This document shows positions 1-64,000 of a stretch of 64,000 nt of DNA, piece by piece. A model generated the notes under the pieces. That model searched no databases and was not told the origin of the DNA. It saw only the letters and a list, made by a program, of their open reading frames with translations. The DNA is taken from NCBI RefSeq assembly GCF_002896855.1, contig NZ_CP021850.1, positions 3,125,665-3,189,664 on the forward strand, written 5' to 3'. Each line of letters opens with the position of its first letter. Position 1 is the stretch's first letter. Origin of the DNA: Clostridium thermosuccinogenes (GTDB taxonomy: Bacteria; Bacillota; Clostridia; Acetivibrionales; DSM-5807). A program made the translations under genes and the position numbers.

Positions 1-101
1 GGATGCACTTCGGTTAATCTAAATCTAAAACCCCTTTCAGCCTCTGGGAGTTTCTCTCTGAAAATCTCCATTAACTTACTCTTCCTGTCATCGCAAATCA
101 T
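1..101 (-). CDS. possible 5' end of a gene running off the left edge
   Basis: A reading frame opens with ATG on the minus strand at position 101 and stays open to the window edge, giving about 33 charged residues beginning MICDDRKSKLMEIF. An in-frame stop lies just upstream of the ATG. I see no strong ribosome site, and the peptide matches no family I recognise. It could be the start of a gene or an old fragment. The next 185 bases, up to the small plus-strand gene, are very AT-rich and hold nothing else I can support. Confidence 0.25.
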   Translation of the reverse strand, partial: MICDDRKSKLMEIFREKLPEAERGFRFRLTEVH

Positions 102-286
102 ACTATTCTTATCTGTTTACTATACTATACCATAAGAGTGTTTCTGTCAATCTCTTTTTTATTAAACTTAAGTATTTCATTCTTCATTTTTTCTTAACAA
201 AATCTTCATCTATTCACCATTAAATCTTCAAAAGTTTTCTTTATTATATGTTTATAAAGTAACCAAATTTTCGAGGAGGTCTTGAT

Positions 287-478
287 ATGCACAAACACTA
301 TTACAGAAAACAAAATAATGTAGCACTTTCCCAGGATGAAGCTATACTGATAGGTTTTGTAAAGATCAAGCATGTAAATAGACTTAAAAAAAGAAAGGCT
401 AGAAATACTGCTAATTACTATTTCACTTTAGGCAGGGGCAGAAATTTCAAAAATATCTTTGAAAGCATTATTAGCTAG
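287..478 (+). CDS. small basic protein, function unknown
   Basis: The 63-residue product starts MHKHYYRKQ and has a basic middle (KKRKARN) and no membrane segment or Cys motif. A textbook AGGAGGT site sits 6 bases before the ATG, which is the main reason to believe it. An AT-rich upstream region with a TTAACA / TATAAAG-like pair could serve as promoter. It stands alone, 165 bases before the diguanylate cyclase gene. The basic character would suit nucleic-acid binding, but that is only inference. Confidence 0.5.
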   Translation: MHKHYYRKQNNVALSQDEAILIGFVKIKHVNRLKKRKARNTANYYFTLGRGRNFKNIFESIIS

Positions 479-643
479 CAGAATAGATTTGGAGTCTCCG
501 TTCCCCAAAACCTCTAGGATTACCCCCTCCAGAGATTTTCGGATTTTATATAAAATAAACTTTTTGCTTATGATGAAAAAATTTGATTATATTGCTTATT
601 AATAAATGTATGTAGCTTTTATTAAGCTGCAGAAAGGAAAACT

Positions 644-1333
644 ATGAAACTTAAAGTGCAGATTAGCTTACTAATAAGCATGCTTGCTGTCGGTCTAATT
701 TGCGGAATGTCATTTTATATTTTATTGGTGCCTCTTGGCAGCAAAAACCTCGTTCACTGCATTATTATGGGATTAACATTTGGTTTAGTGAATTATTTTG
801 TATCATATAAAATTTATGTAAGATACATTTTTCTAAAAGATACAAACAACTCATTAAAGCATGAGCTCAAATTGGATAAGCTGACTGGGTTATATAATAG
901 AGGCGCTTTTGATAATGACCTTCCGGAAATATCAAGCTATAATTATTATTCATTGGTATTGATAGATATAGACAACTTCAGAACCTTCAATAATGAATTC
1001 GGTCATAAAGCAGGAGATATAGTCCTAAAAAAAGTCAGTCAAACAATAAGAGCTAATATAAGGTTTAAAGATGCGGTTTATAGATATGGAGGTGAAGAAA
1101 TAATTATTGTACTGAAAGACTGCAGCAAAAAGAATGCATTCAATATTGCTGAGAAAATAAGAACAAGTATAAACCAACTAGATAATTCCCCGTATCCTAA
1201 TATAGCAGTTTCCTTAGGTGTATCAAGCTGTCCAGAAGACGGCAATGAATTCGATGAAGTTTTTGATGCCTGTGACAAAGCGCTGTTATTGGCTAAAAAG
1301 TCAGGTAAAAATCGAGCTATTGCTTATAATTAG
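644..1333 (+). CDS. membrane diguanylate cyclase (GGDEF)
   Basis: Predicted to make cyclic di-GMP from two GTP at the inner face of the membrane. Two hydrophobic segments (about residues 8-30 and 37-60) precede a GGDEF domain (about 75-225). The domain begins with the usual DKLTGLYNR and carries an intact active-site GGEE (about 149-152). RFKD, five residues upstream, fits an RxxD inhibitory I-site, so product feedback is likely. No separate sensor domain is present, so any signal must act through the membrane part. A GAAAGGA ribosome site precedes the ATG. The HD-GYP phosphodiesterase follows 31 bases downstream on the same strand, pairing synthesis and breakdown of the same messenger. Confidence 0.9.
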   Translation: MKLKVQISLLISMLAVGLICGMSFYILLVPLGSKNLVHCIIMGLTFGLVNYFVSYKIYVRYIFLKDTNNSLKHELKLDKLTGLYNRGAFDNDLPEISSYNYYSLVLIDIDNFRTFNNEFGHKAGDIVLKKVSQTIRANIRFKDAVYRYGGEEIIIVLKDCSKKNAFNIAEKIRTSINQLDNSPYPNIAVSLGVSSCPEDGNEFDEVFDACDKALLLAKKSGKNRAIAYN

Positions 1334-1364
1334 AATAACATTTTTTATGTTGACAGGTGGTAAT

Positions 1365-2651
1365 ATGAGAAGACTTTCCTTGCTGAGGTATTTTACAATC
1401 TACAGCCTTATTGCATTTGTCATTACGGGAGTAGTTCTTAGTTTTTTTATATCAAACCATATAAAGAATGATCAGCTTGAGAATACTAGAGAGATCACTC
1501 GTCTGACTTTAAACGCTTTACTGAAGAAAGAACTTGCACCTGATGATTTTAGTAGCACTTTATCAAAAGAGAAATTGGATACCTTACAAATAAAATTTAA
1601 TCAAGTTATCGAGGCTACTGATATTATTATGATAAAAATCTGGGATAAAAATGGTAATATCCTGTACTCTAGTAATTCCAGCCTTACCAGTCAGAATTTT
1701 GCTATTGATAAAGAACTTAAAGAAGCACTTTGCAATAAAAGTATAATTAAGATCTCTGAGCTTGATAATCAGTTAAACACGAACGCACTCAATAGCTTTA
1801 ATAAAGTTGTTAAAATATATGAACCTATTGAATTTAGCGGAAGTGTAACAGGTGTATTCGAAGTTTATATTCCTTATGACAGAATTCAACATCATGTAAA
1901 AGTTCTAAATAGAACTGTTGCCATTATCATGTCATTAGGACTTCTAATACTGTATTTATTATTATTGAGAATAATATATAATTCTTCAAAAACATTGATA
2001 TCTCAGAATCAGTCCCTACTGGATCAGAAATTTAAGCTTGAAGAATCCTACCGGAAACTGAATTCTACATATAAAAGTACTGTAAAAACATTAGCAAACG
2101 CGATTGATGTTAGAGATCCATATACAGCTGGTCATTCTGAACGTGTAGCTAAAATCTCGCTGGAAGTTGGGAAAATGCTTGGATTGGGAAGCAGCCAACT
2201 TGAATTGCTGGAACTCGCAGCGTTATTCCATGATGTAGGTAAGCTTGGTATACCCGATGAAATATTAAAGAAACCAGGCAAATTAACAGACTATGAGTTT
2301 GAAATAATAAAAGCTCATCCTCAGACTGGAGTAAATATCCTGGAGAATATTGATTTTCTAAAACAAACTTTACCAATAATTCTACATCATCACGAAAAAT
2401 TTTCAGGAGGCGGCTATCCCTCGGGTATTAAAGGAGATGAAATTCCTATTGAATCCCGTATTATCGCAGTAGCAGATACCTACGATGCTATGACATCAGA
2501 CAGACCTTACAGGAAAGGGCTGCCACATGACGATGCAATTTATGAAATAGTCAGAATGAAGGGAACACAATTTGACTCTAAAATTGTGGATGCCTTTTTA
2601 AAAGTTGATATTGAACAGTTAGGCATAAACGCAATAAAACTGACTAACTAA
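1365..2651 (+). CDS. membrane HD-GYP cyclic di-GMP phosphodiesterase
   Basis: Predicted to hydrolyse cyclic di-GMP. An N-terminal membrane anchor (about 10-30), an extracytoplasmic sensor region, a second membrane helix (about 185-205) and a short coiled linker lead into an HD-GYP domain (about 240-410). The metal-binding FHDVGKLGIP (near 289) and the HHHEKFSGGGYP signature (near 342) are complete, as is the VADTYDAMTSDRPYR segment. I chose the ATG at 1365 because GGTGG lies just upstream and the membrane anchor follows at once. The frame is open back to 1218, but that would overlap the diguanylate cyclase gene. Its stop codon overlaps that of the convergent kinase gene, with no terminator between. 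Confidence 0.9.
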   Translation: MRRLSLLRYFTIYSLIAFVITGVVLSFFISNHIKNDQLENTREITRLTLNALLKKELAPDDFSSTLSKEKLDTLQIKFNQVIEATDIIMIKIWDKNGNILYSSNSSLTSQNFAIDKELKEALCNKSIIKISELDNQLNTNALNSFNKVVKIYEPIEFSGSVTGVFEVYIPYDRIQHHVKVLNRTVAIIMSLGLLILYLLLLRIIYNSSKTLISQNQSLLDQKFKLEESYRKLNSTYKSTVKTLANAIDVRDPYTAGHSERVAKISLEVGKMLGLGSSQLELLELAALFHDVGKLGIPDEILKKPGKLTDYEFEIIKAHPQTGVNILENIDFLKQTLPIILHHHEKFSGGGYPSGIKGDEIPIESRIIAVADTYDAMTSDRPYRKGLPHDDAIYEIVRMKGTQFDSKIVDAFLKVDIEQLGINAIKLTN

Positions 2652-4006
2652 TTAATTGCAAATTCGATAATAACTTTTGTTCCTTTACCTACTTCACTCT
2701 CAATTCTTACTCTGCCGCCATGTGCTTCAACCAAAGCTCTGGTAATAGTTAGCCCGATTCCTGTTCCTCCTGTCCCACGACTCCTTGACAGATCACTCCT
2801 GTAAAACCTCTCAAATACATGCTTGATGTCTTCTTTAGGGATACCGATTCCTGTATCTTCAACAGTGACCCTGATTACATCCTTCAATTGTTCTAGGGAG
2901 ACCCGGACATCTCCATCTTCATTAGTATACTTACACGCATTTGATAAAATATTGATAAAGACCCGATTTAGACGGTCTTCATCACCCAAAAATTGAATGT
3001 CACCTTGAATCTCTTTATAGAGATGAATGTTTTTGCTAATGAAAAGCGGCTCAAAGCTTTCTACAATATTGCTCAGAAGCTCAGAAAGGTTGATTTCACT
3101 TTTATTAAGCTTAATTTCATCACTTTCGATAATAGATAGGTCTGAAAGCTCCTTAATCAATTTCGTAAGTCTGGTTATTTCACTATACACTATAGAAAGC
3201 TTTTCTATGTCCGGTGCCCATACGCCATCCATAAAAGCCTCAATATGGCTTTGAAGGGTAGACAAAGGAGTTCTCAGTTCATGGGCTATATCCGAAGTCA
3301 TTCTCTTTCTTAGTACATCTTGGTAATTCAATCTTTCTGCAAGCTCTTTCACTGATAACGACAAATCATGTAATTCATAGGTGTTTGTTATGACCTCATA
3401 TAACTTTTTATATTTCCCATCCTCAATAAGTTTAGCATTTTCTTTTATAAGATAAATAGGCGTTAAAAACTTTTTCGATATACGTGAACTATATAAGATT
3501 GCGATGATTAGCGAGAAAAGAAAAGCTACTGCAAAAGCACTGTTGATTGTTCGCAAAAATTGCTTATCCTCAACAGAAGATATAATGCTCCTGGGTCTTC
3601 CTACATCTATCGTTCCGATCTTGTTGCCTTTATAATTTAAAGGATAGCTTCGGAAAGAAAGACTACTATCATTGTCTTCTTTTCCTCTCATCATATCATG
3701 CATAGTCTCCGGTGTGCCGCTGCTCCATATAATGTTATTTTGAATATCCCTTAAGCGTATTGTCACAGCTTCACTATAGGCATAATGCATTATGCTCATA
3801 AGTGACTGTGGAGCTAACCCATTACTGTCACCATACACCTGTTCAACATACTGAACAACCTTCAGATCATCCCTGCTTCTGGTTTCTTTGATATAATCGG
3901 AGAAGAAAAGGTTTATGCTAATATTTGTAACTAACGTTATAAATCCTATAGACAACATTGCTACAAATATAAAGTATTTGCCTAACTGTCTGCTTATCCT
4001 GGTCAT
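2648..4006 (-). CDS. sensor histidine kinase (EnvZ/PhoR-like)
   Basis: Membrane sensor kinase that should phosphorylate the response regulator encoded just upstream. It has a membrane helix at about 10-32, an extracytoplasmic sensor, a second helix near 155-177 and a HAMP-like linker. A HisKA domain with the phospho-accepting His in DIAHELRTPLS (near 243) is followed by a HATPase domain with N box (SNACKYTNEDG), G1 (DTGIGIP) and G2 (GTGIGL). The ATG at 4006 is preferred: GAAGGTGA lies 5 bases upstream and the regulator's stop is one base away, indicating one operon. A longer frame to 4039 would only add residues overlapping the regulator. The stimulus cannot be read from sequence. Confidence 0.9.
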   Translation of the reverse strand: MTRISRQLGKYFIFVAMLSIGFITLVTNISINLFFSDYIKETRSRDDLKVVQYVEQVYGDSNGLAPQSLMSIMHYAYSEAVTIRLRDIQNNIIWSSGTPETMHDMMRGKEDNDSSLSFRSYPLNYKGNKIGTIDVGRPRSIISSVEDKQFLRTINSAFAVAFLFSLIIAILYSSRISKKFLTPIYLIKENAKLIEDGKYKKLYEVITNTYELHDLSLSVKELAERLNYQDVLRKRMTSDIAHELRTPLSTLQSHIEAFMDGVWAPDIEKLSIVYSEITRLTKLIKELSDLSIIESDEIKLNKSEINLSELLSNIVESFEPLFISKNIHLYKEIQGDIQFLGDEDRLNRVFINILSNACKYTNEDGDVRVSLEQLKDVIRVTVEDTGIGIPKEDIKHVFERFYRSDLSRSRGTGGTGIGLTITRALVEAHGGRVRIESEVGKGTKVIIEFAIN

Positions 4007-4007
4007 G

Positions 4008-4703
4008 CTATTCACCTTCAAACTTGTATCCAACCCCATATACCGTCACTATATAGTGTGGTTCTTTCGCATCATCTTCAATTTTCTGACGCAAATTTTT
4101 AATATGAGTATCCACAGTACGGTCGTAGCCTTCAAAATCATATCCAAAAGCCAGGTTAACCAACTGACTTCTTGTAAACACCTTATGAGGATTTTGTGCA
4201 AGTGTTAGGAACACTTTAAATTCATTGGGTGTTAAATTTACTATTTCACCAGCCTTTTTGACAATATGTTTAGGAATATCAATAAACAAATCACCATTAT
4301 TGAACTCTAAAACATCAGATACCGCCGAATTGCCTTTAGTTCGCCTTAGGATAGCTCTCACTCTGCCGACAAGTTCACGGGGGCTAAAGGGTTTCGTCAG
4401 GTAGTCATCGGCACCGATATATAAACCGGTTATCTTATCTTCCTCACTGCTCTTTGCGGTAAGCATCAAAATCGGAATATCAGATTCCTTTCTTATAAGC
4501 CTGCAAATTTCTTCGCCTGATATATCCGGAAGCATAAGATCAAGTATCACAAAGTCAGGGCTAATCTCATGAAACAGTTCCATAGCTCTATTACCCCGTT
4601 CCGCTGTATGGACCTCATAAGACTCAATTGTAAGATATTCCTTTACTACTTTGAGGAGGTTGACCTCATCATCAACCACCAATATTTTTTCATTCATTTG
4701 CAT
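4008..4703 (-). CDS. OmpR-family response regulator
   Basis: A 231-residue two-domain regulator. The receiver has the acidic pair DDE near the start, the phospho-accepting Asp in FVILDLMLPD and the conserved Lys in TKPFSPREL. The winged-helix DNA-binding domain ends in IVTVYGVGYKFEG. AGGAGGT sits just before the first ATG; a second ATG two codons later is also possible. It forms an operon with the kinase gene. It closely resembles the orphan regulator at 7873-8568 in length and motifs, which suggests duplication. Its upstream region is cut short by the transposon, so its native promoter may be altered. Confidence 0.92.
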   Translation of the reverse strand: MQMNEKILVVDDEVNLLKVVKEYLTIESYEVHTAERGNRAMELFHEISPDFVILDLMLPDISGEEICRLIRKESDIPILMLTAKSSEEDKITGLYIGADDYLTKPFSPRELVGRVRAILRRTKGNSAVSDVLEFNNGDLFIDIPKHIVKKAGEIVNLTPNEFKVFLTLAQNPHKVFTRSQLVNLAFGYDFEGYDRTVDTHIKNLRQKIEDDAKEPHYIVTVYGVGYKFEGE

Positions 4704-4913
4704 CCGACCTCCTTTATAGAACTTATGTCAACACTTAAAACTATGTTGTTTCTGCCCCGGATAAATGTCCCGGAGTTGCTCAAGTTGCGTGACCGTTTGC
4801 ACGTATGCTAATATCTTCCTGGAAGAAAAAAAGGAGGATATGATAAGAGCTTTGAATATATATGTTAAGTGTTCCAGCACCTAACCCTCAAAGCCCTTTA
4901 ACACATTTGTAAT

Positions 4914-5480
4914 ATGATAATAGCATATCTGGGGCGGAATGTTAAGGAGTATCGCAGAAATTGTTTAAAATTTTTGGAAAGGCTGGAGTTGATATGCCCG
5001 AAATGCGGCGGGAAAACAACCTTTCATGACAGATATGCACGTCATGTGCATATGGGCGAGGAAATTGAATGGATTAACATATTCCGTGTAATCTGTAGCA
5101 AGTGTGGGAAGACACATGCAATCATACCGGATTTCATCAGGCCGTATAAGCATTACTCGGCTTGTGATAGCGAGCTGGTCCTTCGGGACCAGGAGGACGG
5201 TATACCTCTTGAGGAGATTGAGACTGCCGCCAGCATATCCACATTAAGGCGGTGGGTAGAAGAATTCAGGCAACGGGGGCGGCAAGCTGCAGGAGCATTA
5301 AGAGCTATACTGTACAGGTATTATGGCAAGTTTGTCAATGAGCTGGAGATGATAGAAACAAAGGTATTCCACATGATTGAGCGGCTGCTTGGGTTACTGC
5401 CGCAGATAGAAAGCAGCCATCTTGCCATAGGTGAAACGAATATGTGGCTAACAAATCATCTGGCAGGAGTATTTGTATAG
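4914..5480 (+). CDS. DUF6431-type zinc-ribbon protein of the transposon
   Basis: A 188-residue protein with two CxxC pairs (CPKCGG near residue 28 and CSKCGK near 62) that should form a zinc ribbon. A helical region follows with ISTLRRWVEEF, resembling a helix-turn-helix. This matches the DUF6431 proteins I know beside transposases of this type. Its role is unknown; target or end recognition is a reasonable guess. There is no clear ribosome site before the ATG. It lies 78 bases ahead of the transposase and is probably co-transcribed with it. Confidence 0.7.
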   Translation: MIIAYLGRNVKEYRRNCLKFLERLELICPKCGGKTTFHDRYARHVHMGEEIEWINIFRVICSKCGKTHAIIPDFIRPYKHYSACDSELVLRDQEDGIPLEEIETAASISTLRRWVEEFRQRGRQAAGALRAILYRYYGKFVNELEMIETKVFHMIERLLGLLPQIESSHLAIGETNMWLTNHLAGVFV

Positions 5481-5558
5481 AAAATTCCCACATAGTTTGC
5501 GTAGCTGTCCGGAGTTCCCTTCTGATAGGCTTTAGGAAAAAGCACAGGAGGGATCGAA

Positions 5559-6893
5559 ATGATAAACAATGAAGTATTGGAAAAAGCATTAAAGAAACAT
5601 GAGATCATATCGCCGCTATTGCAGCCGGATCTGGATGAGGCGGAAAAGCGGAGAATACGGCAGGAGATACTTGAGAGGGAAGGAATTTCGGAAAGGACAC
5701 TTCGGAGGTATCTTGCAGCGTACCGGGAGAATGGTTACGAAGGGCTATTACCAAAGATACGAAAAGATACAGGGCAACAAAGAGCGATATCTCAGGAAAT
5801 ATTAGATCGGGCAATCGAAATAAAACAGGAACTGCCGGAGAGAAGTGTCAGGAGGATCATAAAGATCCTTGAAGGCGAAGGGATTGTCAAAAAAGGAAGT
5901 GTCTCCAGAAGCACCTTGTCCAGGCATCTTTTGAAGATGGGCTTTGGTGCAAAAGACTTCAGAAATGTTCGTATAGAAGGAACGACAGCCCGCCGGTTCG
6001 TCAAAAACGGAAGGAACACATTGTGGCAGGCAGATATCAAATACGGTCCGTACATACCGACTGCCGACGGCGGTAAGAAACGGACATACATGGTGGCATT
6101 TATTGACGATGCGACGAGGCTGGTGTGTCATGCAGAATTTTACGACAATCAGAGGCTTCCGATATTGGAAGACAGTTTTCGCAAGGCAATATTGAAATAC
6201 GGCAAGCCGGAGGCAGTATACGTTGACAATGGCAAGGTATTTATCTCGAAATGGTTCAGAGTAGCATGTGCAAAGCTGGGAATCCGTCACATGAACACAA
6301 AGGCGTATTCTCCGGAGAGCAAAGGCAAGATTGAGAGGTTCAATGCCACAGTTGAAGAGTTTTTCCAGGAGATATCGCTGGAGAAAGCAAAAAGCCTGGA
6401 GGAACTTAACCGCAAATTTCGGGTATGGCTGGATGAAGGGTACAACGGGAAGCCTCATAGCAGTTTAAAAGGGGTTTCTCCATCGCAGGCGTATGCAAGT
6501 GATCCAAAGAAGGTGCGGTTTGCAACTCCTGAAGAATGCCGGGACGCATTTTTATGGGAAGATACAAGGAAAGTTGACAACACAGGCTGTTTCAAGCTGC
6601 AAGGGATAGAATATGAAGCCGGAATCGAATACATAGGCAAAAAAGTGGATGTGCGGTATGATCCTTTTGATATGAGCCTTCTGGAGATATGGTACAATGG
6701 TGAGCGCCGAAAGACAGCAACCCCGCTGAAGGTTGGGGAATACTGCTCAAAGGTTGAAAAAACACCAGCAACGAAATCGGCGACTCATTCACGGCTATTA
6801 AAAATATATGAGAGCGAGAATGAAAAGAGGCAAAAACGGCAGACCGGAGCATTAACCTTCAGGAGCATGAAGGGCGGTGACAGAAATGTTTGA
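5559..6893 (+). CDS. DDE transposase (rve/Mu-type)
   Basis: A 444-residue transposase. An N-terminal helix-turn-helix region (ISERTLRRYL and a second, RSTLSRHLL) should bind the element ends. The RNase-H-like core has the catalytic triad D in WQADIKYG, D in YVDNGKVF and E in SKGKIERF. A beta-rich Mu-type C-terminal domain follows (about 320-430). The start has GGAGGGA just upstream (CAGGAGGGATCGAAATG). The 3' end overlaps the ATPase reading frame, as in other transposase/ATPase pairs. The frame is intact, so the element may be active if its ends are complete. Confidence 0.88.
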   Translation: MINNEVLEKALKKHEIISPLLQPDLDEAEKRRIRQEILEREGISERTLRRYLAAYRENGYEGLLPKIRKDTGQQRAISQEILDRAIEIKQELPERSVRRIIKILEGEGIVKKGSVSRSTLSRHLLKMGFGAKDFRNVRIEGTTARRFVKNGRNTLWQADIKYGPYIPTADGGKKRTYMVAFIDDATRLVCHAEFYDNQRLPILEDSFRKAILKYGKPEAVYVDNGKVFISKWFRVACAKLGIRHMNTKAYSPESKGKIERFNATVEEFFQEISLEKAKSLEELNRKFRVWLDEGYNGKPHSSLKGVSPSQAYASDPKKVRFATPEECRDAFLWEDTRKVDNTGCFKLQGIEYEAGIEYIGKKVDVRYDPFDMSLLEIWYNGERRKTATPLKVGEYCSKVEKTPATKSATHSRLLKIYESENEKRQKRQTGALTFRSMKGGDRNV

Positions 6894-7689
6894 GCAGTAC
6901 TACAACTTTCTGCACACGCCGTTCACCCGGGATATACCGGAGAAGCATTTGTATAGCAATCCGGAGCTGGAAGAGGTCTGCAGCAGGCTTGAGTATGCGG
7001 CCCGGAACCGGTTGTTTGCAGTGATAACGGGAGATGTTGGTACAGGAAAGACCACAGCCATAAGGAAGTTTGTTGGGGCGCTGGACAGCAACCGGTACAA
7101 GGTAATGTACATAAGCGATTCGGCGTTGACACCGAGGAATTTTTACTGGGAAGTATTGAACCAGCTGGGATGTGAAGCGAAATTCTACAGGAGCGATGCA
7201 AAACGACAACTAACGAGAGAGATCAGCAACCTGATTGAAATACAGAGACGTATTCCTATAATCATCACAGATGAGGCACACCTACTTTCAAGGGAGATGC
7301 TGGAGGAAATCCGGTTTTTACTAAACTTCAGGATGGATTCGTATAACCCAATGAGTTTAATCCTGGTAGGCCAGAGTGAGTTGAAGGACATCCTGAAGAA
7401 GCAGATATATGAGGCAATATGCCAGCGAATAGATATCCGATATCATATGATGCCATATGATCGGCAAAGAACCGGTGAATACATAAGAAAGCACCTGGAG
7501 TATGCAGGAGAAAGCCGGGAGATATTTACGGATATGGCGGTAGACGAGATATATGAATATTCTCATGGAGTACCGCGAAAAATCAACCGGGCGTGTACAG
7601 CTTGCCTTTTACATGGGGCACAGGTACAGAAAAAAATCATAGACGATCATGTGGTAAGGCTTATTGTTGAGGAAGAATTGAACTGGTAG
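6886..7689 (+). CDS. ExeA/TniB-like AAA+ ATPase of the transposon
   Basis: A transposition-helper ATPase likely to choose targets and stimulate the transposase, as TniB, IstB and MuB do. Walker A is GDVGTGKTT (near 48), Walker B is IIITDEAHLL (near 127), and arginine-rich sensor regions lie further on. It opens with FYNFLHTPF-type residues typical of ExeA-like proteins. I prefer the ATG at 6886; a GTG at 6877 would extend it by three residues. It overlaps the transposase end by a few bases. A perfect 10-base inverted repeat follows 7 bases after the stop. Confidence 0.85.
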   Translation: MFEQYYNFLHTPFTRDIPEKHLYSNPELEEVCSRLEYAARNRLFAVITGDVGTGKTTAIRKFVGALDSNRYKVMYISDSALTPRNFYWEVLNQLGCEAKFYRSDAKRQLTREISNLIEIQRRIPIIITDEAHLLSREMLEEIRFLLNFRMDSYNPMSLILVGQSELKDILKKQIYEAICQRIDIRYHMMPYDRQRTGEYIRKHLEYAGESREIFTDMAVDEIYEYSHGVPRKINRACTACLLHGAQVQKKIIDDHVVRLIVEEELNW

Positions 7690-7696
7690 TTAATAT

Positions 7697-7726
7697 GCCC
7701 TGTCCGTATACATCTGCGGACAGGGC
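7697..7726 (+). terminator. 10-bp perfect hairpin after the transposon ATPase
   Basis: GCCCTGTCCG and CGGACAGGGC pair around a 10-base loop directly after the ATPase stop. No T-run follows, so this is either a weak terminator or an mRNA-stabilising end. Confidence 0.5.
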
Positions 7727-7741
7727 TAATGAGCAAAACTA

Positions 7742-7786
7742 GCGGTCAAAAAGAATGAGCAGATTGCGGTCAAAGAGGCCGAACAG
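7742..7786. repeat. two 21-bp direct repeats at the transposon right end
   Basis: Copies at 7742-7762 and 7766-7786 share GCGGTCAAA..G...GA.CAG at a 24-base period. Repeated binding sites at the ends are normal for transposases of the Mu/Tn7 type. A related inverted copy is seen at 4776-4796. Confidence 0.6.
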
Positions 7787-7872
7787 CGACACTATGTCAT
7801 TAAATAGCATAGTATAACCACTAGTACCTTTTAAAGGCATATAACAATGAAAATGCTGATGCCTATCCAAAA

Positions 7873-8568
7873 TTACTGTTCAAACCCGAATCTGTAACCT
7901 ACACCGTGAACTGTAAGAATGTATTCAGGTAGCTTAGGATCTGTTTCTATTTTGTGTCTTAAATTCTTAATATGTGTATCAACTACTCTGCTATACCCGG
8001 AATAACTATCTTTAAATGCATCTTTAACCAGTTCTTCCCTGGTTAAAGTTTTATTAGAATACTTGATTAAAGTCATTAACAATTTATATTCATTTGGGGT
8101 TAGCTTAACCAATTCTCCATCCTTTTTGACTTCATACTTAATAGTATCCACTACCAAATCATCATTATTAAAAGAAACGCGGTTATCTAGAGGAATAGAA
8201 TCTTCAGTTGACCTTCTTAACAATGCCGAAACTCTTGCCACAAGCTGTCTCGGGCTAAAAGGCTTGGTTACGTAATCATCCGCTCCTATGTGCAATCCAT
8301 TAAGTATATCTTCTTCTTTTACTTTTGCTGTTAACATAATAATAGGCACTGCAGATTTTTTTCTAATAATAGTGCAAACTTCTTCACCCGGTATATCAGG
8401 AAGCATAAGGTCTAGTATTATCAGTGACGGTATAATCTCGTCAAACTTTTGAAGAGCCTGCTTTCCGTCAAAGGCTGTGTATACAGTATAGCCGCTTTTT
8501 TCAAGGTATGATTTCACTACGCTTATAATATTTTTCTCATCATCAACAACAAGAATGTCTCTCTTCAT
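7873..8568 (-). CDS. orphan OmpR-family response regulator
   Basis: A 231-residue regulator with receiver and winged-helix domains. The acidic DDE, the phospho-acceptor in LIILDLMLPD and TKPFSPRQL are all present, and it ends in LTVHGVGYRFG. The whole protein runs parallel to the regulator at 4008-4703. AAGGAGAGG lies before the ATG. A partner kinase would be expected directly downstream on the minus strand, but the next 180 bases hold no kinase sequence and then the transposon begins. It is therefore either a true orphan, perhaps fed by the neighbouring kinase, or the survivor of a pair that lost its kinase when the transposon entered. Confidence 0.9.
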   Translation of the reverse strand: MKRDILVVDDEKNIISVVKSYLEKSGYTVYTAFDGKQALQKFDEIIPSLIILDLMLPDIPGEEVCTIIRKKSAVPIIMLTAKVKEEDILNGLHIGADDYVTKPFSPRQLVARVSALLRRSTEDSIPLDNRVSFNNDDLVVDTIKYEVKKDGELVKLTPNEYKLLMTLIKYSNKTLTREELVKDAFKDSYSGYSRVVDTHIKNLRHKIETDPKLPEYILTVHGVGYRFGFEQ

Positions 8569-8728
8569 TATCTATTCCTCTCCTTCCTTTTTACCTTTTT
8601 GAATATTTATCTGCATTGTGATATGCTCAGATTACTAATTGCGTTATAATAACATCAAAGTGTTAGATAAGGATAACTAACACTTTTAAAAGCAGATGCT
8701 TATGAAGTTGTACAGCTGCAAACAATAT

Positions 8729-9148
8729 TTAGAATGAGATAACATCAACCTGGCTGTTACTATCACTTTTAAAACTTACAATAATTTGATTAGGCATACA
8801 AACAATTGTTTTTGGATAGCCATCAATCCATCCAGTATTTGAACATATGGCTTGGGGGCAAATAGTTCTGTCCATAGGCAGCATTCTGACTTTTCTTTCT
8901 TTTACTTCAATATATCCAATCTCTCCATCAAACTCGAAATCATATATACCATTTTTATTCAAATCATCTTGTGTAAGTTGTAATAGTACTGCCCCTTTCC
9001 GCTGTACAACAACAACGTCATCTGGAGATTTTTTATGGTTACGTGTAAATACCCCGTATAACACAATTGTTATAATTAAAATCAATGCTATCAGAATCAC
9101 GTCATATGATGTAAAAACATTCATAAGACATAGACTTTTCTTTTTCAT
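8729..9148 (-). CDS. NusG-domain-II membrane-anchored protein
   Basis: A 139-residue protein with one N-terminal membrane helix (about 15-35) and an extracytoplasmic beta-rich domain. The pattern is that of the NusG_II family: YDFEFDGEIGYIEV, then ICPQAICSNTGW, then TIVCMPNQIIV. The conserved cysteines (CPxxxC and a later CMPN) suggest a disulfide or cofactor site. The function is not established; relatives often sit beside membrane redox or vitamin-transport genes. AAAGGGGA precedes the ATG. It lies 106 bases after lgt on the same strand, so the two may share a transcript. Confidence 0.75.
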   Translation of the reverse strand: MKKKSLCLMNVFTSYDVILIALILIITIVLYGVFTRNHKKSPDDVVVVQRKGAVLLQLTQDDLNKNGIYDFEFDGEIGYIEVKERKVRMLPMDRTICPQAICSNTGWIDGYPKTIVCMPNQIIVSFKSDSNSQVDVISF

Positions 9149-9254
9149 TGAAGTCCCCTTTTCTTTATCTCACTTCTCCTTTTCATGTTTTAAAATACAT
9201 CTTCTGCTTCCTATTATATATCCTATGTGTGAAGATTCTATGAAGAATAAGCTC

Positions 9255-10100
9255 TTATGCTTGAATTGTATAAAAAATTATCAAAGACACTGCTATCAAT
9301 GCGAGAGTAATCAAAACATCTTTTACCCAATCCAACGTACGAATAACTGCTTCCCCATTACTTTCGTTCGGATTGTCAACTCTTTTCTTTTTTGCAAAAA
9401 TCATAAATATTACCGCCCCTATTATTAGCAGCACACTTAATAGGTGAGATATTGAGAACCAACCCACAACCGACGGATTGCTCCTAAATAACTCCACTAT
9501 ACTTCTGTTAATTGCAAAAAGTATTACATACCATATAAAAAGCTGTCCGTCATATTTGATAGATTTACGTTTTCTCCATAAGATGAAAAACACAGCATAG
9601 TTTAGCAGGAATTCATAAACCTGTGCCGGGTGCAGCAGCTGATCCTGGCGCTCTATGCCCCACGGACGTGGTATGGACATGACTTTTCCGAATACATCAC
9701 AGCCAATTCTTCCAATTCCCTGCCCTAAAATGATGCCTGGTGCTATTGCATCAGCATATTTATAAAAGCTTAATTTATTATTCTTCCTGAAATAGAAAAA
9801 TGCAAAGATAGAGGCTCCCAGTAAGCCCCCATGTATGGATAGTCCTCCTTCATTTATTTTTATTATTTCTGCCGGGTTGTTGAGATAATAGGATAAATCA
9901 TAAAAGAGAATATAAAACACCCTTGCACCAACCACTGCTGAAATTATCGAGTATAAAGCAATATCAAACAACTTCCCAACATCAAGCTTTTTTCTTTTTA
10001 CCTCAAGATAGGCAACAAATATCCCGGCCAGTATGCCTAAAGCGATCATTACACCAAAGAAATGAACCGGTATGCCAAATATATGAAACAGAACTTTCAT
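9255..10100 (-). CDS. lgt: prolipoprotein diacylglyceryl transferase
   Basis: Moves diacylglyceryl from phosphatidylglycerol onto the lipobox cysteine of prelipoproteins in the membrane. The 281-residue protein has about seven membrane helices. It has the GGLSIHGGLLGA segment and a GQGIGRIGCDVFGK segment matching the Lgt signature, with the conserved Arg and Gly residues. The signature loop is shorter than in the common GRIGCFLNGCCYG form, so this is probably a second, divergent Lgt. Predicted substrates are not encoded next to it. AGGGGAG precedes the ATG. Confidence 0.85.
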   Translation of the reverse strand: MKVLFHIFGIPVHFFGVMIALGILAGIFVAYLEVKRKKLDVGKLFDIALYSIISAVVGARVFYILFYDLSYYLNNPAEIIKINEGGLSIHGGLLGASIFAFFYFRKNNKLSFYKYADAIAPGIILGQGIGRIGCDVFGKVMSIPRPWGIERQDQLLHPAQVYEFLLNYAVFFILWRKRKSIKYDGQLFIWYVILFAINRSIVELFRSNPSVVGWFSISHLLSVLLIIGAVIFMIFAKKKRVDNPNESNGEAVIRTLDWVKDVLITLALIAVSLIIFYTIQA

Positions 10101-10187
10101 TGTATTCTCCCCTCTACATCCCTATAGGTAGCCTAAAAAGGATGATCTAAGCAATTACCCTTATATATCCACTACTTTTTTTGTGGC

Positions 10188-10838
10188 TCATAAAACTCGT
10201 CTGACCTTATGACTCAATCGTATTGGAATAAAGGCAGGCACCAGCTTACGATACTCTACATATTTCTCACCAAAGAGTTCCACCATCTTCTTTTCTTCCT
10301 TTTTTGCAAGTCTTGCATACATAGTCAGCAGAATTGGTGCCATAATTATGGTAATTATCGTTGGCCACTGTATAAGAAATCCTATAATCATTAGTGCAAA
10401 ACCGCTGTACTGGGGATGTCTTACATACCTATAGATTCCATGTGTCACCAACTCACCATTGCCGGCATGTATTCCTTTCCATCCAAGAGCGATCACAATC
10501 AGGCCACTGAAAATGATAACATTGCTAAGCGGATGCAATATGGAATAAACTACTGTTGAACCTCCTGCAAGGGCAACCCACAAATGTCCATTCATATGAG
10601 TAAACGGATCAAGAACCGGATATTTGCTTCCCAAAATAGATGTTAAAAAATATATTGTAAGCGGAAATCCAAACATTTCACTAAACAAAGCTACCATAAA
10701 TGCTGCAAATGCACCTAAAGTACGCCAGTCTTTTTTTGTCGCAGGTTTGAAGGCCGTAAAGGTAAAAATACTGAATATGAGAATATTAAAAATAACTGAT
10801 CCCCATAATCCATACGCGTACTCATTATCGCCATTCAT
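10188..10838 (-). CDS. isoprenylcysteine/phospholipid methyltransferase-like membrane protein
   Basis: A 216-residue polytopic membrane protein. The C-terminal half carries the SAM-binding pattern of the ICMT/PEMT family: HGIYRYVRHPQYSGF, then EEKKMVELFGEKYVEYRK. Five to six helices are visible. The family methylates a small lipophilic or thiol substrate at the membrane; the substrate here cannot be inferred. AGGGAGTGAG precedes the ATG. It follows the Spo0E-like gene and precedes lgt on the minus strand, with short gaps. Confidence 0.8.
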   Translation of the reverse strand: MNGDNEYAYGLWGSVIFNILIFSIFTFTAFKPATKKDWRTLGAFAAFMVALFSEMFGFPLTIYFLTSILGSKYPVLDPFTHMNGHLWVALAGGSTVVYSILHPLSNVIIFSGLIVIALGWKGIHAGNGELVTHGIYRYVRHPQYSGFALMIIGFLIQWPTIITIIMAPILLTMYARLAKKEEKKMVELFGEKYVEYRKLVPAFIPIRLSHKVRRVL

Positions 10839-10885
10839 AAAGTCTCACTCCCTTTATTCGTAAAATTAATTAACTTGTTGAATAG

Positions 10886-11029
10886 CTATTCCAATACTCT
10901 TTTTCTATAGTATTCGAGTATAAGCTTATCCATCTTTTGGCTTATCGACAATGCTCTATCGTAATCAATGTGATCAGATGACATAACTTCATTTATTTCT
11001 TCTCTTACTTTCTCAATCTCTTCTTTCAT
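10886..11029 (-). CDS. Spo0E-like sporulation phosphatase
   Basis: A 47-residue protein of the Spo0E family of aspartyl-phosphate phosphatases, which dephosphorylate Spo0A~P and hold back sporulation. Two short helices carry the family signature SQKMDKLILEYY, equal to the SQxLD motif. I chose the ATG at 11029 because AAAGGGGA stands 6 bases upstream; the open frame to 11086 would overlap the next gene. A close relative lies at 14285-14434, giving two copies within 3.5 kb. Confidence 0.8.
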   Translation of the reverse strand: MKEEIEKVREEINEVMSSDHIDYDRALSISQKMDKLILEYYRKRVLE

Positions 11030-11060
11030 AAGCAATCCCCTTTTATAGTACATACTACAG

Positions 11061-13376
11061 CTATAAACTCTTAAAAAAACTGACAATCAGATAGATCACC
11101 GCCCCAGCTATTAGTGCTCCTGTAAACCCAATTGTCATAGATAGAATAACGGATAAAACAGAGCCAATTACCGATGTTACACCATTTACACCCCACATTA
11201 CCGGAACAATCACATTTTTTTTGCTTTCACCTATCAGTTTAAGTCCTCTTGGGAAAGGCATTCCCATAAAGAATCCCTGCAACATTACAAGAATTGACGC
11301 AACGATAATCCTCCCTGTAAGGTTTAAACCCGATGTACCTTCGAATATAAAGCCGAGGAACAGAAGCAATATAATGCTTATGACAGCTACCATAGCAGAT
11401 GGCAGATAGAAAGCTCCAATAACCCGGTTAAACAATCTACTATTACTCAAATATCCACCAATACCGCTTCCAACCAATAGCGCTGCCAGTACAAATGTGA
11501 AAGCCAGGGTCGGATGACCCAGATATAATATGAATTTCTGTATCAAAGGAGTTTCTATCATCATGAAGCCTATACCAAGTAGGCTGAAGTACATAGTCGG
11601 CTTGAAGTTTCCACTCTTAATAGCAAAAGGAGTAAACATTATAATACTTCCAATTGCCACTACCATCAATATTAGTATCAAGGTTGCAGGAACACCTTTA
11701 CCAAAATTATAAAAATATGGCCTGTTATCAGTTGCAGGAGTTACATTAGATTTAAAACCATTGACATAGTCCTTCAATGATATTTTTGCTTCCTTTATTT
11801 GCTGCAATGGTCCCTGTTCCTGAACCAGAGGCGCATATAAAGGTGCAATCTTGTTTTTCTTTGCTGTCTCCAGCAATCCTTTGCTTTCATCCTCAGTGAA
11901 TGGTTTGTTTTTGATTATAATCACAGGATCATGCATAGCAACTCCCCCATGTTGCTGTTGTATAAGTTGAGAATAAAGAGCAATGTAGTCAGGAGTATCT
12001 TTTAATGGTATACCTTTTTCATTTAGAGCCTGCATGGCTGTTGCTACAATTTTACTAAGATCATCTTCATCATGAGCCAAAAAGGCAATCTTTCCATTAT
12101 CACTTAGGTGATTAAGGTAATCTTTCATTGCCTCAACAGTATATATATAGTTTTCCGAAAGAGCATAAGCCATGCCCTGGGAGGTATTTGTCATAACAAG
12201 AGATAAAAAAATTAAATCATATTTATCCCGGGATCTTTGGACAAAGCTTCTTCCATCCTCACCATAGACCTTCACTTCAGGTCTGTTATAAATATTCCCG
12301 TTATATTCTCCAAAAGCTTTAACTGCATCAATACTTGATGTGTTGATTTCTACTGCCGATATTTCCTTGCTTCCCCTTGCAAGAGCATATAATACGTCCC
12401 GGCCGCCACCTGGCCCGATTAACAGTGTTTTATCGTTCCTGCCAATTGTAAAAGGGAGAAATCCCGAATCAGCCTCAAACTTTTTCAAACTTTCAACATC
12501 ACCATCAAATTCATACATTGGAGCATTAGCAGCCCCATCGATAGTCAATATCATATCCTCTGGTTTTTGAGGTATTTTAATTACGTCAGTTCGGGAAAAA
12601 GCGTTCCATTCAGAAAATACGATTTCTGGTGATAGCCCAGCTTTTATTAATTTTCCGTAAGTCTTTTTGCTATTGTTAAGTATACCGTTAAAGTTCTTTT
12701 CAATTGAGTTTATATACTGTACGGGTAATATAAGGCCTACCACAAGAATCAACGGCAAAACATACCCGATAGCTTTAATTTTCTTTGCAGACACAGGCAA
12801 AATCAATGCAGGTAATAAAGCGATAATACTAAGAATTAAAACTGTCCTGAACATACCTGCATTATTCAAAAGAAAGATGACAGCTACACTTCCTACACCG
12901 GAACCAACTAAATCCGCAAAGTATAATTTACCACTGATTCCCGAAAACTCAGTAAAGAGTATGGAGTATACATACCCACCAATAAGGAACGGTATGGTAC
13001 CAAGCACAATGTAAATAAGCATATTATTTACAAATGGAAGCAGATAGTTTAAAGAAAAAACTATAATATAACTGGCTGCAAGAATAATAGACCCTTTATT
13101 TAATTGTCCCTTCATGTCCTCCTGGTTTACTGCTACTTTTCTTTTACCCAATTTTACAATAGGCTTTCTACCCTTTTTCCTTATCATGTATGCAATAATA
13201 CTGCCTATACCCAGACCCAAAATAGCAAATGATGTTGTTAAAAACACATAATGGTATGATAATACTGCTGAATACAGTCTGGTTAATACTACCTGATAAA
13301 CAAACAAGGAAACAGATATAAAGAAAATGCTTAGTAATATCGTAATTTTACTTTCTTTATTTTTAGCTTCAGTCAC
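11061..13376 (-). CDS. membrane protein with spermidine-synthase-like domain
   Basis: A 771-residue fusion. About seven N-terminal helices (to about 230) are followed by a soluble Rossmann domain (about 300-520), then seven or so C-terminal helices. The Rossmann domain has LLIGPGGGRDVLYALARG, SAVEINTSSIDAV and GEDGRSFVQRS, the SAM or decarboxy-SAM binding layout of SpeE-like enzymes. Such fusions are known in Firmicutes but their substrate is unsettled, so polyamine synthesis should not be assumed. It starts with GTG behind GAGGAGA. The gene is isolated, with the Spo0E-like gene 31 bases downstream. Confidence 0.75.
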   Translation of the reverse strand: MTEAKNKESKITILLSIFFISVSLFVYQVVLTRLYSAVLSYHYVFLTTSFAILGLGIGSIIAYMIRKKGRKPIVKLGKRKVAVNQEDMKGQLNKGSIILAASYIIVFSLNYLLPFVNNMLIYIVLGTIPFLIGGYVYSILFTEFSGISGKLYFADLVGSGVGSVAVIFLLNNAGMFRTVLILSIIALLPALILPVSAKKIKAIGYVLPLILVVGLILPVQYINSIEKNFNGILNNSKKTYGKLIKAGLSPEIVFSEWNAFSRTDVIKIPQKPEDMILTIDGAANAPMYEFDGDVESLKKFEADSGFLPFTIGRNDKTLLIGPGGGRDVLYALARGSKEISAVEINTSSIDAVKAFGEYNGNIYNRPEVKVYGEDGRSFVQRSRDKYDLIFLSLVMTNTSQGMAYALSENYIYTVEAMKDYLNHLSDNGKIAFLAHDEDDLSKIVATAMQALNEKGIPLKDTPDYIALYSQLIQQQHGGVAMHDPVIIIKNKPFTEDESKGLLETAKKNKIAPLYAPLVQEQGPLQQIKEAKISLKDYVNGFKSNVTPATDNRPYFYNFGKGVPATLILILMVVAIGSIIMFTPFAIKSGNFKPTMYFSLLGIGFMMIETPLIQKFILYLGHPTLAFTFVLAALLVGSGIGGYLSNSRLFNRVIGAFYLPSAMVAVISIILLLFLGFIFEGTSGLNLTGRIIVASILVMLQGFFMGMPFPRGLKLIGESKKNVIVPVMWGVNGVTSVIGSVLSVILSMTIGFTGALIAGAVIYLIVSFFKSL

Positions 13377-13536
13377 TTCTATCTCTCCTCTTCCGTCATT
13401 ATCTTTGTCATTGTCCTCATTGTAATGGTATCAGTTTAATTTGAAGAACTTGTGGAGATAGTGCTCTAAGAAATGAACATGATATGAATAAATTGTTAAC
13501 TTTGACCCTGAGAATTTTATGTACTATATTCTAGCC

Positions 13537-13662
13537 TCAACGCATTACTGTCCCTGTGGATTCTAACTCCTTGTCAGTATATCTTTTTTCTATTTGAAGG
13601 TAACTAAGAGTATCCTCAATAATTTTTGCTACCACTGGACCTGCTACAGTACCCCCGCATTG
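13537..13662 (-). pseudogene. C-terminal remnant of a SpoVD-like penicillin-binding protein
   Basis: The minus strand reads GGTVAGPVVAKIIEDTLSYL, then LQIEKRYTDKELE and a stop. The GGT(V)AGPV..I(V)EDTL.YL pattern is typical just after the transpeptidase core of SpoVD/PBP2B proteins. Only about 40 codons remain, with no upstream catalytic domain, so this is a fragment. It abuts, head to head, the plus-strand start of an NhaC fragment. Confidence 0.6.
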
Positions 13663-13683
13663 GTTTTATAAGGAGGTTTCTGC

Positions 13684-13965
13684 ATGCAGTGGCTATCATT
13701 AATTCCAGCACTAACAACAATTTTTCTAAGATTTAAAACAAAAAAATTGATTCCCTCCCTGCTCGCAGGAGTAGTAATCGGTTCATTTATAAGTACCCGA
13801 ACACTCTGTAACGGTATTACCTCCATCGGAGAGTTTATCATTGATATTATGACTGATAAAGACAGCGCTTACACCTTGGGCTTTCTTATAACATTCGGTG
13901 CTCTTGCCGAGTTAATTGAAATGGCAGAGGTTTTAGCCGAAGTTGGAAAAATGGGCCAAAAGTGA
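13684..13965 (+). pseudogene. N-terminal fragment of an NhaC-family Na+/H+ antiporter
   Basis: It starts normally (AAGGAGGT before the ATG) with MQWLSLIPALTTIFLRFKTK, then TKKLIPSLLAGVVIGSFIST and YTLGFLITFGALAELIEMA. This is the N-terminus I associate with NhaC-type antiporters of more than 400 residues. Here it stops after 93 residues in unrelated sequence (EVLAEVGKMGQK). It is a truncated gene and should not transport ions. Confidence 0.6.
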
Positions 13966-13980
13966 AAAAGGTGTATTAGG

Positions 13981-14232
13981 CTGGTCCATTATCGGGATCA
14001 GCAAAACATATACAAGGATTCAAGAACCAATTACAAAGTCAGGGTTCACAAAGAACTGTACGAAAATGGAAAACTAATAGCCAGAACCTTATTTGACCAG
14101 CACTATTACGCACAAATAAAAGGACTAATTCATATTGGAGTTAAAGAAAAGGAACAACCTTTTGTTGTCCCTATATTTGAGAAGTTTCCCTTCCCTACGA
14201 AGAAGTCCTCTTTTTATTGCTGGAAATGCTGA
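13981..14232 (+). pseudogene. fragment of a G5/VanW-like surface protein (tentative)
   Basis: A plus-strand frame without a start codon reads YKVRVHKELYENGKLIARTL, then FDQHYYAQIKGLIHIGVKEK, and ends at 14232. The ELYENGKL... and IKGLIHIGVK pattern resembles the end of G5 domains in VanW-type proteins. The match is by eye and weak. With its two neighbours it makes three broken genes in about 700 bases. Confidence 0.35.
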
Positions 14233-14284
14233 GAATGCAGAGAAAAAAATAAGTTCACAAACATTACGTCTTTTGTTCTTTTTT

Positions 14285-14434
14285 TTAGCTTACATTATTT
14301 AAATCAGATTTATAATATTCAATTATTAGCTTATCCATCATCTGGCTTATCAATAGTGTTTCATCAAGGTCAAATGAGTCAAAGTCCATCATTTTATTTA
14401 ATGTTTCTCTTACTTCCTCCATCTCACTTTTCAT
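14285..14434 (-). CDS. second Spo0E-like sporulation phosphatase
   Basis: A 49-residue product starting MKSEMEEVRETLNKMM with the family core LLISQMMDKLIIEYY. It clearly resembles the Spo0E-like protein at 10886-11029 and probably also blunts Spo0A phosphorylation. It lies 14 bases after the small Met/His-rich membrane protein gene, at the tail of the copper cluster on the minus strand. Confidence 0.75.
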   Translation of the reverse strand: MKSEMEEVRETLNKMMDFDSFDLDETLLISQMMDKLIIEYYKSDLNNVS

Positions 14435-14448
14435 ATACAATCTTCTAA

Positions 14449-14790
14449 TTATTCAGCTTTTTCTTTAATCTGTCTGATTTCTGTCTGCTCAGTTGAAACA
14501 TTTGGAGTATAATTTTGCTTGTCCTCTTTATCTTTATGCCCCTTCATCATCATTGGCATCATTACCATCATCATGAGTGGGCATGCCAGTGCAGCAAGTA
14601 AAGTTAAAAATCCGTTTGCTCCTGTTCCCAATCCGGCGCTTTTCAGCAGTGGAATGATCAGAAGCAGAATTACAGGTGCTCCGCAGCATATAAGCATCAT
14701 GAGCATGTGAGACAAATGTCCTTTATGTCCTTTATGTCCTTTTTCATTCTTGTTTCCATTGTTGTTATCATGATTACCATGGCAATTCAT
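14449..14790 (-). CDS. small His/Met-rich membrane protein of the copper cluster
   Basis: A 113-residue protein with an N-terminal stretch rich in His, Asn and Lys (GHKGHKGHLSHM). Two membrane helices carry ICCGAPV in the first and a Met-rich run (MMMVMMPMMM) after the second. Such His/Met/Cys content suits copper or heavy-metal binding at the membrane. The family is not firmly recognised; DUF2933-type proteins look similar. I prefer the ATG at 14790, about 9 bases after AAAGG, over the one at 14799. It lies downstream of the YHS-domain gene in the copper cluster. Confidence 0.6.
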   Translation of the reverse strand: MNCHGNHDNNNGNKNEKGHKGHKGHLSHMLMMLICCGAPVILLLIIPLLKSAGLGTGANGFLTLLAALACPLMMMVMMPMMMKGHKDKEDKQNYTPNVSTEQTEIRQIKEKAE

Positions 14791-14991
14791 ATAATTCATC
14801 CTTTCTAAGAATAACCAATATGATTTAGTTTCTATGTCTTTAACTTAACTTAATTCAAATTCCTCTATTATTGATTATAGCAACTCATTTTGTAGAAGTT
14901 ATGGAGATAAAGCTGGATTGCTAAAAAATTCATTTAATAATTTGTATGTTATAAATTTCTATATACTTACAAGAAATTTTGGTTATTGATC

Positions 14992-15333
14992 CTATAAAGA
15001 CCCTTGATGCTTTCTTACAAAATTACTTCTGCAACTCTCACTGCAAAAATAATAAGTCTTACCATCTATTTTTTGTCTTATAGCAGTTTCAGGGTTCACA
15101 TACATTCCACAAACAGGGTCGCGAACCATTTCTACTTGGTTATTCATTTGATTGCTCATATGACTAGAGCCATACTGCCCATTGCCTCCATTATGTCCCA
15201 AGTGGTCATGTCCGCTGTTGCCGTGTCCACCGTGAGAATGTCCGCCGCCACAGCAACCACCGCCCTTAAACATCATGTATGCGAATGCGCCAACTAAAAG
15301 TAAATACCACCAATTTTGCAACAAAAATTCCAT
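14992..15333 (-). CDS. membrane-anchored YHS-domain metal-binding protein
   Basis: A 113-residue protein with one membrane helix near the start (FLLQNWWYLLLVGAFAYMMF), then a His/Gly/Cys-rich linker (GGGCCGGGHSHGGHG). A C-terminal YHS domain with DPVCGMYV and YYFCSESCRSNF should bind copper or a similar soft metal. The ATG at 15333 has GTGAGGTG upstream; the frame opens further up without good signals. It lies between copZ and the Met-rich membrane protein on the same strand, so a role in copper handling is likely. Confidence 0.8.
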   Translation of the reverse strand: MEFLLQNWWYLLLVGAFAYMMFKGGGCCGGGHSHGGHGNSGHDHLGHNGGNGQYGSSHMSNQMNNQVEMVRDPVCGMYVNPETAIRQKIDGKTYYFCSESCRSNFVRKHQGSL

Positions 15334-15525
15334 ATATAAACACCTCACTGTTCTTTGATTTTGATCCATTCAATATTTCTATATATCTGTGCTTTTGTGC
15401 TATTTTTATAATATCAAACAATTATGGTATTCCTGTGAAGAACATATATCATAATAATGATTTTTCTTAACGTTTACTACTTATAAAGAATGGACAGCAA
15501 TTATATGCTGCCCACTCCATGTATT

Positions 15526-15735
15526 TTATTGAATTTTAGTGACTTCATATCCTGCATCTTTTACTGCTGCTTTAATCTTCTCATCCTCAACATCGTGGGC
15601 TAATTCAATAACTGCAACCTTTCCTTCAAGGTCAACCTTTGCGGATTTAATACCGCATACTTCCTTTAATGCTTCTTCAACATGCGTCGCACAATGGCTG
15701 CATGTCATACCTTCTATGAATACTTTCTTTGTCAT
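15526..15735 (-). CDS. copZ: copper chaperone
   Basis: A 69-residue heavy-metal-associated domain with the copper ligand motif MTCSHC near the start and the usual ferredoxin-like fold signature (KSAKVDLEGKVAVIEL). It carries Cu(I) in the cytosol and hands it to the exporting ATPase encoded upstream. The ATG at 15735 follows AAAGGA at a good spacing; an ATG three codons earlier is too close to that site. It lies 44 bases after copA. Confidence 0.88.
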   Translation of the reverse strand: MTKKVFIEGMTCSHCATHVEEALKEVCGIKSAKVDLEGKVAVIELAHDVEDEKIKAAVKDAGYEVTKIQ

Positions 15736-15779
15736 GAATATCATCCTTTCCTGAAATAGATTGTATTTGTTGTTTAATA

Positions 15780-18239
15780 TTAATGCAAAGGTTTAAATCT
15801 TTTAAGCCTTAGAGCATTCGCTAATACTGATACTGAACTGAATGCCATAGCACCAGCTGCTATAATCGGGTTTAATAACGGTCCGCCAAACAGATAAAGC
15901 AAGCCTGCTGCTACCGGTATACCGGCCGTATTATAAGCAAACGCCCAGAACAGGTTTTGTTTGATATTTCTTATAGTTCGCTTGCTTAGCTGTATAGCAG
16001 TCGGTACATCCATAAGGTCACTTCTCATGAGTACAATATCCGCAGATTCCATTGCAACATCTGTTCCTGACCCTATAGCGATCCCTATATCAGCCTGTGC
16101 TAGAGCAGGAGCATCATTTATGCCATCACCTACCATTGCAACCTTCTTACCTTCTGACTGAAGCTTTTTAACTTCATTGGCTTTGTCTTGTGGCAGAACT
16201 TCCGCCAGCACTCTATCAATACCTACCTGTCTGGCGATGGCTTCTGCAGTTCGTCTGTTGTCACCAGTAATCATAGCTACCTCTATCCCCATGCTGTGCA
16301 ATACTTCTATTGCCCTCTTGCTGCTTGATTTCATTACATCGGCTACAGCTATAATACCTGCAAGCTTATTACCAATTGAAATAAACATGGGCGTTTTGCC
16401 TTCTTCTGCCAGCTTATCAGACTCTTTTTGCAGAGTTATTTCTATCTGTCTGTCATCCATAAGCTTTTTGTTGCCCAATAACATCTTTTTCCCTTGTATC
16501 ACTACCTCAATCCCGTGACCTGGTATCGCTTCAAAGCTTTCTACATTTAAGAATTCTATATTCTTATCCTTTGCGGCATTGACAATCGCTTCGCCTAAAG
16601 GATGCTCAGAACCTTTCTCTGCAGAAGCAGATAACTGCAATAGCTCTGTTTCATCAATCACACCACTTGTAACTATATTAGTAACTTTTGGCTTACCTTC
16701 GGTAATGGTGCCGGTTTTGTCAAATACAATAGTTTTAATTTTATGTGTAGTCTCTAGAGCTTCTCCCCCTTTTATCAGTACACCGTACTCGGCACCTTTT
16801 CCGGTTCCTACCATTATGGCTGTCGGTGTTGCCAGTCCCAGAGCACATGGGCAAGCTATAACCAAAACTGCGATGAATATAGTTAGAGAAAATATAGCCG
16901 ACATCCCTGAAAGGTACCAAGCGGCACCTGATATAACAGCAATAGCAATTACTATCGGCACAAAGTAGCCTGATATAACATCCGCCAACTTAGCTATCGG
17001 TGCTTTAGAACCCTGTGCATCTTCCACAAGTTTGATAATTTGAGCAAGAGCCGTATCCTTACCTACCTTTGTGGCTTTAAACTTTATAGTACCATTTTTG
17101 TTTATGCTTGCTCCGATCACTTTACTACCTGCATTTTTCTCAACAGGTATGCTTTCTCCTGTAAGCATGGATTCATCTACTGAAGTTCTACCTTCAACTA
17201 CTTCTCCGTCTACCGGGATTTTTTCACCGGGCTTTACAAGAATAATATCTCCTACCTCCACTTCTTCAATTGGTATAATCATTTCTTTTCCATCTTGAAT
17301 AATAGTTGCAGTTTTTGGGGCAAGCCCCATTAACTTTTTGATAGCTTCAGAAGTTTTACCTTTTGTAACAGCCTCAAGATATTTACCCAAAAGAATCAAT
17401 GCTATAATAACACCTGCAGTTTCAAAGTATAAATCTTTGGCATATTCGTTATTACCCTGCGCAATTTGAAATATAGCGTAAATGCCGTACAGGAACGCTG
17501 CACTTGTGCCCATTGCTATCAATGAATCCATATTAGGTTCTCGTCTAATGAGCCTGCTAAAACCTACTGTGTAGAACCGATACCCTGATATCACTATAGG
17601 AATTGTCAATATAAGCTGTATCAAACCAAAATTAAGCGGATTCATTTCGGGCATAATAATTTCTGGTAAAGGAAATCCAAACAGGTGTCCCATTGCGATA
17701 TATAAAAGGGGAATAGTAAATATTGTAGCCACTAAAAACTTTGTCCACAGAGATTTCATTTCTTTTTCTCTACGTTCCCTTTCATGGTCTATCTGTTCAC
17801 CAGCCTCAATCTCCAATGCCTTATAACCTGCTTTCGAGATTGCATCCTTTATCTCAGATATCCTTGTACTTGAAGAATTATAAACCACCTTGGCTTTTTC
17901 TGTCGCAAAGTTTACACTTACTTCATTTATCCCATTCAACTTCCTTATTGACTTTTCAATTGCATTAGCACAAGATGCACATGTCATTCCGGATATAGGT
18001 ATAATAATTTCTCGGCTACTTTCATTTTTATCTTCCTGTGCGCTATAACCAGCCTTTTTTACCGCTTCTTTTATATTCTGAATGTCTGTTTTGCTTTCAT
18101 CAAATTCTACATTCAACTTTTCAGATGCAAAATTTACATTGGCCGAATGTACTCCATCTACCTTACCTACACTTCTTTCAACCGCCTTTGCACAGGATGC
18201 ACATGTCATTCCTGTTACACTTAGTATTTCTTTTTTCAT
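15780..18239 (-). CDS. copA: copper-exporting P1B-type ATPase
   Basis: An 819-residue Cu(I) exporter. Two N-terminal metal domains each carry GMTCASC (near 11 and 86). Eight membrane helices are expected, with the intramembrane metal site CPC in [12 protein letters not shown] (near 463). The phosphorylation motif [11 protein letters not shown] (near 505), SEHPLGEAI and [10 protein letters not shown] (near 708) are intact. It is transcribed after csoR and before copZ, the standard copper-detoxification order. An AAGGTGG ribosome site precedes the ATG. Length and motifs are those of a complete, active enzyme. Confidence 0.95.
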
Positions 18240-18309
18240 AGCTGCACCACCTTATATTTATTTTAAGGAAATTTACTGTATTCACTTTCATTACTAAACC
18301 TCTTTACAA

Positions 18310-18582
18310 TTACTTTGCATATTTATCAATAAGTTCTATGATTTCATCCACTTTTTCATCCCCCACACTCTGGCCCTCTGTAAATGCCTCTTTTACACAG
18401 TGCTTAATATGCTGATCGATTATTTTTAAGTTCGCTTTCTTAAGTAACGCCTGTACCGAAAGTATTTGTTTTGAAATATCAATACAGTATCTGTCATCTT
18501 CTAACATCTTAATAATTCCATCCATTTGTCCCCTAGAGGTTTTTAAAAGATTAAGCACTTGCTTTTTATCACCACAATCCAT
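18310..18582 (-). CDS. csoR: copper-sensing repressor
   Basis: A 90-residue all-helical CsoR/RcnR-family repressor. DNA binding is released when Cu(I) is coordinated. The copper ligands of the family are present: Cys in YCIDISKQ, and His and Cys in HIKHCV. TSRGQMDGIIKMLEDDR is the usual first helix. It is the first gene of the operon, so it represses itself and the exporter. A GGAGGT site precedes the ATG, and a strong promoter with a GC-rich inverted repeat lies 80-140 bases upstream. Confidence 0.9.
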   Translation of the reverse strand: MDCGDKKQVLNLLKTSRGQMDGIIKMLEDDRYCIDISKQILSVQALLKKANLKIIDQHIKHCVKEAFTEGQSVGDEKVDEIIELIDKYAK

Positions 18583-18662
18583 TCTAATACCTCCAAACTA
18601 TAATTTTATTCAACGACCGGGTTATGATTTATATAATTCCCACTTCGAAATATATATCAACC

Positions 18663-18689
18663 ACCCCCACCCCATGTCGGGTTGGGTAT
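18663..18689. promoter_or_regulatory. CsoR-type operator
   Basis: A GC-rich imperfect inverted repeat (ACCCC-ATGTC-GGGTT with outer CCC/GGG runs) in otherwise AT-rich DNA. It sits just downstream of the -10 of the copper promoter. CsoR operators are known as GC-rich pseudo-palindromes of this kind. Position and sequence fit repression by blocking initiation. Confidence 0.7.
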
Positions 18690-18695
18690 GATGTT

Positions 18696-18723
18696 ATTAT
18701 ACTATACTTTTCCTATCTGTCAA
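18696..18723 (-). promoter_or_regulatory. sigma-A promoter of the copper operon
   Basis: On the minus strand, TTGACA (18718-18723) and TATAAT (18696-18701) are both perfect consensus with a 16-base spacer. This is among the strongest promoter signatures in the window, consistent with an operon held off by a repressor. Confidence 0.85.
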
Positions 18724-18830
18724 GTATGTTTTTAGAAAAATTATCATTATTAACTTACCTTTAAACTTAAACTTACTATTTTTTATAATAAAACTTATTA
18801 TAAACATAATATATAAATAAACAAAAATAA

Positions 18831-18881
18831 TTAGCCTGTCACAAGACACCTTTACAAAGAAGGTTGCTTATGACAGGCTAA
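18831..18881. repeat. perfect 11-bp inverted repeat with nested stem
   Basis: TTAGCCTGTCA (18831-18841) and TGACAGGCTAA (18871-18881) pair exactly. The loop contains a second stem, ACCTT/AAGGT. It lies between the copper operon promoter and the first gene of the conjugative element (RadC-like). It could be a terminator for RadC-strand transcripts or a structure near the left end of the element. The rest of the gap (18583-18971) holds the copper promoter and operator and AT-rich DNA. Confidence 0.6.
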
Positions 18882-18971
18882 TGGACATTCATTTTGCTTA
18901 ATATTATTTTTATAGCAGTTACATCTGCTGAGATAATGTATTTTGCATATTATTCTAAATCCTTATTATAA

Positions 18972-19670
18972 TTATCTTGTATTTTGATACCTATTCTGCC
19001 TTTCTTTCACAGATGCCCCATCCAATATAATTACATCATAATTTGCTGCGTCTTTACACTGATTAGGAAGTAAGCCTTTCTCTGCCATAGAAGTATAACT
19101 TGTACCAGCAACGACAATGTGATCCAAGACCTTAATCTCAAGCGGATGAAATATATCAACTATTCTCTGTGTCAATGTTTTATCTTCCATAGAGAAATTT
19201 TGGGAGCCACCGGGATGGTTATGGGCTAAAATTATAGCCTTACAATCACAGGCAAGAGCATATTTTAATATTTCTCGTGGATAAACTGGTGCCTGTCCAA
19301 TACTCCCTTCAGACATGATTTTGGTTTCGATTATGTTATTTCCGCTGTCTAAAAAAGAAACCACAAACCTTTCTTTATCCTTCATCCTTCCTAAAAGGGC
19401 TGTAAAGTACTGTCCTGATGCGGTTGATGAATTGAGTATGATCTTGTCATCCTTCTCATAGACTTTTAATATGTTGTAAGATGCTATGAATTCATTGAGC
19501 AGGCCTATCTTTTCAAGCTGTTTTTCATTCGGCTCCATGATGTGAGGATGTTCCAGGATATTAAAGGGGTTATTTGTTTTCACGTACTGCTGAAGCTTTT
19601 TATAAGGAAGGCCTGTTAAGCTTGTCAGTCCTTTTAAAAATTTTTCAGTGTGCTGCATTTCCTGTTTCAT
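18972..19670 (-). CDS. RadC-like JAB-domain protein
   Basis: A 232-residue protein whose C-terminal two-thirds is a RadC/JAB metalloprotease-like domain with the zinc motif AHNHPGG and a following S..D (FSMEDKTLT). RadC-like genes are regular passengers of mobile elements; an anti-restriction or DNA-repair role is proposed but unproven. The ATG at 19670 begins one base after the stop of the upstream gene and has a GGGGGG run behind it, so the two are translationally coupled. It is the last gene of the element's minus-strand operon. Confidence 0.8.
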   Translation of the reverse strand: MKQEMQHTEKFLKGLTSLTGLPYKKLQQYVKTNNPFNILEHPHIMEPNEKQLEKIGLLNEFIASYNILKVYEKDDKIILNSSTASGQYFTALLGRMKDKERFVVSFLDSGNNIIETKIMSEGSIGQAPVYPREILKYALACDCKAIILAHNHPGGSQNFSMEDKTLTQRIVDIFHPLEIKVLDHIVVAGTSYTSMAEKGLLPNQCKDAANYDVIILDGASVKERQNRYQNTR

Positions 19671-19671
19671 G

Positions 19672-19908
19672 TTACGCTTGCCCCCCTTCTTCATCAAACA
19701 TCTCAATGACGGACTTTATACTTTTCAACTTCTCACAAGTCTCAAGAGGTAAATTAACTGATTCCAGATTTATAAAAAAGTTTTTTATCCCCATGCACTG
19801 AAAACATTTGTAGATTTTTTCTTTTGTGTTATCATCCAGGTCAATTAGTTTAGCCAGTAAATTCACACACTTTGAATATTCCGTATCCCTTGTTTCTTTT
19901 AAATTCAT
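19672..19908 (-). CDS. small conserved-element protein, function unknown
   Basis: A 78-residue, Cys-containing helical protein (CVNLLAKLIDLD and CFQCMGIKNFF). I do not recognise a family. A GGCGGG ribosome site precedes the ATG. It is coupled to the RadC-like gene, with its stop one base before that start. Both probably belong to the transfer operon of the element. Confidence 0.55.
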   Translation of the reverse strand: MNLKETRDTEYSKCVNLLAKLIDLDDNTKEKIYKCFQCMGIKNFFINLESVNLPLETCEKLKSIKSVIEMFDEEGGQA

Positions 19909-20009
19909 GGAGTTATCCCGCCTTTCATTTAACTTAGTTTTACGAATTACATATTCCTTTTTGGTGTTCTCCCTCTGGAGACCGGAATCTTGTATAAGTC
20001 TACATATGC

Positions 20010-21668
20010 TTAACCTTCAATAAGCTGCGCAAATAACTGCTGGTATTCATCCTCCATTAGCTCATTTAACAATTCTATCTGTTCAGAATTGAAGAGGTAT
20101 TCGCCAATCATATCAACATGGGTTTTTGAGATTAAATCAATATGCAGGATAGTTTCAGTAGTTGTAATAGTCTCCTCAATCTCGTTGCCGTTCTCATCTT
20201 TGGTAGTAACGATTTCCTCATGCTCAATTGTTTCTATCCAATAGTTAATTGGGTTCATATCCCAGAAGATGCTGCGCAAGATGCCCACCTTTGTATCATC
20301 AAGAGTGGCGACATCCATACCATTATCGGGATCGGCAGCAGTCTTGACCGCATAAACAGGCAGTATTTCTCGCCAGTTGTTAACTGTAGTACTGTTCCCG
20401 CTATTGAAGGACAACTCAAGCGTATCATGAGGGTTTTCAGCCTTTATCTGCTCGATTTTTGAATAATATTCCTCATTAAGCTGTTGTACTACCTCTGTCA
20501 TGGTCGGCGTATTATCACCTGGGCTTTCATTGGAGAAGAATACTCCGAAAACCGATCCTAACAAAAACCCTGCAAGACAAATAACAAGAACGATAACGAG
20601 CACTACCCATCCACCTGCTGCATTGAGAGCAATCGTTCCTTTCACAGCTAAAATAATTGCTTTGATGGCAGCTATCATTGCTTTTACTGTCATCTTTGCC
20701 GTAAAAGCCGCAGTTCTCGCTGCTGCTCTTGCCGCTTGTACCGCTCTCCTGGTAGCCTGTACAGTTTTAACAGTGGTTTTAGCTGCTGCCTGTGATGTTT
20801 TAATGGCGGTCTTGGCAGTACGTTTAGCAGTCTTAACCGATTTTTTTACAGTCTTGACTGTACCTTTAGAGCTTTCCTTTATTGTCTTAACGCCGGGTTT
20901 AGCAGATTGTTTGACGGTGTGGCGAGTTTTACTAAAAAAGTATGTATTTTGTTTCAAAGCGTTTCCGGTCGGTCTGGGTACTGGATGTTGAGGGGAGTGT
21001 GTAGTTATATGCCCGGAAGTTTGTCTTGCCTGCGTCCGGAAAGTTCTTCTACTTGCTACCAGGATTGAATTGGACTGAGTTAATTGCTGGTTCGCTCTGC
21101 TTTGAACAAACCTGCGTTTTCCAGCTTCACCTGGTTTTGATAGAGTAAACTTTTTGCTTACAGTTTTCTTTACCCTGATTTGAGAAGGATTCTGCGTGGT
21201 AGCTTTGTTCGATATAAGTTGAGCATTTTTCTGCCTCACTATGTCATTAGCTTTAACCGGAGAGCAATTTTGTTGCGCAGTTTGTTGTGATTTTGTTCGG
21301 GCAGCATTTTTTTGCACTAATCCCTTTGCTTCACCCTGTGACGACTGGTGAACATTATTTGTATTATGGTTATCTGACCAAGCGGTATCATTATCCTGCG
21401 CTTTGCGTTTTTTGATTTTTTCTATTGCTTTCCTGCCGTATATTTTCGCTATATGTTCACCTTCAAGGGTAATGTTTTTTACACCGTCACTGACAATATT
21501 ATCGGCATAATCAACATAGTTACTGTCATCATTGTGCCCAAGTTTTTCATACCGCTCTTTGGTGCGAACATAAGCATTCTTTGCTCTCCTGGTTACATCC
21601 GTTGTCTTATCAAGTACCTTAATATCCTTCTTGGTCTGTTTTGTTTTGATCTCCTTCAATACACACAC
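20010..21668 (-). CDS. CD1108-family conjugation protein (basic repeat, membrane anchor)
   Basis: A 552-residue protein resembling the CD1108-type proteins of Clostridial conjugative elements. It starts with KEIKTKQTKKDIKVL, then a long Lys/Gln/Thr-rich disordered region. A KTVKKSVKTAKRTAKTAIK-like repeat (about 265-330) precedes a single membrane helix (about 350-375), followed by an extracellular domain to the C-terminus. Relatives often continue into a lysozyme or NlpC/P60 peptidoglycan hydrolase; no such domain is visible here. The probable start is TTG about 8 bases after GGGAGG (near 21659), although GTG codons lie upstream. It likely belongs to the cell-wall part of the transfer channel. 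Confidence 0.7.
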   Translation of the reverse strand: MCVLKEIKTKQTKKDIKVLDKTTDVTRRAKNAYVRTKERYEKLGHNDDSNYVDYADNIVSDGVKNITLEGEHIAKIYGRKAIEKIKKRKAQDNDTAWSDNHNTNNVHQSSQGEAKGLVQKNAARTKSQQTAQQNCSPVKANDIVRQKNAQLISNKATTQNPSQIRVKKTVSKKFTLSKPGEAGKRRFVQSRANQQLTQSNSILVASRRTFRTQARQTSGHITTHSPQHPVPRPTGNALKQNTYFFSKTRHTVKQSAKPGVKTIKESSKGTVKTVKKSVKTAKRTAKTAIKTSQAAAKTTVKTVQATRRAVQAARAAARTAAFTAKMTVKAMIAAIKAIILAVKGTIALNAAGGWVVLVIVLVICLAGFLLGSVFGVFFSNESPGDNTPTMTEVVQQLNEEYYSKIEQIKAENPHDTLELSFNSGNSTTVNNWREILPVYAVKTAADPDNGMDVATLDDTKVGILRSIFWDMNPINYWIETIEHEEIVTTKDENGNEIEETITTTETILHIDLISKTHVDMIGEYLFNSEQIELLNELMEDEYQQLFAQLIEG

Positions 21669-21706
21669 CCCCTCCCATGATTAACATTTGATTTATATTG
21701 CAAGTA

Positions 21707-22114
21707 TTATCGTTCTTTTCCGGCAGGGCTCAATACAGAAAGCTCCAAACTCCTGCAGTACTCAGGATAGCGAAGTCTGATTGCTTCAAAAAAGTATGGA
21801 GCAAAGCTGCAGTCAAATAAGTAATACGGTGCAGAATATTGTTCCTTGCCTTCCTCTGTCCAGCCATTCCACAGGTTAAATGCAAGCCGGCATAAGCGCT
21901 TTGTACTTCCGGTCTGCCATGGAGCCGAAAGCCCCTCCGGCTTTATAAGGCTTTCCTCAAAGTCAAAAAGAGAGGTAATATGATTTCTAGTTTCTGCACT
22001 GATCCCAATTGTATAGAAAAACGCCTTACGAAATACGTCGCTGTTGCGTGCCGCTTTGAGCATGTTGTAATAAAAAGTTTCATGTTCTTTACTGGCAAAC
22101 CGGATATTTTCCAC
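21707..22114 (-). CDS. DUF6075-type element protein
   Basis: A 135-residue soluble protein beginning with GTG behind AAGGAGGG. It has aromatic-rich conserved stretches (EHETFYYNMLKAA, FNLWNGWTEEG, SAPYYLFDCSFAPYFFEA) that I associate with DUF6075, a family found between virB4 and the CD1108-type gene in such elements. The function is unknown. It lies 34 bases after virB4 on the same strand. Confidence 0.65.
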   Translation of the reverse strand: MENIRFASKEHETFYYNMLKAARNSDVFRKAFFYTIGISAETRNHITSLFDFEESLIKPEGLSAPWQTGSTKRLCRLAFNLWNGWTEEGKEQYSAPYYLFDCSFAPYFFEAIRLRYPEYCRSLELSVLSPAGKER

Positions 22115-22148
22115 TAAATTTCCCTCCTTGGATTTATCATCTTTTAAA

Positions 22149-24479
22149 TTACGCCTGCTCGCCGGGTTTAGTAGTCATCAGGCGGTAGAGCTTTGTGTTG
22201 CGTGGAAACTGGTCGGTAAAGGGAACAAGAGAGCTACCCACCTTGATAAGTCCATTACCGGCATCCACGTTGGTGATGTAGGAAAGCTGAAGGTCTGAAA
22301 TGTTCAGGAGCTTCGCAAGCTCCATGCGGTCTGTACTGGCCTGATTAAGCATGACGATGAATTCGGAATTAGCCAGCATGGTACGAGCGGTATGGCTTTG
22401 CAGAAGATCATCAACATTCTGTGTGATACCGGTACAAAAAGCGCCGTACTTTCGAACACGTTTCCAGAGCGTAAACAGGAAATTGGCGCTATACTCATGC
22501 TGGAAAAGCAGGTATATTTCATCAATGATAATAAAGGTGTTTTTACCTTTCGCACGGTTTTGCGTGATGCGATTAAAAATACTGTCCAGCACTACCAGCA
22601 TCCCGATAGGGAGGAGTTGCTTACCAAGATCAAGGATATCGTAACAGATCAGACGGTTGTTTACGTCTACATTGGTTGGTTTTGCAAAAGTGTTCAGGCT
22701 GCCGCTGGTAAATAGCTCGATGGCAAGTCCGATTTCCTGAGCTTCCGGTTCTTCCTGTCTTAAAAGCTCTGCATGAAAATCCTGCAGAGTTGGAGGATTT
22801 CCTTTATAGTTGCTTTGAAGATATTTCCTATACACGCTGGCAGTACAGCGGTCAATCAGAGACTTCTGCTTTGCTCCCAGGTTATGACCTCCGATAAGCT
22901 GCTCACACAGGGACAGGACAAATTCTGATTTCAGGATGACAGGGTTTGCCCCATCTCCATAGTCCTTGTTCATATCCATTGCATTGATGTGATTCGGAGA
23001 AGTAGCAGAAATGTGGATAATCTCACCGCCCATTGCCTTGACAAGGGAGGAATACTCCCTTTCCGGATCAATTAGGATAATGTCGTCATCACTGGACAGT
23101 ATCTGGTTAACAATTTCCCTCTTAGCGGTAAAACTCTTACCGGAGCCAGAAACGCCTAAAATAAAAGAGTTCCCGTTGAGCAGGTGTTTCCTGTTGGCAA
23201 TAATCATGTTCTTGCTGATAACGTTCTGACCGTAATAAATTCCGCCATGGTGGGAGATTTCCTGTGCCCGGAAAGGTATAAACACCGCCGTGCTTTCGGT
23301 CGTTAGTGTCCGGATTGCATCAATCTTCCGCAAACCATAAGGCAGTACCGTATTTAAACCATCCATCTGCTGGAATGTCAGGGTAGAGAACTGGCAGAGA
23401 TGCTTCCTTGCTGTGGTAAACAAGGTTTCCGTATCGCTGTCAAGCTGCTCTTTGCTGTCCGCAATATGCACCATTGTAAGGACTGCAAACATCATCCGCT
23501 GATCACGGGTGGTCAGATCATCGAGAAATTCCTTGCTTTCCTTGCGCTGCTGCTCCATGTCATAGGGTACAACAGCCGAAAAGTTATTGCTTTGGTTCTG
23601 CCTTCTCTGCCAGTTGGTGATGTTAGTTTCCACACCGAGAAGTCGGCTTTCCACCTCCCGAACAGCCTCATCGGTTGGAATAGGGATAATATCAAGTGAT
23701 AACATCATATTCCGGTTTAAATCACATAGCTCGGACACCATGCTGTCCTTTATATAGCTTGCAAACTCGCGCAGAAAGATGACACGGCCGTATTTGTTTC
23801 CCATCCGGAAGTGATCTTTCTCAAACTCAAAAGTATCGGGACTGATATAGTCCTTGAAATCGTGACCCTTTTTCATAGTATCGGACAGGTTAAAATAGAA
23901 ATCCGTTTCCTCACCGGAACGGAAAAAATCATGCAGGATTCTAAGGCGGTCGGTAGCATCCAGTTCCACACACTTTGAGCCAAGGCGGGAGAAATGGGTG
24001 ATGAGGTCTGTCCCTATACGGGAAAAGTAATTTCGCGCTTCCTCAATATTCTTCTTCACTACAGACACGGTAACATATTTGTCCTGCACAATGCTATTGG
24101 CACCTGTTGCTTTATCCAAAAGCATCTGGTTATATTCCCTGCGGTATTCGTCCAGCCTGTCACCTTTTAGAGGGATTAGAATAGAGCTTTCAAAGTCTGC
24201 TTTATTCAGGCGGCGGTTGTTAATGGTGATTTTGGTAGTCGCCCCGCTGTCAAAGGAGTTGAGCAGCTCCGAATAGCACAGGAACATCGCTTCCTTATCC
24301 TCTTTGGAGGCTACTGCATAATTGATATCCTCAAAACGAAAGGATTTGGAAAACTTGTTGCCCACCCGGAAAATTCCGTCCGGCCATATGGTTCGAATGG
24401 GAATTGCCTGCTGAACACCTTTGGGGACGATAAACTTTTCTTTATCCTGTTTCATGATTTTTTGTAGGGTTTTAATCAT
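22149..24479 (-). CDS. VirB4-family conjugation ATPase
   Basis: A 776-residue ATPase that powers assembly or substrate movement through the type IV secretion channel. The N-terminal half holds the VirB4 docking region. The C-terminal half has Walker A GVSGSGKSFT (near 443) and Walker B IIIDEIYLLF (near 650). ITQNVDDLLQSHTARTMLANS and a C-terminal GLIKVGSSLVPF segment are typical of the family. Its start overlaps the prgI stop by 8 bases, implying coupling. Length and motifs are complete. Confidence 0.92.
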   Translation of the reverse strand: MIKTLQKIMKQDKEKFIVPKGVQQAIPIRTIWPDGIFRVGNKFSKSFRFEDINYAVASKEDKEAMFLCYSELLNSFDSGATTKITINNRRLNKADFESSILIPLKGDRLDEYRREYNQMLLDKATGANSIVQDKYVTVSVVKKNIEEARNYFSRIGTDLITHFSRLGSKCVELDATDRLRILHDFFRSGEETDFYFNLSDTMKKGHDFKDYISPDTFEFEKDHFRMGNKYGRVIFLREFASYIKDSMVSELCDLNRNMMLSLDIIPIPTDEAVREVESRLLGVETNITNWQRRQNQSNNFSAVVPYDMEQQRKESKEFLDDLTTRDQRMMFAVLTMVHIADSKEQLDSDTETLFTTARKHLCQFSTLTFQQMDGLNTVLPYGLRKIDAIRTLTTESTAVFIPFRAQEISHHGGIYYGQNVISKNMIIANRKHLLNGNSFILGVSGSGKSFTAKREIVNQILSSDDDIILIDPEREYSSLVKAMGGEIIHISATSPNHINAMDMNKDYGDGANPVILKSEFVLSLCEQLIGGHNLGAKQKSLIDRCTASVYRKYLQSNYKGNPPTLQDFHAELLRQEEPEAQEIGLAIELFTSGSLNTFAKPTNVDVNNRLICYDILDLGKQLLPIGMLVVLDSIFNRITQNRAKGKNTFIIIDEIYLLFQHEYSANFLFTLWKRVRKYGAFCTGITQNVDDLLQSHTARTMLANSEFIVMLNQASTDRMELAKLLNISDLQLSYITNVDAGNGLIKVGSSLVPFTDQFPRNTKLYRLMTTKPGEQA

Positions 24480-24843
24480 GACGTCTCAATTCCTCCTTTT
24501 CATGCTTCTCAATAGTCTGTTTCAACGCCTCGTAATACACATTCACAGGGTAAAAGGTCAGCTTTTTGGGCATGAGAAACTCAGATTTGATGTATGCCCA
24601 TAAAAACTGCTCTGCTGTCATGCCGTGGTATTTTATAAATCCCAGAGCTGCAAAGGGGAATGCTCCTAAAACACACATCCAGCTCACAGTCTCCGTGCCC
24701 AATAATCCCTGTAAGCCGAAATATATGCCAATGGCCACACCAACAGCCAGGACAGAAAAAATGAACTGTCGCATGGACAGTCCAAAAAACAAGCTTTCGG
24801 TATAATCTCGGATTTCACGGTTGATTTTTACTTCCAAATTCAA
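24472..24843 (-). CDS. prgI: PrgI-family (VirB3-like) membrane protein
   Basis: A 123-residue protein with two adjacent membrane helices (about 27-70) flanked by EIRDYTESLFFGLSMRQFI and YVEALKQTIEKHEKE-type helices. This is the layout of PrgI from Enterococcus pCF10 and of VirB3, part of the inner channel. It directly precedes and overlaps virB4, as usual. A GGAGGTGA site precedes the ATG, and a terminator-like hairpin lies just upstream of that. Confidence 0.85.
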   Translation of the reverse strand: MNLEVKINREIRDYTESLFFGLSMRQFIFSVLAVGVAIGIYFGLQGLLGTETVSWMCVLGAFPFAALGFIKYHGMTAEQFLWAYIKSEFLMPKKLTFYPVNVYYEALKQTIEKHEKEELRRHD

Positions 24844-24855
24844 TCACCTCCAAAT

Positions 24856-24886
24856 GAAAAATAACGCCTTTTTAAGAAGCGCTATT
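24856..24886 (-). terminator. hairpin plus T-run before prgI
   Basis: On the minus strand AATAGCGC pairs with GCGTTATT (one G-U) and is followed by TTTTTC. It lies between the small gene at 24899 and prgI, so it may attenuate expression of the channel genes. Confidence 0.55.
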
Positions 24887-24898
24887 GTGTCGTTTACT

Positions 24899-25096
24899 TC
24901 AACGTTCCATCTGATTCTTATTTTGCTTTCCTTTCCCCTTTTGTATCTTGACTACCAATGTATCAACTATGCGATTCTGCTCCATAACTGCCTCATCTTC
25001 TGTAAAGGGAGTACCTTTATTAAAAGCTTCATCCAAAAGCTTATTTAATTTTTCCATCTCTCTTTCCAGCTCTTTATCATATCTCGCTTTTGCCAC
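24899..25096 (-). CDS. small Spo0E-like or coiled-coil protein at the head of the transfer operon
   Basis: A 65-residue, highly charged helical protein. The middle (LNKLLDEAFNKGTPFTEDE, then NRIVDTLVVKIQK) loosely follows the two-helix Spo0E pattern, but the SQxLD motif is not intact. It starts with GTG 7 bases after GGAGG. It is the first gene downstream of the repressor-operator region, so its expression should follow the XRE repressor. The function is not known. Confidence 0.5.
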   Translation of the reverse strand: MAKARYDKELEREMEKLNKLLDEAFNKGTPFTEDEAVMEQNRIVDTLVVKIQKGKGKQNKNQMER

Positions 25097-25127
25097 TATT
25101 GGCCCTCCTTTGTTTTTTACATGTTAT

Positions 25128-25231
25128 TAACGGTATACCGGTAGTATAAGTCACCTCTATGACTATTTCAACGGTATTCCGTTAAACATATAAATTGTAA
25201 ACTGATATGCTCTGATTAACGGAATAACGTT
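25128..25231. promoter_or_regulatory. three palindromic operators between divergent genes
   Basis: Three near-identical palindromes related to TTAACGGTATTCCGTTAA lie at 25128-25143, 25170-25185 and 25216-25231, with centres about 42-46 bases apart. They fill the gap between the transfer operon (minus) and the XRE repressor gene (plus), the last ending 14 bases before its ATG. They are the natural binding sites for that repressor, allowing autoregulation and control of transfer. Confidence 0.8.
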
Positions 25232-25245
25232 TACGAGGTGATAGA

Positions 25246-25488
25246 ATGAATATTTCTCAAGCAGTAATTAAACGAATTGAAGAGTTGTGCAAGGAAAGGA
25301 ATTTAACCATTAACGCTCTCAGCAATATTTCAGGTGTTACACAATCTACTGTAAATGATATTGTAAAGGGTACTACATATAATGCTGGAATTGCCACTAT
25401 AAAAAAATTGTGTGACGGGCTTGGTATAAGTATAAGGGATTTTTTTGACAGCGATCTGTTTACTGATTTAGAGCAGGAGATAAAATAG
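25246..25488 (+). CDS. XRE-family repressor
   Basis: An 80-residue Cro/CI-type DNA-binding protein. The helix-turn-helix spans about 20-42 (LTINALSNISGVTQSTVNDIVK), and the domain ends in the family's GLGISIRDFFDSD. No extra sensor domain is present. It is transcribed away from the transfer operon across three palindromic operators, so it most likely represses both directions. GAGGTG stands before the ATG. What lifts repression is not evident. Confidence 0.88.
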   Translation: MNISQAVIKRIEELCKERNLTINALSNISGVTQSTVNDIVKGTTYNAGIATIKKLCDGLGISIRDFFDSDLFTDLEQEIK

Positions 25489-25572
25489 CATATAATTTGT
25501 CGCATCCTTCCATTTATTTCTTTCATATGTGATAATGTAAATATACAGATTGCATGGAAAGGAAATTTCACT

Positions 25573-25983
25573 ATGCCAATCGCGGCGGTTATTTCCCTTT
25601 GCCTTACGGCAGGATTGCTCATTCTCTCTTTTATATTTAAAGTGGCCGGAAAAACCCGGCAGGCACTTCCCTTTCTTTGCTTGCTGCTGTTCAGTACCGT
25701 GATGAACAAGTGGGCTGGAGAAAATGAAACTTTAGCATTCATCATTCTTTTCTCGCTGCTTGGTCTGACAGTTATTAGCTGGATTGTATCGCTTATAAAG
25801 GCGATACAGCGCAGACGTGACGAGAAATACTTTGAAGATGATGTTGCATGGCAAATCCAACGAGCAAGAGATATGGGTGTGCCTCTTGACAAAATTCAGT
25901 TTAACGAACATGGGGATTTGCTGGATCCAAGAACAGGTCAGCCTGTTGTTTATGGGGATGGTGTTCAGTTCAAGGATTTATAG
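25573..25983 (+). CDS. three-helix membrane protein, function unknown
   Basis: A 136-residue protein with three hydrophobic helices (about 4-22, 31-45 and 55-77). A cytoplasmic tail ends in GDLLDPRTGQPVVYGDGVQF. I recognise no family. AAGGAAA precedes the ATG. It follows the repressor gene on the plus strand and converges with the TrbL-like gene, 29 bases away. It might belong to entry exclusion or transfer control, but nothing in the sequence proves it. Confidence 0.55.
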   Translation: MPIAAVISLCLTAGLLILSFIFKVAGKTRQALPFLCLLLFSTVMNKWAGENETLAFIILFSLLGLTVISWIVSLIKAIQRRRDEKYFEDDVAWQIQRARDMGVPLDKIQFNEHGDLLDPRTGQPVVYGDGVQFKDL

Positions 25984-26012
25984 GGTTACCTGACTGTAAT
26001 ACCCGGCATACC

Positions 26013-26852
26013 TTACAATCCCATCATCTCCCGTACAACACGGTCTGCCATTTTTACAGCTCCTACAAGTACCAGCATGTTAAAAATAAGTTCCCCTATG
26101 TAAGACCATACCATCGTTACAGCGCTGACACCCGTATCCACCACTGGCGGAGATGAAGCGAAAACGGAAAATATGACACACGCAAGGATAATGATAGCTC
26201 CTTCCAGACATACAGCAGCATATCCTTTCAGGAAGGCTTTACCTATACTCTGGCTTGGCTCTCCTGCAAAAGAGGCCAGGGGAACAGGAGCAATAGCAGT
26301 ATATAAATAAAGTTTAAAGAACCTGCCGTATACCGACAGAATCATAATGAAGGAAAGCACTGTTATGAACAGTCCACCGATGAGTGTCACTGCCCACAGT
26401 GGTATGCTTGCAAAAAAACCACAATCTTCAATAGCCTGAACGATTGTGTTTGGCAGAACAGTTTGTGTGGCCGAACCCAATCCTGAGCTGTTTATTATGG
26501 TAGAGATAATTCCCTGCACAATGTTGAACAGCGCCATCATCAGTTCCAGTCCGTAGGTTACAACTCCTTTAGCCAGGGCAAACCTTATAAACAGCTTTAA
26601 TGCATGTTCCGGCTTTTTAACCTCAGCAAAGCTGCCGCATGTCTTAACCACACCAATGACGAAAAATAGTACAAGTAAGGCAAGGCCGGTAGCCTGCAGT
26701 GCTCCGTGGATATTCACAATAACATTCCAGATACCGCCGCCTTTGAATTCTGTGGGAGATTGAGTTACGAGCAGCCAGATCTCAGACATCTTATCATTCC
26801 ATGTTTGAAGCGCGTTATTTAAATTATCGATTACCCAATTTCCACTGGACAT
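26013..26852 (-). CDS. TrbL/VirB6-like polytopic conjugation protein
   Basis: A 279-residue protein with about six membrane helices and few charges between them (LQATGLALLVLFFVIGVV, LFITVLSFIMILSVYGRF, GAIIILACVIFSVF). It ends at a conserved DRVVREMMG tail. This is the profile of the VirB6/TrbL-type inner channel protein in Firmicute elements. GAGGTGAAT precedes the ATG. It sits downstream of virD4, the pilin-like gene and a terminator hairpin. Confidence 0.8.
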   Translation of the reverse strand: MSSGNWVIDNLNNALQTWNDKMSEIWLLVTQSPTEFKGGGIWNVIVNIHGALQATGLALLVLFFVIGVVKTCGSFAEVKKPEHALKLFIRFALAKGVVTYGLELMMALFNIVQGIISTIINSSGLGSATQTVLPNTIVQAIEDCGFFASIPLWAVTLIGGLFITVLSFIMILSVYGRFFKLYLYTAIAPVPLASFAGEPSQSIGKAFLKGYAAVCLEGAIIILACVIFSVFASSPPVVDTGVSAVTMVWSYIGELIFNMLVLVGAVKMADRVVREMMGL

Positions 26853-26877
26853 AATAGATTCACCTCATTTCCGAGGC

Positions 26878-26900
26878 AAAACCCGCGCATAAAGCGCGGG
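26878..26900 (-). terminator. rho-independent terminator
   Basis: CCCGCGC and GCGCGGG form a perfect 7-bp GC stem with a 5-base loop, followed on the minus strand by TTTTG. It separates the 26920 gene from the TrbL-like gene. Confidence 0.75.
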
Positions 26901-26919
26901 CCTACCTTTCCTTTAATAA

Positions 26920-27147
26920 TTATCTGCATGGTTCATCCCTGCAGGACAATTTGTCCTTGATAATGCCATACTTGTCATCTACATAAAATTTATTGACGAA
27001 TGGGTTGTAGATTGCATGGCATTTAACACCGTTATATTCAGCAAGATAATCGTTGTCACCCAATCGTTTTAGGATGGTAGCTTCCCGTAGCTCACCATTG
27101 AGTGAATGAATGTGCATTTTTTCGTTTATCGGGTATTCATTGAACAC
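26920..27147 (-). CDS. small soluble element protein, function unknown
   Basis: A 75-residue beta-rich protein (MHIHSLNGELREATILKRLG, then YLAEYNGVKCHAIYN) with three Cys. No family is recognised. I prefer the GTG at 27147, which lies about 9 bases after AGGAGG. A TTG at 27156, overlapping the upstream stop, is also possible but too close to that site. It lies between the VirB2-like and TrbL-like genes and ends just before a terminator. Confidence 0.55.
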   Translation of the reverse strand: MFNEYPINEKMHIHSLNGELREATILKRLGDNDYLAEYNGVKCHAIYNPFVNKFYVDDKYGIIKDKLSCRDEPCR

Positions 27148-27152
27148 TGCAA

Positions 27153-27461
27153 TCAACCTCCTGTAATGAGAGATAGGATTTCTTTCGCAAAGGTAATAAT
27201 TACACCGCCTGCAAGGGTAAGAAATCCGTTAGCTCTCTGGGAAGGGTCGTGGGATTTCAGAGAAAGGCCGATCTGCACAATGCCAAAGCCCAGCAGGATT
27301 AATCCGATAGCACGGATCAGTCCAAATATAAAATCCGATAAATTATTGACAACGGTTAGAGGATCATTTGCAGCGTAGACAGGTACGGCAAAAAGAGTAA
27401 TCATCAGTACCAATACACAGTAAATCGCGATTGACTTTTTGGTTTTCATTGAAATTTTCAT
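27153..27461 (-). CDS. VirB2-like pilin/channel subunit
   Basis: A 102-residue protein with a cleavable signal peptide (ending near VPVYA) and two hydrophobic helices separated by SLKSHDPSQRANG. This matches TrbC/VirB2-type subunits in Gram-positive conjugation systems, although these need not build a long pilus. AGGAGGT precedes the ATG. It lies between virD4 and virB6-like genes, as expected. Confidence 0.75.
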   Translation of the reverse strand: MKISMKTKKSIAIYCVLVLMITLFAVPVYAANDPLTVVNNLSDFIFGLIRAIGLILLGFGIVQIGLSLKSHDPSQRANGFLTLAGGVIITFAKEILSLITGG

Positions 27462-27488
27462 AAATATTCATACCTCCTGATTTGTATT

Positions 27489-29252
27489 CTAAGATTGAAT
27501 AACTATTTCGAGTTCTTCCTCGGAAAGAAGCTCGTAATCACTTCCATCGTTTAATGTCACAGATTTCCAGTCCAAAGCGTTTTTAGTACTACCATGCCGG
27601 TAGGGTTCAGCGCCTCCGTCAACTGTCAGCATTAAATTTGGGTGTTTTAAAATATCGTATTTTTCATCCATTACTGCCCGCTCACCCCGAATGAATAAAA
27701 GGGAGTAACGGTTATCCAGCATCCGTACTTCATCGGGAGTTAGAAGCTCTCTTCCAGACAACTGGTAATTAGTAGAGTAGCTTCCGTTTCTGCCTTTACT
27801 CATCCCGTAAGTATTGGTGTCAATTGTTTCTTTACCCAAAAGTTCAGACACGTACTTGTGAGTGGATTGCTCGTTACCGCCCAGATACAAAAACTCGTCG
27901 CAGTTACCCACAATGGATTCCCAGGTATCCTTGAACAAGGCTTTTAACTGTGCCAGGTTTTGCAGTATGATGGATACCGATATTTCCCTTGATCGCATGG
28001 TAGACAGCAACTTATCAAATTCATCCGGCAAGGCAACATTCGCAAACTCATCCATAACAAAATGGACGTGGACAGGCAACCGCCCTCCATATTTATAATC
28101 AGCTATATACATAAGGCTTTGAAAAAGCTGAGTATAGAGCATACCGACTATAAAGTTGAAACTGCTGTCGTTATCGGGTATCACAGCAAAGAGTGCCGTC
28201 TTTCTCTCTCCAATAGATGATAGCTCCATTTCGTCAACCGTTGTGATTCCTGCAAGTGTAGTCAGGTTAAACTTTTCTAAGCGGACACCCAAACCGATTA
28301 GAATGGATTTGGCGGTTTTTCCTGCGGCAAGCTTAAAAATGTTGTACTGTTTGACAGCCAGATGCTCCGGTTCCCGCATTTCCAACCGCTCAAACAGTTC
28401 GTCAAGTGGGCTTTGATAAGTTTCGTCATCCTCCCGAACTTCTGCGGCAGCAATCATTTCCATGACCATGGGAAAGTTCTGTTCATCCTTAGGTGCTTCA
28501 TAAAGAAGATAGAGGATAAGCGCTTCAAGCAATGCAGTTTCGGAACGCTCCCAAAATGGGTCGTTGGTGTTGCTGCCTTTTGGTGTAGTGTTTCTTATTA
28601 AATTTGTTACAAGCTTTAATACATCCTTGTCATCTCTGAGATATTCAAAAGGATTGTAACAGTGGGACAGATTCATATTGATTAAATCCAGCACCTTTAT
28701 TTCGTAGCCTTTAGCTTTTAACAGGTTCCCTGTATCCCTCAGAATTTCACCTTTTGGGTCAAGAATAACAAAAGAGGTATTGGCCTGCATGACATTAGGT
28801 TTAGCATAAAACCGGGTCTTACCGGAGCCGGAGCCGCCCACCACCATAACATTTAAGTTGCGCCTGTGTTTTCTTCCGTCAAATCCTATGCTGACATTCC
28901 GTGTCAGGATTTTATTTTTATGTGGTACTTTATCCCGGTATTTTTTATTGACAGCCGCAGCGCCGCCCCAACGCGCACTGCCGTGTTCCTCCCTACGCCG
29001 GTAATTACGTTTGGTAGACATATAAATCCCGATGCCCATACCATAAGCGGCTATGAACAGCAGTATGCACCTGGGTGTATCTTCTACCCATTGAATATGA
29101 AATGGATTGTTCATTGCCGACGTAAGATTGGCAAGAATTTCGGGAAGTCCTCCGGAAAGAGAAGGGGCGGTTAATAATGCCGCCCATACGACCGGAATTA
29201 AAAAAAACGCAAAGAGTATCAGGTTGCTCCTTGCGGTTTCATCGTGCCTCAT
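27489..29252 (-). CDS. VirD4/TraG coupling protein
   Basis: A 587-residue ATPase that brings the relaxase-DNA complex to the channel. Two N-terminal membrane helices (about 8-30 and 53-72) precede Walker A GGSGSGKTRF (near 139), Walker B FVMDEFANVALPDEF (near 399) and ILQNLAQLKALF. I chose the ATG at 29252, which has GCAGGAG 5 bases upstream. The open frame reaches 29291 but would overlap the previous gene further. All ATPase motifs are intact. Confidence 0.92.
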   Translation of the reverse strand: MRHDETARSNLILFAFFLIPVVWAALLTAPSLSGGLPEILANLTSAMNNPFHIQWVEDTPRCILLFIAAYGMGIGIYMSTKRNYRRREEHGSARWGGAAAVNKKYRDKVPHKNKILTRNVSIGFDGRKHRRNLNVMVVGGSGSGKTRFYAKPNVMQANTSFVILDPKGEILRDTGNLLKAKGYEIKVLDLINMNLSHCYNPFEYLRDDKDVLKLVTNLIRNTTPKGSNTNDPFWERSETALLEALILYLLYEAPKDEQNFPMVMEMIAAAEVREDDETYQSPLDELFERLEMREPEHLAVKQYNIFKLAAGKTAKSILIGLGVRLEKFNLTTLAGITTVDEMELSSIGERKTALFAVIPDNDSSFNFIVGMLYTQLFQSLMYIADYKYGGRLPVHVHFVMDEFANVALPDEFDKLLSTMRSREISVSIILQNLAQLKALFKDTWESIVGNCDEFLYLGGNEQSTHKYVSELLGKETIDTNTYGMSKGRNGSYSTNYQLSGRELLTPDEVRMLDNRYSLLFIRGERAVMDEKYDILKHPNLMLTVDGGAEPYRHGSTKNALDWKSVTLNDGSDYELLSEEELEIVIQS

Positions 29253-29427
29253 TATAACTCCTGCGTTTCTGTTTTCTTGTTGGGGCGTCAATAGTTTTTA
29301 ACAGCAGTTCATCTACGGCATCAGTGGGTTTATCATCTTTAATAAGGTCATTTCTAAGCTCATTCAAAGCATTTACCACGACGCCATACTCATAATTATC
29401 AAGGGTAAGCACCCTTTCTTCTTTCAT
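29239..29427 (-). CDS. small element protein, function unknown
   Basis: A 62-residue charged helical protein (NYEYGVVVNALNELRNDLIK) with a basic C-terminal tail (RKQKRRS). AGGAGGA stands before the ATG. It overlaps the start of virD4 by 14 bases and follows the ArdC-like gene by 12 bases, so it belongs to the transfer operon. No family is recognised with confidence. Confidence 0.6.
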   Translation of the reverse strand: MKEERVLTLDNYEYGVVVNALNELRNDLIKDDKPTDAVDELLLKTIDAPTRKQKRRSYNEAR

Positions 29428-29439
29428 AGGCCATTCCTC

Positions 29440-30339
29440 CTAATGTTCCGGCTCCTGCCGTTTTTGCTGCCGATACTGCGCAATCATCCGTTTCATTCTG
29501 CCGGAAATTTCACCTGCAGTTTCCCTTATTACCGAGAGCTCGGCTCGAATTTCTTTCGCACTCATTCCATCCAGCACCTGGGGAGTACGATCGAAGCTGT
29601 AACCGCTCGTATCCACTCCATATTGTTTGCAGAGTATATAGGACACGCAATAAGCGTGAAAGGTGTGATCTGTTCGGCGGTACCTGCCATCACCAGTATC
29701 CATTTCTGCATGGGCAAGTTCCTGGGAAAGGGCTCGGAAAATACTGCCCGCATCCATGCCTTTTCTGATCTGGATTTCACGTGTATCCGGCTGGTACAGG
29801 GCATTTGTACCCTCCGGCAGTATATCACTGATACAAATGGGCACAGGTGCATGATCCATCAACGCCTTGATGCGGGTGCGGTCGTCGGGATAGGTAGGTG
29901 TTTCCCGTTTGCGGCTGTTTCCAGTCTGTGAAATGTCAAACATCTTTTTCAGGTTATAGCTGATACCGACAGTACCATCGTCACACCGATATTCATCACC
30001 GGGCTCTAAAATGTAAAAGCCGGTTTCCTTCTTGCGAATGTAGGCACCTTGTTCCTTCCATGTGTCAAAATCCGCAATGCGGGTAGCATCAGGCTTTTGT
30101 GCAAGAATTAAAAGAGCATTTGCCACGCTATAGTGGTCAAAACGGCTTTGCACATCCAGGTAGCTTTGAAATTTCACACCATCCCGTGCCACATCTTCCA
30201 CTGTATTTTCGATCATGGAATATACCATTTCCCGCTGTTCCTGTTTCTGTTTTTTCCATGCCTCTTTATCAAAGGGCTTGCTATTCCGGGTTACAGGCTG
30301 TTCATTTCCATGCTGGAAAAGATCATCAAAGCTTCCCAT
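29440..30339 (-). CDS. ArdC-like ssDNA-binding/metallopeptidase-like protein
   Basis: A 299-residue protein. The N-terminal part (about 20-125) follows the ArdC-like pattern (FQSYLDVQSRFDHYSVANAL, then LILAQKPDATRIADFDTWKE). The C-terminal part resembles an IrrE-type zinc peptidase, but the expected HExxH reads SQELAHAEMD, with Gln for the first His. Catalysis is therefore doubtful. Anti-restriction ArdC proteins protect incoming single-stranded DNA, which is a fitting role here. A GAGGT site precedes the ATG, which lies 6 bases after the pcfB-like stop. Confidence 0.65.
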   Translation of the reverse strand: MGSFDDLFQHGNEQPVTRNSKPFDKEAWKKQKQEQREMVYSMIENTVEDVARDGVKFQSYLDVQSRFDHYSVANALLILAQKPDATRIADFDTWKEQGAYIRKKETGFYILEPGDEYRCDDGTVGISYNLKKMFDISQTGNSRKRETPTYPDDRTRIKALMDHAPVPICISDILPEGTNALYQPDTREIQIRKGMDAGSIFRALSQELAHAEMDTGDGRYRRTDHTFHAYCVSYILCKQYGVDTSGYSFDRTPQVLDGMSAKEIRAELSVIRETAGEISGRMKRMIAQYRQQKRQEPEH

Positions 30340-30345
30340 AGTAGT

Positions 30346-31146
30346 TTACCTCGCTTTCGATTTCGGTTTATCTGATTTAGGCTGCGGCTTATTTGCCCTG
30401 GTATTTTGCTTTGCTGCCTGCGGCTGTTCTTTTGTTGATTCACGTTTAGGTTCCGCCTGTTCCTTTCGAGCAGCTTTGATTTCTCGCAGTTCTTCGCGTA
30501 CTGATTTTTTCGCCGGCTCAATAATACCCTCGGCGGCTTTCCCTTCGTGATCTAAGATAGGCTCGGACGGACGGGATTTCTCCGTCGTCGCCGTTGTGGG
30601 GTTTGGGTTGTCGGCTGATTCAATAACCGGTTCTACCTGGTCTGGCTTTGCCATAAGCTCGTCGATAAAAGCATCCGTACTTTTTTCGGCAGGTGTTTCT
30701 TTTACTGCCGGTGCTTTTTGTGATTCTTTGGCCGCCTTGCTTTTCTCAATTTCATTTTTGATATTTGCTGTATCTACGGTAGCCAGCTTGAAGCGCTCTA
30801 CAATACGGTTGATTTTTGATGCATCCTCTGCCCGTACCATGATGTCACACATACCGTCCAAACTTTTTTTATCCCGCAGGGCACAATAAAGAACGCCATA
30901 GCGCTTAGCCTCCTGACAAAACTTTTTCAAGTCAACATTGCGTACAGCAAAGACCTTTAATTCTTTGCCACTGCGTAATAAGCTTTCCAGGCGGATTTTA
31001 CCCTTTGTCCTTTTCTGGTCTTTCAATACAGCATACAAATAAGTGGCAAGATTTTTTGCACCTTCACCGGAAATTTTCGCCATTACCTCGATTCCTTTAA
31101 GACTCATATTGACGATTTGATCCGCTGCGTCGGCTCCACTGTTCAT
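30346..31146 (-). CDS. PcfB-family relaxase accessory protein
   Basis: A 266-residue protein. The N-terminal 130 residues match the PcfB/DUF3801 layout (ISGEGAKNLATYLYAVLKD, then EAKRYGVLYCALRDKK). The rest is a long Lys/Glu/Pro-rich, probably disordered tail. In pCF10, PcfB works with the coupling protein and relaxase. Here it overlaps the relaxase end by 50 bases and precedes virD4. AAAGGAGG stands upstream of the ATG. Confidence 0.8.
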   Translation of the reverse strand: MNSGADAADQIVNMSLKGIEVMAKISGEGAKNLATYLYAVLKDQKRTKGKIRLESLLRSGKELKVFAVRNVDLKKFCQEAKRYGVLYCALRDKKSLDGMCDIMVRAEDASKINRIVERFKLATVDTANIKNEIEKSKAAKESQKAPAVKETPAEKSTDAFIDELMAKPDQVEPVIESADNPNPTTATTEKSRPSEPILDHEGKAAEGIIEPAKKSVREELREIKAARKEQAEPKRESTKEQPQAAKQNTRANKPQPKSDKPKSKAR

Positions 31147-32494
31147 ATTCCTTTTCCTCCTTTCTATGATGAGTTTCCTCCTGTCTGACCTGAAGCAATT
31201 TCTGCTTCATATCTTCAGAGCGGCTTAGAATACCCTCACAAAGCTTCACCTCCCTTCGAAGCAGTGACAACTTCTTTGAAAGCCCTGCAATCTGTTCTTT
31301 GTACTCTGTTTTCTGCGAATCATCTTTACACCGCCGTAGTCGATGGTAGAGAGATTTACGAGAATCCAATAAGGTTAATATTTCCTGGTTAAGCCCATTC
31401 TGAAAGTCAAGAAGCTGCTCTTTGTTTTCAATGTTATTGCTACATAAAAGCCTTGTTTGAGCAGTTAGTTCCTCCATGTGCTGGAGATCCTCGCGTAATA
31501 AAAAATGCATCCTTTTCCTGGACACATGTTGTTTCGGTAGGATACCCATTTTGTAAAGATAGTGAAAATAGAGAGCTTGCAATCCTGAGAGTTTTCTTTT
31601 ATTTTTTAGTTTCATACCGCCTCGTATGGTATAAAGTTTTCGTTTTGGTTCAGGCAGGATTTGTGGCCTTTTCGGTGTGCGGTTATGGAGTATCCTTTCC
31701 TTAATAACTTCCTCAGTGTAATCCTCGCCCAGAGTTTTTAATCGAACAAAGCGTTCCTTTCCCTGCGGACGCACTGCCATGTATTTCACACCGGTTTTTA
31801 CCTCGTATCCCTGTTTGCGAAGGTTAGCAATAAACTGTGTAAAAGTCATAGATTCATCAATCGCCTTGTCTACATCTTCACGAATAAGGCCACGCCAGGT
31901 AGGTTTACTTTCCTGTTCAGCCTTCCATTCAGCATAGTGCCTGGATTTGCCCCGCTGCGGGTTTTCAATGACAGACAGGGAGTATTCCCGGCACAACCGG
32001 TCGGAGGTTTGTCGCATAAGGGAGTAGGTAGTCTTATTATCGTAATACCGTTTGCCATCTTTAAAGGAAACAGAGTTAAGTACAAAATGATTATGGAGAT
32101 GATTTTTATCAAGATGGGTGGAAACAACCACCTCAAAACGGTCACCCCATAACTCCTGTGCCATTTTTACACCAATAACATGAGCAGTTTCAGGAGTAGC
32201 TTCCCCAGGCGCGAATGACTGATAACCGTGAAAGGCAAGAATACCGTCCGTTTTCTGGAATTGTAGTTTAGTCTTGGACATCTGCGTACAGGCAGTTTCA
32301 GGATAACAGTTGATACCGGTAACATAAAACTGCTTCTCAGTCTTTACGTCCTGTACGGTATATTTTAGTACCTCCTGAAGACCTCGAAAATCAGAACTGT
32401 TAAAATCAAGGTTCTCTGTTTTATCCGGATTTGTAGTATAGTCGATTACTCTGTCAAGGCGGTCTGTAACATCCCATATCGCTGTGGTCGCCAT
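31097..32494 (-). CDS. MOBP-type relaxase
   Basis: A 465-residue relaxase that nicks oriT and leads the strand into the recipient. The N-terminal nuclease domain carries the three-histidine metal motif HLDKNHLHNHFVLNS (about 125-140). KYYD-like NKTTY and the LSVIENP segment follow, and the nicking tyrosine should lie near the start (for example FYVTGINCY or YTT). The C-terminal third is coiled coil. It starts just after the stop of the 32498 gene, suggesting coupling. MobC and the candidate oriT lie upstream. Confidence 0.9.
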   Translation of the reverse strand: MATTAIWDVTDRLDRVIDYTTNPDKTENLDFNSSDFRGLQEVLKYTVQDVKTEKQFYVTGINCYPETACTQMSKTKLQFQKTDGILAFHGYQSFAPGEATPETAHVIGVKMAQELWGDRFEVVVSTHLDKNHLHNHFVLNSVSFKDGKRYYDNKTTYSLMRQTSDRLCREYSLSVIENPQRGKSRHYAEWKAEQESKPTWRGLIREDVDKAIDESMTFTQFIANLRKQGYEVKTGVKYMAVRPQGKERFVRLKTLGEDYTEEVIKERILHNRTPKRPQILPEPKRKLYTIRGGMKLKNKRKLSGLQALYFHYLYKMGILPKQHVSRKRMHFLLREDLQHMEELTAQTRLLCSNNIENKEQLLDFQNGLNQEILTLLDSRKSLYHRLRRCKDDSQKTEYKEQIAGLSKKLSLLRREVKLCEGILSRSEDMKQKLLQVRQEETHHRKEEKEYEQWSRRSGSNRQYES

Positions 32495-32497
32495 AGA

Positions 32498-32851
32498 TTA
32501 CCGCACCAGCTCTTTTTCCCTTATCGCCGGCCTAAAGGGATACTCACCTGTCATGTCCTGAGTATCACACACTCTGGCAACAACATCATGCAAATATGCA
32601 CGGGTATTTACCTGATAGCGGTCAGCAACGAGCTTCAATGGGTTTTGAAATTTCAGAAGATAATCAATATCTCTTTCATAATATCCGTGAATATTGGTCA
32701 TATAATGCACAACACGCTTAACAGCTGCAATTTCAGCAGCTTTATCAAAAATACTCTGTTTATCGAGCTTCAAAACTGACGCTTTGTAGTCTGCAAAATT
32801 CCTTTCGATCCGACGCATCAGTTTTTCCTGCTTATCAAGCATTCTATCCAT
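32498..32851 (-). CDS. small element protein between mobC and relaxase
   Basis: A 117-residue helical protein (MDRMLDKQEKLMRRIERNFA, then HYMTNIHGYYERDIDYLLKF). It resembles DUF3848/3849-type proteins of Clostridial elements, without certainty. The ATG at 32851 is preferred because AAAGGAGA precedes it; the open frame upstream lacks signals. It overlaps the mobC end by 8 bases. A role in relaxosome formation is possible from position alone. Confidence 0.55.
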   Translation of the reverse strand: MDRMLDKQEKLMRRIERNFADYKASVLKLDKQSIFDKAAEIAAVKRVVHYMTNIHGYYERDIDYLLKFQNPLKLVADRYQVNTRAYLHDVVARVCDTQDMTGEYPFRPAIREKELVR

Positions 32852-33182
32852 TTTCGACTCTCCTTTCCGGCGAAGTAACTGCCGTCTGTATATCCAGCAC
32901 GGCTTTTCGGAGCCGGTTGGCTTCATACTGAAATGTTGTGCGGTCAATATGCCCTATAGCATTTGCCCTTGCAGCAATCTGGTTTAAGTTGCTGCCAATA
33001 GCGTGAAGTTCTTTCATTACAGCGTAATAATCGGGAGGCGGAAGTTCCTTTGGTACATAGCCGTTGATAAGTGCACGCAAATAGGTTTCCTGTGATAGTC
33101 CTGCTTTCTTTGCGCTGGCTTCCAGCTTCGTCTTTTCTTCTTTGTTCAGCCACACTTGAACACGAATACTACGTTTTCTCAA
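32844..33182 (-). CDS. mobC: MobC-like relaxosome accessory protein
   Basis: A 112-residue protein with an N-terminal ribbon-helix-helix (SIRVQVWLNKEEKTKLEASA) and the MobC signature ELHAIGSNLNQIAARAN. It should bind oriT and help the relaxase nick it. The likely start is TTG at 33182, 8 bases after AAAGGAG; the frame continues upstream inside the DUF3789-like gene. The candidate oriT lies 160-290 bases upstream. Confidence 0.82.
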   Translation of the reverse strand: MRKRSIRVQVWLNKEEKTKLEASAKKAGLSQETYLRALINGYVPKELPPPDYYAVMKELHAIGSNLNQIAARANAIGHIDRTTFQYEANRLRKAVLDIQTAVTSPERRVENG

Positions 33183-33321
33183 CGTTTCCACTCCTTTCTG
33201 CTGAAATCTTATCCTCATCCCTTTCATATGGGATGTTGATCTGGAAAAAGCACATAAAAGCGACGCCGACAATGCCGCCAATAAAAATGCCTAACAAAAA
33301 TGCTCCTATAGTTATCACCAC
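33169..33321 (-). CDS. DUF3789-like single-helix membrane peptide
   Basis: A 50-residue peptide starting at GTG, with one Gly-rich membrane helix (AFLLGIFIGGIVGVAFMCFF) and a charged tail. This matches the short DUF3789 proteins common beside mobC in such elements. It ends 14 bases inside mobC in another frame. The ribosome site is weak. The function is unknown. Confidence 0.6.
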   Translation of the reverse strand: MVITIGAFLLGIFIGGIVGVAFMCFFQINIPYERDEDKISAERSGNVEKT

Positions 33322-33339
33322 ACTTTCTATTACAATTTT

Positions 33340-33470
33340 GCAGGGGTATTAGGGGGTATCCCCTTAACAAGCGAATTTTGGGAGACAAAATTCAGTGCTT
33401 GCTACAACATAAGACACCTGTCTTATGTTGAAATACTTACGGTAGGTATTAGATTACCTGCCGAAAAATA
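33340..33470. other. candidate origin of transfer (oriT)
   Basis: A non-coding stretch upstream of DUF3789-mobC-relaxase with stacked inverted repeats. GAATTTTG/CAAAATTC (33373-33393) is followed by AGTGCTTGC. AACATAAGACA/TGTCTTATGTT (33406-33429) has a 2-base loop. An imperfect ACGG.AGGTA/TTACCTGCCG pair follows (33440-33463). A GGGGTATTAGGGGGTATCCCC-like tract lies just left. Placement next to mobC and dense inverted repeats are typical of oriT. The nick site is not identified. Confidence 0.65.
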
Positions 33471-33477
33471 AGAGCTG

Positions 33478-33699
33478 TCATCGCTCATGTTCATGCCGTC
33501 TCTGCTTCCTAAACCGTTCTTCCATCTCTTTTTCTTTAGTGGTAAATTCCACACCGGCAAAGTGTTCTGAATCAAGGATGTATTCTTCATTTCTGTACGC
33601 CTGCCTAACTTTTTCTTCGGCCTGTTGCTCATTTTCCGCCTCGATTTCAACTGTCATGCAAAGGGTTTCTTTGATTTCCACTTGATAGGTTTTCATCAT
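33478..33699 (-). CDS. DpnD/PcfM-family protein
   Basis: About 73 residues beginning MMKTYQVEIKETLCMTVEIE, followed by AENEQQAEEKVRQAY. This is the DpnD/PcfM pattern: a small beta-strand plus helix domain found in conjugative elements. The function is unknown. Two adjacent ATG codons follow AAAGGAGG, and either could be used. A copy of the recurrent TTACCTGCCGAAA motif lies 12 bases after the stop. A hairpin terminator lies upstream. Confidence 0.7.
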   Translation of the reverse strand: MMKTYQVEIKETLCMTVEIEAENEQQAEEKVRQAYRNEEYILDSEHFAGVEFTTKEKEMEERFRKQRRHEHER

Positions 33700-33733
33700 A
33701 AAACAAAGCCTCCTTTCTTGAATTTTGGGCAAA

Positions 33734-33760
33734 GAAAAAAGACGCTGATTTTTCAACGCC
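33734..33760 (-). terminator. hairpin plus T-run before the DpnD/PcfM gene
   Basis: On the minus strand GGCGTTGA pairs with TCAGCGTC (with G-U pairs) and is followed by TTTTTTC. It separates the AT-rich cargo gene from the transfer operon. The rest of 33761-33949 is AT-rich with no gene I can support. Confidence 0.6.
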
Positions 33761-33949
33761 TTTCAACTTTATTATGATCCAAACATATTGATAAAGGGCA
33801 GTTAGATAAACAAATAATTACTTGTGATACGGTTCACCGTAAGTTTATTAAGCCAAACAGGTTCTATGGATACTTTAACTTTGAATTATCACTTATATAT
33901 CATAGTAAAGTTGCTAGTCATTAGAATATGAACAAATTTCAGTAATGCC

Positions 33950-34987
33950 TTAATTCTGAACTGCCTTTAACAAAGCGGTCAAACATTCAAGCTTTTTATT
34001 ATAGCAAATGTACTGCATACATTCCTTGTCCCAGAATTCATCAATTGAGTTCATCAGGTTAATAGCCTTTTGTCTTGAACCTTTTTTTATTTGTTTTACT
34101 GCGTCCTTACATGTATCGTATTGATCACAACAATGCAGAAATTTATTAAGAAAATTAAGGAATTGCATTCTGTCGGATTCCTTTACTCTTAAGAATGAAT
34201 ATAATCGCATGGATGATTTTAATAGCCTCTTAAAATCCTTGAAATCATATTTATTGAACCCTGCTATAACCCTTAAGACTTCTACTTTAATTTTCACATT
34301 TTTAAAATAGCTGGTTCCAACGACAACCCTATAAATCTGTGTTTTACTCAACCCCCTATATTTGCTTTTTCTATTAATCATAATAATATCTTGTTCAATC
34401 ATAGTAAAACGCTTAATTTCTGTAATAAACATCGAGATTAATAAAGAAACTACAACAGACAATAAAGCAAGCAGAATTATAATATCTAAATCCCCATTCA
34501 TTACTTCTTCTTTGAAGTTATCGTATCCATATAAAATAATTTGCTTTAATTCAGTCGGTAGCTTTAAGAGTACTAAATAATATGTAATAGAATACCCTAA
34601 AAAGCTTTTTTCAAAGTCCCAGAATATTTTTGTAAATACCTTAGCTATGGATTTATCAGTTATTGTTTTAAGTTCCTTCAAGATGGTTTTAAATGGCATT
34701 ATAAGAAACAATGCGGTTGTAGTAATTGACTGGGTAAGAAAATATACGATTATAGTAGAAGATATTAATATCAGAAGGAATACCGTTCCTATTATTTTGT
34801 TTTGAAAAATTGCTGTCTTATATAAATTAAAGGTAATGTTAGGAATATCTATTAATAAAGTTCTTCTGGCTCTTGATTTTGAAATTACTATGATAAGAAA
34901 AATACCGATTAAAGCAATACCCAAAACTAAATCCACTGTTTTTATCTTTTCCCAAACATCCAGTACTCTAATTATATAATCTTTCAT
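33950..34987 (-). CDS. AT-rich cargo gene: membrane protein of unknown function
   Basis: A 345-residue protein with membrane helices at about 20-36, 68-86, 95-105 and 170-192 and a C-terminal cytoplasmic helical region (about 200-345) rich in Lys and Cys. I recognise no family. Base composition is clearly more AT-rich than the transfer genes on both sides, a sign of separate acquisition. GAGGT precedes the ATG. It lies between a toxin-antitoxin pair and the oriT region, a common site for accessory cargo such as immunity or exclusion genes, so such a role is possible. Confidence 0.55.
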   Translation of the reverse strand: MKDYIIRVLDVWEKIKTVDLVLGIALIGIFLIIVISKSRARRTLLIDIPNITFNLYKTAIFQNKIIGTVFLLILISSTIIVYFLTQSITTTALFLIMPFKTILKELKTITDKSIAKVFTKIFWDFEKSFLGYSITYYLVLLKLPTELKQIILYGYDNFKEEVMNGDLDIIILLALLSVVVSLLISMFITEIKRFTMIEQDIIMINRKSKYRGLSKTQIYRVVVGTSYFKNVKIKVEVLRVIAGFNKYDFKDFKRLLKSSMRLYSFLRVKESDRMQFLNFLNKFLHCCDQYDTCKDAVKQIKKGSRQKAINLMNSIDEFWDKECMQYICYNKKLECLTALLKAVQN

Positions 34988-35049
34988 TCTTCGACCTCAT
35001 TTTTTCTTTATTTCGCAGTTTCCTATTTTTACACTAACAACGATAAAAT

Positions 35050-35367
35050 CTACCGCACCAGCCACCCATAATCCTGCCTACAATCCACAATGTAATCAAC
35101 AAACACTGTCTGATCCTTAATTTGATACAAAACCAGATAATATTTTTCAACAAACATCTTATGATACTTATTTAGTGGAATAAATTCTGCAGTAAGAAAT
35201 GGGAATCGTTCAGGCATTATAGAAAGAGAGCGAATAGCATTCATAAGATCGTTTTTTGCTTTACGTGCAGCAGTAGGGCTTTTCTGTGCTAAAAAACGTA
35301 CGTGACCCGCCAGCATTTGACGGGCACGGTCGGAAACAATAATCTTATACTGAACCTTCTTTTCCAT
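35050..35367 (-). CDS. RelE/ParE-superfamily toxin
   Basis: A 105-residue toxin of the RelE/ParE fold. It begins KVQYKIIVSDRARQML, has helices with SPTAARKAKNDLMNAIRSL, then PERFPFL, and ends in LVLYQIKDQTVFVDYIVDCR. This looks more ParE-like (gyrase target) than RelE-like (mRNA cleavage), but that is inference. The ATG at 35367 has GAGGTGG upstream and lies inside the antitoxin gene, overlapping by 23 bases. It likely stabilises the element. Confidence 0.82.
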   Translation of the reverse strand: MEKKVQYKIIVSDRARQMLAGHVRFLAQKSPTAARKAKNDLMNAIRSLSIMPERFPFLTAEFIPLNKYHKMFVEKYYLVLYQIKDQTVFVDYIVDCRQDYGWLVR

Positions 35368-35635
35368 TTTCCACCTCGTCAATTATGCTTTCGAGATAGC
35401 TATCCAATTCATCTGGGGTAACACCGGCACGGCCAGCCAAGCGGTCTTCCTCAACAGCCAACAATTCTTCTCTTAGCTTCAGCATTTTTTCTCGGCGTGT
35501 AAAAGCCTCTATATCCATAACCACGAGATCGCCCTCGCCGTTCTTGGTGAGAAAAACAGGTTCTCCAGTGGACTTACACAAAGCTGCAATTTCATTATAG
35601 TTTTGCCGGATACTTGCGGATGGTTTAATCTGCAC
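35345..35635 (-). CDS. Phd/YefM-family antitoxin
   Basis: A 96-residue antitoxin starting at GTG, 8 bases after AAGGAG. The N-terminal Phd/YefM DNA-binding fold reads QIKPSASIRQNYNEIAALCK, then FLTKNGEGDLVVMD. An acidic C-terminal tail (EDRLAGRAGVTPDELDSYLE) should wrap the toxin. The open frame begins earlier, but those residues do not fit the family. The promoter lies directly upstream, so the pair should autoregulate. Confidence 0.85.
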   Translation of the reverse strand: MQIKPSASIRQNYNEIAALCKSTGEPVFLTKNGEGDLVVMDIEAFTRREKMLKLREELLAVEEDRLAGRAGVTPDELDSYLESIIDEVENGKEGSV

Positions 35636-35669
35636 GGTATCAACTCCTTGTAGTAACATTCTAATCATA

Positions 35670-35698
35670 TTATACTCCTTTCATGCTATGATATCAAT
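35670..35698 (-). promoter_or_regulatory. promoter of the toxin-antitoxin pair
   Basis: TTGATA (35693-35698) and TATAAT (35670-35675) lie 17 bases apart on the minus strand, 35 bases before the antitoxin GTG. CAATT-AAC-AATTG, overlapping upstream (near 35696-35708), could be the antitoxin operator. Confidence 0.7.
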
Positions 35699-35720
35699 TA
35701 ACAATTGTTTTATCTTGGTG

Positions 35721-36674
35721 TTATCTTACATATTCTTGTGGACATTGCGACCTCATTTTAAATTTCAAATAATCATTATAATCTTTCCCATGTTTAGGTG
35801 GCTCGTCAGAAACCATATATATGGATGGTAAAATGGTCTGAATCGTTTTTGCTGCCAGTCTTCCGGCTGTATCGTTATCCAAATGAAGGGTTATCTCATT
35901 GATTTTTGGAGAGTTCTTTAAGTATTGCGTGAGTGCAGCAGGCAGGGTGCTTTCTTCAATAATTTTCTTCGGCATATAAATTCCTGCAAGAGATAGGTAA
36001 TTATCCTGACGCCAATCTCTGCCGGAGAGTAATTCCAAAGTACAATACGATAATAAATCAATAGCGCTTTCAAACAGGTGCAGTTTGCTGCATTCATTCC
36101 TAGCCGGGATAGAAAAGGAGAAATGCTTATCGCTTCCGTTCACTTCTCCCATAAACCTTCTACTCGATGTGCCCCGAAGTGTACCATACCGGGGAATACC
36201 GTGCTGATCGAAACCTACAAATACTGCATTGTGATAATCACGGCTCTCATATAGCCGGTTAGTCTGGATGCAGTAATCAATTATTTCTCTATGGATGCCA
36301 CGTCCCCTGAGATAAGCAATCACACGGTCATTGTTTACGTTTTTCTCCGGCAAAAGCAGTCTCTTATGCTCAACGGATTTCTGTGACATTGTTAAAACAG
36401 GCGGTATGACAACCGCCTGTCCGTCTATCTGAATTACAGCTTCCGGGAATGACATACCCCGCACTTTAATCAAATAATCCAATGCAGAACGCCCGCCGAT
36501 ATTACGCGACCACCAGTACCATTTTCCATTGCTAATCTTCAAGCTATCATGTGTACGGGTAGTATAAACATTACCGGAGAAGCGTACCAACTCCTGAGGT
36601 TCGTAATGTTGCAGATAAGTCAGCAGATCCATTTGCTTTGCACGTTCAATCTGCTCCGGTGTTACATAGGGCAT
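35721..36674 (-). CDS. DUF3991/toprim-domain primase-like protein
   Basis: A 317-residue protein. The N-terminal region resembles the zinc-less CHC2/DUF3991 part of element-borne primases (ALDYLIKVRGMSFPEAVIQI). The C-terminal toprim domain has the Glu motif in LFESAIDLLSY (near 205) and the DxD-like LHLDNDTAGR (near 263). Such proteins are thought to aid DNA replication after transfer. The gene starts 12 bases after the methylase-helicase stop, with GAGGTGGTGA upstream. It is followed by the toxin-antitoxin promoter region. Confidence 0.78.
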   Translation of the reverse strand: MPYVTPEQIERAKQMDLLTYLQHYEPQELVRFSGNVYTTRTHDSLKISNGKWYWWSRNIGGRSALDYLIKVRGMSFPEAVIQIDGQAVVIPPVLTMSQKSVEHKRLLLPEKNVNNDRVIAYLRGRGIHREIIDYCIQTNRLYESRDYHNAVFVGFDQHGIPRYGTLRGTSSRRFMGEVNGSDKHFSFSIPARNECSKLHLFESAIDLLSYCTLELLSGRDWRQDNYLSLAGIYMPKKIIEESTLPAALTQYLKNSPKINEITLHLDNDTAGRLAAKTIQTILPSIYMVSDEPPKHGKDYNDYLKFKMRSQCPQEYVR

Positions 36675-36685
36675 CAGTCACCACC

Positions 36686-39600
36686 TCACCTTTCATAGCC
36701 CATACTCTTTTTCTCAGGTGCATCCATATCCTCGTCTGGTTCAACGTCCAGCACTTCATTTTCATGCTTATCCATATTGAGTAAAATATTCAGCTCTGCA
36801 AGTCGTGCAGACTTTCTTTGCAGCTCTTCTTCCTTTTCAAAAGGGACATCAACCTGCTGTCTTGCTGTTTCCATCTGCTGGTGGAGAGTTTTTAACTGCT
36901 CTTTGCAATATTCAAGCTTCTTCGGGATTTCAGCAAGAATGTTATTGAGCCGTGTAATATTACCATAGATGTCTGTGCCCAGTGTAACCGTATGGCTCAT
37001 AGAACCCCTCAAAGTAATTTGGTACTGCTTATTGAAACTGTCAAAGGAAAACAACATCGGAAAGCCCATGTAGCTGCCTAATTCCTGCGGTTCCGGGGAA
37101 GTCATCTGCTTGCAGGCTTCCAGTATGGCTGCGCCTGCTTTTGCTTTTTCGGTATAGTAAATACCTTTCACAGACATACCAGCAAATTTGCTGTCCTCTG
37201 AACTTTCCACTGCATGTTCTAATTCACTTTGCTGCCTGTACAAAGCAAGGTCTTTTTCATAGCCTGCTATGCGTTCCTTTGTGGATTTGATTTGTTGGGG
37301 AAAATACTTTAACAGTCTATCTTCCAATGCATATTTCTGGCTCAGATGATTGGCTTTCAGTAATTTCAACTTGGAAACCTGAATATCCAGATCCATCTTT
37401 TCTTTTATGTACGGGTTGCCTGTAGCCAGCGCCTTCACCTCGGCATAAGAGAGTGCTGTTTCATCAATGTCCTCGGCAGAACGCACTGGAGACTTCGAAG
37501 TCATAATCTGTGATATGAAACGCTGCTTGTTCTCAAGTATCTGGTAGAGATAAGCATCAAAGGTATTCTCGGTTACATACCGAAAGATATACACTTCATC
37601 ATTTTTGTTGCCCTGCCGGACAATACGTCCGGAACGCTGTTCCAAATCCCTTGGCCGCCATGGACAATCCAGGTCATGCAGTGCAATCAGGCGATCCTGC
37701 ACATTGGTTCCTGCGCCCATCTTAAATGTAGAACCTAACAGGACTCGTACCTGCCCTTTTCGTACTTTTGCATACAGTTCCTTTTTCCTGATTGCAGTGT
37801 TGGCATCGTGAATGAAAGCAATCTCATCAGCAGGAACACCACGTTCTATAAGTTTTTGTCTAATATCATCATAGACGTTAAAATTTCCGTCATTCTTCGG
37901 CGTGGATAAATCACAGAATACAAGCTGTGTCAACTTATCATCACTATTCTCCTGCCAAATACGGAATATATTCTCCACACAGGCATTTACCTTGCTTTCT
38001 TCATGGTCAGGAAGTGCAGAATTAGCTAGTCTTTGGTCAAGTGCCAGTTTACGGCCATCATTGGTTATTTTGAGCATATTATCCTCGTATGGCTCTACCT
38101 CCTTGGCACGTACCCGTTCAGCTCGAACAGCAAGCTCAGCTACCATATCTTGCTGGAATTCGCTTGGCTTTACAGCGATATTGCAGTAATTGGCTTTTGG
38201 CACAGGAAGATTTAACATATCAGCAGTTTTTATATCCGCAATTTCTTTGAACATGTTCATAAGCTCCGGCAGGTTATAGAATCGTGCGAACCTTGTTTTC
38301 GCTCGATATCCCGTACCTTCCGGTGCAAGCTCTATAGCAGTTACCGTCTCCCCAAACGTACTTGCCCAGCAGTCAAAGTGTTGAAGTCCGTTCTTACGTA
38401 AGGTCTCATACTGCAAATATCTTTGCATGGTGTACATCTCTGTAATGGAATTGCTGATAGGTGTTCCGGTCGCAAAAATAATGCCGCGCCCTTCAGTCAG
38501 TTCATCAAGGTAGCGGCATTTCATAAACAAGTCGGATGATTTTTGCGCCTCAGTCTGGGATAAACCAGCCACATTACGCATCTTTGTATAAAGAAACAGG
38601 TTCTTGTAGAAGTCAGCTTCATCCACAAACAGCCGGTCAACTCCTAATTCCTCAAAGGTGACTACATCATCTTTTCGGCTGGTATCATTAAGTTTATCCA
38701 GCTTTAGCTTCAATGTCTTTTTAGTCTTTTCAAGCTGCTTGATAGCGAAGCGCTCTCCGCGTTCTTCTTTAAGTTCGCGGATGCCGTTGGTGATCTCATC
38801 AATCTGTTCTTCAAGCAACTTTTTTTGTCTTTCGACCGAAATCGGTATTTTCTCAAACTGGCTGTGACCGATAATTACAGCATCATAGTCGCCGGTAGCA
38901 ATACGGGCACAAAATTTCTTACGGTTTTTAGTTTCAAAGTCCTTTTTCGTTGCCACTAAGATATTAGCGGAAGGGTAGAGCTGCAAAAATTCAGCTGCCC
39001 ATTGCTCGGTAAGGTGGTTTGGAACAACAAACATGCTTTTCTGGCATAGTCCCAGATGCTTGCTTTCCATCGCTGCAGCTGCCATTTCATATGTCTTGCC
39101 TGCACCTACACAGTGAGCTAACAGTGTATTACCTCCATACAGTATGTGCGCTACTGCATCCACCTGGTGCTTACGCAGGGTGATTTCCGGGTTCATTCCT
39201 GTAAACCGGATGTGGCTGCCATCATATTCACGAGGACGGACAGAATTAAAACGGTCATTGTAAATTCGTGTCAGGCGTTCCCTGCGGCCGGGATCTTTCC
39301 ATATCCAGCTTTGAAATGCTTCTTTAATGGCTTCCTGCTTCTGTTGAGCGATCGCGGTTTCCTTTTTGTTCAGAACACGCTTTTCCACACCGTCCTCATA
39401 AACCGTATCAAAAACCCGTACATCCTTGAGGTTCAAAGTTTCTTCAATAATCTTATAGGCGTTAATGCGGCTGGTACCATAGGTCATTACTGCCCTGATA
39501 TTGCCGCTGCGGTCGTCGTTTTTACCCTTGATGTTCCAGTTGGCGGTATAAGATGAATAGAAAACATCAATATATCGCCTGTACATATATGGGGTTTCCA

Positions 39601-42600
39601 AAAGCTCAAATATAAAATCCTTTATTACATCCGGAGGAAGCCATGTGGCACCCAGCCGGACATCGATTTCAGACGCACTTAAGTCCTTTGGTTGTATCTT
39701 TTCAAGTGCTGCAACATTTATGCTGTAAAGATCGGGCTGCATTTCGGCAAACTGCCTGGCGGTTTTAAGCTTTTCCCGTACATTACCGGAAAGATAGGCA
39801 TCGGAGGTTTCAAATACCGGCTTTCCTTCACTGTCCAGCTTTTCAGGATTGCGGAATATAACACCTTCCAGGTCCTTTATAAGCTGTTCCTCTGAAAGAC
39901 CGGTAAGGCTTTGCATAAAGCCAATATCCACGCAGGCTTTTTCCGCTATGGAGATCGCTAATGCCTCAGTTGCAGTGTCTACATGGGTAACAACAGCTCG
40001 CTGCCGGATAGTGCGTTTGGTGAACATGTCAGCCTTACGTTCCAGATTGCCATCTTCGTCCAGAATTTCAAGGGAACAAAGCAAGCAGTAGGAAGAATCA
40101 TCCGAAAAGGCCATGTTGTTGCCGCGGCTGCTTAAAAGTCCGTATTTTGCAGTAAATTCATCATACAACTTATTCAGCTTGCGCTGCTGTTCATGTATAA
40201 CATCATCGCTATAGTCTTCAGTTTGGTATTCAATAAGTTCCCGGACACAATCTCTAATGGCAATCATACCTTTTATACGGTTTGCTGCCGTAACTGAAAC
40301 TTCCACCTTGTTCATCCGGCTGTTTTCCCGGTAGTAAATCTCGCCATCCACAACGGTATAACTAAAATTACGCACATTAGGATCTGCCGGAATGGAGGCA
40401 TCTTCTTCCTCAACTATTTCGTCTGGCTCATATTCGGTGATTTCCGCATGGATATTCTCCAACGCTTCACGTAGAAGTTCTGCAAGATCATCATTCTCAT
40501 AAGGCATACAGGTGGTTTCACTGGCGTTGCCATACATCCTGTTATCATATGCCATCGTTCCCAGCACCATATCAGGGTTATCTGCAAAGTAGCGGTTAAT
40601 AGGAATGCCGTCCTGAGTTGTAGAGAGGTTTACCCAATCCGGTTCAATATCAATCACTCGATCGCGCTTTTGCAGGAATATGATGTCGGCCGTTACTTCA
40701 GTGCCGGCATTCGCAAGAAAAGCGTTGTTTGGAAGGCGTACAGCACCCAAAAGTTCAGCCCTCTGCGCTATATATTTACGGACTTCCGGATTCTGCTTAT
40801 CCATTGTACCCTTGGAAGTAATAAATGCGATGATGCCTCCAGGCCGTACCTTATCCAGTGTTTTCGCAAAAAAGTAGTCATGGATAAGAAACTTATATTT
40901 ATCATATTTTTTGTCAGCCACTCCATAACTGCCAAAAGGTACGTTTCCAATGGCAAGGTCGAAAAAGCTGTCAGGCAGATTCGTTTCCTCAAAACCTTGT
41001 ACTGCAATGTTTGCCTGCTGATAAAGCTGTTTTGCAATCCTACCTGAAATACTATCCAGTTCAATACCGTACAGTTTAGATTTTTTCATCCTGTCGGGGA
41101 TAAGCCCAAAAAAGTTGCCGATACCGCAGGCAGGCTCTAAAATGTTGCCCGTCTGAAAGCCCATGTTTTCCAGACAAGCATACATGGCTTTGATGACAGT
41201 GGGGGAAGTATAATGGGCGTTCAATGTGGAGGCTCTTGCGGAAGCATATTCATCTGCGTCAAGCAGATCCTTCAGCTCAGTGTATTCCTTTGCCCATTGG
41301 CTGTTTTTTTCATCAAAGACTTGTGGCAAACCACCCCATCCTACATACCGGGACAGAACTTCCTGTTCTTCCGGTGTCGCAAGCCGGTTCTCTTCTTCAA
41401 GCTTATATAAAAGTCTGATAGCAGCAACATTCCAGGCATATTTAGTCTTTTGACCCCCATGCCCCAGCTCATCATCCGTGATATGAAAGTTGATACGCTC
41501 CTGTTTTGGTTTTGCGTGTGCGTAACCAACACTGGGTTTTGAAGCTTTACCATTCTTTGTCTTTCGCTCTTCAAATTCTTCTGTCTGCTCCAAAATGCTC
41601 CTTACAAACTCGATGCTCTCTCTACGGAAAATTGGGAAACCTGTGCTTTGCTGAAAAGTGATATCCCGCAGGCTGACTGTTCCGGTCTCTTCGTTAATGG
41701 CATCAATAAAAAAACGCCTGTCCTCAATGAAAATTTCCATACCTACAGTTATTTCTTTTTCGGCAGGTTCCTTTTTCTCTTTCTGACCCTCCGGAAGCTC
41801 AAGCTCCAGGTCAAATTCCACATACTGCTTTTTACCTTCTTTTCCTTTTTCAAGTTCAATGGTGAAGGTATCTCCCTCACGGGTGATGGTTACATCCCCG
41901 GTTTGCTTTACCCATTCCGGTGCGTTAGGGTCATCCGCATGAATGGTTACACTATCCCTTTCTTCCGTAAGATAGTCCTGGTATGTCCGCTGGAATACAT
42001 CCTCGCTAAACCATTCCTTAAACTGAGGCAGGTTGGTGTAAGCTTCGTAAAAGTCCGGATGCATCTCTCTCATAGAGTGAACAATGCGGTCGATTGCAGT
42101 ATCAAGCTCCAATTTTGCACTGTCCGGATCGGTATCCCTGTCCCGCAGGTAGTGGTAAATCTCATCGTTTCGTATCTTGTTGATGATTTCGGGCAGGTAT
42201 GTCTGGTAGATGTCGCGAGGGGACAGTTTTTCCGCTTTAAGTACAGTCGGCTGCTCCGTTATTTCCTCCTGCATAAGAAGATGATCATTCAGAGGGTTAT
42301 CTCTAAGCATTTCCTCAAAGGTTTCACGCTGAAATTGTTTAGTGAACAGGGGACAGTCTACATCACGAAGCTCTACCGAATTATTGTTAAATGATAAGAT
42401 CTCATATTCCTCCGCACCTATGTACACCGTATCTCCAAGGTGGAAGACATAATTAGCCGTATCTTTAGATACAGTTAGCTCAGGTTCCGCAGGTGTAGGT
42501 TCCCGGTTCAGGGTTTGCCGCGCATACGCTTCCTCGGCAAGCTTCCGCCGTTGTTCTTCCATTTCCTGCTGCACTACAGGAAGGCGCTCCTTTTCCTTGC

Positions 42601-44167
42601 TGTTTAAATACCTGTCCGCAGCAATCAGTTCACCAAGTCGTTTTGCAACCTGATTCCATGATAGTCTTATTTCAGGGTTTGTTATAAAGCTGTCGCTTTT
42701 GCTAAGGGAAATCCCTTTTCCGTCATGCCATTGGTTTCCTCTGGTTCCATCGATGAAAATATAGGTACCGCCGCCAATTCCATATTCATGCTTTAGAAAA
42801 TCAATGGTTTCTTTTGTACTGTGCAGTTCCTGATAATGCAGGTATACACGGTACTTTCCATCCTGAAAACCTGTACCGCTGCAAAGCAAATGATCGATTT
42901 CTTCCTGTGAAATAGAAAAAGCGGAGGTTTTTTTGTCCTCCGCCTGTTCTATGGTTTCAATTTGCTGCTCTACTGTAGGAAAAAGGTTTAGCTGTAAACC
43001 AGCTCCGTCAGTACCGATTCTTCCGCTGAGTGCCGCAGGTTGTTCATGTGTCCCGTCCAGCCCATCGGATCTATCGCTTTGTCCGGTGCCGGATTGTTCT
43101 CCAGAAGTTTCGTCGTGATCGTCTCTATTCGTTCCTTCGCTATCCGGTCGATTTCCATCAGATGGCTGTTCAATTTCCCCGACATCATCAGGCTGGCGTA
43201 TGTTCCTTTCCTGTGATTTTTCAGGAATGTCCTGCGCAACATCCCATATTTGCCGATGTGTATCTCTTCCTCCTGCAGCGCCAGATCCGGTATTAGATAA
43301 TCGCCCTGCATTGTGTATGTCAACTCCATGATCATCCTTCCTTTCAACCCTGTTATCTTCACTTTTATTGTGTCGTATGTCCTGGCTTTTTGCAAATGTA
43401 CGGTTTTGATTTCTTTCTGTTCTCTGAATACTTTTTACTGTTGCACTGATTTCCTTTAAAATCATTTCTGAAATATCGCTTGTTGCAGCACCTAATCCGG
43501 ATATTGTTTTGAGGGTGTTGAAATTAATAATGCTCTGAAAATCATCAAAGCTGAAAAATTCATCGGCAGGATAGCCGCAACGGACTAAAAGCATATATGC
43601 TACAGAATTTCTAAGTGCATTTTTAAAGATGACTTCAACATTAAGATCGTCCAGTTCTTCGAGAAAGCTGTTTTCCCTGCTGTACATCAGGTCAGAGAGG
43701 TAATCAGGGAAATTATCTTCAACAGCGTTGAAAGCTGCTGAAATAAGCGCTGCGGGTACATTACTTTTGTCCTTAAGATCACCAAAAGCATTTTCCAGCG
43801 TTTCTGTCACATCTTCAGAATATTCTTCCCTTAATGACCAAAGGACAACCGGACGGTTATACCGGCTGTTAGTATCCGATACATCAAACACATGACGAAG
43901 GCTTAAACGGCTTCCGCTGTCATTGATGAGGGCAATGCCTTTCGCACCCCGGTTTACCCATCTGCCGAACTTCTCATTCCATATTTCAATGGGAGCACAG
44001 GCTGTTGCATCAGGGCGCTGGGCAAAAATTAGCAATTGATCTTGAAACGGATATTTATAGTTCCAGGCGGCTGTTTTCAGAAAGGATGTCCAGTTGCAAG
44101 GTCTTTTGACAACATCTTTTGCCGTCTTTTCCGAAAGCTCCGTAATCAGTTGCAGCTTTGTTGCCAA
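36686..44167 (-). CDS. giant DNA methylase-helicase of the element
   Basis: About 2,493 residues. An ArdC-like N-terminal region (near 15-75, WNYKYPFQDQLLIFAQRPDA) is followed by a disordered Gly/Asp/Arg-rich linker (about 280-400), then small LPD/YodL-like modules. The N6-methylase domain has SAM motif EPACGIGNFFG (near 1010) and catalytic NVPF (near 1080). The SNF2/DEAD-type helicase has AHCVGAGKT (near 1690), VDEADF (near 1850), ATGTPISNS and QRSGRIVRQGN (near 2185), and a C-terminal coiled coil. Such giant proteins are regular in Clostridial elements, probably guarding element DNA against restriction. The TTG at 44167, 8 bases after AAGGAGG, is the likely start. The linker overlaps a second gene (TnpV-like) in another frame. 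Confidence 0.85.
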   Translation of the reverse strand: MATKLQLITELSEKTAKDVVKRPCNWTSFLKTAAWNYKYPFQDQLLIFAQRPDATACAPIEIWNEKFGRWVNRGAKGIALINDSGSRLSLRHVFDVSDTNSRYNRPVVLWSLREEYSEDVTETLENAFGDLKDKSNVPAALISAAFNAVEDNFPDYLSDLMYSRENSFLEELDDLNVEVIFKNALRNSVAYMLLVRCGYPADEFFSFDDFQSIINFNTLKTISGLGAATSDISEMILKEISATVKSIQRTERNQNRTFAKSQDIRHNKSEDNRVERKDDHGVDIHNAGRLSNTGSGAAGGRDTHRQIWDVAQDIPEKSQERNIRQPDDVGEIEQPSDGNRPDSEGTNRDDHDETSGEQSGTGQSDRSDGLDGTHEQPAALSGRIGTDGAGLQLNLFPTVEQQIETIEQAEDKKTSAFSISQEEIDHLLCSGTGFQDGKYRVYLHYQELHSTKETIDFLKHEYGIGGGTYIFIDGTRGNQWHDGKGISLSKSDSFITNPEIRLSWNQVAKRLGELIAADRYLNSKEKERLPVVQQEMEEQRRKLAEEAYARQTLNREPTPAEPELTVSKDTANYVFHLGDTVYIGAEEYEILSFNNNSVELRDVDCPLFTKQFQRETFEEMLRDNPLNDHLLMQEEITEQPTVLKAEKLSPRDIYQTYLPEIINKIRNDEIYHYLRDRDTDPDSAKLELDTAIDRIVHSMREMHPDFYEAYTNLPQFKEWFSEDVFQRTYQDYLTEERDSVTIHADDPNAPEWVKQTGDVTITREGDTFTIELEKGKEGKKQYVEFDLELELPEGQKEKKEPAEKEITVGMEIFIEDRRFFIDAINEETGTVSLRDITFQQSTGFPIFRRESIEFVRSILEQTEEFEERKTKNGKASKPSVGYAHAKPKQERINFHITDDELGHGGQKTKYAWNVAAIRLLYKLEEENRLATPEEQEVLSRYVGWGGLPQVFDEKNSQWAKEYTELKDLLDADEYASARASTLNAHYTSPTVIKAMYACLENMGFQTGNILEPACGIGNFFGLIPDRMKKSKLYGIELDSISGRIAKQLYQQANIAVQGFEETNLPDSFFDLAIGNVPFGSYGVADKKYDKYKFLIHDYFFAKTLDKVRPGGIIAFITSKGTMDKQNPEVRKYIAQRAELLGAVRLPNNAFLANAGTEVTADIIFLQKRDRVIDIEPDWVNLSTTQDGIPINRYFADNPDMVLGTMAYDNRMYGNASETTCMPYENDDLAELLREALENIHAEITEYEPDEIVEEEDASIPADPNVRNFSYTVVDGEIYYRENSRMNKVEVSVTAANRIKGMIAIRDCVRELIEYQTEDYSDDVIHEQQRKLNKLYDEFTAKYGLLSSRGNNMAFSDDSSYCLLCSLEILDEDGNLERKADMFTKRTIRQRAVVTHVDTATEALAISIAEKACVDIGFMQSLTGLSEEQLIKDLEGVIFRNPEKLDSEGKPVFETSDAYLSGNVREKLKTARQFAEMQPDLYSINVAALEKIQPKDLSASEIDVRLGATWLPPDVIKDFIFELLETPYMYRRYIDVFYSSYTANWNIKGKNDDRSGNIRAVMTYGTSRINAYKIIEETLNLKDVRVFDTVYEDGVEKRVLNKKETAIAQQKQEAIKEAFQSWIWKDPGRRERLTRIYNDRFNSVRPREYDGSHIRFTGMNPEITLRKHQVDAVAHILYGGNTLLAHCVGAGKTYEMAAAAMESKHLGLCQKSMFVVPNHLTEQWAAEFLQLYPSANILVATKKDFETKNRKKFCARIATGDYDAVIIGHSQFEKIPISVERQKKLLEEQIDEITNGIRELKEERGERFAIKQLEKTKKTLKLKLDKLNDTSRKDDVVTFEELGVDRLFVDEADFYKNLFLYTKMRNVAGLSQTEAQKSSDLFMKCRYLDELTEGRGIIFATGTPISNSITEMYTMQRYLQYETLRKNGLQHFDCWASTFGETVTAIELAPEGTGYRAKTRFARFYNLPELMNMFKEIADIKTADMLNLPVPKANYCNIAVKPSEFQQDMVAELAVRAERVRAKEVEPYEDNMLKITNDGRKLALDQRLANSALPDHEESKVNACVENIFRIWQENSDDKLTQLVFCDLSTPKNDGNFNVYDDIRQKLIERGVPADEIAFIHDANTAIRKKELYAKVRKGQVRVLLGSTFKMGAGTNVQDRLIALHDLDCPWRPRDLEQRSGRIVRQGNKNDEVYIFRYVTENTFDAYLYQILENKQRFISQIMTSKSPVRSAEDIDETALSYAEVKALATGNPYIKEKMDLDIQVSKLKLLKANHLSQKYALEDRLLKYFPQQIKSTKERIAGYEKDLALYRQQSELEHAVESSEDSKFAGMSVKGIYYTEKAKAGAAILEACKQMTSPEPQELGSYMGFPMLFSFDSFNKQYQITLRGSMSHTVTLGTDIYGNITRLNNILAEIPKKLEYCKEQLKTLHQQMETARQQVDVPFEKEEELQRKSARLAELNILLNMDKHENEVLDVEPDEDMDAPEKKSMGYER
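42988..43329 (-). CDS. TnpV-like protein encoded inside the methylase-helicase gene, other frame
   Basis: A 113-residue protein on the same strand but shifted by one base relative to the giant gene. It reads MELTYTMQGDYLIPDLALQ, then IGKYGMLRRTFLKNHRKG, ASLMMSGKLNSHLMEID, and ends TELVYS. These are the conserved blocks I know from TnpV proteins of Clostridial transposons such as Tn4451. It has its own ribosome site, AAAGGAAGG, 6 bases before the ATG. The giant protein over these bases is disordered, low-complexity linker. Its function is unknown. Confidence 0.75.
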   Translation of the reverse strand: MELTYTMQGDYLIPDLALQEEEIHIGKYGMLRRTFLKNHRKGTYASLMMSGKLNSHLMEIDRIAKERIETITTKLLENNPAPDKAIDPMGWTGHMNNLRHSAEESVLTELVYS

Positions 44168-44439
44168 TTGTAATACCTCCTTCATTATAGGTTTATTTGG
44201 TTAATGCCTGACACCATCATTCGGATGCTAAGGAGCAATTCAAAACATATTTGTTTATCCAGACAGTGCAGGTTATGGATTTAGACTGGAAGGTAAAGAC
44301 TCATTGACAGCATAACAATGGAGTGTAATTCTACCTATCCACCAATTCAGTAATTATGAGGTTGTGCAATAACTTTGAGGATTGATTTCGTAATGGTAGG
44401 ATGTAGATAATATAATAGAGTATATTTTTTTAAAATTAT

Positions 44440-44468
44440 TGCAGCATTTTGCCCCTTCAAAGCGTATA
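44440..44468 (+). promoter_or_regulatory. candidate ECF-sigma promoter, likely autoregulated
   Basis: TGCAGC (44440-44445, followed by ATTTTG) and CGTATA (44463-44468) lie 17 bases apart, 20 bases before the sigma-factor ATG. A Cys/Ala-type -35 with CGT-type -10 is usual for ECF sigma factors. The rest of 44168-44439 is AT-rich; a TATAAT near 44411 lacks a well-spaced -35. Confidence 0.55.
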
Positions 44469-44489
44469 CAAGACAGGGAGGTGAGGTAC

Positions 44490-44975
44490 ATGATCGGGAA
44501 GTCCTGCTGGCCAGAGGACTATATATCAAAACTTGTAATAAAGCATGAAAATAGGGTGTACCGGACAGCTATATCTATTATGAAAAACCGTGCAGACGCG
44601 GAGGATATTGTACAGGATGTGTTCATCAAAGTTATGCAAAAGGCTCCCAACTTTGAATCTGATGAACATGAAAGTGCATGGCTCATTCGTGTAACCATCA
44701 ATATGTGCAGAAGTCGCCTTCGAACAGCATGGCTCCGACGTACTGAACCGTTGATTGATACATACCCTGCACAGACGAAAGAACAACTGAACTTGATTGA
44801 ACATGTCATGGCATTGCCCACAAAATACCGTATAGTCGTCCATTTGTTCTATTACGAGGGATACTCAACCAAAGAAATCTCTTACATTACAAACCAGAAG
44901 GAATCTACCGTAAGGAGCTTGCTTACCCGCGCAAGGCAAAAACTCAAATATGTTTTGAAGGAGGATGAACTATGA
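44490..44975 (+). CDS. ECF-family RNA polymerase sigma factor
   Basis: A 161-residue sigma factor. Region 2 (YRTAISIMKNRADAEDIVQD, then VFIKVM) binds the -10 and region 4 (YRIVVHLFYYEGYSTKEISY, then TVRSLLTRARQKLK) binds the -35. The ATG at 44490 lies just after GGGAGGTGAGG; the frame opens earlier without a signal. It overlaps the putative anti-sigma gene by ATGA. It is one of the few plus-strand pairs in the element, so it may switch on pilus or transfer genes on signal, which is inference. Confidence 0.9.
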   Translation: MIGKSCWPEDYISKLVIKHENRVYRTAISIMKNRADAEDIVQDVFIKVMQKAPNFESDEHESAWLIRVTINMCRSRLRTAWLRRTEPLIDTYPAQTKEQLNLIEHVMALPTKYRIVVHLFYYEGYSTKEISYITNQKESTVRSLLTRARQKLKYVLKEDEL

Positions 44976-46255
44976 AACTATACAAGGACTATATTGATAA
45001 TATATCAGTTGATGACAACCTACACTATAAAATCATGGCAGCTGTCACATCAAAACCACGATACTGCTCAACTCTCATTAGGCGCTATGCCACCGTATTT
45101 GCCTGTCTTATCGTTATGTTACTTGGTACATTAACGGTTGCAAAATTGTTACCATATGGTACAATTACTCCGCCTAAAAATCAGTTTGGCGTTATTACTC
45201 CGTCAAACACTAAACCTAGCATTACCTCTCCTAATGATACGCAGTCAAGCTACACTATCGTATTTACCAAAGTAGCAGGAAATATCTCCTATGACAAAGG
45301 TAAAATCCGTATTCCTGGGCATTTTTGGGAGGAACTTCCCAGTGAAGTAGTCTCTGCCCTCTTTCCCGAGGTAACTGGATCACGCACTTTGGAAGCTACC
45401 GCAAATTTTACAGGTGATGGAACGCTTTATAACATCGAGTCCATTTGTAAAAACAACAACGGTATTATAACGAATATCACAATTCAAAAAGGTACTATTG
45501 CACTTGATAAAGGGGTCTCTGATAAACCGACAACATCTGATGTGTATGGCATTCCTGTCACGGCATTCTATTGGGAAGACGACGATCATAACCATTATTA
45601 TGCTTCATTTGAGTTGAATGGAGTTGGTTACAGCCTCAACGCTTCTGGTGATGAAACAGCGAAAGACGAGCTTTCGGCTTTGGTTAGCTTTCTTATTAAA
45701 GGCGGTGCTCCTGACCTTGATGCAATCACACCGACCGCTATACCCGAATTACGTGAAGATGCCCTAACATTAGATGAGGCACGATCAGATACTGACTTCG
45801 GAGCGTATATACCCATAAACATTCCAGCAGGTTTTAACTTTGAGTCTTCCATGCGTTTTAAAAATCAAGAGAGAAACAATCTCCGTGTTACATGGGTAAA
45901 TGGCATGGATTATATCGAATGGAAGGTTTCTTACCTGATGCCTGATGATAAGCCCAGGATCACTTCAACAGAGCAGACCGAAAACTACGACTTGTCGCTC
46001 TATCCCATCCCTCACGCCCAATCTGTTCCAGCGGAGTTACGTAAAATTGTAACCGACCCGATATTCAGAATTGAAGAACTGACCCGTGAAGTTGTCATGA
46101 CGCGTGCATACAAGGTTAACGATGCAGGTGATACTTCCGGCTATCGGATGCGTTTTAGTGTCCTATATGGGGATATTTTGGTTGTAGTCAACATCAAAGG
46201 AGCAGATCCTGAATCGGTTTACAATATGCTGCTCAGTTTAGCTGATACTCAATAA
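44972..46255 (+). CDS. membrane anti-sigma factor with DUF4367-like domain
   Basis: A 427-residue protein translationally coupled to the sigma gene (ATGA overlap). A short cytoplasmic N-terminus (about 1-38) should hold the sigma factor. One membrane helix (about 39-58) is followed by a large extracellular part with a C-terminal DUF4367-type domain (YIEWKVSYLMPDD, then YGDILVVVNIKG). The coupling and layout are those of ECF/anti-sigma pairs. The outside signal is not readable. A strong terminator follows. Confidence 0.8.
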   Translation: MKLYKDYIDNISVDDNLHYKIMAAVTSKPRYCSTLIRRYATVFACLIVMLLGTLTVAKLLPYGTITPPKNQFGVITPSNTKPSITSPNDTQSSYTIVFTKVAGNISYDKGKIRIPGHFWEELPSEVVSALFPEVTGSRTLEATANFTGDGTLYNIESICKNNNGIITNITIQKGTIALDKGVSDKPTTSDVYGIPVTAFYWEDDDHNHYYASFELNGVGYSLNASGDETAKDELSALVSFLIKGGAPDLDAITPTAIPELREDALTLDEARSDTDFGAYIPINIPAGFNFESSMRFKNQERNNLRVTWVNGMDYIEWKVSYLMPDDKPRITSTEQTENYDLSLYPIPHAQSVPAELRKIVTDPIFRIEELTREVVMTRAYKVNDAGDTSGYRMRFSVLYGDILVVVNIKGADPESVYNMLLSLADTQ

Positions 46256-46279
46256 GAAAAACCTCATAACTTCATCATC

Positions 46280-46324
46280 AAAAGCAGGGCTGCTAAATTG
46301 TTGTAATCCGCCCTGCTTTTTTGA
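46280..46324. terminator. bidirectional terminator
   Basis: AAAAGCAGGGC and GCCCTGCTTTT form a perfect 11-bp stem with T-runs on the plus strand and A-runs mirrored for the minus strand. It ends the anti-sigma gene and probably also the minus-strand Tad-side operon. Confidence 0.85.
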
Positions 46325-46338
46325 TACTACACTTTTCC

Positions 46339-46635
46339 TTATCGCACCGGCTCACATTTCTTTTCAACCTTCTGCGCCGTTTTTTCAATATTCTCTTTTT
46401 CCTGTTTATAACTTTTTAAATAATGGATCTCATCGAGAGCACGGTTGCATAAATCTTCAAGAGCAGTCAGGCGATCCTTACAGTAATGCCCCCAATAGTA
46501 ATTCTTTTCACCCTTTGTACATTTCCATGTTACAAACTTGGCAGGAGCATTTTCGTTTTGACCAATGACAAACTCCGAATTCCCAACGGTCAGCCGATCA
46601 GTAATTACATAACCGGCATTGACTTCCTTATCCAT
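46339..46635 (-). CDS. small element protein, function unknown
   Basis: A 98-residue protein. A beta-rich N-terminus (GYVITDRLTVGNSEFVIGQN) with FVTWKCTKGEKNYYWGHYC leads to a helical, Lys/Glu-rich C-terminus. Similar small proteins recur in Clostridial elements, but I cannot name the family. It follows the 46649 gene by 13 bases on the same strand and ends just before a terminator. Confidence 0.6.
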   Translation of the reverse strand: MDKEVNAGYVITDRLTVGNSEFVIGQNENAPAKFVTWKCTKGEKNYYWGHYCKDRLTALEDLCNRALDEIHYLKSYKQEKENIEKTAQKVEKKCEPVR

Positions 46636-46648
46636 ACTTTAAAACCTC

Positions 46649-47257
46649 CTATCGCTCTATCTCTTGCTTTTTCTGCTTTAAATGCCTCTCAGATTGTATC
46701 TGTGCCAACCGCTCCTTTGCCCAATCTGGCATATATTCCGGTCTGACAACACCCAAAATATCCTCTCGATTCCAGCGTGACTCCTTTCCGGAGTATAGGT
46801 TTGTAGTATAAACCGCCCGTCCTCTTGAATTAGCATGAGCGCCAAAACCGCCCGTGACCAGCACAAGTTGCTTGTCAGCAGTTCGATATTCAGGACGTAA
46901 GCGTTCAGGATTTATAATCACCACCTTGTTTTCAAGGTTTTGCATACTGTCAATAGGAATACAATGCTCTAACTTAAAAGGCTGCATGGGAACAGTGATT
47001 TTGGTTCGCTCTGCTATGACTGCTTCCAGTTGTGCTGTTACGCGACTGGTAAATTCGGTCATCATTTCAAGGTAATCCGCACTTCCCATCGCATTAAAGT
47101 AATGCTCAATCCCTAAAGGGTTATCCCAGCTGCAGTTGCATACCATATATGGGCAATCGGATTTTCTTTCATCTACACCGAAAAGAATTTCTTTATCTCC
47201 AATGTGGATGGCGTGCTTTATCTCGTAGGTATCCACCATGCGTTTTTCATCATCCAT
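46649..47257 (-). CDS. element protein of unknown function
   Basis: A 202-residue soluble protein with conserved-looking aromatic and Cys stretches (CPYMVCNCSWDNPLGIEHYF) and LVLVTGGFGAHANSRGRAVY near the middle. No catalytic motif is recognised. GGAGTG lies 9-10 bases before the ATG at 47257; a later ATG (MVDTYEIK) is also possible. It lies between the 28-residue membrane peptide and the 46339 gene. Confidence 0.55.
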   Translation of the reverse strand: MDDEKRMVDTYEIKHAIHIGDKEILFGVDERKSDCPYMVCNCSWDNPLGIEHYFNAMGSADYLEMMTEFTSRVTAQLEAVIAERTKITVPMQPFKLEHCIPIDSMQNLENKVVIINPERLRPEYRTADKQLVLVTGGFGAHANSRGRAVYTTNLYSGKESRWNREDILGVVRPEYMPDWAKERLAQIQSERHLKQKKQEIER

Positions 47258-47290
47258 TCCTATAATCACTCCAATCAAACCGGCAGCAGT

Positions 47291-47318
47291 AAAGGGACTT
47301 TAGTTTTCAAGTCCCTTT
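47291..47318. terminator. 10-bp perfect hairpin
   Basis: AAAGGGACTT and AAGTCCCTTT pair exactly around an 8-base loop between the 28-residue peptide gene and the 46649 gene. T-runs are short on both strands, so it may act as an attenuator or processing site. Confidence 0.5.
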
Positions 47319-47334
47319 TACCGCCAAACCGTTA

Positions 47335-47421
47335 TTACTTTCTTTGTCTGATGTACAGGTATACCGCACCACCTGCAATCACAAGGCAAAGCACGATGGC
47401 AAGTATCGTTTTTAGATCCAT
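47335..47421 (-). CDS. 28-residue single-helix membrane peptide
   Basis: MDLKTILAIVLCLVIAGGAV plus a short basic tail (YLYIRQRK). A very strong AAGGAGGTG site lies 5 bases before the ATG. A membrane peptide with such a signal, between the prepilin peptidase and a hypothetical gene, is likely real. It may support pilus assembly, but that is only positional inference. Confidence 0.6.
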   Translation of the reverse strand: MDLKTILAIVLCLVIAGGAVYLYIRQRK

Positions 47422-47460
47422 CAAAGCACCTCCTTATCCGGATATATTTGTGCTTTCACA

Positions 47461-47871
47461 TCATCTTCCGGTAATCAAACCAATACCGACAAAGACAAAA
47501 AAGCCGGTACACAAGAATACTGCCAAAGGAACACTTTTCTGCCGCGATACCTTTGAATAAAGTAAAGCCGGTAGCAAGGCAAAAAAGAGAATGGCAGCAA
47601 GTCCATACAATCCAAAACTAAAACCCATTGCAGCCGTAAGCTTGATATCACCACCACCCACGCCGCCGTATTTCAACGCAAGAAAGAACAGACAGATACC
47701 AGGCAGCAAGAATCCCGCAATTCGCTGCAATAGTGTGGGATACGGCAAAATAAAAGCGGACATTACGCCGAGCAGGAGAATGGCTATCCATGTCCAGTCG
47801 GGAATAATCCGTTTCATATAATCCATTACTGCCGCCCACAATAGGGGAACAGCAAAAAGAAATATTATCAT
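47461..47871 (-). CDS. type IV prepilin peptidase (TadV/CpaA-like)
   Basis: A 136-residue A24-family membrane aspartyl protease that trims pilin leaders. The two catalytic Asp are in VMDYMKRIIPDW and in GGVGGGDIKLTAAMG. Four to six helices are present, with no N-terminal methylase domain, as in TadV. The ATG at 47871 follows directly after the surface-protein stop; an ATG eight codons earlier overlaps that gene. It should process the three Flp-like pilins and TadE-like proteins upstream. Confidence 0.85.
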   Translation of the reverse strand: MIIFLFAVPLLWAAVMDYMKRIIPDWTWIAILLLGVMSAFILPYPTLLQRIAGFLLPGICLFFLALKYGGVGGGDIKLTAAMGFSFGLYGLAAILFFALLPALLYSKVSRQKSVPLAVFLCTGFFVFVGIGLITGR

Positions 47872-47872
47872 A

Positions 47873-50800
47873 TCAGTTTCCAGTGGTGACATCATCGGAA
47901 TACATGCTGTCCACTACATGAATTTTCAGTTCCCCTCCGGTAATCCAACGGGACAGCGTACCTCCGGGAGTATGCACATCGGTAACAAGAAGCTGTACGA
48001 TATAGTCCCTGTTATCCGGGAACCACAGCGGAATGTAATGCTTCCTGTAACGGAAGGGAGATGCGGGATTTTCCTTAAAGATAAATTGACCGCTTTCCTT
48101 TATTAAAGGGATAGCGGTTTCATATCGATATTCCGGCAGATAGACTTCTGCAGTCTGTGGAGCAGTAATCAGCTCCGGCCTGTCATAGTTGGTGTCAACA
48201 TTGGCTGTAACACGGATCGAGTATCCGTAGCCTGACTTGAGATAACCTTTAGCTTTTGTATCATATTCCAGCACAGCGTGCACCTTCAACTCAGCATAGA
48301 ATTGCCTCCATACAAACTTTCCACCCTCATACCGTTGTTCCCACCATGTCACCTTGGGCTGTTCACTTCTTTTCGGCGGGTTAGGCAATGCCCGGCTTTC
48401 CTCCGGTTCTCCATAGGATATATTCTTTATCAAAGCCTTTTGAGTATAAGTGTTGTTTTCAGCAGTGCTTTCATTTCTCAACGACTGCTCAGGGTTAATA
48501 ATTGCAATCAAGGTAACATTTTTGTCGGCCTGCACATTAGGAGTATCCCACCGGATGGATACAACATTCCAAGTATCCCTTTCCATTACTATCGCATCAA
48601 TTCGCTTTGACAAAGACAATTCAGGTATTTGAAACAGTACAGTGACATTTTGTCCCGGTGTAAAGTCCAGGCTGCCTTTGTTGGATACTTTAACAGTGGT
48701 TATAACAGACTGGTTTTCCTTATACTCATCCGGTGTAATTCTCTGTACATCCAAATCGTAAGGACGTTCCAGTACCATGATTTCCGCTGCAACCTGATTA
48801 TTACCGGTATTACTGTCCTTGTAGCCTGCAGGTGCGGACACCTTAGCAGATAAACGAATACGCTCTCTTTTTTCTCCAGCTGTTTTTGTGACTAGAAAAG
48901 CTTTCTTTTCAAATGCTTTGAAATTGGATGTACCGGGCACATCAGGAACCTTCTTACCGTTAATGGTGACGTTTAACTCAACATCATACAAATCCTTATC
49001 GGTGGAGTTGGCGAAGTATACGGTAAAGCTGTATTCCTCATGCTCATATACAGTCGGGGGAGACGACAAATTTACCCACACATCACATAGGTTTACTATC
49101 GTAGGTATCTCCGGGTCATTAGGGTTTTCCGGTTTGTCAGGGCCATCCGGATTGTCAGGATCTTTTGGCTCATCCGGATTATCGGGGTCATCAGTTTTTT
49201 CGGGATCATCCGGATCATGAGGCTCATCTGGTTCGTCGGGGTTATCTGGTTCATCAGGGTTTTCTGGGTCATCCGGTTCGTCTGGATCATCTGGATCGTC
49301 ATCAGGTTGCTTAACAACCTTAATGCTTGAAATAGCAGTATTGTTGATAATATTTTCATCCCTAAAGCCTTCCGGTGCCTCCACATTAGCCCACAGGCCA
49401 TAAACCTCACCTGCATTTCCAGCATTACCTGTAACAGTAAAAGCTTTTGTCTCCCGGGGCTTGAAATTTGCTAATTCAGGGATTTGCGTCAATGCAATCT
49501 CGTTATTTTTTCCCTTTAAGTGTGCAGCTTTTAGTTCTACATCAGTGTTATTGGTAAAACTTACGGTATAGCTGTAATTCTCATGTTCATATACCGTAGG
49601 CGGTGCAAGGATACACGCAGACAGATCGCAAAGATCACGTAAACCTGGTGGATCATCTGGTTCGTCCGGGTTATCCGGATTATCAGGATTATTCGGGTCA
49701 TCGGGATTATCCGGGTCGTCAGGATCATCTGGATCATCAGAATTATCAGGCGTTTCATCCGGTTTGGGGTTAACTATCCGTATAACTGCTGTAGCCGTGT
49801 TGTTGTTAAGATTTCCGTCTATAAAGCCTTCAGGCACACCAATGTTTGCCCACAAGTGAATTTCATCGGCATCAGTATCAGCCGTACGTTTAACATCATA
49901 AGTTACACTTGAATTGGGTGAAAAGTCCTTCATCTCAGGTATTCCTTCAATCAGAACTTCATCTATCGTGCCTTTCAAAGGTACATCATAAGCTGCACTC
50001 GTTCCGCTGTTCATGTAGATTATAGTAAATGAATAGCTGTCGCCACGTTTCACTGTAACAGGGGCACGAATGACAACCGATAGGTCGTTGCCGTCACATG
50101 CTTTGAACTTAAAATAGAAGTCTGCTGCTGGAATCCTGTAATGAATATTCTGCGTGATACTGGTCTGCGTTTTATTTTCTCCGTCAGAATATTCATCACT
50201 CTCCGGCGTATAATCCCATTCGAGCCCCATGTATTGAAAATTACGGGACAGCAGCACATCATCCTTGGCGAAAGTGACAGAAGTAGTCTGATAGGGATAG
50301 AGCAGCTCCGGCACTCCCTTGTCCTGAGCGGTGAGCTTACCGTAAACCTTCTGTTTGTTCACATCGCACCAAGTAGCCTCTATGTCAACTTTAACAGGAG
50401 CCTGGTAGGATAGTGCTGTATTTCTCATGGTTTCAAAGGCTGTCAGACTTTTAGGTGTCCAGCCGTAACTGGTGGTCAGTGTTTCAAATTGCGTATTGGT
50501 ATCATAGGTTCCATATATTTTGCCGGAACTGAAATTGTGAATCTCCACAACATTGCTGCCTTTTAGTGTATAAGTCCTCCCGTCACACTTACCGATCCAC
50601 CCGGCAATCCGTTCCTTTTCATAGTCTGCAACGGTATTTGCATTCACAAGATCAATTCGCTGCGGCTCTGGAAAAGATTTTATAAGCATCTCTCCATCAT
50701 ATATTTCTCTGACATTCATTCCGATGGTGCGATACCGGATGTCGTAGACAGCTTTCACTTGAAAAATAACATTAGCTGTGATGGTGAGGACTGCACCCTG

Positions 50801-51121
50801 ATCTGTTTTTGCTGTTATTGTATACGGGCCGCATGACTCCTTATTCTCAACAGTTAAAATATATTTCGGTGTTATCTTTATGCTCTGTCCACCATATTCC
50901 AGTTGAATATCTGTAATTGTTCCGGTTTTTGCCGTTACTTGAATTGAGATTTCCTCCGGAAAATGCTCTATGGCTACCATACCGCTTTCGCTTTGCAAGC
51001 TGTCTATTGGAGAGGTAATATTGATTTCAATGTCACTGTTTACTGAAGCAAATGCTTTGCCCGAAAGGAGCAGGCAAAATATAAAAACAAGCGATACGGT
51101 ATAAAATAACTTTATTTTCAT
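47873..51121 (-). CDS. large secreted CARDB-repeat surface protein with Pro-Asp linkers
   Basis: A 1,082-residue exported protein with a signal peptide (about 1-26). About three to four CARDB-type beta domains (near 350-450, 505-600, 690-775 and 780-880) repeat APPTVYEHENYSYTVSFTN-like openings. Two long Pro-Asp/Asn/Glu linkers lie at about 454-494 and 607-665. No LPXTG or membrane anchor is visible. Its place inside the Tad operon suggests a pilus-associated adhesin or tip protein. It starts at the codon right next to the tadE stop. Confidence 0.75.
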   Translation of the reverse strand: MKIKLFYTVSLVFIFCLLLSGKAFASVNSDIEINITSPIDSLQSESGMVAIEHFPEEISIQVTAKTGTITDIQLEYGGQSIKITPKYILTVENKESCGPYTITAKTDQGAVLTITANVIFQVKAVYDIRYRTIGMNVREIYDGEMLIKSFPEPQRIDLVNANTVADYEKERIAGWIGKCDGRTYTLKGSNVVEIHNFSSGKIYGTYDTNTQFETLTTSYGWTPKSLTAFETMRNTALSYQAPVKVDIEATWCDVNKQKVYGKLTAQDKGVPELLYPYQTTSVTFAKDDVLLSRNFQYMGLEWDYTPESDEYSDGENKTQTSITQNIHYRIPAADFYFKFKACDGNDLSVVIRAPVTVKRGDSYSFTIIYMNSGTSAAYDVPLKGTIDEVLIEGIPEMKDFSPNSSVTYDVKRTADTDADEIHLWANIGVPEGFIDGNLNNNTATAVIRIVNPKPDETPDNSDDPDDPDDPDNPDDPNNPDNPDNPDEPDDPPGLRDLCDLSACILAPPTVYEHENYSYTVSFTNNTDVELKAAHLKGKNNEIALTQIPELANFKPRETKAFTVTGNAGNAGEVYGLWANVEAPEGFRDENIINNTAISSIKVVKQPDDDPDDPDEPDDPENPDEPDNPDEPDEPHDPDDPEKTDDPDNPDEPKDPDNPDGPDKPENPNDPEIPTIVNLCDVWVNLSSPPTVYEHEEYSFTVYFANSTDKDLYDVELNVTINGKKVPDVPGTSNFKAFEKKAFLVTKTAGEKRERIRLSAKVSAPAGYKDSNTGNNQVAAEIMVLERPYDLDVQRITPDEYKENQSVITTVKVSNKGSLDFTPGQNVTVLFQIPELSLSKRIDAIVMERDTWNVVSIRWDTPNVQADKNVTLIAIINPEQSLRNESTAENNTYTQKALIKNISYGEPEESRALPNPPKRSEQPKVTWWEQRYEGGKFVWRQFYAELKVHAVLEYDTKAKGYLKSGYGYSIRVTANVDTNYDRPELITAPQTAEVYLPEYRYETAIPLIKESGQFIFKENPASPFRYRKHYIPLWFPDNRDYIVQLLVTDVHTPGGTLSRWITGGELKIHVVDSMYSDDVTTGN
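49126..49300. repeat. short-period repeat encoding the second Pro-Asp linker
   Basis: Imperfect 9-base units (minus strand CCGGATGAT, CCTGATAAC and similar) encode PDE, PDN and PDD. The first linker at about 49640-49760 is built the same way. Such tracts can change length by slippage. Confidence 0.75.
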
Positions 51122-51603
51122 TAAGAACCTCCTTCCTCAATTCTTGTATTAACGCTGGATATTCTAAAGGGAAGCCTCACATCGCCGGTCAGAAAACTGA
51201 AGATACTGCGGGTCTTCAGTGCCCCCTCCAGCGTCAGCCGGGGCGGAATGTCTGTAGCATTAATGTGCTTTATTTCAAGCTCGTAAACCCATTCTTCGCC
51301 GATATATTTGCTTAAATCCGCATCAAGTTTCATGCTTTCATGCAGGTACTCATATAATCTTTCTTCCGCAAGGGCGCTGTCCATCCTGGCATGACCGTCC
51401 CTGCGGTATTCGTCCAGCATGGCATATTCCACTGAGGTGTTCACACCCCTTTGAAGGACATATTCCACCTGCTGGTACAGGCTTTCGATACGGAAATACT
51501 CAATCAGGATAGCTGAAAGCGTCAGGATGAAAAAGACAAGAATCACGATGAAAATAAAAACATCGCCTTTACGATTTTGCAAAATGTATTTATAGTTGTT
51601 CAC
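51121..51603 (-). CDS. TadE-like minor pilin
   Basis: A 160-residue protein with one N-terminal hydrophobic helix after QNRKGD (FIFIVILVFFILTLSAILIE), followed by a soluble domain, as in TadE/TadF pseudopilins. The likely start is GTG at 51603, 6 bases after AAGGAGG; an ATG two codons earlier sits too close. It overlaps the DUF4320-like gene upstream. It probably initiates or anchors the Flp fibre. Confidence 0.7.
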   Translation of the reverse strand: MNNYKYILQNRKGDVFIFIVILVFFILTLSAILIEYFRIESLYQQVEYVLQRGVNTSVEYAMLDEYRRDGHARMDSALAEERLYEYLHESMKLDADLSKYIGEEWVYELEIKHINATDIPPRLTLEGALKTRSIFSFLTGDVRLPFRISSVNTRIEEGGS

Positions 51604-51626
51604 GTCCATCCTCCTTCCCGGCAATC

Positions 51627-52109
51627 TCAGTCGGAGAGCTTCCAATATTTTTCCGACATGCCGGTAATGCTTACCTTCATAGGAATCATAATCTTAACTG
51701 GAGGTGCAAAGGATGGTGTAAAAATAGTAAATGGATGGTTGTATGTCATCGTGATCGTGAAGGTATCCCTTAACTGTATTTTCTGACCGTCATGGTAATT
51801 CACATCCTCGACGGTCATCTCCGGTGAGAGGCCGGTCTGCTGCTTAAGCCGGTAGAAAACGCCATAGGCTTTATCTGATACCTGGCCCTCCAGTTCAACT
51901 ACCCGTACAACGCGCCGGCATATATGGTTCAAGTTCAGGTATGTAGTGAAGATACTCAAAAAGCTCAACACCGTAACCATGAGTGTAATCACTACCAGTG
52001 TTTTAATCATCAGGTCAAAATAGCTGCTGCCTTTTCTGTCATGAAAAAGTTTTTGAAAAAGCAAAAGGGGAGAATTTCTCTCCCCCGTGCTTTGGTGCCT
52101 GCTGTTCAT
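51627..52109 (-). CDS. DUF4320 (TadE-like) pilus protein
   Basis: A 160-residue protein. A charged N-terminus with DRKGSSYFDLMIK leads into a membrane helix (TLVVITLMVTVLSFLSIF) and then a soluble domain with QIQLRDTFTITM-like strands. This matches the DUF4320 family seen in Clostridial Tad loci. GGGAGGTG precedes the ATG. A terminator-like hairpin lies within its first codons. Confidence 0.7.
   Translation of the reverse strand: MNSRHQSTGERNSPLLLFQKLFHDRKGSSYFDLMIKTLVVITLMVTVLSFLSIFTTYLNLNHICRRVVRVVELEGQVSDKAYGVFYRLKQQTGLSPEMTVEDVNYHDGQKIQLRDTFTITMTYNHPFTIFTPSFAPPVKIMIPMKVSITGMSEKYWKLSD
52067..52085 (-). terminator. intragenic hairpin with T-run near the DUF4320 start
   Basis: On the minus strand GGGGAGA and TCTCCCC pair and are followed by TTTTGCTTTTTC. 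It lies within the first 15 codons and may lower expression of minor pilins relative to major pilins. Confidence 0.45.
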
Positions 52110-52155
52110 ATGCGTTGCACCTCCCGCATCTGCAGGTTTACCTTTAATATTTTCA

Positions 52156-52365
52156 TCAGTTCAGTAAACCGGTGATTTTGCTGACGATACTGTTCCAGAT
52201 CTGTGTTATGGAACCTTGATACAGTGTCATAAACACCGCACCTACTACTACGACAATCAAGACCACAATAAGCCAACCGGTCATCTGGTCGCCGGACTTA
52301 TTTGCCAATATGTTTTTGCCCTTTAAAGTTGCTATTCTCATTTTGTTTTTCAAAGCAGTCATCAT
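52156..52365 (-). CDS. Flp-like pilin C
   Basis: A 69-residue pilin. A basic leader ending in ILANKSG is followed by DQMTGWLIVVLIVVVVGAVF and a short tail, SITQIWNSIVSKITGLLN. The leader and helix are nearly identical in all three tandem copies. Cleavage after NKSG by the prepilin peptidase is plausible, although the Glu5 of classic Flp pilins is missing. The ribosome site is weaker than for pilin B. It ends 47 bases before the DUF4320 gene. Confidence 0.78.
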   Translation of the reverse strand: MMTALKNKMRIATLKGKNILANKSGDQMTGWLIVVLIVVVVGAVFMTLYQGSITQIWNSIVSKITGLLN

Positions 52366-52402
52366 AATTAATCCATTATTCTAAACTTAGTTTTAATTTA
52401 GG

Positions 52403-52419
52403 GGGGAGCAGAGCTCCCC
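52403..52419 (-). terminator. GC hairpin between pilins B and C
   Basis: GGGGAGC and GCTCCCC pair around AGA. There is no clear T-run on the minus strand, so a stabilising or processing role is as likely as termination. Confidence 0.5.
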
Positions 52420-52448
52420 GAATGTCATGAGCCTTGGCCGCGAGTCCA

Positions 52449-52658
52449 TTAGTTCAAAAGGCTGGTAATCTTGGTGACAATGCTGTTCCAGATTGTAGAT
52501 ATTGAATCTTTATACAAAGTCAGGAAGATTGCACCAACCACCACAACGATCAGGACTACGATGAGCCAGCCGGTCATCTGGTCGCCGGATTTGTTTGCCA
52601 AAACATTCCTGCATTTAAGTCCTGCATTTCGTATTTTGTTTTTCACTGTTAAAAACAT
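52449..52658 (-). CDS. Flp-like pilin B
   Basis: A 69-residue paralogue: leader with VLANKSG, then DQMTGWLIVVLIVVVVGAIF, then LYKDSISTIWNSIVTKIT. GGAGGT lies 7 bases before the ATG, the best ribosome site of the three. It is flanked on both sides by hairpins. It differs from pilins A and C mainly at the leader and at KDS. Confidence 0.8.
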   Translation of the reverse strand: MFLTVKNKIRNAGLKCRNVLANKSGDQMTGWLIVVLIVVVVGAIFLTLYKDSISTIWNSIVTKITSLLN

Positions 52659-52698
52659 AGTAAATACCTCCGTTAATTTTGATTAGATTTTGATTAAG

Positions 52699-52732
52699 AA
52701 AAAAAGGGAAGCCATACTGGATATGCTCCCCC
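52699..52732 (-). terminator. terminator between pilins A and B
   Basis: On the minus strand GGGGAGCATA pairs with TATGGCTTCCC (one mismatch) and is followed by a TTTTTTT run. This is a good intrinsic terminator shape. Confidence 0.65.
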
Positions 52733-52756
52733 TGTACTGCTGCCTTTTAGCTGCGA

Positions 52757-52954
52757 TTAACTTAAAAGGCCGGTGATTTTGTCTACAATGCTGTTCCAGA
52801 TAGTGGTGATAGAGCCCTGGTACAACGTCATAAACACTGCGCCTACTACCACAACAACCAGCACAACAATAAGCCAGCCGGTCATCTGGTCACCAGACTT
52901 GTTTGCCAGAACATTTCTGGCATTCGATATAGCACTTGCAATGCGTTTCCTCAC
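52757..52954 (-). CDS. Flp-like pilin A
   Basis: A 65-residue paralogue: MRKRIASAISNARNVLANKS, then GDQMTGWLIVVLVVVVVGAV, with tail SITTIWNSIVDKITGLLS. The GTG at 52954 follows AAAGGAGG and makes the leader match its sisters. Another GTG with CAGGAGG lies at 53008 and would add 18 residues. It is the first pilin after tadC, behind a terminator-like hairpin. Confidence 0.78.
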   Translation of the reverse strand: MRKRIASAISNARNVLANKSGDQMTGWLIVVLVVVVVGAVFMTLYQGSITTIWNSIVDKITGLLS

Positions 52955-53060
52955 AGGTTTTGCCCTCCTTTCTTGCGTAATAGAGTTTGCAGTTGTAGTG
53001 TTTCTCACGGGTAATACCTCCTGAAATTGTATTTTGAAAAGGGTGATTCCCTTTTTCACA

Positions 53061-53966
53061 TTAAAAAAGGCCCCCCATTGATCTAATCATGTGGGAGCCT
53101 ATAACATAGAGCAGGCAGGCAAGCGTCACCGCCACAAGGGGTATGGATGCAATCTTGACCCTTCGCGGCAGCTTATTAAGTTTTTTCCTGAGTGCTTCTC
53201 TGGCTTTAATGTCCATATCTCTTGCAAGGTATGCCAGAGCTTCTTCCTGATGCTCGCCCCGGTACAGTCCTATGAGGGCATTCACTAAAAAAGATACTTC
53301 TGTCATTCCAATGCGTTCATTGAAATTCCGGAGTGCTGTTTCAATATCCTTTGCTTTCATCTCCATGACTAAAACAGAGATGTCATAGTGGAATACATCA
53401 CTGGCTACCTTCAGGTAATCTTCGAATATCTGGATCAAATCTACCTGTACAACTGCCCTTTTACTATCATCCTTAATGTCATCTAGCTTATACAGGATGG
53501 AACGGATAAAACCCGGAAGCTCTATTTCGATCCGGTTTTTCTTTTCCTTCATCTTGTCTTTAAGGTCTGTCATGAAGTGGAAGTACACCACTACCGCAAA
53601 GATTAAAACTATAGGGGCAAGGTTGGACGCTCCAATGGAAAAAAGGAGCAAGGCAAGGGGTAATGTAAAAAGAGCACATAAAATAGCTCTTGCGTAATAT
53701 TCTTTCGGAGTCAGTTCAAGCCCTCCGCGCCTCAGTGTAGATGCCATTCTTGCTTCCTTTACCGGGTCAATCGGGATGAACCTTGCAAATGGCTTTGCTA
53801 AAGGCATAATTATCCGGTTTACTAGCTGCTGGCTTGATTTTTCCTTTTCAGCCTGCAAGATTTTGATGTTCTTTTTCATACTCAGCTTCGGGATTTTAAG
53901 AAGCTGCCTGCATATTAAAAAGCCTGCCGAAGTCAGCAGGACAAATATAATAAACTGATAAAACAA
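53061..53966 (-). CDS. tadC: TadC-like platform protein
   Basis: A 301-residue T2SSF-domain membrane protein with helices near 3-20, 95-112, 118-135 and 275-298. A cytoplasmic domain carries IELPGFIRSILYKL and MEMKAKDIETALRNFNERIG. It forms the inner-membrane platform with TadB. TTG is the start codon, 7 bases after AAGGAGG. It follows tadB by 12 bases. Confidence 0.82.
   Translation of the reverse strand: MFYQFIIFVLLTSAGFLICRQLLKIPKLSMKKNIKILQAEKEKSSQQLVNRIIMPLAKPFARFIPIDPVKEARMASTLRRGGLELTPKEYYARAILCALFTLPLALLLFSIGASNLAPIVLIFAVVVYFHFMTDLKDKMKEKKNRIEIELPGFIRSILYKLDDIKDDSKRAVVQVDLIQIFEDYLKVASDVFHYDISVLVMEMKAKDIETALRNFNERIGMTEVSFLVNALIGLYRGEHQEEALAYLARDMDIKAREALRKKLNKLPRRVKIASIPLVAVTLACLLYVIGSHMIRSMGGLF
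53063..53100 (-). terminator. terminator overlapping the tadC end
   Basis: AGGCTCCC and GGGGGCCT pair on the minus strand and are followed by TTTTTT. It may separate assembly genes from pilin genes. Confidence 0.6.
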
Positions 53967-53978
53967 AGGAAAACCTCC

Positions 53979-54896
53979 TTATCTGTTTGACGGTTTAGTA
54001 GCTTTCATCACATAAAAGGCTGTAGCGAGAGCCGTTAAGAGCATTAGAATTATTAGGAATTTACCGATAGAAGTCCTTGTGAGTAGTGAAAACCATTCGG
54101 CATTGGAAAAGCGCATCATAGGGATCACAGAAAACATGAGTCCTGCCGTCATAAGATAGTCACGCCATACTTTTACCATCATACTGTCGCTTTCAATCTG
54201 CATGGATTTTGCATCGTTCATGGCCTTAATGATGGGAAACAAAGCAAATTTCAGTCTTCGGTCATGATGGCAAAGGATGAGGGTTTTTACCCATTCAGTA
54301 AAGTACCTGTTTTTAACTTTAGCTGCCAACCGATACAGTCCATGCTCCACATTGGGATTGATGAACCGAATTTCCGACACAAATTCATCAAAAGGCGTAG
54401 GAATTCTTAAATGTTCGGGAATATACCGATTCTTTTCCTCCACATAGGTTTCCACTGCCTTAATTATGTCATCATTTCCTGCATAGGCATTGGTAATGAT
54501 GGACATGGTGTTTTCCAGCCCTTCGATTTCTTCCCTTGCCGCTCCAGAGCTTCTCACTGTCAAATAAAAATACGGGGCAGGGAACATACAGACCGCCATA
54601 ACCGCCGCCAGGCTGGTATTATCAAATAATAGGGTTCCTGCAGCAAAGCCACCTGCTACTGATATAAGGATCATAATGACAAATTTTCTCGTAGTGCACC
54701 GAGTCTGACGAAACAGTGTTTCAAACCGTATTGAGATTCTCTCCGCTATTTTAAGCTTTGTCCCCACCAGATCCATACGGCGTTTATTCAGCAGATTCTG
54801 TTCTATAATAAACAGGTTCAATTTAAGCAGGAGAAACAGGGCAAGGCAGATGAGTGTAAAAACAAGGACATAAGATAGATAAATCAGATTCATCAT
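53979..54896 (-). CDS. tadB: TadB-like platform protein
   Basis: A 305-residue membrane protein with a T2SSF-type domain. Its membrane helices lie near 5-27, 75-110 and 265-300, and it has LENTMSIITNAYAGNDDII. The ATG at 54896 overlaps the cpaF stop (ATGATGA), with GGGGGAG upstream; the frame extends further without signals. It partners TadC in the pilus platform. Confidence 0.82.
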   Translation of the reverse strand: MMNLIYLSYVLVFTLICLALFLLLKLNLFIIEQNLLNKRRMDLVGTKLKIAERISIRFETLFRQTRCTTRKFVIMILISVAGGFAAGTLLFDNTSLAAVMAVCMFPAPYFYLTVRSSGAAREEIEGLENTMSIITNAYAGNDDIIKAVETYVEEKNRYIPEHLRIPTPFDEFVSEIRFINPNVEHGLYRLAAKVKNRYFTEWVKTLILCHHDRRLKFALFPIIKAMNDAKSMQIESDSMMVKVWRDYLMTAGLMFSVIPMMRFSNAEWFSLLTRTSIGKFLIILMLLTALATAFYVMKATKPSNR

Positions 54897-56278
54897 GCTC
54901 CCCCTTCCGTAAAGCGAAGAATCTCTTCTTGAGGGACACCACCTATCAGTAGTTTTTCCGCAAGTGCCGGTGAAATGCAACCTAAACGCCTATGTGTGCC
55001 CACAGCCTTAATAATCTTGCCGTCTTTATCCCGTTCATAATGATCAATAACATATTTATATAAGGTATTTCCTGTTACCTCACCATTCTCTACCCCTGTA
55101 GCCTCAAAGATTTCCATGTATTTGCGGGATTTGTCCGGAAGCTGCATTTTGAAAAGCATAATGGGAAAAGCTTCAACAATGTTTTTCAGAAGTCTTTCTT
55201 CTGATAAGGATGTTCCTGCCTCAAGGCACATGGTAAGGATTCTGTCATATGCCGTCCGTGCACTGTTGGCATGGAGGGTACTGACAATGGTGTGCCCTGT
55301 CCGTCCGGCTTCCTGCACGGTCAATGCCTCTTTTCCACGCATCTCTGCAGGTACAAGGATTTCAGGATGCAGCCTTAGTGATAGTTTCAATAAATCCAGC
55401 ATGGAAATAGGATTAGGTTCCTCCTTGGTTAAAAGATGTATGACATCATTTATCATTACACCGTTTTCATCAAACTTTGCCAGTGACAGTTCACGGGTGT
55501 CCTCTATTGTGACAATGCGTTTGTCCGGAGGTACGCAGCTTAGTATGTATCCCATATCAGCGGTTTTCCCGCTGCCGGTTGCTCCGGCTATTGCAACTGA
55601 TACGCCGTTATTAACACATAGGGTCAGAAAGTCCAGTTCCTCTGCTGTGGCCGTATCCCACTCAATCAGATTTTCCCTTGTAATGAAAGAGGGCTTTTGT
55701 TTCCTGATGGAGGCAATGGCTCCCGCATCCGGGTCAACGCAGGGCGAAATAGCGCCCGACATTCGAACACCTCGTGCAATGAAACTGTCTCCAATAGGTT
55801 TTGAGCCATCGAGAATGACATTCCCAAATCGGCTCATCTTTCTTACAATATTGGAGCAGGCTTCGGGTGTTCCAAAGGTTTCATTGAGCCGCACCTTTCT
55901 ATCTCTATACAGTACCCAAATGCCTCCATAACCGTTGACGTTTATTTCCTCCGTGTCGGTATCCTGAAGGTATGGAGATAACAGTCCCATGCCCGCCATG
56001 TCATAATATATCGCGTCCACCAATTCAGAAATGTTGCCTTTATCCTTTGCAACCAGCTGCTCACTGTTTAAATAGCGCATGATTAGGTCTTTAAGCTTTT
56101 CCTCGGCTTCCTCCGAGTACAACACCTGGGCAAGCTCCGATGAATGATTCTTCGCTATAATGCGCTGCAGTTTATCAAGAATTTCGCTGTAATCCTGGGC
56201 CTGCATACTCTCACCACTGTCGGAACGCAGTTTGTTAGCCCGGTAAATTAGGTCGTTTACTGAAAATCCATGGTTCAC
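54893..56278 (-). CDS. cpaF: CpaF/TadA pilus assembly ATPase
   Basis: A 461-residue secretion ATPase that powers pilin insertion. It has the helical N-terminal part (YSEEAEEKLKDLIMRYL), then the core with Walker A GATGSGKTAD (near 230). ILVPAEMRGKEALTVQEAGR and HTIVSTLHANSARTAYDRI follow, the usual Asp/His boxes. It starts with GTG overlapping the tadZ-like stop. Apparently complete. Confidence 0.93.
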   Translation of the reverse strand: MNHGFSVNDLIYRANKLRSDSGESMQAQDYSEILDKLQRIIAKNHSSELAQVLYSEEAEEKLKDLIMRYLNSEQLVAKDKGNISELVDAIYYDMAGMGLLSPYLQDTDTEEINVNGYGGIWVLYRDRKVRLNETFGTPEACSNIVRKMSRFGNVILDGSKPIGDSFIARGVRMSGAISPCVDPDAGAIASIRKQKPSFITRENLIEWDTATAEELDFLTLCVNNGVSVAIAGATGSGKTADMGYILSCVPPDKRIVTIEDTRELSLAKFDENGVMINDVIHLLTKEEPNPISMLDLLKLSLRLHPEILVPAEMRGKEALTVQEAGRTGHTIVSTLHANSARTAYDRILTMCLEAGTSLSEERLLKNIVEAFPIMLFKMQLPDKSRKYMEIFEATGVENGEVTGNTLYKYVIDHYERDKDGKIIKAVGTHRRLGCISPALAEKLLIGGVPQEEILRFTEGGA

Positions 56279-57012
56279 CTCTTTTCACCTCCAGAAATCG
56301 AGGATGCGATTTTCTCCAGTACCTTACTATAACGTCTGCAAGACCGGTCATGGAAGGAATACAGCGGTGTTCCGGCATTCTCCAGTTCTCCTGCCCGTTT
56401 TATATATGGCAGCTCATAGGCAAAAGGCACTTCCATCATACTTCGATAGGCTTTATCATCAAATTCACCATTAGGAGACACAAGAATATGAGTTTGCTTG
56501 TCTGCAATATGCAGCTCCCGGGTAAAATCAGAAACACTCCTGTACCACATTTGGACAGCTATTGAGGGCTTATGCAGGGTAAATATTCTTTCAGCCAGCC
56601 AGAGGCCTACTCCGGATATCGGGTTGGTCAACTCAGAGGCACCATCCACGATGAGAATATCAAATACCATCGTTGCAGCTTTCATCATGCGTTCAGTTTC
56701 CTGAAGGGTTACAGTATCGCAGAGAAGCCCGGCATAGCAGGTAGGCACGGATAGAAAAAACAGGTTTTTACTCCCCTCGTAATGGCTAAACTTATCTCCA
56801 ATGTTTGGGTTATCATCTTTCAATGCTTTAAAAAGGCCTTTCTCAGGAGGAACATTCTGGTCGAAAAAGACTTGTATATCTCCATATGTCAAATTTGAGG
56901 AAATGAGTCCTACCAGCATATCGCGTTTAGAAAGTGTACAGGCCAGGTTTACTGCGAAAGTTGTTTTACCACAATTATTACCTCCCCAAACAGTATAGAT
57001 TTTACCGCTCAT
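56275..57012 (-). CDS. TadZ/CpaE-like MinD-family protein
   Basis: A 245-residue P-loop protein with a deviant Walker A (WGGNNCGKTT) and a switch region in DILIVDGASELTNP. The usual first Lys of MinD-type P-loops is replaced by Trp-Gly-Gly, so ATPase activity may differ. TadZ proteins place the pilus machine at a pole. It overlaps the cpaB end and the cpaF start. Confidence 0.75.
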   Translation of the reverse strand: MSGKIYTVWGGNNCGKTTFAVNLACTLSKRDMLVGLISSNLTYGDIQVFFDQNVPPEKGLFKALKDDNPNIGDKFSHYEGSKNLFFLSVPTCYAGLLCDTVTLQETERMMKAATMVFDILIVDGASELTNPISGVGLWLAERIFTLHKPSIAVQMWYRSVSDFTRELHIADKQTHILVSPNGEFDDKAYRSMMEVPFAYELPYIKRAGELENAGTPLYSFHDRSCRRYSKVLEKIASSISGGEKR

Positions 57013-57712
57013 GGCTTACACCCCGTTTCTCAAGGATCATGTGCAGTTTCCCTGTATATTCGGCTTCGATAAGTCTCTCAGCCTGAGCTTCTGTAACAAT
57101 TAGTGTTATAGCCTTTGGAACCGGATCTCCGGTAGATGACTGACTCTCAGATTGCTGCTTTCGTACCTCTGCAGTATCCTGTGTGCGGGCGTTTTCCACG
57201 CTGTACACCTCCAGTCCTTTCAGCTCGGGATAGAGGATCACCTGTGGGAAAGAATCTTCACCATCGGAGGCCTGCTCCAAAAATACGGCTACCGTTACTA
57301 TATCGCCGCTTTGCAGATGAGAGGAAAGTCCAGCTGCAACGCTTGGTACGCTTACAGTTACCAGCCTCTGATTATTTTTAACAATACGGTCAAATAGCTC
57401 ATTTATTAGGAATACGCCGAGTTTTTGTGAAAAGAAATAATCTCCTTTTGCAATATCAGTTAGTGTAATCTTTCCTAAGATTGAGTCTTTATCGTTGATA
57501 ATACCTTCCGGCAGACCATATTCTCCTACTTCTACAGTAGCCAGGTGTTTATCGGTAATCTCTGTTCCGGCCTTGATATCTCCTGCTGCCCGCAGTACCA
57601 TGACCGTTACGCTTTTATCTTCATAAAAACGCGGTAAAAGCACAAAGGAAATTACCGCTGCAATGGTAATGCAGATGATACTTAAAAATATACGGTTTTT
57701 CAGTAGTTTCAA
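57002..57712 (-). CDS. CpaB/RcpC-like pilus protein with SAF domain
   Basis: A 236-residue protein with one N-terminal helix (about 8-27) and a SAF domain (RAAGDIKAGTEITDKHLATV, then VGEYGLPEGI). A C-terminal RcpC-like part has LSSHLQSGDIVTVAVF. It is the first gene of the Tad operon. TTG start behind GGAGGAACGGAG. Confidence 0.78.
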   Translation of the reverse strand: MKLLKNRIFLSIICITIAAVISFVLLPRFYEDKSVTVMVLRAAGDIKAGTEITDKHLATVEVGEYGLPEGIINDKDSILGKITLTDIAKGDYFFSQKLGVFLINELFDRIVKNNQRLVTVSVPSVAAGLSSHLQSGDIVTVAVFLEQASDGEDSFPQVILYPELKGLEVYSVENARTQDTAEVRKQQSESQSSTGDPVPKAITLIVTEAQAERLIEAEYTGKLHMILEKRGVSHER

Positions 57713-57754
57713 ATTGCTCCGTTCCTCCTTTCATTAGTTTTTTAGGGTAATATA

Positions 57755-57916
57755 TTATTTTACCTGCCGAAAAAGAGAGTAGGTTGCTGTTTCTGCTTCC
57801 TGTTTTTTCCCATCCGGCTTTTCATCATCGATATTTTTATTCATTTTTGCGTTGCTATGGATGCACCAAATCAGGGTACGGAATACCCTGGGCTTTTTCT
57901 TTTTCGTTTGTTTCAT
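57755..57916 (-). CDS. 53-residue basic peptide flanked by direct repeats
   Basis: MKQTKKKKPRVFRTLIWCIH, then NKNIDDEKPDGKKQEAETAT, ending FRQVK. AAGGAG precedes the ATG. It has no recognised family. Copies of the 13-mer TTACCTGCCGAAA lie on both sides (57760-57772 and 57947-57959), one overlapping its stop. It sits between the cpaB gene and the 58092 gene. Confidence 0.5.
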   Translation of the reverse strand: MKQTKKKKPRVFRTLIWCIHSNAKMNKNIDDEKPDGKKQEAETATYSLFRQVK

Positions 57917-57946
57917 AAAGGCTCCTTCCTGTATGTATTTGATATA

Positions 57947-57988
57947 TTACCTGCCGAAAGACATAGATATTTCTTTTTCGGCTGGTAA
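57947..57988. repeat. inverted pair of the recurrent 13-mer
   Basis: TTACCTGCCGAAA (57947-57959) faces TTTCGGCTGGTAA (57976-57988), pairing except for one base. Exact copies of the first arm occur at 57760-57772 and 33454-33466. All are in non-coding or gene-end positions of the element. Confidence 0.7.
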
Positions 57989-57994
57989 TTTATT

Positions 57995-58017
57995 GGGGGA
58001 GGGGTGTGGGGAGGGGG
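57995..58017 (+). other. G-quadruplex-type tract
   Basis: The plus strand reads G5-A-G4-TGT-G4-A-G5: four runs of at least four G with loops of 1, 3 and 1. It is the template strand for the minus-strand genes and lies directly beside the 57947-57988 hairpin, in the gap between the 58092 gene and the 53-residue ORF. Confidence 0.7.
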
Positions 58018-58091
58018 AAGCTGCAAAGCAAACGCCAAACCGGCTTTTATCAAAAAGGCACACTACCCCCTTGGTGTAAAATGTTTGGTAC

Positions 58092-58265
58092 TTAATCATC
58101 AAATATATCGCACTTATCCTTGCTGCACTTATTACAGGACTCATCAAAATACTTACAGTTCCTGCAATCCCGTTCTTTCATCGTTTTGATGACTCTTCGG
58201 TTATATCCCGGTTTTTGCTGCATCATGCGCTCATATTCCCGTAACTGCCCTTCTGTAAAGAACAT
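58092..58265 (-). CDS. small Cys-rich (zinc-finger-like) protein
   Basis: A 57-residue protein. The helical N-terminus (MFFTEGQLREYERMMQQKPG) precedes a Cys cluster, CRNCKYFDESCNKCSKDKC, able to bind zinc or iron-sulfur. AAAGGAGGGA lies 5 bases before the ATG. It lies between parB and the Tad genes. It could regulate either, but no family is recognised. Confidence 0.6.
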   Translation of the reverse strand: MFFTEGQLREYERMMQQKPGYNRRVIKTMKERDCRNCKYFDESCNKCSKDKCDIFDD

Positions 58266-58292
58266 AAAAGTCCCTCCTTTCAAAAAGGGCAT

Positions 58293-58326
58293 AAAAAAAC
58301 GGCCTCCCTTGTTTGCATAATGGCCG
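58293..58326 (-). terminator. hairpin plus T7 run after parB
   Basis: CGGCC and GGCCG pair on the minus strand across an 18-base loop (17 bases between arms plus one), followed by TTTTTTT. It ends the parAB transcript before the Cys-rich gene. Confidence 0.55.
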
Positions 58327-58336
58327 CGTCCTATTT

Positions 58337-59269
58337 TTATCTTTCCTGTTCCCTTTGCCTTTTTTTGTACCAGCTCTCAAGTAATTGGACAATCAAATCT
58401 TCCTTTTGCTTTTCGGTAAAGTTTTTAGGGAAAAATCGGTCTATACGCTCACGCTGAATGTGGAACTTTTCTTTTTGGTTAGGCTTTTCCTCAGTAAGGA
58501 TGGAAAATATGACATCAATATTCAGTCTGCCGTCCTGGCTTAGTCTCTTCATTCTCTGCGCTTGTGAGAGTGATGGAGTACAGTCCTCTGATTGCATGGT
58601 CTTATATAGGTCTTGCTGTTCATTTTCGGTCAGGTAAGAAATTTCAACAGCAGGATTAAATGCTATTCGTTTATCGTCCACCATTTCAAGAATAGAGGGT
58701 ATAAGCTCGGTTAAGCGGATGTAACGGTATATTTGATTTCTGCTTTCACCACTCTTATCAGCAAGTTCTTCGTATGAATTTAACTTTTTCCCAAGTTGGG
58801 AAAAGGTTAAATCTGTTCTTTGTCCCTGCCTATTCATGGCTTCCAGCTTCATCTTATATGCAAAAGCTTTTTCGCTCGGAAGAATGTTTTCCCTTTGCAG
58901 ATTGCTGTCAACCATGATAATTGTCGCCTCATCATCATCCAGATTCCGGACAATACATGGCATGGTTTCACGGCCTGCAAGCTCACTTGCCTTTTTGCGC
59001 CGGTGTCCTGCTACCATTTCATAGCCGCCGTCTGCTTTTGGCCGCACAAGACCGGGAACCAAAACGCCATATTGCTTTATGCTATCAGCCATCTCCAGCA
59101 TAGCTTCATCCGCCTTTACCTTAAAAGGATGATTAGGAAAATCACTGATTTCTGACAGAGGAATATCCAGTACCTTTTCACGTTGACTATCTACGCGGCT
59201 TTCCTCCGTGGAAAACAGGTCATCTACTGATGTCAGTTTTATGCTGTCTCTTGGGTTGCTCTTTGCCAA
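58337..59269 (-). CDS. parB: ParB-family partition protein
   Basis: A 310-residue ParB/Noc-type protein. The N-terminal CTPase/ParB domain has HPFKVKADEAMLEMADSIKQ, GVLVPGLVRP and MVAGHRRKKASELAG. The central helix-turn-helix has KSGESRNQIYRYIRLTELIP. The start is a TTG at 59269 behind GGAGGTGCAG, overlapping the parA end by 50 bases in another frame. It should bind a centromere-like site and stabilise the extrachromosomal form. No parS was found by eye. Confidence 0.85.
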   Translation of the reverse strand: MAKSNPRDSIKLTSVDDLFSTEESRVDSQREKVLDIPLSEISDFPNHPFKVKADEAMLEMADSIKQYGVLVPGLVRPKADGGYEMVAGHRRKKASELAGRETMPCIVRNLDDDEATIIMVDSNLQRENILPSEKAFAYKMKLEAMNRQGQRTDLTFSQLGKKLNSYEELADKSGESRNQIYRYIRLTELIPSILEMVDDKRIAFNPAVEISYLTENEQQDLYKTMQSEDCTPSLSQAQRMKRLSQDGRLNIDVIFSILTEEKPNQKEKFHIQRERIDRFFPKNFTEKQKEDLIVQLLESWYKKRQREQER

Positions 59270-60044
59270 TGTCCTGCACCTCCTTTGTAAAGGCCTGATA
59301 GGCTTTAGCAGCAATACCATGTGGATCATGCATATAAATGCTTTTCCCCTCGGCACTTGTTTCAGCAGCCCGGATTGATAAGGGAATTTCCGTTTGGAAT
59401 ACTCGTAGCTTGTCGCCGTAGTCCCGTCGTAAAATAAAGGAAATGTCCTTTGCAAAGTTGGTACGATTATCTACCATTGTGAGTAGAACACCGTCGATGG
59501 TCAGTTTAGGATTGATTTGCCGCCTTACCCTGGCAATAGTCTGCAGTAACTGTGTCATTCCTTTGGCTGGCAGGTAATGAGCCTGTACCGGAATAATCAC
59601 GCTGTCTGCAGCGGCAAGAGCATTGATTGTCAACATACCCAAACTCGGCATACAATCAATCAGCACATAATCATATTTGTCTTTTACCGTATTGATATAT
59701 GTACGCAGTACCGTTTCACGACTCATGGTGTTAACCAGTGAAACCTCAATGGCAGACAGTTCTATATTGCCCGGCATAAGATCCACACCTTCCGCATGAT
59801 GAAGGATGCCTTCATCTGCGTTGTACGGTTCCTCCATCATGATTTTAGTAAGGATAGTGGCCAATGAAACGGGCAGATTGTCTGGTTCCTGGTAACCCAG
59901 TGAATCCGTCAGATTACCCTGCGCGTCAGCGTCTACCAGGAGCACCTTCTTACCTTGTGCAGCAAGACCGATGCCAAGATTAACTGTTGTGGTCGTTTTG
60001 CCTGTGCCACCCTTCTGATTAGCAAGGGCGATTACTTTTGACAC
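59220..60044 (-). CDS. parA: ParA/Soj-family partition ATPase
   Basis: A 274-residue ATPase that segregates DNA with ParB. It has deviant Walker A KGGTGKTTTT (near 11), VLLVDADAQGNLTDSLG, then YDYVLIDCMPSLGMLT. GTG start behind AAAGGAGG. It heads the parAB-Tad stretch. A terminator hairpin separates it from the cargo gene upstream. Confidence 0.92.
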   Translation of the reverse strand: MSKVIALANQKGGTGKTTTTVNLGIGLAAQGKKVLLVDADAQGNLTDSLGYQEPDNLPVSLATILTKIMMEEPYNADEGILHHAEGVDLMPGNIELSAIEVSLVNTMSRETVLRTYINTVKDKYDYVLIDCMPSLGMLTINALAAADSVIIPVQAHYLPAKGMTQLLQTIARVRRQINPKLTIDGVLLTMVDNRTNFAKDISFILRRDYGDKLRVFQTEIPLSIRAAETSAEGKSIYMHDPHGIAAKAYQAFTKEVQDIGKEQPKRQHKTDISR

Positions 60045-60065
60045 TTAAAACTCCTCCTTTCACGC

Positions 60066-60103
60066 AAAAAGCCGCTTGCTTTATTTGAAATAAAACAAAC
60101 GGC
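60066..60103 (-). terminator. long hairpin plus T-run upstream of parA
   Basis: A 16-base stem (60071-60086 with 60088-60103, two mismatches) is followed by TTTTT on the minus strand. It ends cargo transcripts before parA. The remaining bases to 60192 hold nothing I recognise. Confidence 0.7.
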
Positions 60104-60192
60104 ATATATATGAAAAAAAGAATACAGACAAAAGCTGCATCCTCTTTTCATTACATTAAATGATAGAGTTATTCATAATAAAAATATAAGCA

Positions 60193-62676
60193 TCATTTTT
60201 TAAGCAAACTATTATCCTCTGGGTAGCACGTAAAAATAAATTTTTTTAACAGCTCCTTTTCCTCGATATCTAAATTTCCGTTTTCATAAATCCACATATG
60301 CATTGCTTTCCCTATCGCATATGAAAGTTCTTTGCCTTGCTGCTCACTAATATTGTTTCTTGACACATTAGGAATTATTTTCTTATTTGTAACATTTACA
60401 ACTAGCCCCTTTAATTCTATTCCTTCAACCAGAAAGGGAATTTTGATCCTAGCGCCTGAAATTAAAACATTCTTAATGTATATAAAGTCCGTATAATTAA
60501 ACCAGTACATACCCTTAAATCCGATATCCGTATTGTAAGGAAGAATTTTATCGCCAGTACCGTGAATAACCTTCTTTTCTTCTAAAAAAGTATATGTTGG
60601 AGCGTTACTGGAATGTCCAACCTGCCTTCTAAAGTCTGATAAAGTGTAATTCCCAACGATACGATCATAGCCATTGTCGATTAGCACAGAATCGTTATAT
60701 AATGCTGTATTGGCTGCTATAATGTTTGCATTTTCATAATTGATTTTACCCAAAGCGGCATCAAAGTCTTCTAAAACGTCATATGCTTTTTCGAAATCAT
60801 CTTCTTCAGATGACGCTATTATAGGTAGACGTAAAAACTTAATTGTACCATCTTTGATATATTCTTTTAATAAGACAGGAGAGCTTACATCTTGCTCTGG
60901 CAAGATCTCATTTCTGGCTTCATGATATATAAAACTTTCATCAGCATATATATCAGAGAAATTTTTCCAGTATGTAATGCCTTTATAATTGAAGTTTAAA
61001 GCCACTTGAATTCCATCAAAATACTTATCTAGTCTTATGCTTTCAGGATATATTGAGCCAAATTGCTGAAGTTCTATAACTTTAGGAGTTGTTTTCCCGT
61101 CTTTTGAGCTTATTAAACTTATGGGAATTTGGCAATCAATAAAATTTTTCTTTATAAAAACTTCTACATTATCTTGACTATTCCCAAAGACGGAAATAAA
61201 TTGATCATAATCAAGAATTATTTCCGTTCCCTGCGAACGTGGTACATCTTCATACGTCAAGCAAATATATTCACTACTTTTTTCAAATTCAATTTTGTTA
61301 GCTCTATTTTCACCATAATATTTTGTAATAACATTTACTTTATCTGACAGCATAAAGCATGCTAAAAACCCTATTCCATAATTTCCAATAGGCGTATATT
61401 TATTTCCTTTAAACAAGTAATCATCTGAAACATAATAAGAAACGCCTACATTTAAGAAATACTTTTTCAAAATATCAACTGACATTCCTCGGCCATTATC
61501 AAATATAATTACTTGTTTTCTATCCTGATCTAAAATGATATTGATAAAAGGTTGGTATGGACTGTACTTAAATTCATCTTTGTTGTTTGCCTCCTCTTGC
61601 ATAACCATACAAGCGTCTATGGAGTTTTGAATTAATTCCCGTAATCCATATTTTTTATCTCCATAGATATTTTCACCCATTAGCAAACTTGTAACGGCTT
61701 TATAATCAAGAGAGAGCTTGAAATCAGAAAAGTTAAATCCCTTTGTCCTTATCTTGTTATGTACCATCGTGCTTATGGATAAAAGATACCTTTTATCTCG
61801 AAAGGTTTCCGAGTAATCAACAGCTCTTTTTAATTCATCATTTATTGAATCAAAATACTTAAGGAGCTTTCTATGTATACTGGGATTTGAACTCTCGCCA
61901 TAAAATTCTATGTTTTTTCTTCCGGTTTTTGGATTAACAGCGATCTTGTCTTTATTCTCAATAACAAAATGCTGCTTCCATTCTAAATCACCATAATCCT
62001 TTGGACTCAAATATTGATATAAATAAAGAGGCGCTCTTTCTTCATCTATATCCAAATAATCAGCTATTCTGAGGAGTAAAGCAATATATTGAGAATTCAA
62101 CGTCCAATTGCCTTTCATTTGGTCAAGAGATAGATTACTTGTGATCCACTCAAAGTTTTCATTGTGTGCTGCACATATTTTTGCTACATCATCTTTAAAA
62201 GAAATGTTAGTATAGCCTGGCACAATGAAACATTCGTTATCCATCTTCATAATGTGATTATATGATCTCATACCATGAATAGGACGGATACATTCCTGTA
62301 ACGCTACAGTTTCATCCCTATATTTCTGTAGAACTAATGAGTATTTTCTTTCTGTGATGTCTCCCTGCTCTTTTTTGATGTAATCAATTTCTTGTTCACT
62401 AACAACCATTCCAATATCATGGAGTAACGCTGAATAAAGCATAACGACTAGTTCCAAATCGCTAAGTTGATCCGGATAGTCACATAAATCATACATATAG
62501 TCTGCTACATTTAGAGAATGTAAAATATCATGTCCAGTATAGTTTGAAAAGACACGATTGATCTTGGGTAAGAAATTTACTGCGTAATCGTATATTTTAA
62601 TGACTTTATCTAAAAAAGAGCTATTCCTACTTAAAAGTAAAGAATATGCTTTCGTATCTTTAATTGTCTTAGTCAT
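60193..62676 (-). CDS. HD-domain plus HSP90-like ATPase protein
   Basis: An 827-residue cytosolic protein. The N-terminal HD-type phosphohydrolase domain (about 40-230) has HDILHSLNVADY (near 49), LLHDIGM (near 88) and a later IADYLDIDEERAP. The GHKL/HSP90-like ATPase domain (about 320-480) has LRELIQNSIDACMV (near 345), FDNGRGMS (near 395) and GNYGIGFLACF (near 433). A long C-terminal region (about 500-827) follows. Both active sites look intact. This HD-plus-HSP90 layout is known in bacterial accessory regions, possibly in conflict systems, but I know of no proven function. Strongly AT-rich. AAGGAAA precedes the ATG. Confidence 0.8.
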   Translation of the reverse strand: MTKTIKDTKAYSLLLSRNSSFLDKVIKIYDYAVNFLPKINRVFSNYTGHDILHSLNVADYMYDLCDYPDQLSDLELVVMLYSALLHDIGMVVSEQEIDYIKKEQGDITERKYSLVLQKYRDETVALQECIRPIHGMRSYNHIMKMDNECFIVPGYTNISFKDDVAKICAAHNENFEWITSNLSLDQMKGNWTLNSQYIALLLRIADYLDIDEERAPLYLYQYLSPKDYGDLEWKQHFVIENKDKIAVNPKTGRKNIEFYGESSNPSIHRKLLKYFDSINDELKRAVDYSETFRDKRYLLSISTMVHNKIRTKGFNFSDFKLSLDYKAVTSLLMGENIYGDKKYGLRELIQNSIDACMVMQEEANNKDEFKYSPYQPFINIILDQDRKQVIIFDNGRGMSVDILKKYFLNVGVSYYVSDDYLFKGNKYTPIGNYGIGFLACFMLSDKVNVITKYYGENRANKIEFEKSSEYICLTYEDVPRSQGTEIILDYDQFISVFGNSQDNVEVFIKKNFIDCQIPISLISSKDGKTTPKVIELQQFGSIYPESIRLDKYFDGIQVALNFNYKGITYWKNFSDIYADESFIYHEARNEILPEQDVSSPVLLKEYIKDGTIKFLRLPIIASSEEDDFEKAYDVLEDFDAALGKINYENANIIAANTALYNDSVLIDNGYDRIVGNYTLSDFRRQVGHSSNAPTYTFLEEKKVIHGTGDKILPYNTDIGFKGMYWFNYTDFIYIKNVLISGARIKIPFLVEGIELKGLVVNVTNKKIIPNVSRNNISEQQGKELSYAIGKAMHMWIYENGNLDIEEKELLKKFIFTCYPEDNSLLKK

Positions 62677-62765
62677 AAGATTTTCCTTTCTTGTGTATAT
62701 CCAGAATAGCGATACTCTTACTCATATACGTTCATTTTTACTTTAATACACGTGCATATACGAAA

Positions 62766-62968
62766 TTAAATATCATTGTTTTTAATCTTTTTATATCTAC
62801 TATCTTGGGGCTTTCTTAAATCTTTAGGTATTGCCCAACTACTTCCAAAGCGAATAACTCCTTGAATTTTATTTTGTGCACATAATACCTGACATGGCGT
62901 ACAGTAACCCCCCAGTTTACCGATGCTTCTTTAACTGTAATATATTCAATTACTACATTCTCCCCCAT
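62766..62968 (-). pseudogene. small helix-turn-helix protein with an apparent frameshift
   Basis: Reads MGENVVIEYITVKEASVNWG, then VTVRHVR, and then the family pattern resumes in another frame: VLCAQNKIQGVIRFGSSWAI, then PKDLRKPQDSRYKK. Together these make a typical 67-residue excisionase-like HTH protein (WG.t.R.Vr.LC...I.G..R.G..W.IP). One G appears lost in the GTCAGG-TATTATG stretch (about 62890). Without the shift the frame ends in unrelated residues. This may be a mutation, a sequencing error or programmed frameshifting. The start codon is uncertain. Confidence 0.7.
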
Positions 62969-63099
62969 AGGAATTATTTGGCACAAGCTAATTATATATC
63001 GCTTTTGCGAATAATAAAAGACATTATAACTGCTATAGAATATAAAAAAGGAAATGTCAGATACAATCAACACTCCCATAACATTATCAAACTCTTGTT

Positions 63100-64000
63100 C
63101 TAACCTATACTGCATTGCAATGTTTGAATAAATTCTCTCATAAGGCATATAGAATCTCTTAGCTGTTCAAAGGTATATCGAGGATTATGTTTATTTTCAG
63201 GGTGATGGATCTGGTGTCTAATATATTCGGTCAGAATTATCTGCTCTTCTTTTGTACTACCGTTTCGGAGAATCTTTATATACCTCATTGTAGGTTTTCC
63301 TGCTTTATAGGCTTCTAGTTGCCCTTCGGCCTCAATAAAGCCATAAAGCTCATTATGATATTCTTCCGTAACTTCAGAAAATGCCAGAAAATTTACTTCA
63401 TTTAGGGAGGGATAAGGTAATTGACCTGGTAAAACAGTTTCAACTGTTTTCGATCCGCAATTAGCTGAGATTAAGCGTAGGTTCTCAAAATTTAGTTCCT
63501 TTACTAAGCTTGCACTATGGGTCGTTATAATTACTTGTGTGTTAGGAGATTCTGCAAGCGTTAAGAAAGCTCTGATCAATGCTTTTTGGTGTTCAGTGTG
63601 TTGTGATGTCTCTGGTTCCTCAATCGCATAAATAATGCTTGTACTATTTCTATCTTCTTTTCTCCGTTCTGCTTCCGCTCTGAAGAAATTTAGAAGAATT
63701 AGCCGTTTGACACCACTTCCCCTTTTATTAATTGGAATCCCCTCATCACCTGAAATAGAAACGTTTTTAAAGACATCTCCCCACTTAAGGCTTTCAACAG
63801 ATGGGATTACAGGGTTCAAACTATTAGCTACATCAGGGTTCATCTCTCGTAACTTTTCAAGCGTTCTGTCAGACACTTCTTTAAGCTTAGTTTCTACTTC
63901 ACAAGCAATTTCACTGAGTGTTTGTCTTAACACGTCGTTGTTCAAGATTTGCTTAACTGCTTCCTTAAGTGGATCCTGTACCTCGCTATCACCATCGCTA
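63100..64000 (-). CDS. AAA ATPase with C-terminal RX4H motif, N-terminus beyond the window
   Basis: About 300 residues are visible, open to the right edge, so the Walker A lies outside. It has an ABC-like signature GSGVKRLILL, Walker B IYAIEEPETSQ, H-loop ITTHSASLV, then a C-terminal helical part. That part holds EEQIILTEYIRHQIHHPENK, where RHQIHH (63202-63219) fits the RX4-6H motif of HEPN nucleases. OLD/AAA_21-type ATPases with nuclease tails are common in phage defence. It lies immediately upstream of the HTH and HD-HSP90 genes on the same strand. Confidence 0.75.
   Translation of the reverse strand, partial: SDGDSEVQDPLKEAVKQILNNDVLRQTLSEIACEVETKLKEVSDRTLEKLREMNPDVANSLNPVIPSVESLKWGDVFKNVSISGDEGIPINKRGSGVKRLILLNFFRAEAERRKEDRNSTSIIYAIEEPETSQHTEHQKALIRAFLTLAESPNTQVIITTHSASLVKELNFENLRLISANCGSKTVETVLPGQLPYPSLNEVNFLAFSEVTEEYHNELYGFIEAEGQLEAYKAGKPTMRYIKILRNGSTKEEQIILTEYIRHQIHHPENKHNPRYTFEQLRDSICLMREFIQTLQCSIG

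Follow-up and report, generated by a model that had tools for sequence, protein, structure and literature searches.

In Clostridium thermosuccinogenes, the interval between the parA gene of a conjugative element (ICE) and the host gene rlmD is likely a defence-cargo slot that holds two independent modules, both predicted to be candidates for abortive infection. One module is a protein of 827 aa that joins an HD domain to an HSP90-type ATPase (HD-HSP90), and the other is an AAA_15 ATPase of 543 aa that ends in an R-x4-H motif (AAA-RX4H). The DNA analysed, here called the window, is a stretch of 64,000 nucleotides that corresponds to bases 3125665-3189664 of the 4.73-Mb chromosome. An earlier note on the window had read three genes beside parA as possible defence cargo acting as one unit. 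Their reading as cargo for defence at a mobile element's edge gained support both from what sister elements hold in this slot and from the genes around HD-HSP90 elsewhere, whereas their reading as one unit did not stand.

The right part of the window is occupied by the ICE, which ends just past the window edge. Three open frames adjoin parA (59220-60044, minus strand, an open frame that forms the left border of the slot) and share a strand, as the earlier note had described. Past 64 kb, on contig L002, the AAA-RX4H gene is completed and followed by rlmD. G002, a genome that belongs to the same order but to a different family, carries a copy of the ICE that is 100% identical over window positions 59000-64000 (G002:C1:4001908-4006908), with 97-99% identity in the adjoining ICE backbone. 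At the sequence level, this 5-kb identity across two families points to a recent transfer of the cargo. The sequence shared by the two ICE copies extends to L002:6822, a position within the 3' end of rlmD, and this boundary common to both copies places the right end of the ICE at window-equivalent position ~65157. Since the shared sequence stops within this gene, rlmD is the attachment gene, and the cargo slot runs from parA to rlmD. The left attachment repeat of the ICE was not found within the window. Near the parB end, the G002 copy contains an insert of ~2.2 kb (L033:4364-6540), and the window is uninterrupted at this place (~58640). The described AT-richness of the cargo was also confirmed, with a GC content of 32.0% for HD-HSP90 and 35.4% for the AAA gene versus 42.8% for the ICE backbone; the lowest-GC backbone stretch of the same size in the ICE has 33.9%.

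HD-HSP90 is encoded at 60193-62676 on the minus strand. Its designation as an HD plus HSP90-like protein agrees with Pfam, which detects an HD-CE domain (PF24391, residues 43-283) with an E-value of 2e-45 and 156 bits, against a gathering score of 27, followed by HATPase_c_3 (1.8e-10). The HSP90-type GHKL ATPase spans residues ~313-540, and a variable C-terminal region covers residues ~540-827. In an alignment of 13 proteins, the metal-binding set of the HD domain (H49, H53, H86-D87, H171, and D206) and the ATP-site residues E347, N351, D393, G395, G397, G434, and G436 are invariant. Given this invariance, both the HD enzyme and the ATPase look active, as predicted from the alignment. The AlphaFold model is good over most of residues 1-540 and poor over residues ~540-789. 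The predicted fold of residues 313-540 matches HSP90 N-domains with Z scores of 17-18 (for example, Z 18.1 and rmsd 3.4 over 197 residues). Because HSP90 entries filled the Foldseek rows, this search scarcely probed the HD part and the C-terminal region by fold. The C-terminal region, with pLDDT values mostly between 22 and 45, shows no confident fold. In every relative compared, the HD and ATPase parts are more identical than the C-terminal part. For example, the C-terminal third of the relative in L078 shares 19% identity with the window protein, versus 41% for the HD part and 47% for the ATPase. HD-HSP90 was not found in annotated phage records.

HD-HSP90 resembles two groups of known proteins and differs from both. 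With HD-CE proteins, including HD-CE-NACHT-WD40, it shares the full metal-binding set and the N-terminal position of the HD domain, as seen in locus L036. However, the ATPase of HD-CE-NACHT-WD40 is a NACHT STAND ATPase, whereas that of HD-HSP90 is of the HSP90 type and is followed by the variable tail. With HSP90/HtpG, it shares the N-terminal GHKL ATPase fold and the E, N, D, and glycine motifs. In contrast to HtpG, an HD effector stands in front of this domain, and the middle and C-terminal domains of HSP90 gave no signal in HD-HSP90 by hhalign or shuffled Smith-Waterman comparison, in a region where the model is of low pLDDT. HtpG identity was ruled out, since HD-HSP90 scores 87.5 bits against an equivalog cut-off of 371. 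A segment that resembles by eye the HSP90 middle-domain loop LPLNVSR (IPNVSRNN) was supported neither by hhalign nor by shuffle tests.

The small HTH gene between the two large genes proved not to be intact. The 110-aa open frame at 62816-63148, which is HTH-like in its 3' part only, is a broken form of an HTH gene, and the remnant itself, just upstream of HD-HSP90, lies at 62767-62968 (minus strand). Relative to the intact 72-aa HTH_17-like gene of L037 (L037:106-324), the window copy has a 1-base deletion at ~62891 that cuts the HTH in mid-domain. The L037 protein matches HTH_17 with 4.6e-5, just under the curated cut-off, and its neighbouring HD-HSP90 is 96% identical to the window protein. 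The G002 copy, being 100% identical in this region, shares the break. Such damage to the HTH gene could indicate that regulation of the HD-HSP90 module is decaying.

These observations bear on an alternative in which the HTH gene and HD-HSP90 form a two-gene module of regulator or antitoxin and effector, decaying here by frameshift, with the AAA gene independent. HTH genes of the same family do lie upstream of HD-HSP90 in its closest relatives, intact in L037, and L038/L118 have a related gene in the corresponding position (74% over 57 aa). However, more distant loci (L077, L078, L115, L034, L035, and others) lack an adjacent HTH gene, and HD-HSP90 has stayed intact and 100% conserved in two genomes despite the broken HTH. 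Moreover, all loci with such an HTH gene belong to a single ICE family, and the gene may therefore be part of the ICE end. A two-gene module of this kind is thus rather unlikely, and HD-HSP90 is better read as a module of one gene.

The predicted function of HD-HSP90 comes from its context, beginning with the slot itself. The parA gene is 97-100% identical in G002, G014, and G024, where it stands beside the same or different cargo, and G015 has an 89% relative. Three of these genomes (G024, G014, and G015; parA 89-99% identical) represent sister elements with other cargo. In G024, the parA-rlmD interval, whose rlmD end was also seen, holds an ABC-3C system (L109:5684-10360) with matches to CTD1 (5.8e-38), MComp1 (8e-9), and an LmuB-like ATPase (2.4e-64). 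An FRG-domain protein lies beside parA in G014 (L108:12282-13415), and Type III-like restriction genes, for a DNA methylase and ResIII, take this place in G015 (L110:375-5027). With such occupants, the parA-rlmD slot has the look of a defence hotspot. In G024, two further proteins (551 and 460 aa) are encoded at L109:10510-13462, between parA and the ABC-3C system; they have no Pfam or PADLOC match and are possible cargo.

Elsewhere, relatives of HD-HSP90 repeatedly neighbour mobile-element and defence genes. In L077, the neighbours are serine recombinases and lysis genes, and the relative in L078 is flanked by an ABC/LmuB-like cluster and a phage repressor region. Others are found beside integrases and a trio read by eye as ABC-3C-like (L115), beside Gabija (L058; GajA/GajB, 5e-233 and 1e-236), beside Type I restriction genes (L067), and ~5 kb from Shedu (L066). 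In L035, a TIR-receiver gene (L035:6152-7105) lies directly upstream of the HD-HSP90 relative (7298-10462) on the same strand, and its product is a possible alternative partner of HD-HSP90. In L036, HD-CE is the N-terminal domain of a NACHT-pentapeptide-WD40 protein. The presence of HD-CE on both NACHT-WD40 and HSP90 proteins is consistent, as far as domain composition goes, with an exchangeable effector.

HSP90-type domains and the HD fold also have housekeeping roles, and an ICE carries stability genes of its own, such as parA/parB. HD-HSP90 could accordingly serve the maintenance of the element or its host, for example, by working as a chaperone under stress while its HD part, as a regulatory phosphodiesterase, acts on a second messenger. 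However, its relatives occur in 6 of the 391 genomes of the class (E<=1e-30), a patchy distribution, and they recur beside prophage integrases and defence genes; the fusion of HD-CE to NACHT-WD40 likewise speaks against a maintenance role, which we regard as distinctly unlikely. Patchy spread and such neighbours form the usual picture of mobile anti-phage genes, and a defence function of HD-HSP90 is predicted from this context.

The AAA-RX4H gene extends over window-equivalent positions 63100-64731 (L002:4765-6396, minus strand), with its C-terminal 299 residues inside the window (63100-64000). The encoded protein matches AAA_15 with 1.5e-88. As the earlier note had claimed, it ends in RX4H; the window protein reads IRHQIHHPEN, and the tail motif TExIRHQIHHPE..HN is invariant in four relatives. 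Residues R505, H506, Q507, I508, H509, and H510 (invariant, n = 4 proteins) thus form R-x4-H with a polar residue after R, and R-x4-6-H with such a residue is the signature of HEPN RNases (PMC3710099). What makes the tail HEPN-like is this motif and its place where a predicted helix ends. The fold was not confirmed, as the model, built from three sequences only, has a pLDDT of 42 and the 543-aa protein has no match to Pfam HEPN. The tail also found no sequence match among plasmids or in the PDB.

Among known systems, AAA-RX4H is closest in layout to the ABC-ATPase-HEPN proteins (PrrC/RloC-like; ERFG_01251 group; Anantharaman et al., 2013; PMC3710099). Both have an N-terminal ABC-type ATPase, an R-x4-H at the C-terminal end in which a polar residue follows R, and a location on mobile elements. 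They differ in that the ATPase of AAA-RX4H is of the AAA_15/OLD type and no restriction system adjoins it; the likeness is one of motif and layout. PARIS also shares the AAA_15 ATPase, and the AriA model of PADLOC, the defence-system finder, matches the AAA protein (HD-HSP90 has no PADLOC model). This match is non-specific because PARIS detection relies on general AAA_15/AAA_21 profiles together with DUF4435 (PMC9122126). The partner protein AriB (DUF4435) has no match anywhere in the genome, and PARIS identity was rejected. OLD nucleases have the AAA_15 ATPase in common with AAA-RX4H as well, but their C-terminal TOPRIM has no match in the 543-aa protein, and this identity was likewise rejected. 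In the same kind of scan, a related ATPase in E. coli plasmids carries an OLD-like TOPRIM where the window protein has RX4H. Because related ATPases carry either TOPRIM or RX4H, this ATPase appears, from its domain arrangements, to be paired with different effectors.

The independence of the two modules is indicated by a survey of the DNA around 32 HD-HSP90 loci, 31 of them besides the window. The AAA-RX4H gene stands beside HD-HSP90 only in G000 and G002, which hold two copies of one ICE, and it is absent from ~29 of the other loci; the contig of L037 ends at the AAA stop codon and is uninformative in this respect. The conserved co-occurrence of the two large proteins that the earlier note had proposed to look for was thus not seen among the 31 other loci beyond G002. 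Homologues that fail to co-occur, the outcome which that note had named as speaking against a unit, are largely what the survey showed. In a Lutispora member of the same ICE family, also at rlmD (L038), a 75%-identical HD-HSP90, an HTH gene, and a 204-aa gene are present and the AAA gene is missing. This 204-aa gene (L038:7312-7926), between the HTH gene and HD-HSP90, has no Pfam, NCBIfam, or PADLOC match. L038 also has a gene for a group II intron-type reverse transcriptase, placed between its HD-HSP90 and parA genes. Conversely, relatives of AAA-RX4H with 56-66% identity have no HD-HSP90 nearby in L053, L054, and L074 (the last being a short contig), and HD-HSP90 is missing from genome G050, which does have AAA-RX4H. 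That the three genes are one defence system, with the RX4H ATPase and HD-HSP90 working jointly under the control of a shared HTH regulator, is highly improbable. The genes are adjacent, on one strand, similar in composition, and kept together within 5 kb of 100% identical DNA by two genomes that belong to different families. However, outside these copies of a single ICE the two large genes were never found together, and here they are separated by 423 bases and the broken gene. A hairpin resembling a terminator also follows directly on the AAA stop codon, although hairpins of this kind are expected by chance.

As two independent modules, the proteins would act by different routes. HD-HSP90 is probably a single-protein abortive-infection system. 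Its fast-diverging C-terminal region probably senses an infection cue; because no confident fold is available there, this sensor role is one that we infer. Upon the cue, the HSP90-type ATPase would close as an ATP-driven clamp, and closure would switch on the N-terminal HD phosphohydrolase. The HD enzyme would then destroy a nucleotide or nucleic acid needed by the cell, and the infected cell would stop. For ABC-HEPN proteins, it has been proposed that the ATPase holds the RNase in check until infection (PMC3710099). By analogy, the ATPase of AAA-RX4H most likely restrains a putative suicidal RNase until infection occurs.

Each of these enzyme classes is already known, and the HD-CE domain is already named in Pfam. 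The literature searched, which left subscription papers and preprints aside, contained no experimental account of the HD-CE-HSP90 type, and no defence assay for HD-HSP90 or the AAA-RX4H protein was found in it. More tentatively, HD-HSP90 may represent a widespread and uncharacterised class of single-gene immune receptors, in which an HSP90-like clamp takes the role of STAND/NACHT, between a C-terminal sensor and an HD nucleotide hydrolase that brings about growth arrest. If so, HSP90-type ATPases would join the STAND and ABC ATPases as regulated switches by which bacterial immune systems control a suicide enzyme, and the HSP90 version would have the HD hydrolase in common with the NACHT version. 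For finding defence systems in Clostridia-like bacteria, the parA-rlmD slot of this ICE is also a practical starting point.
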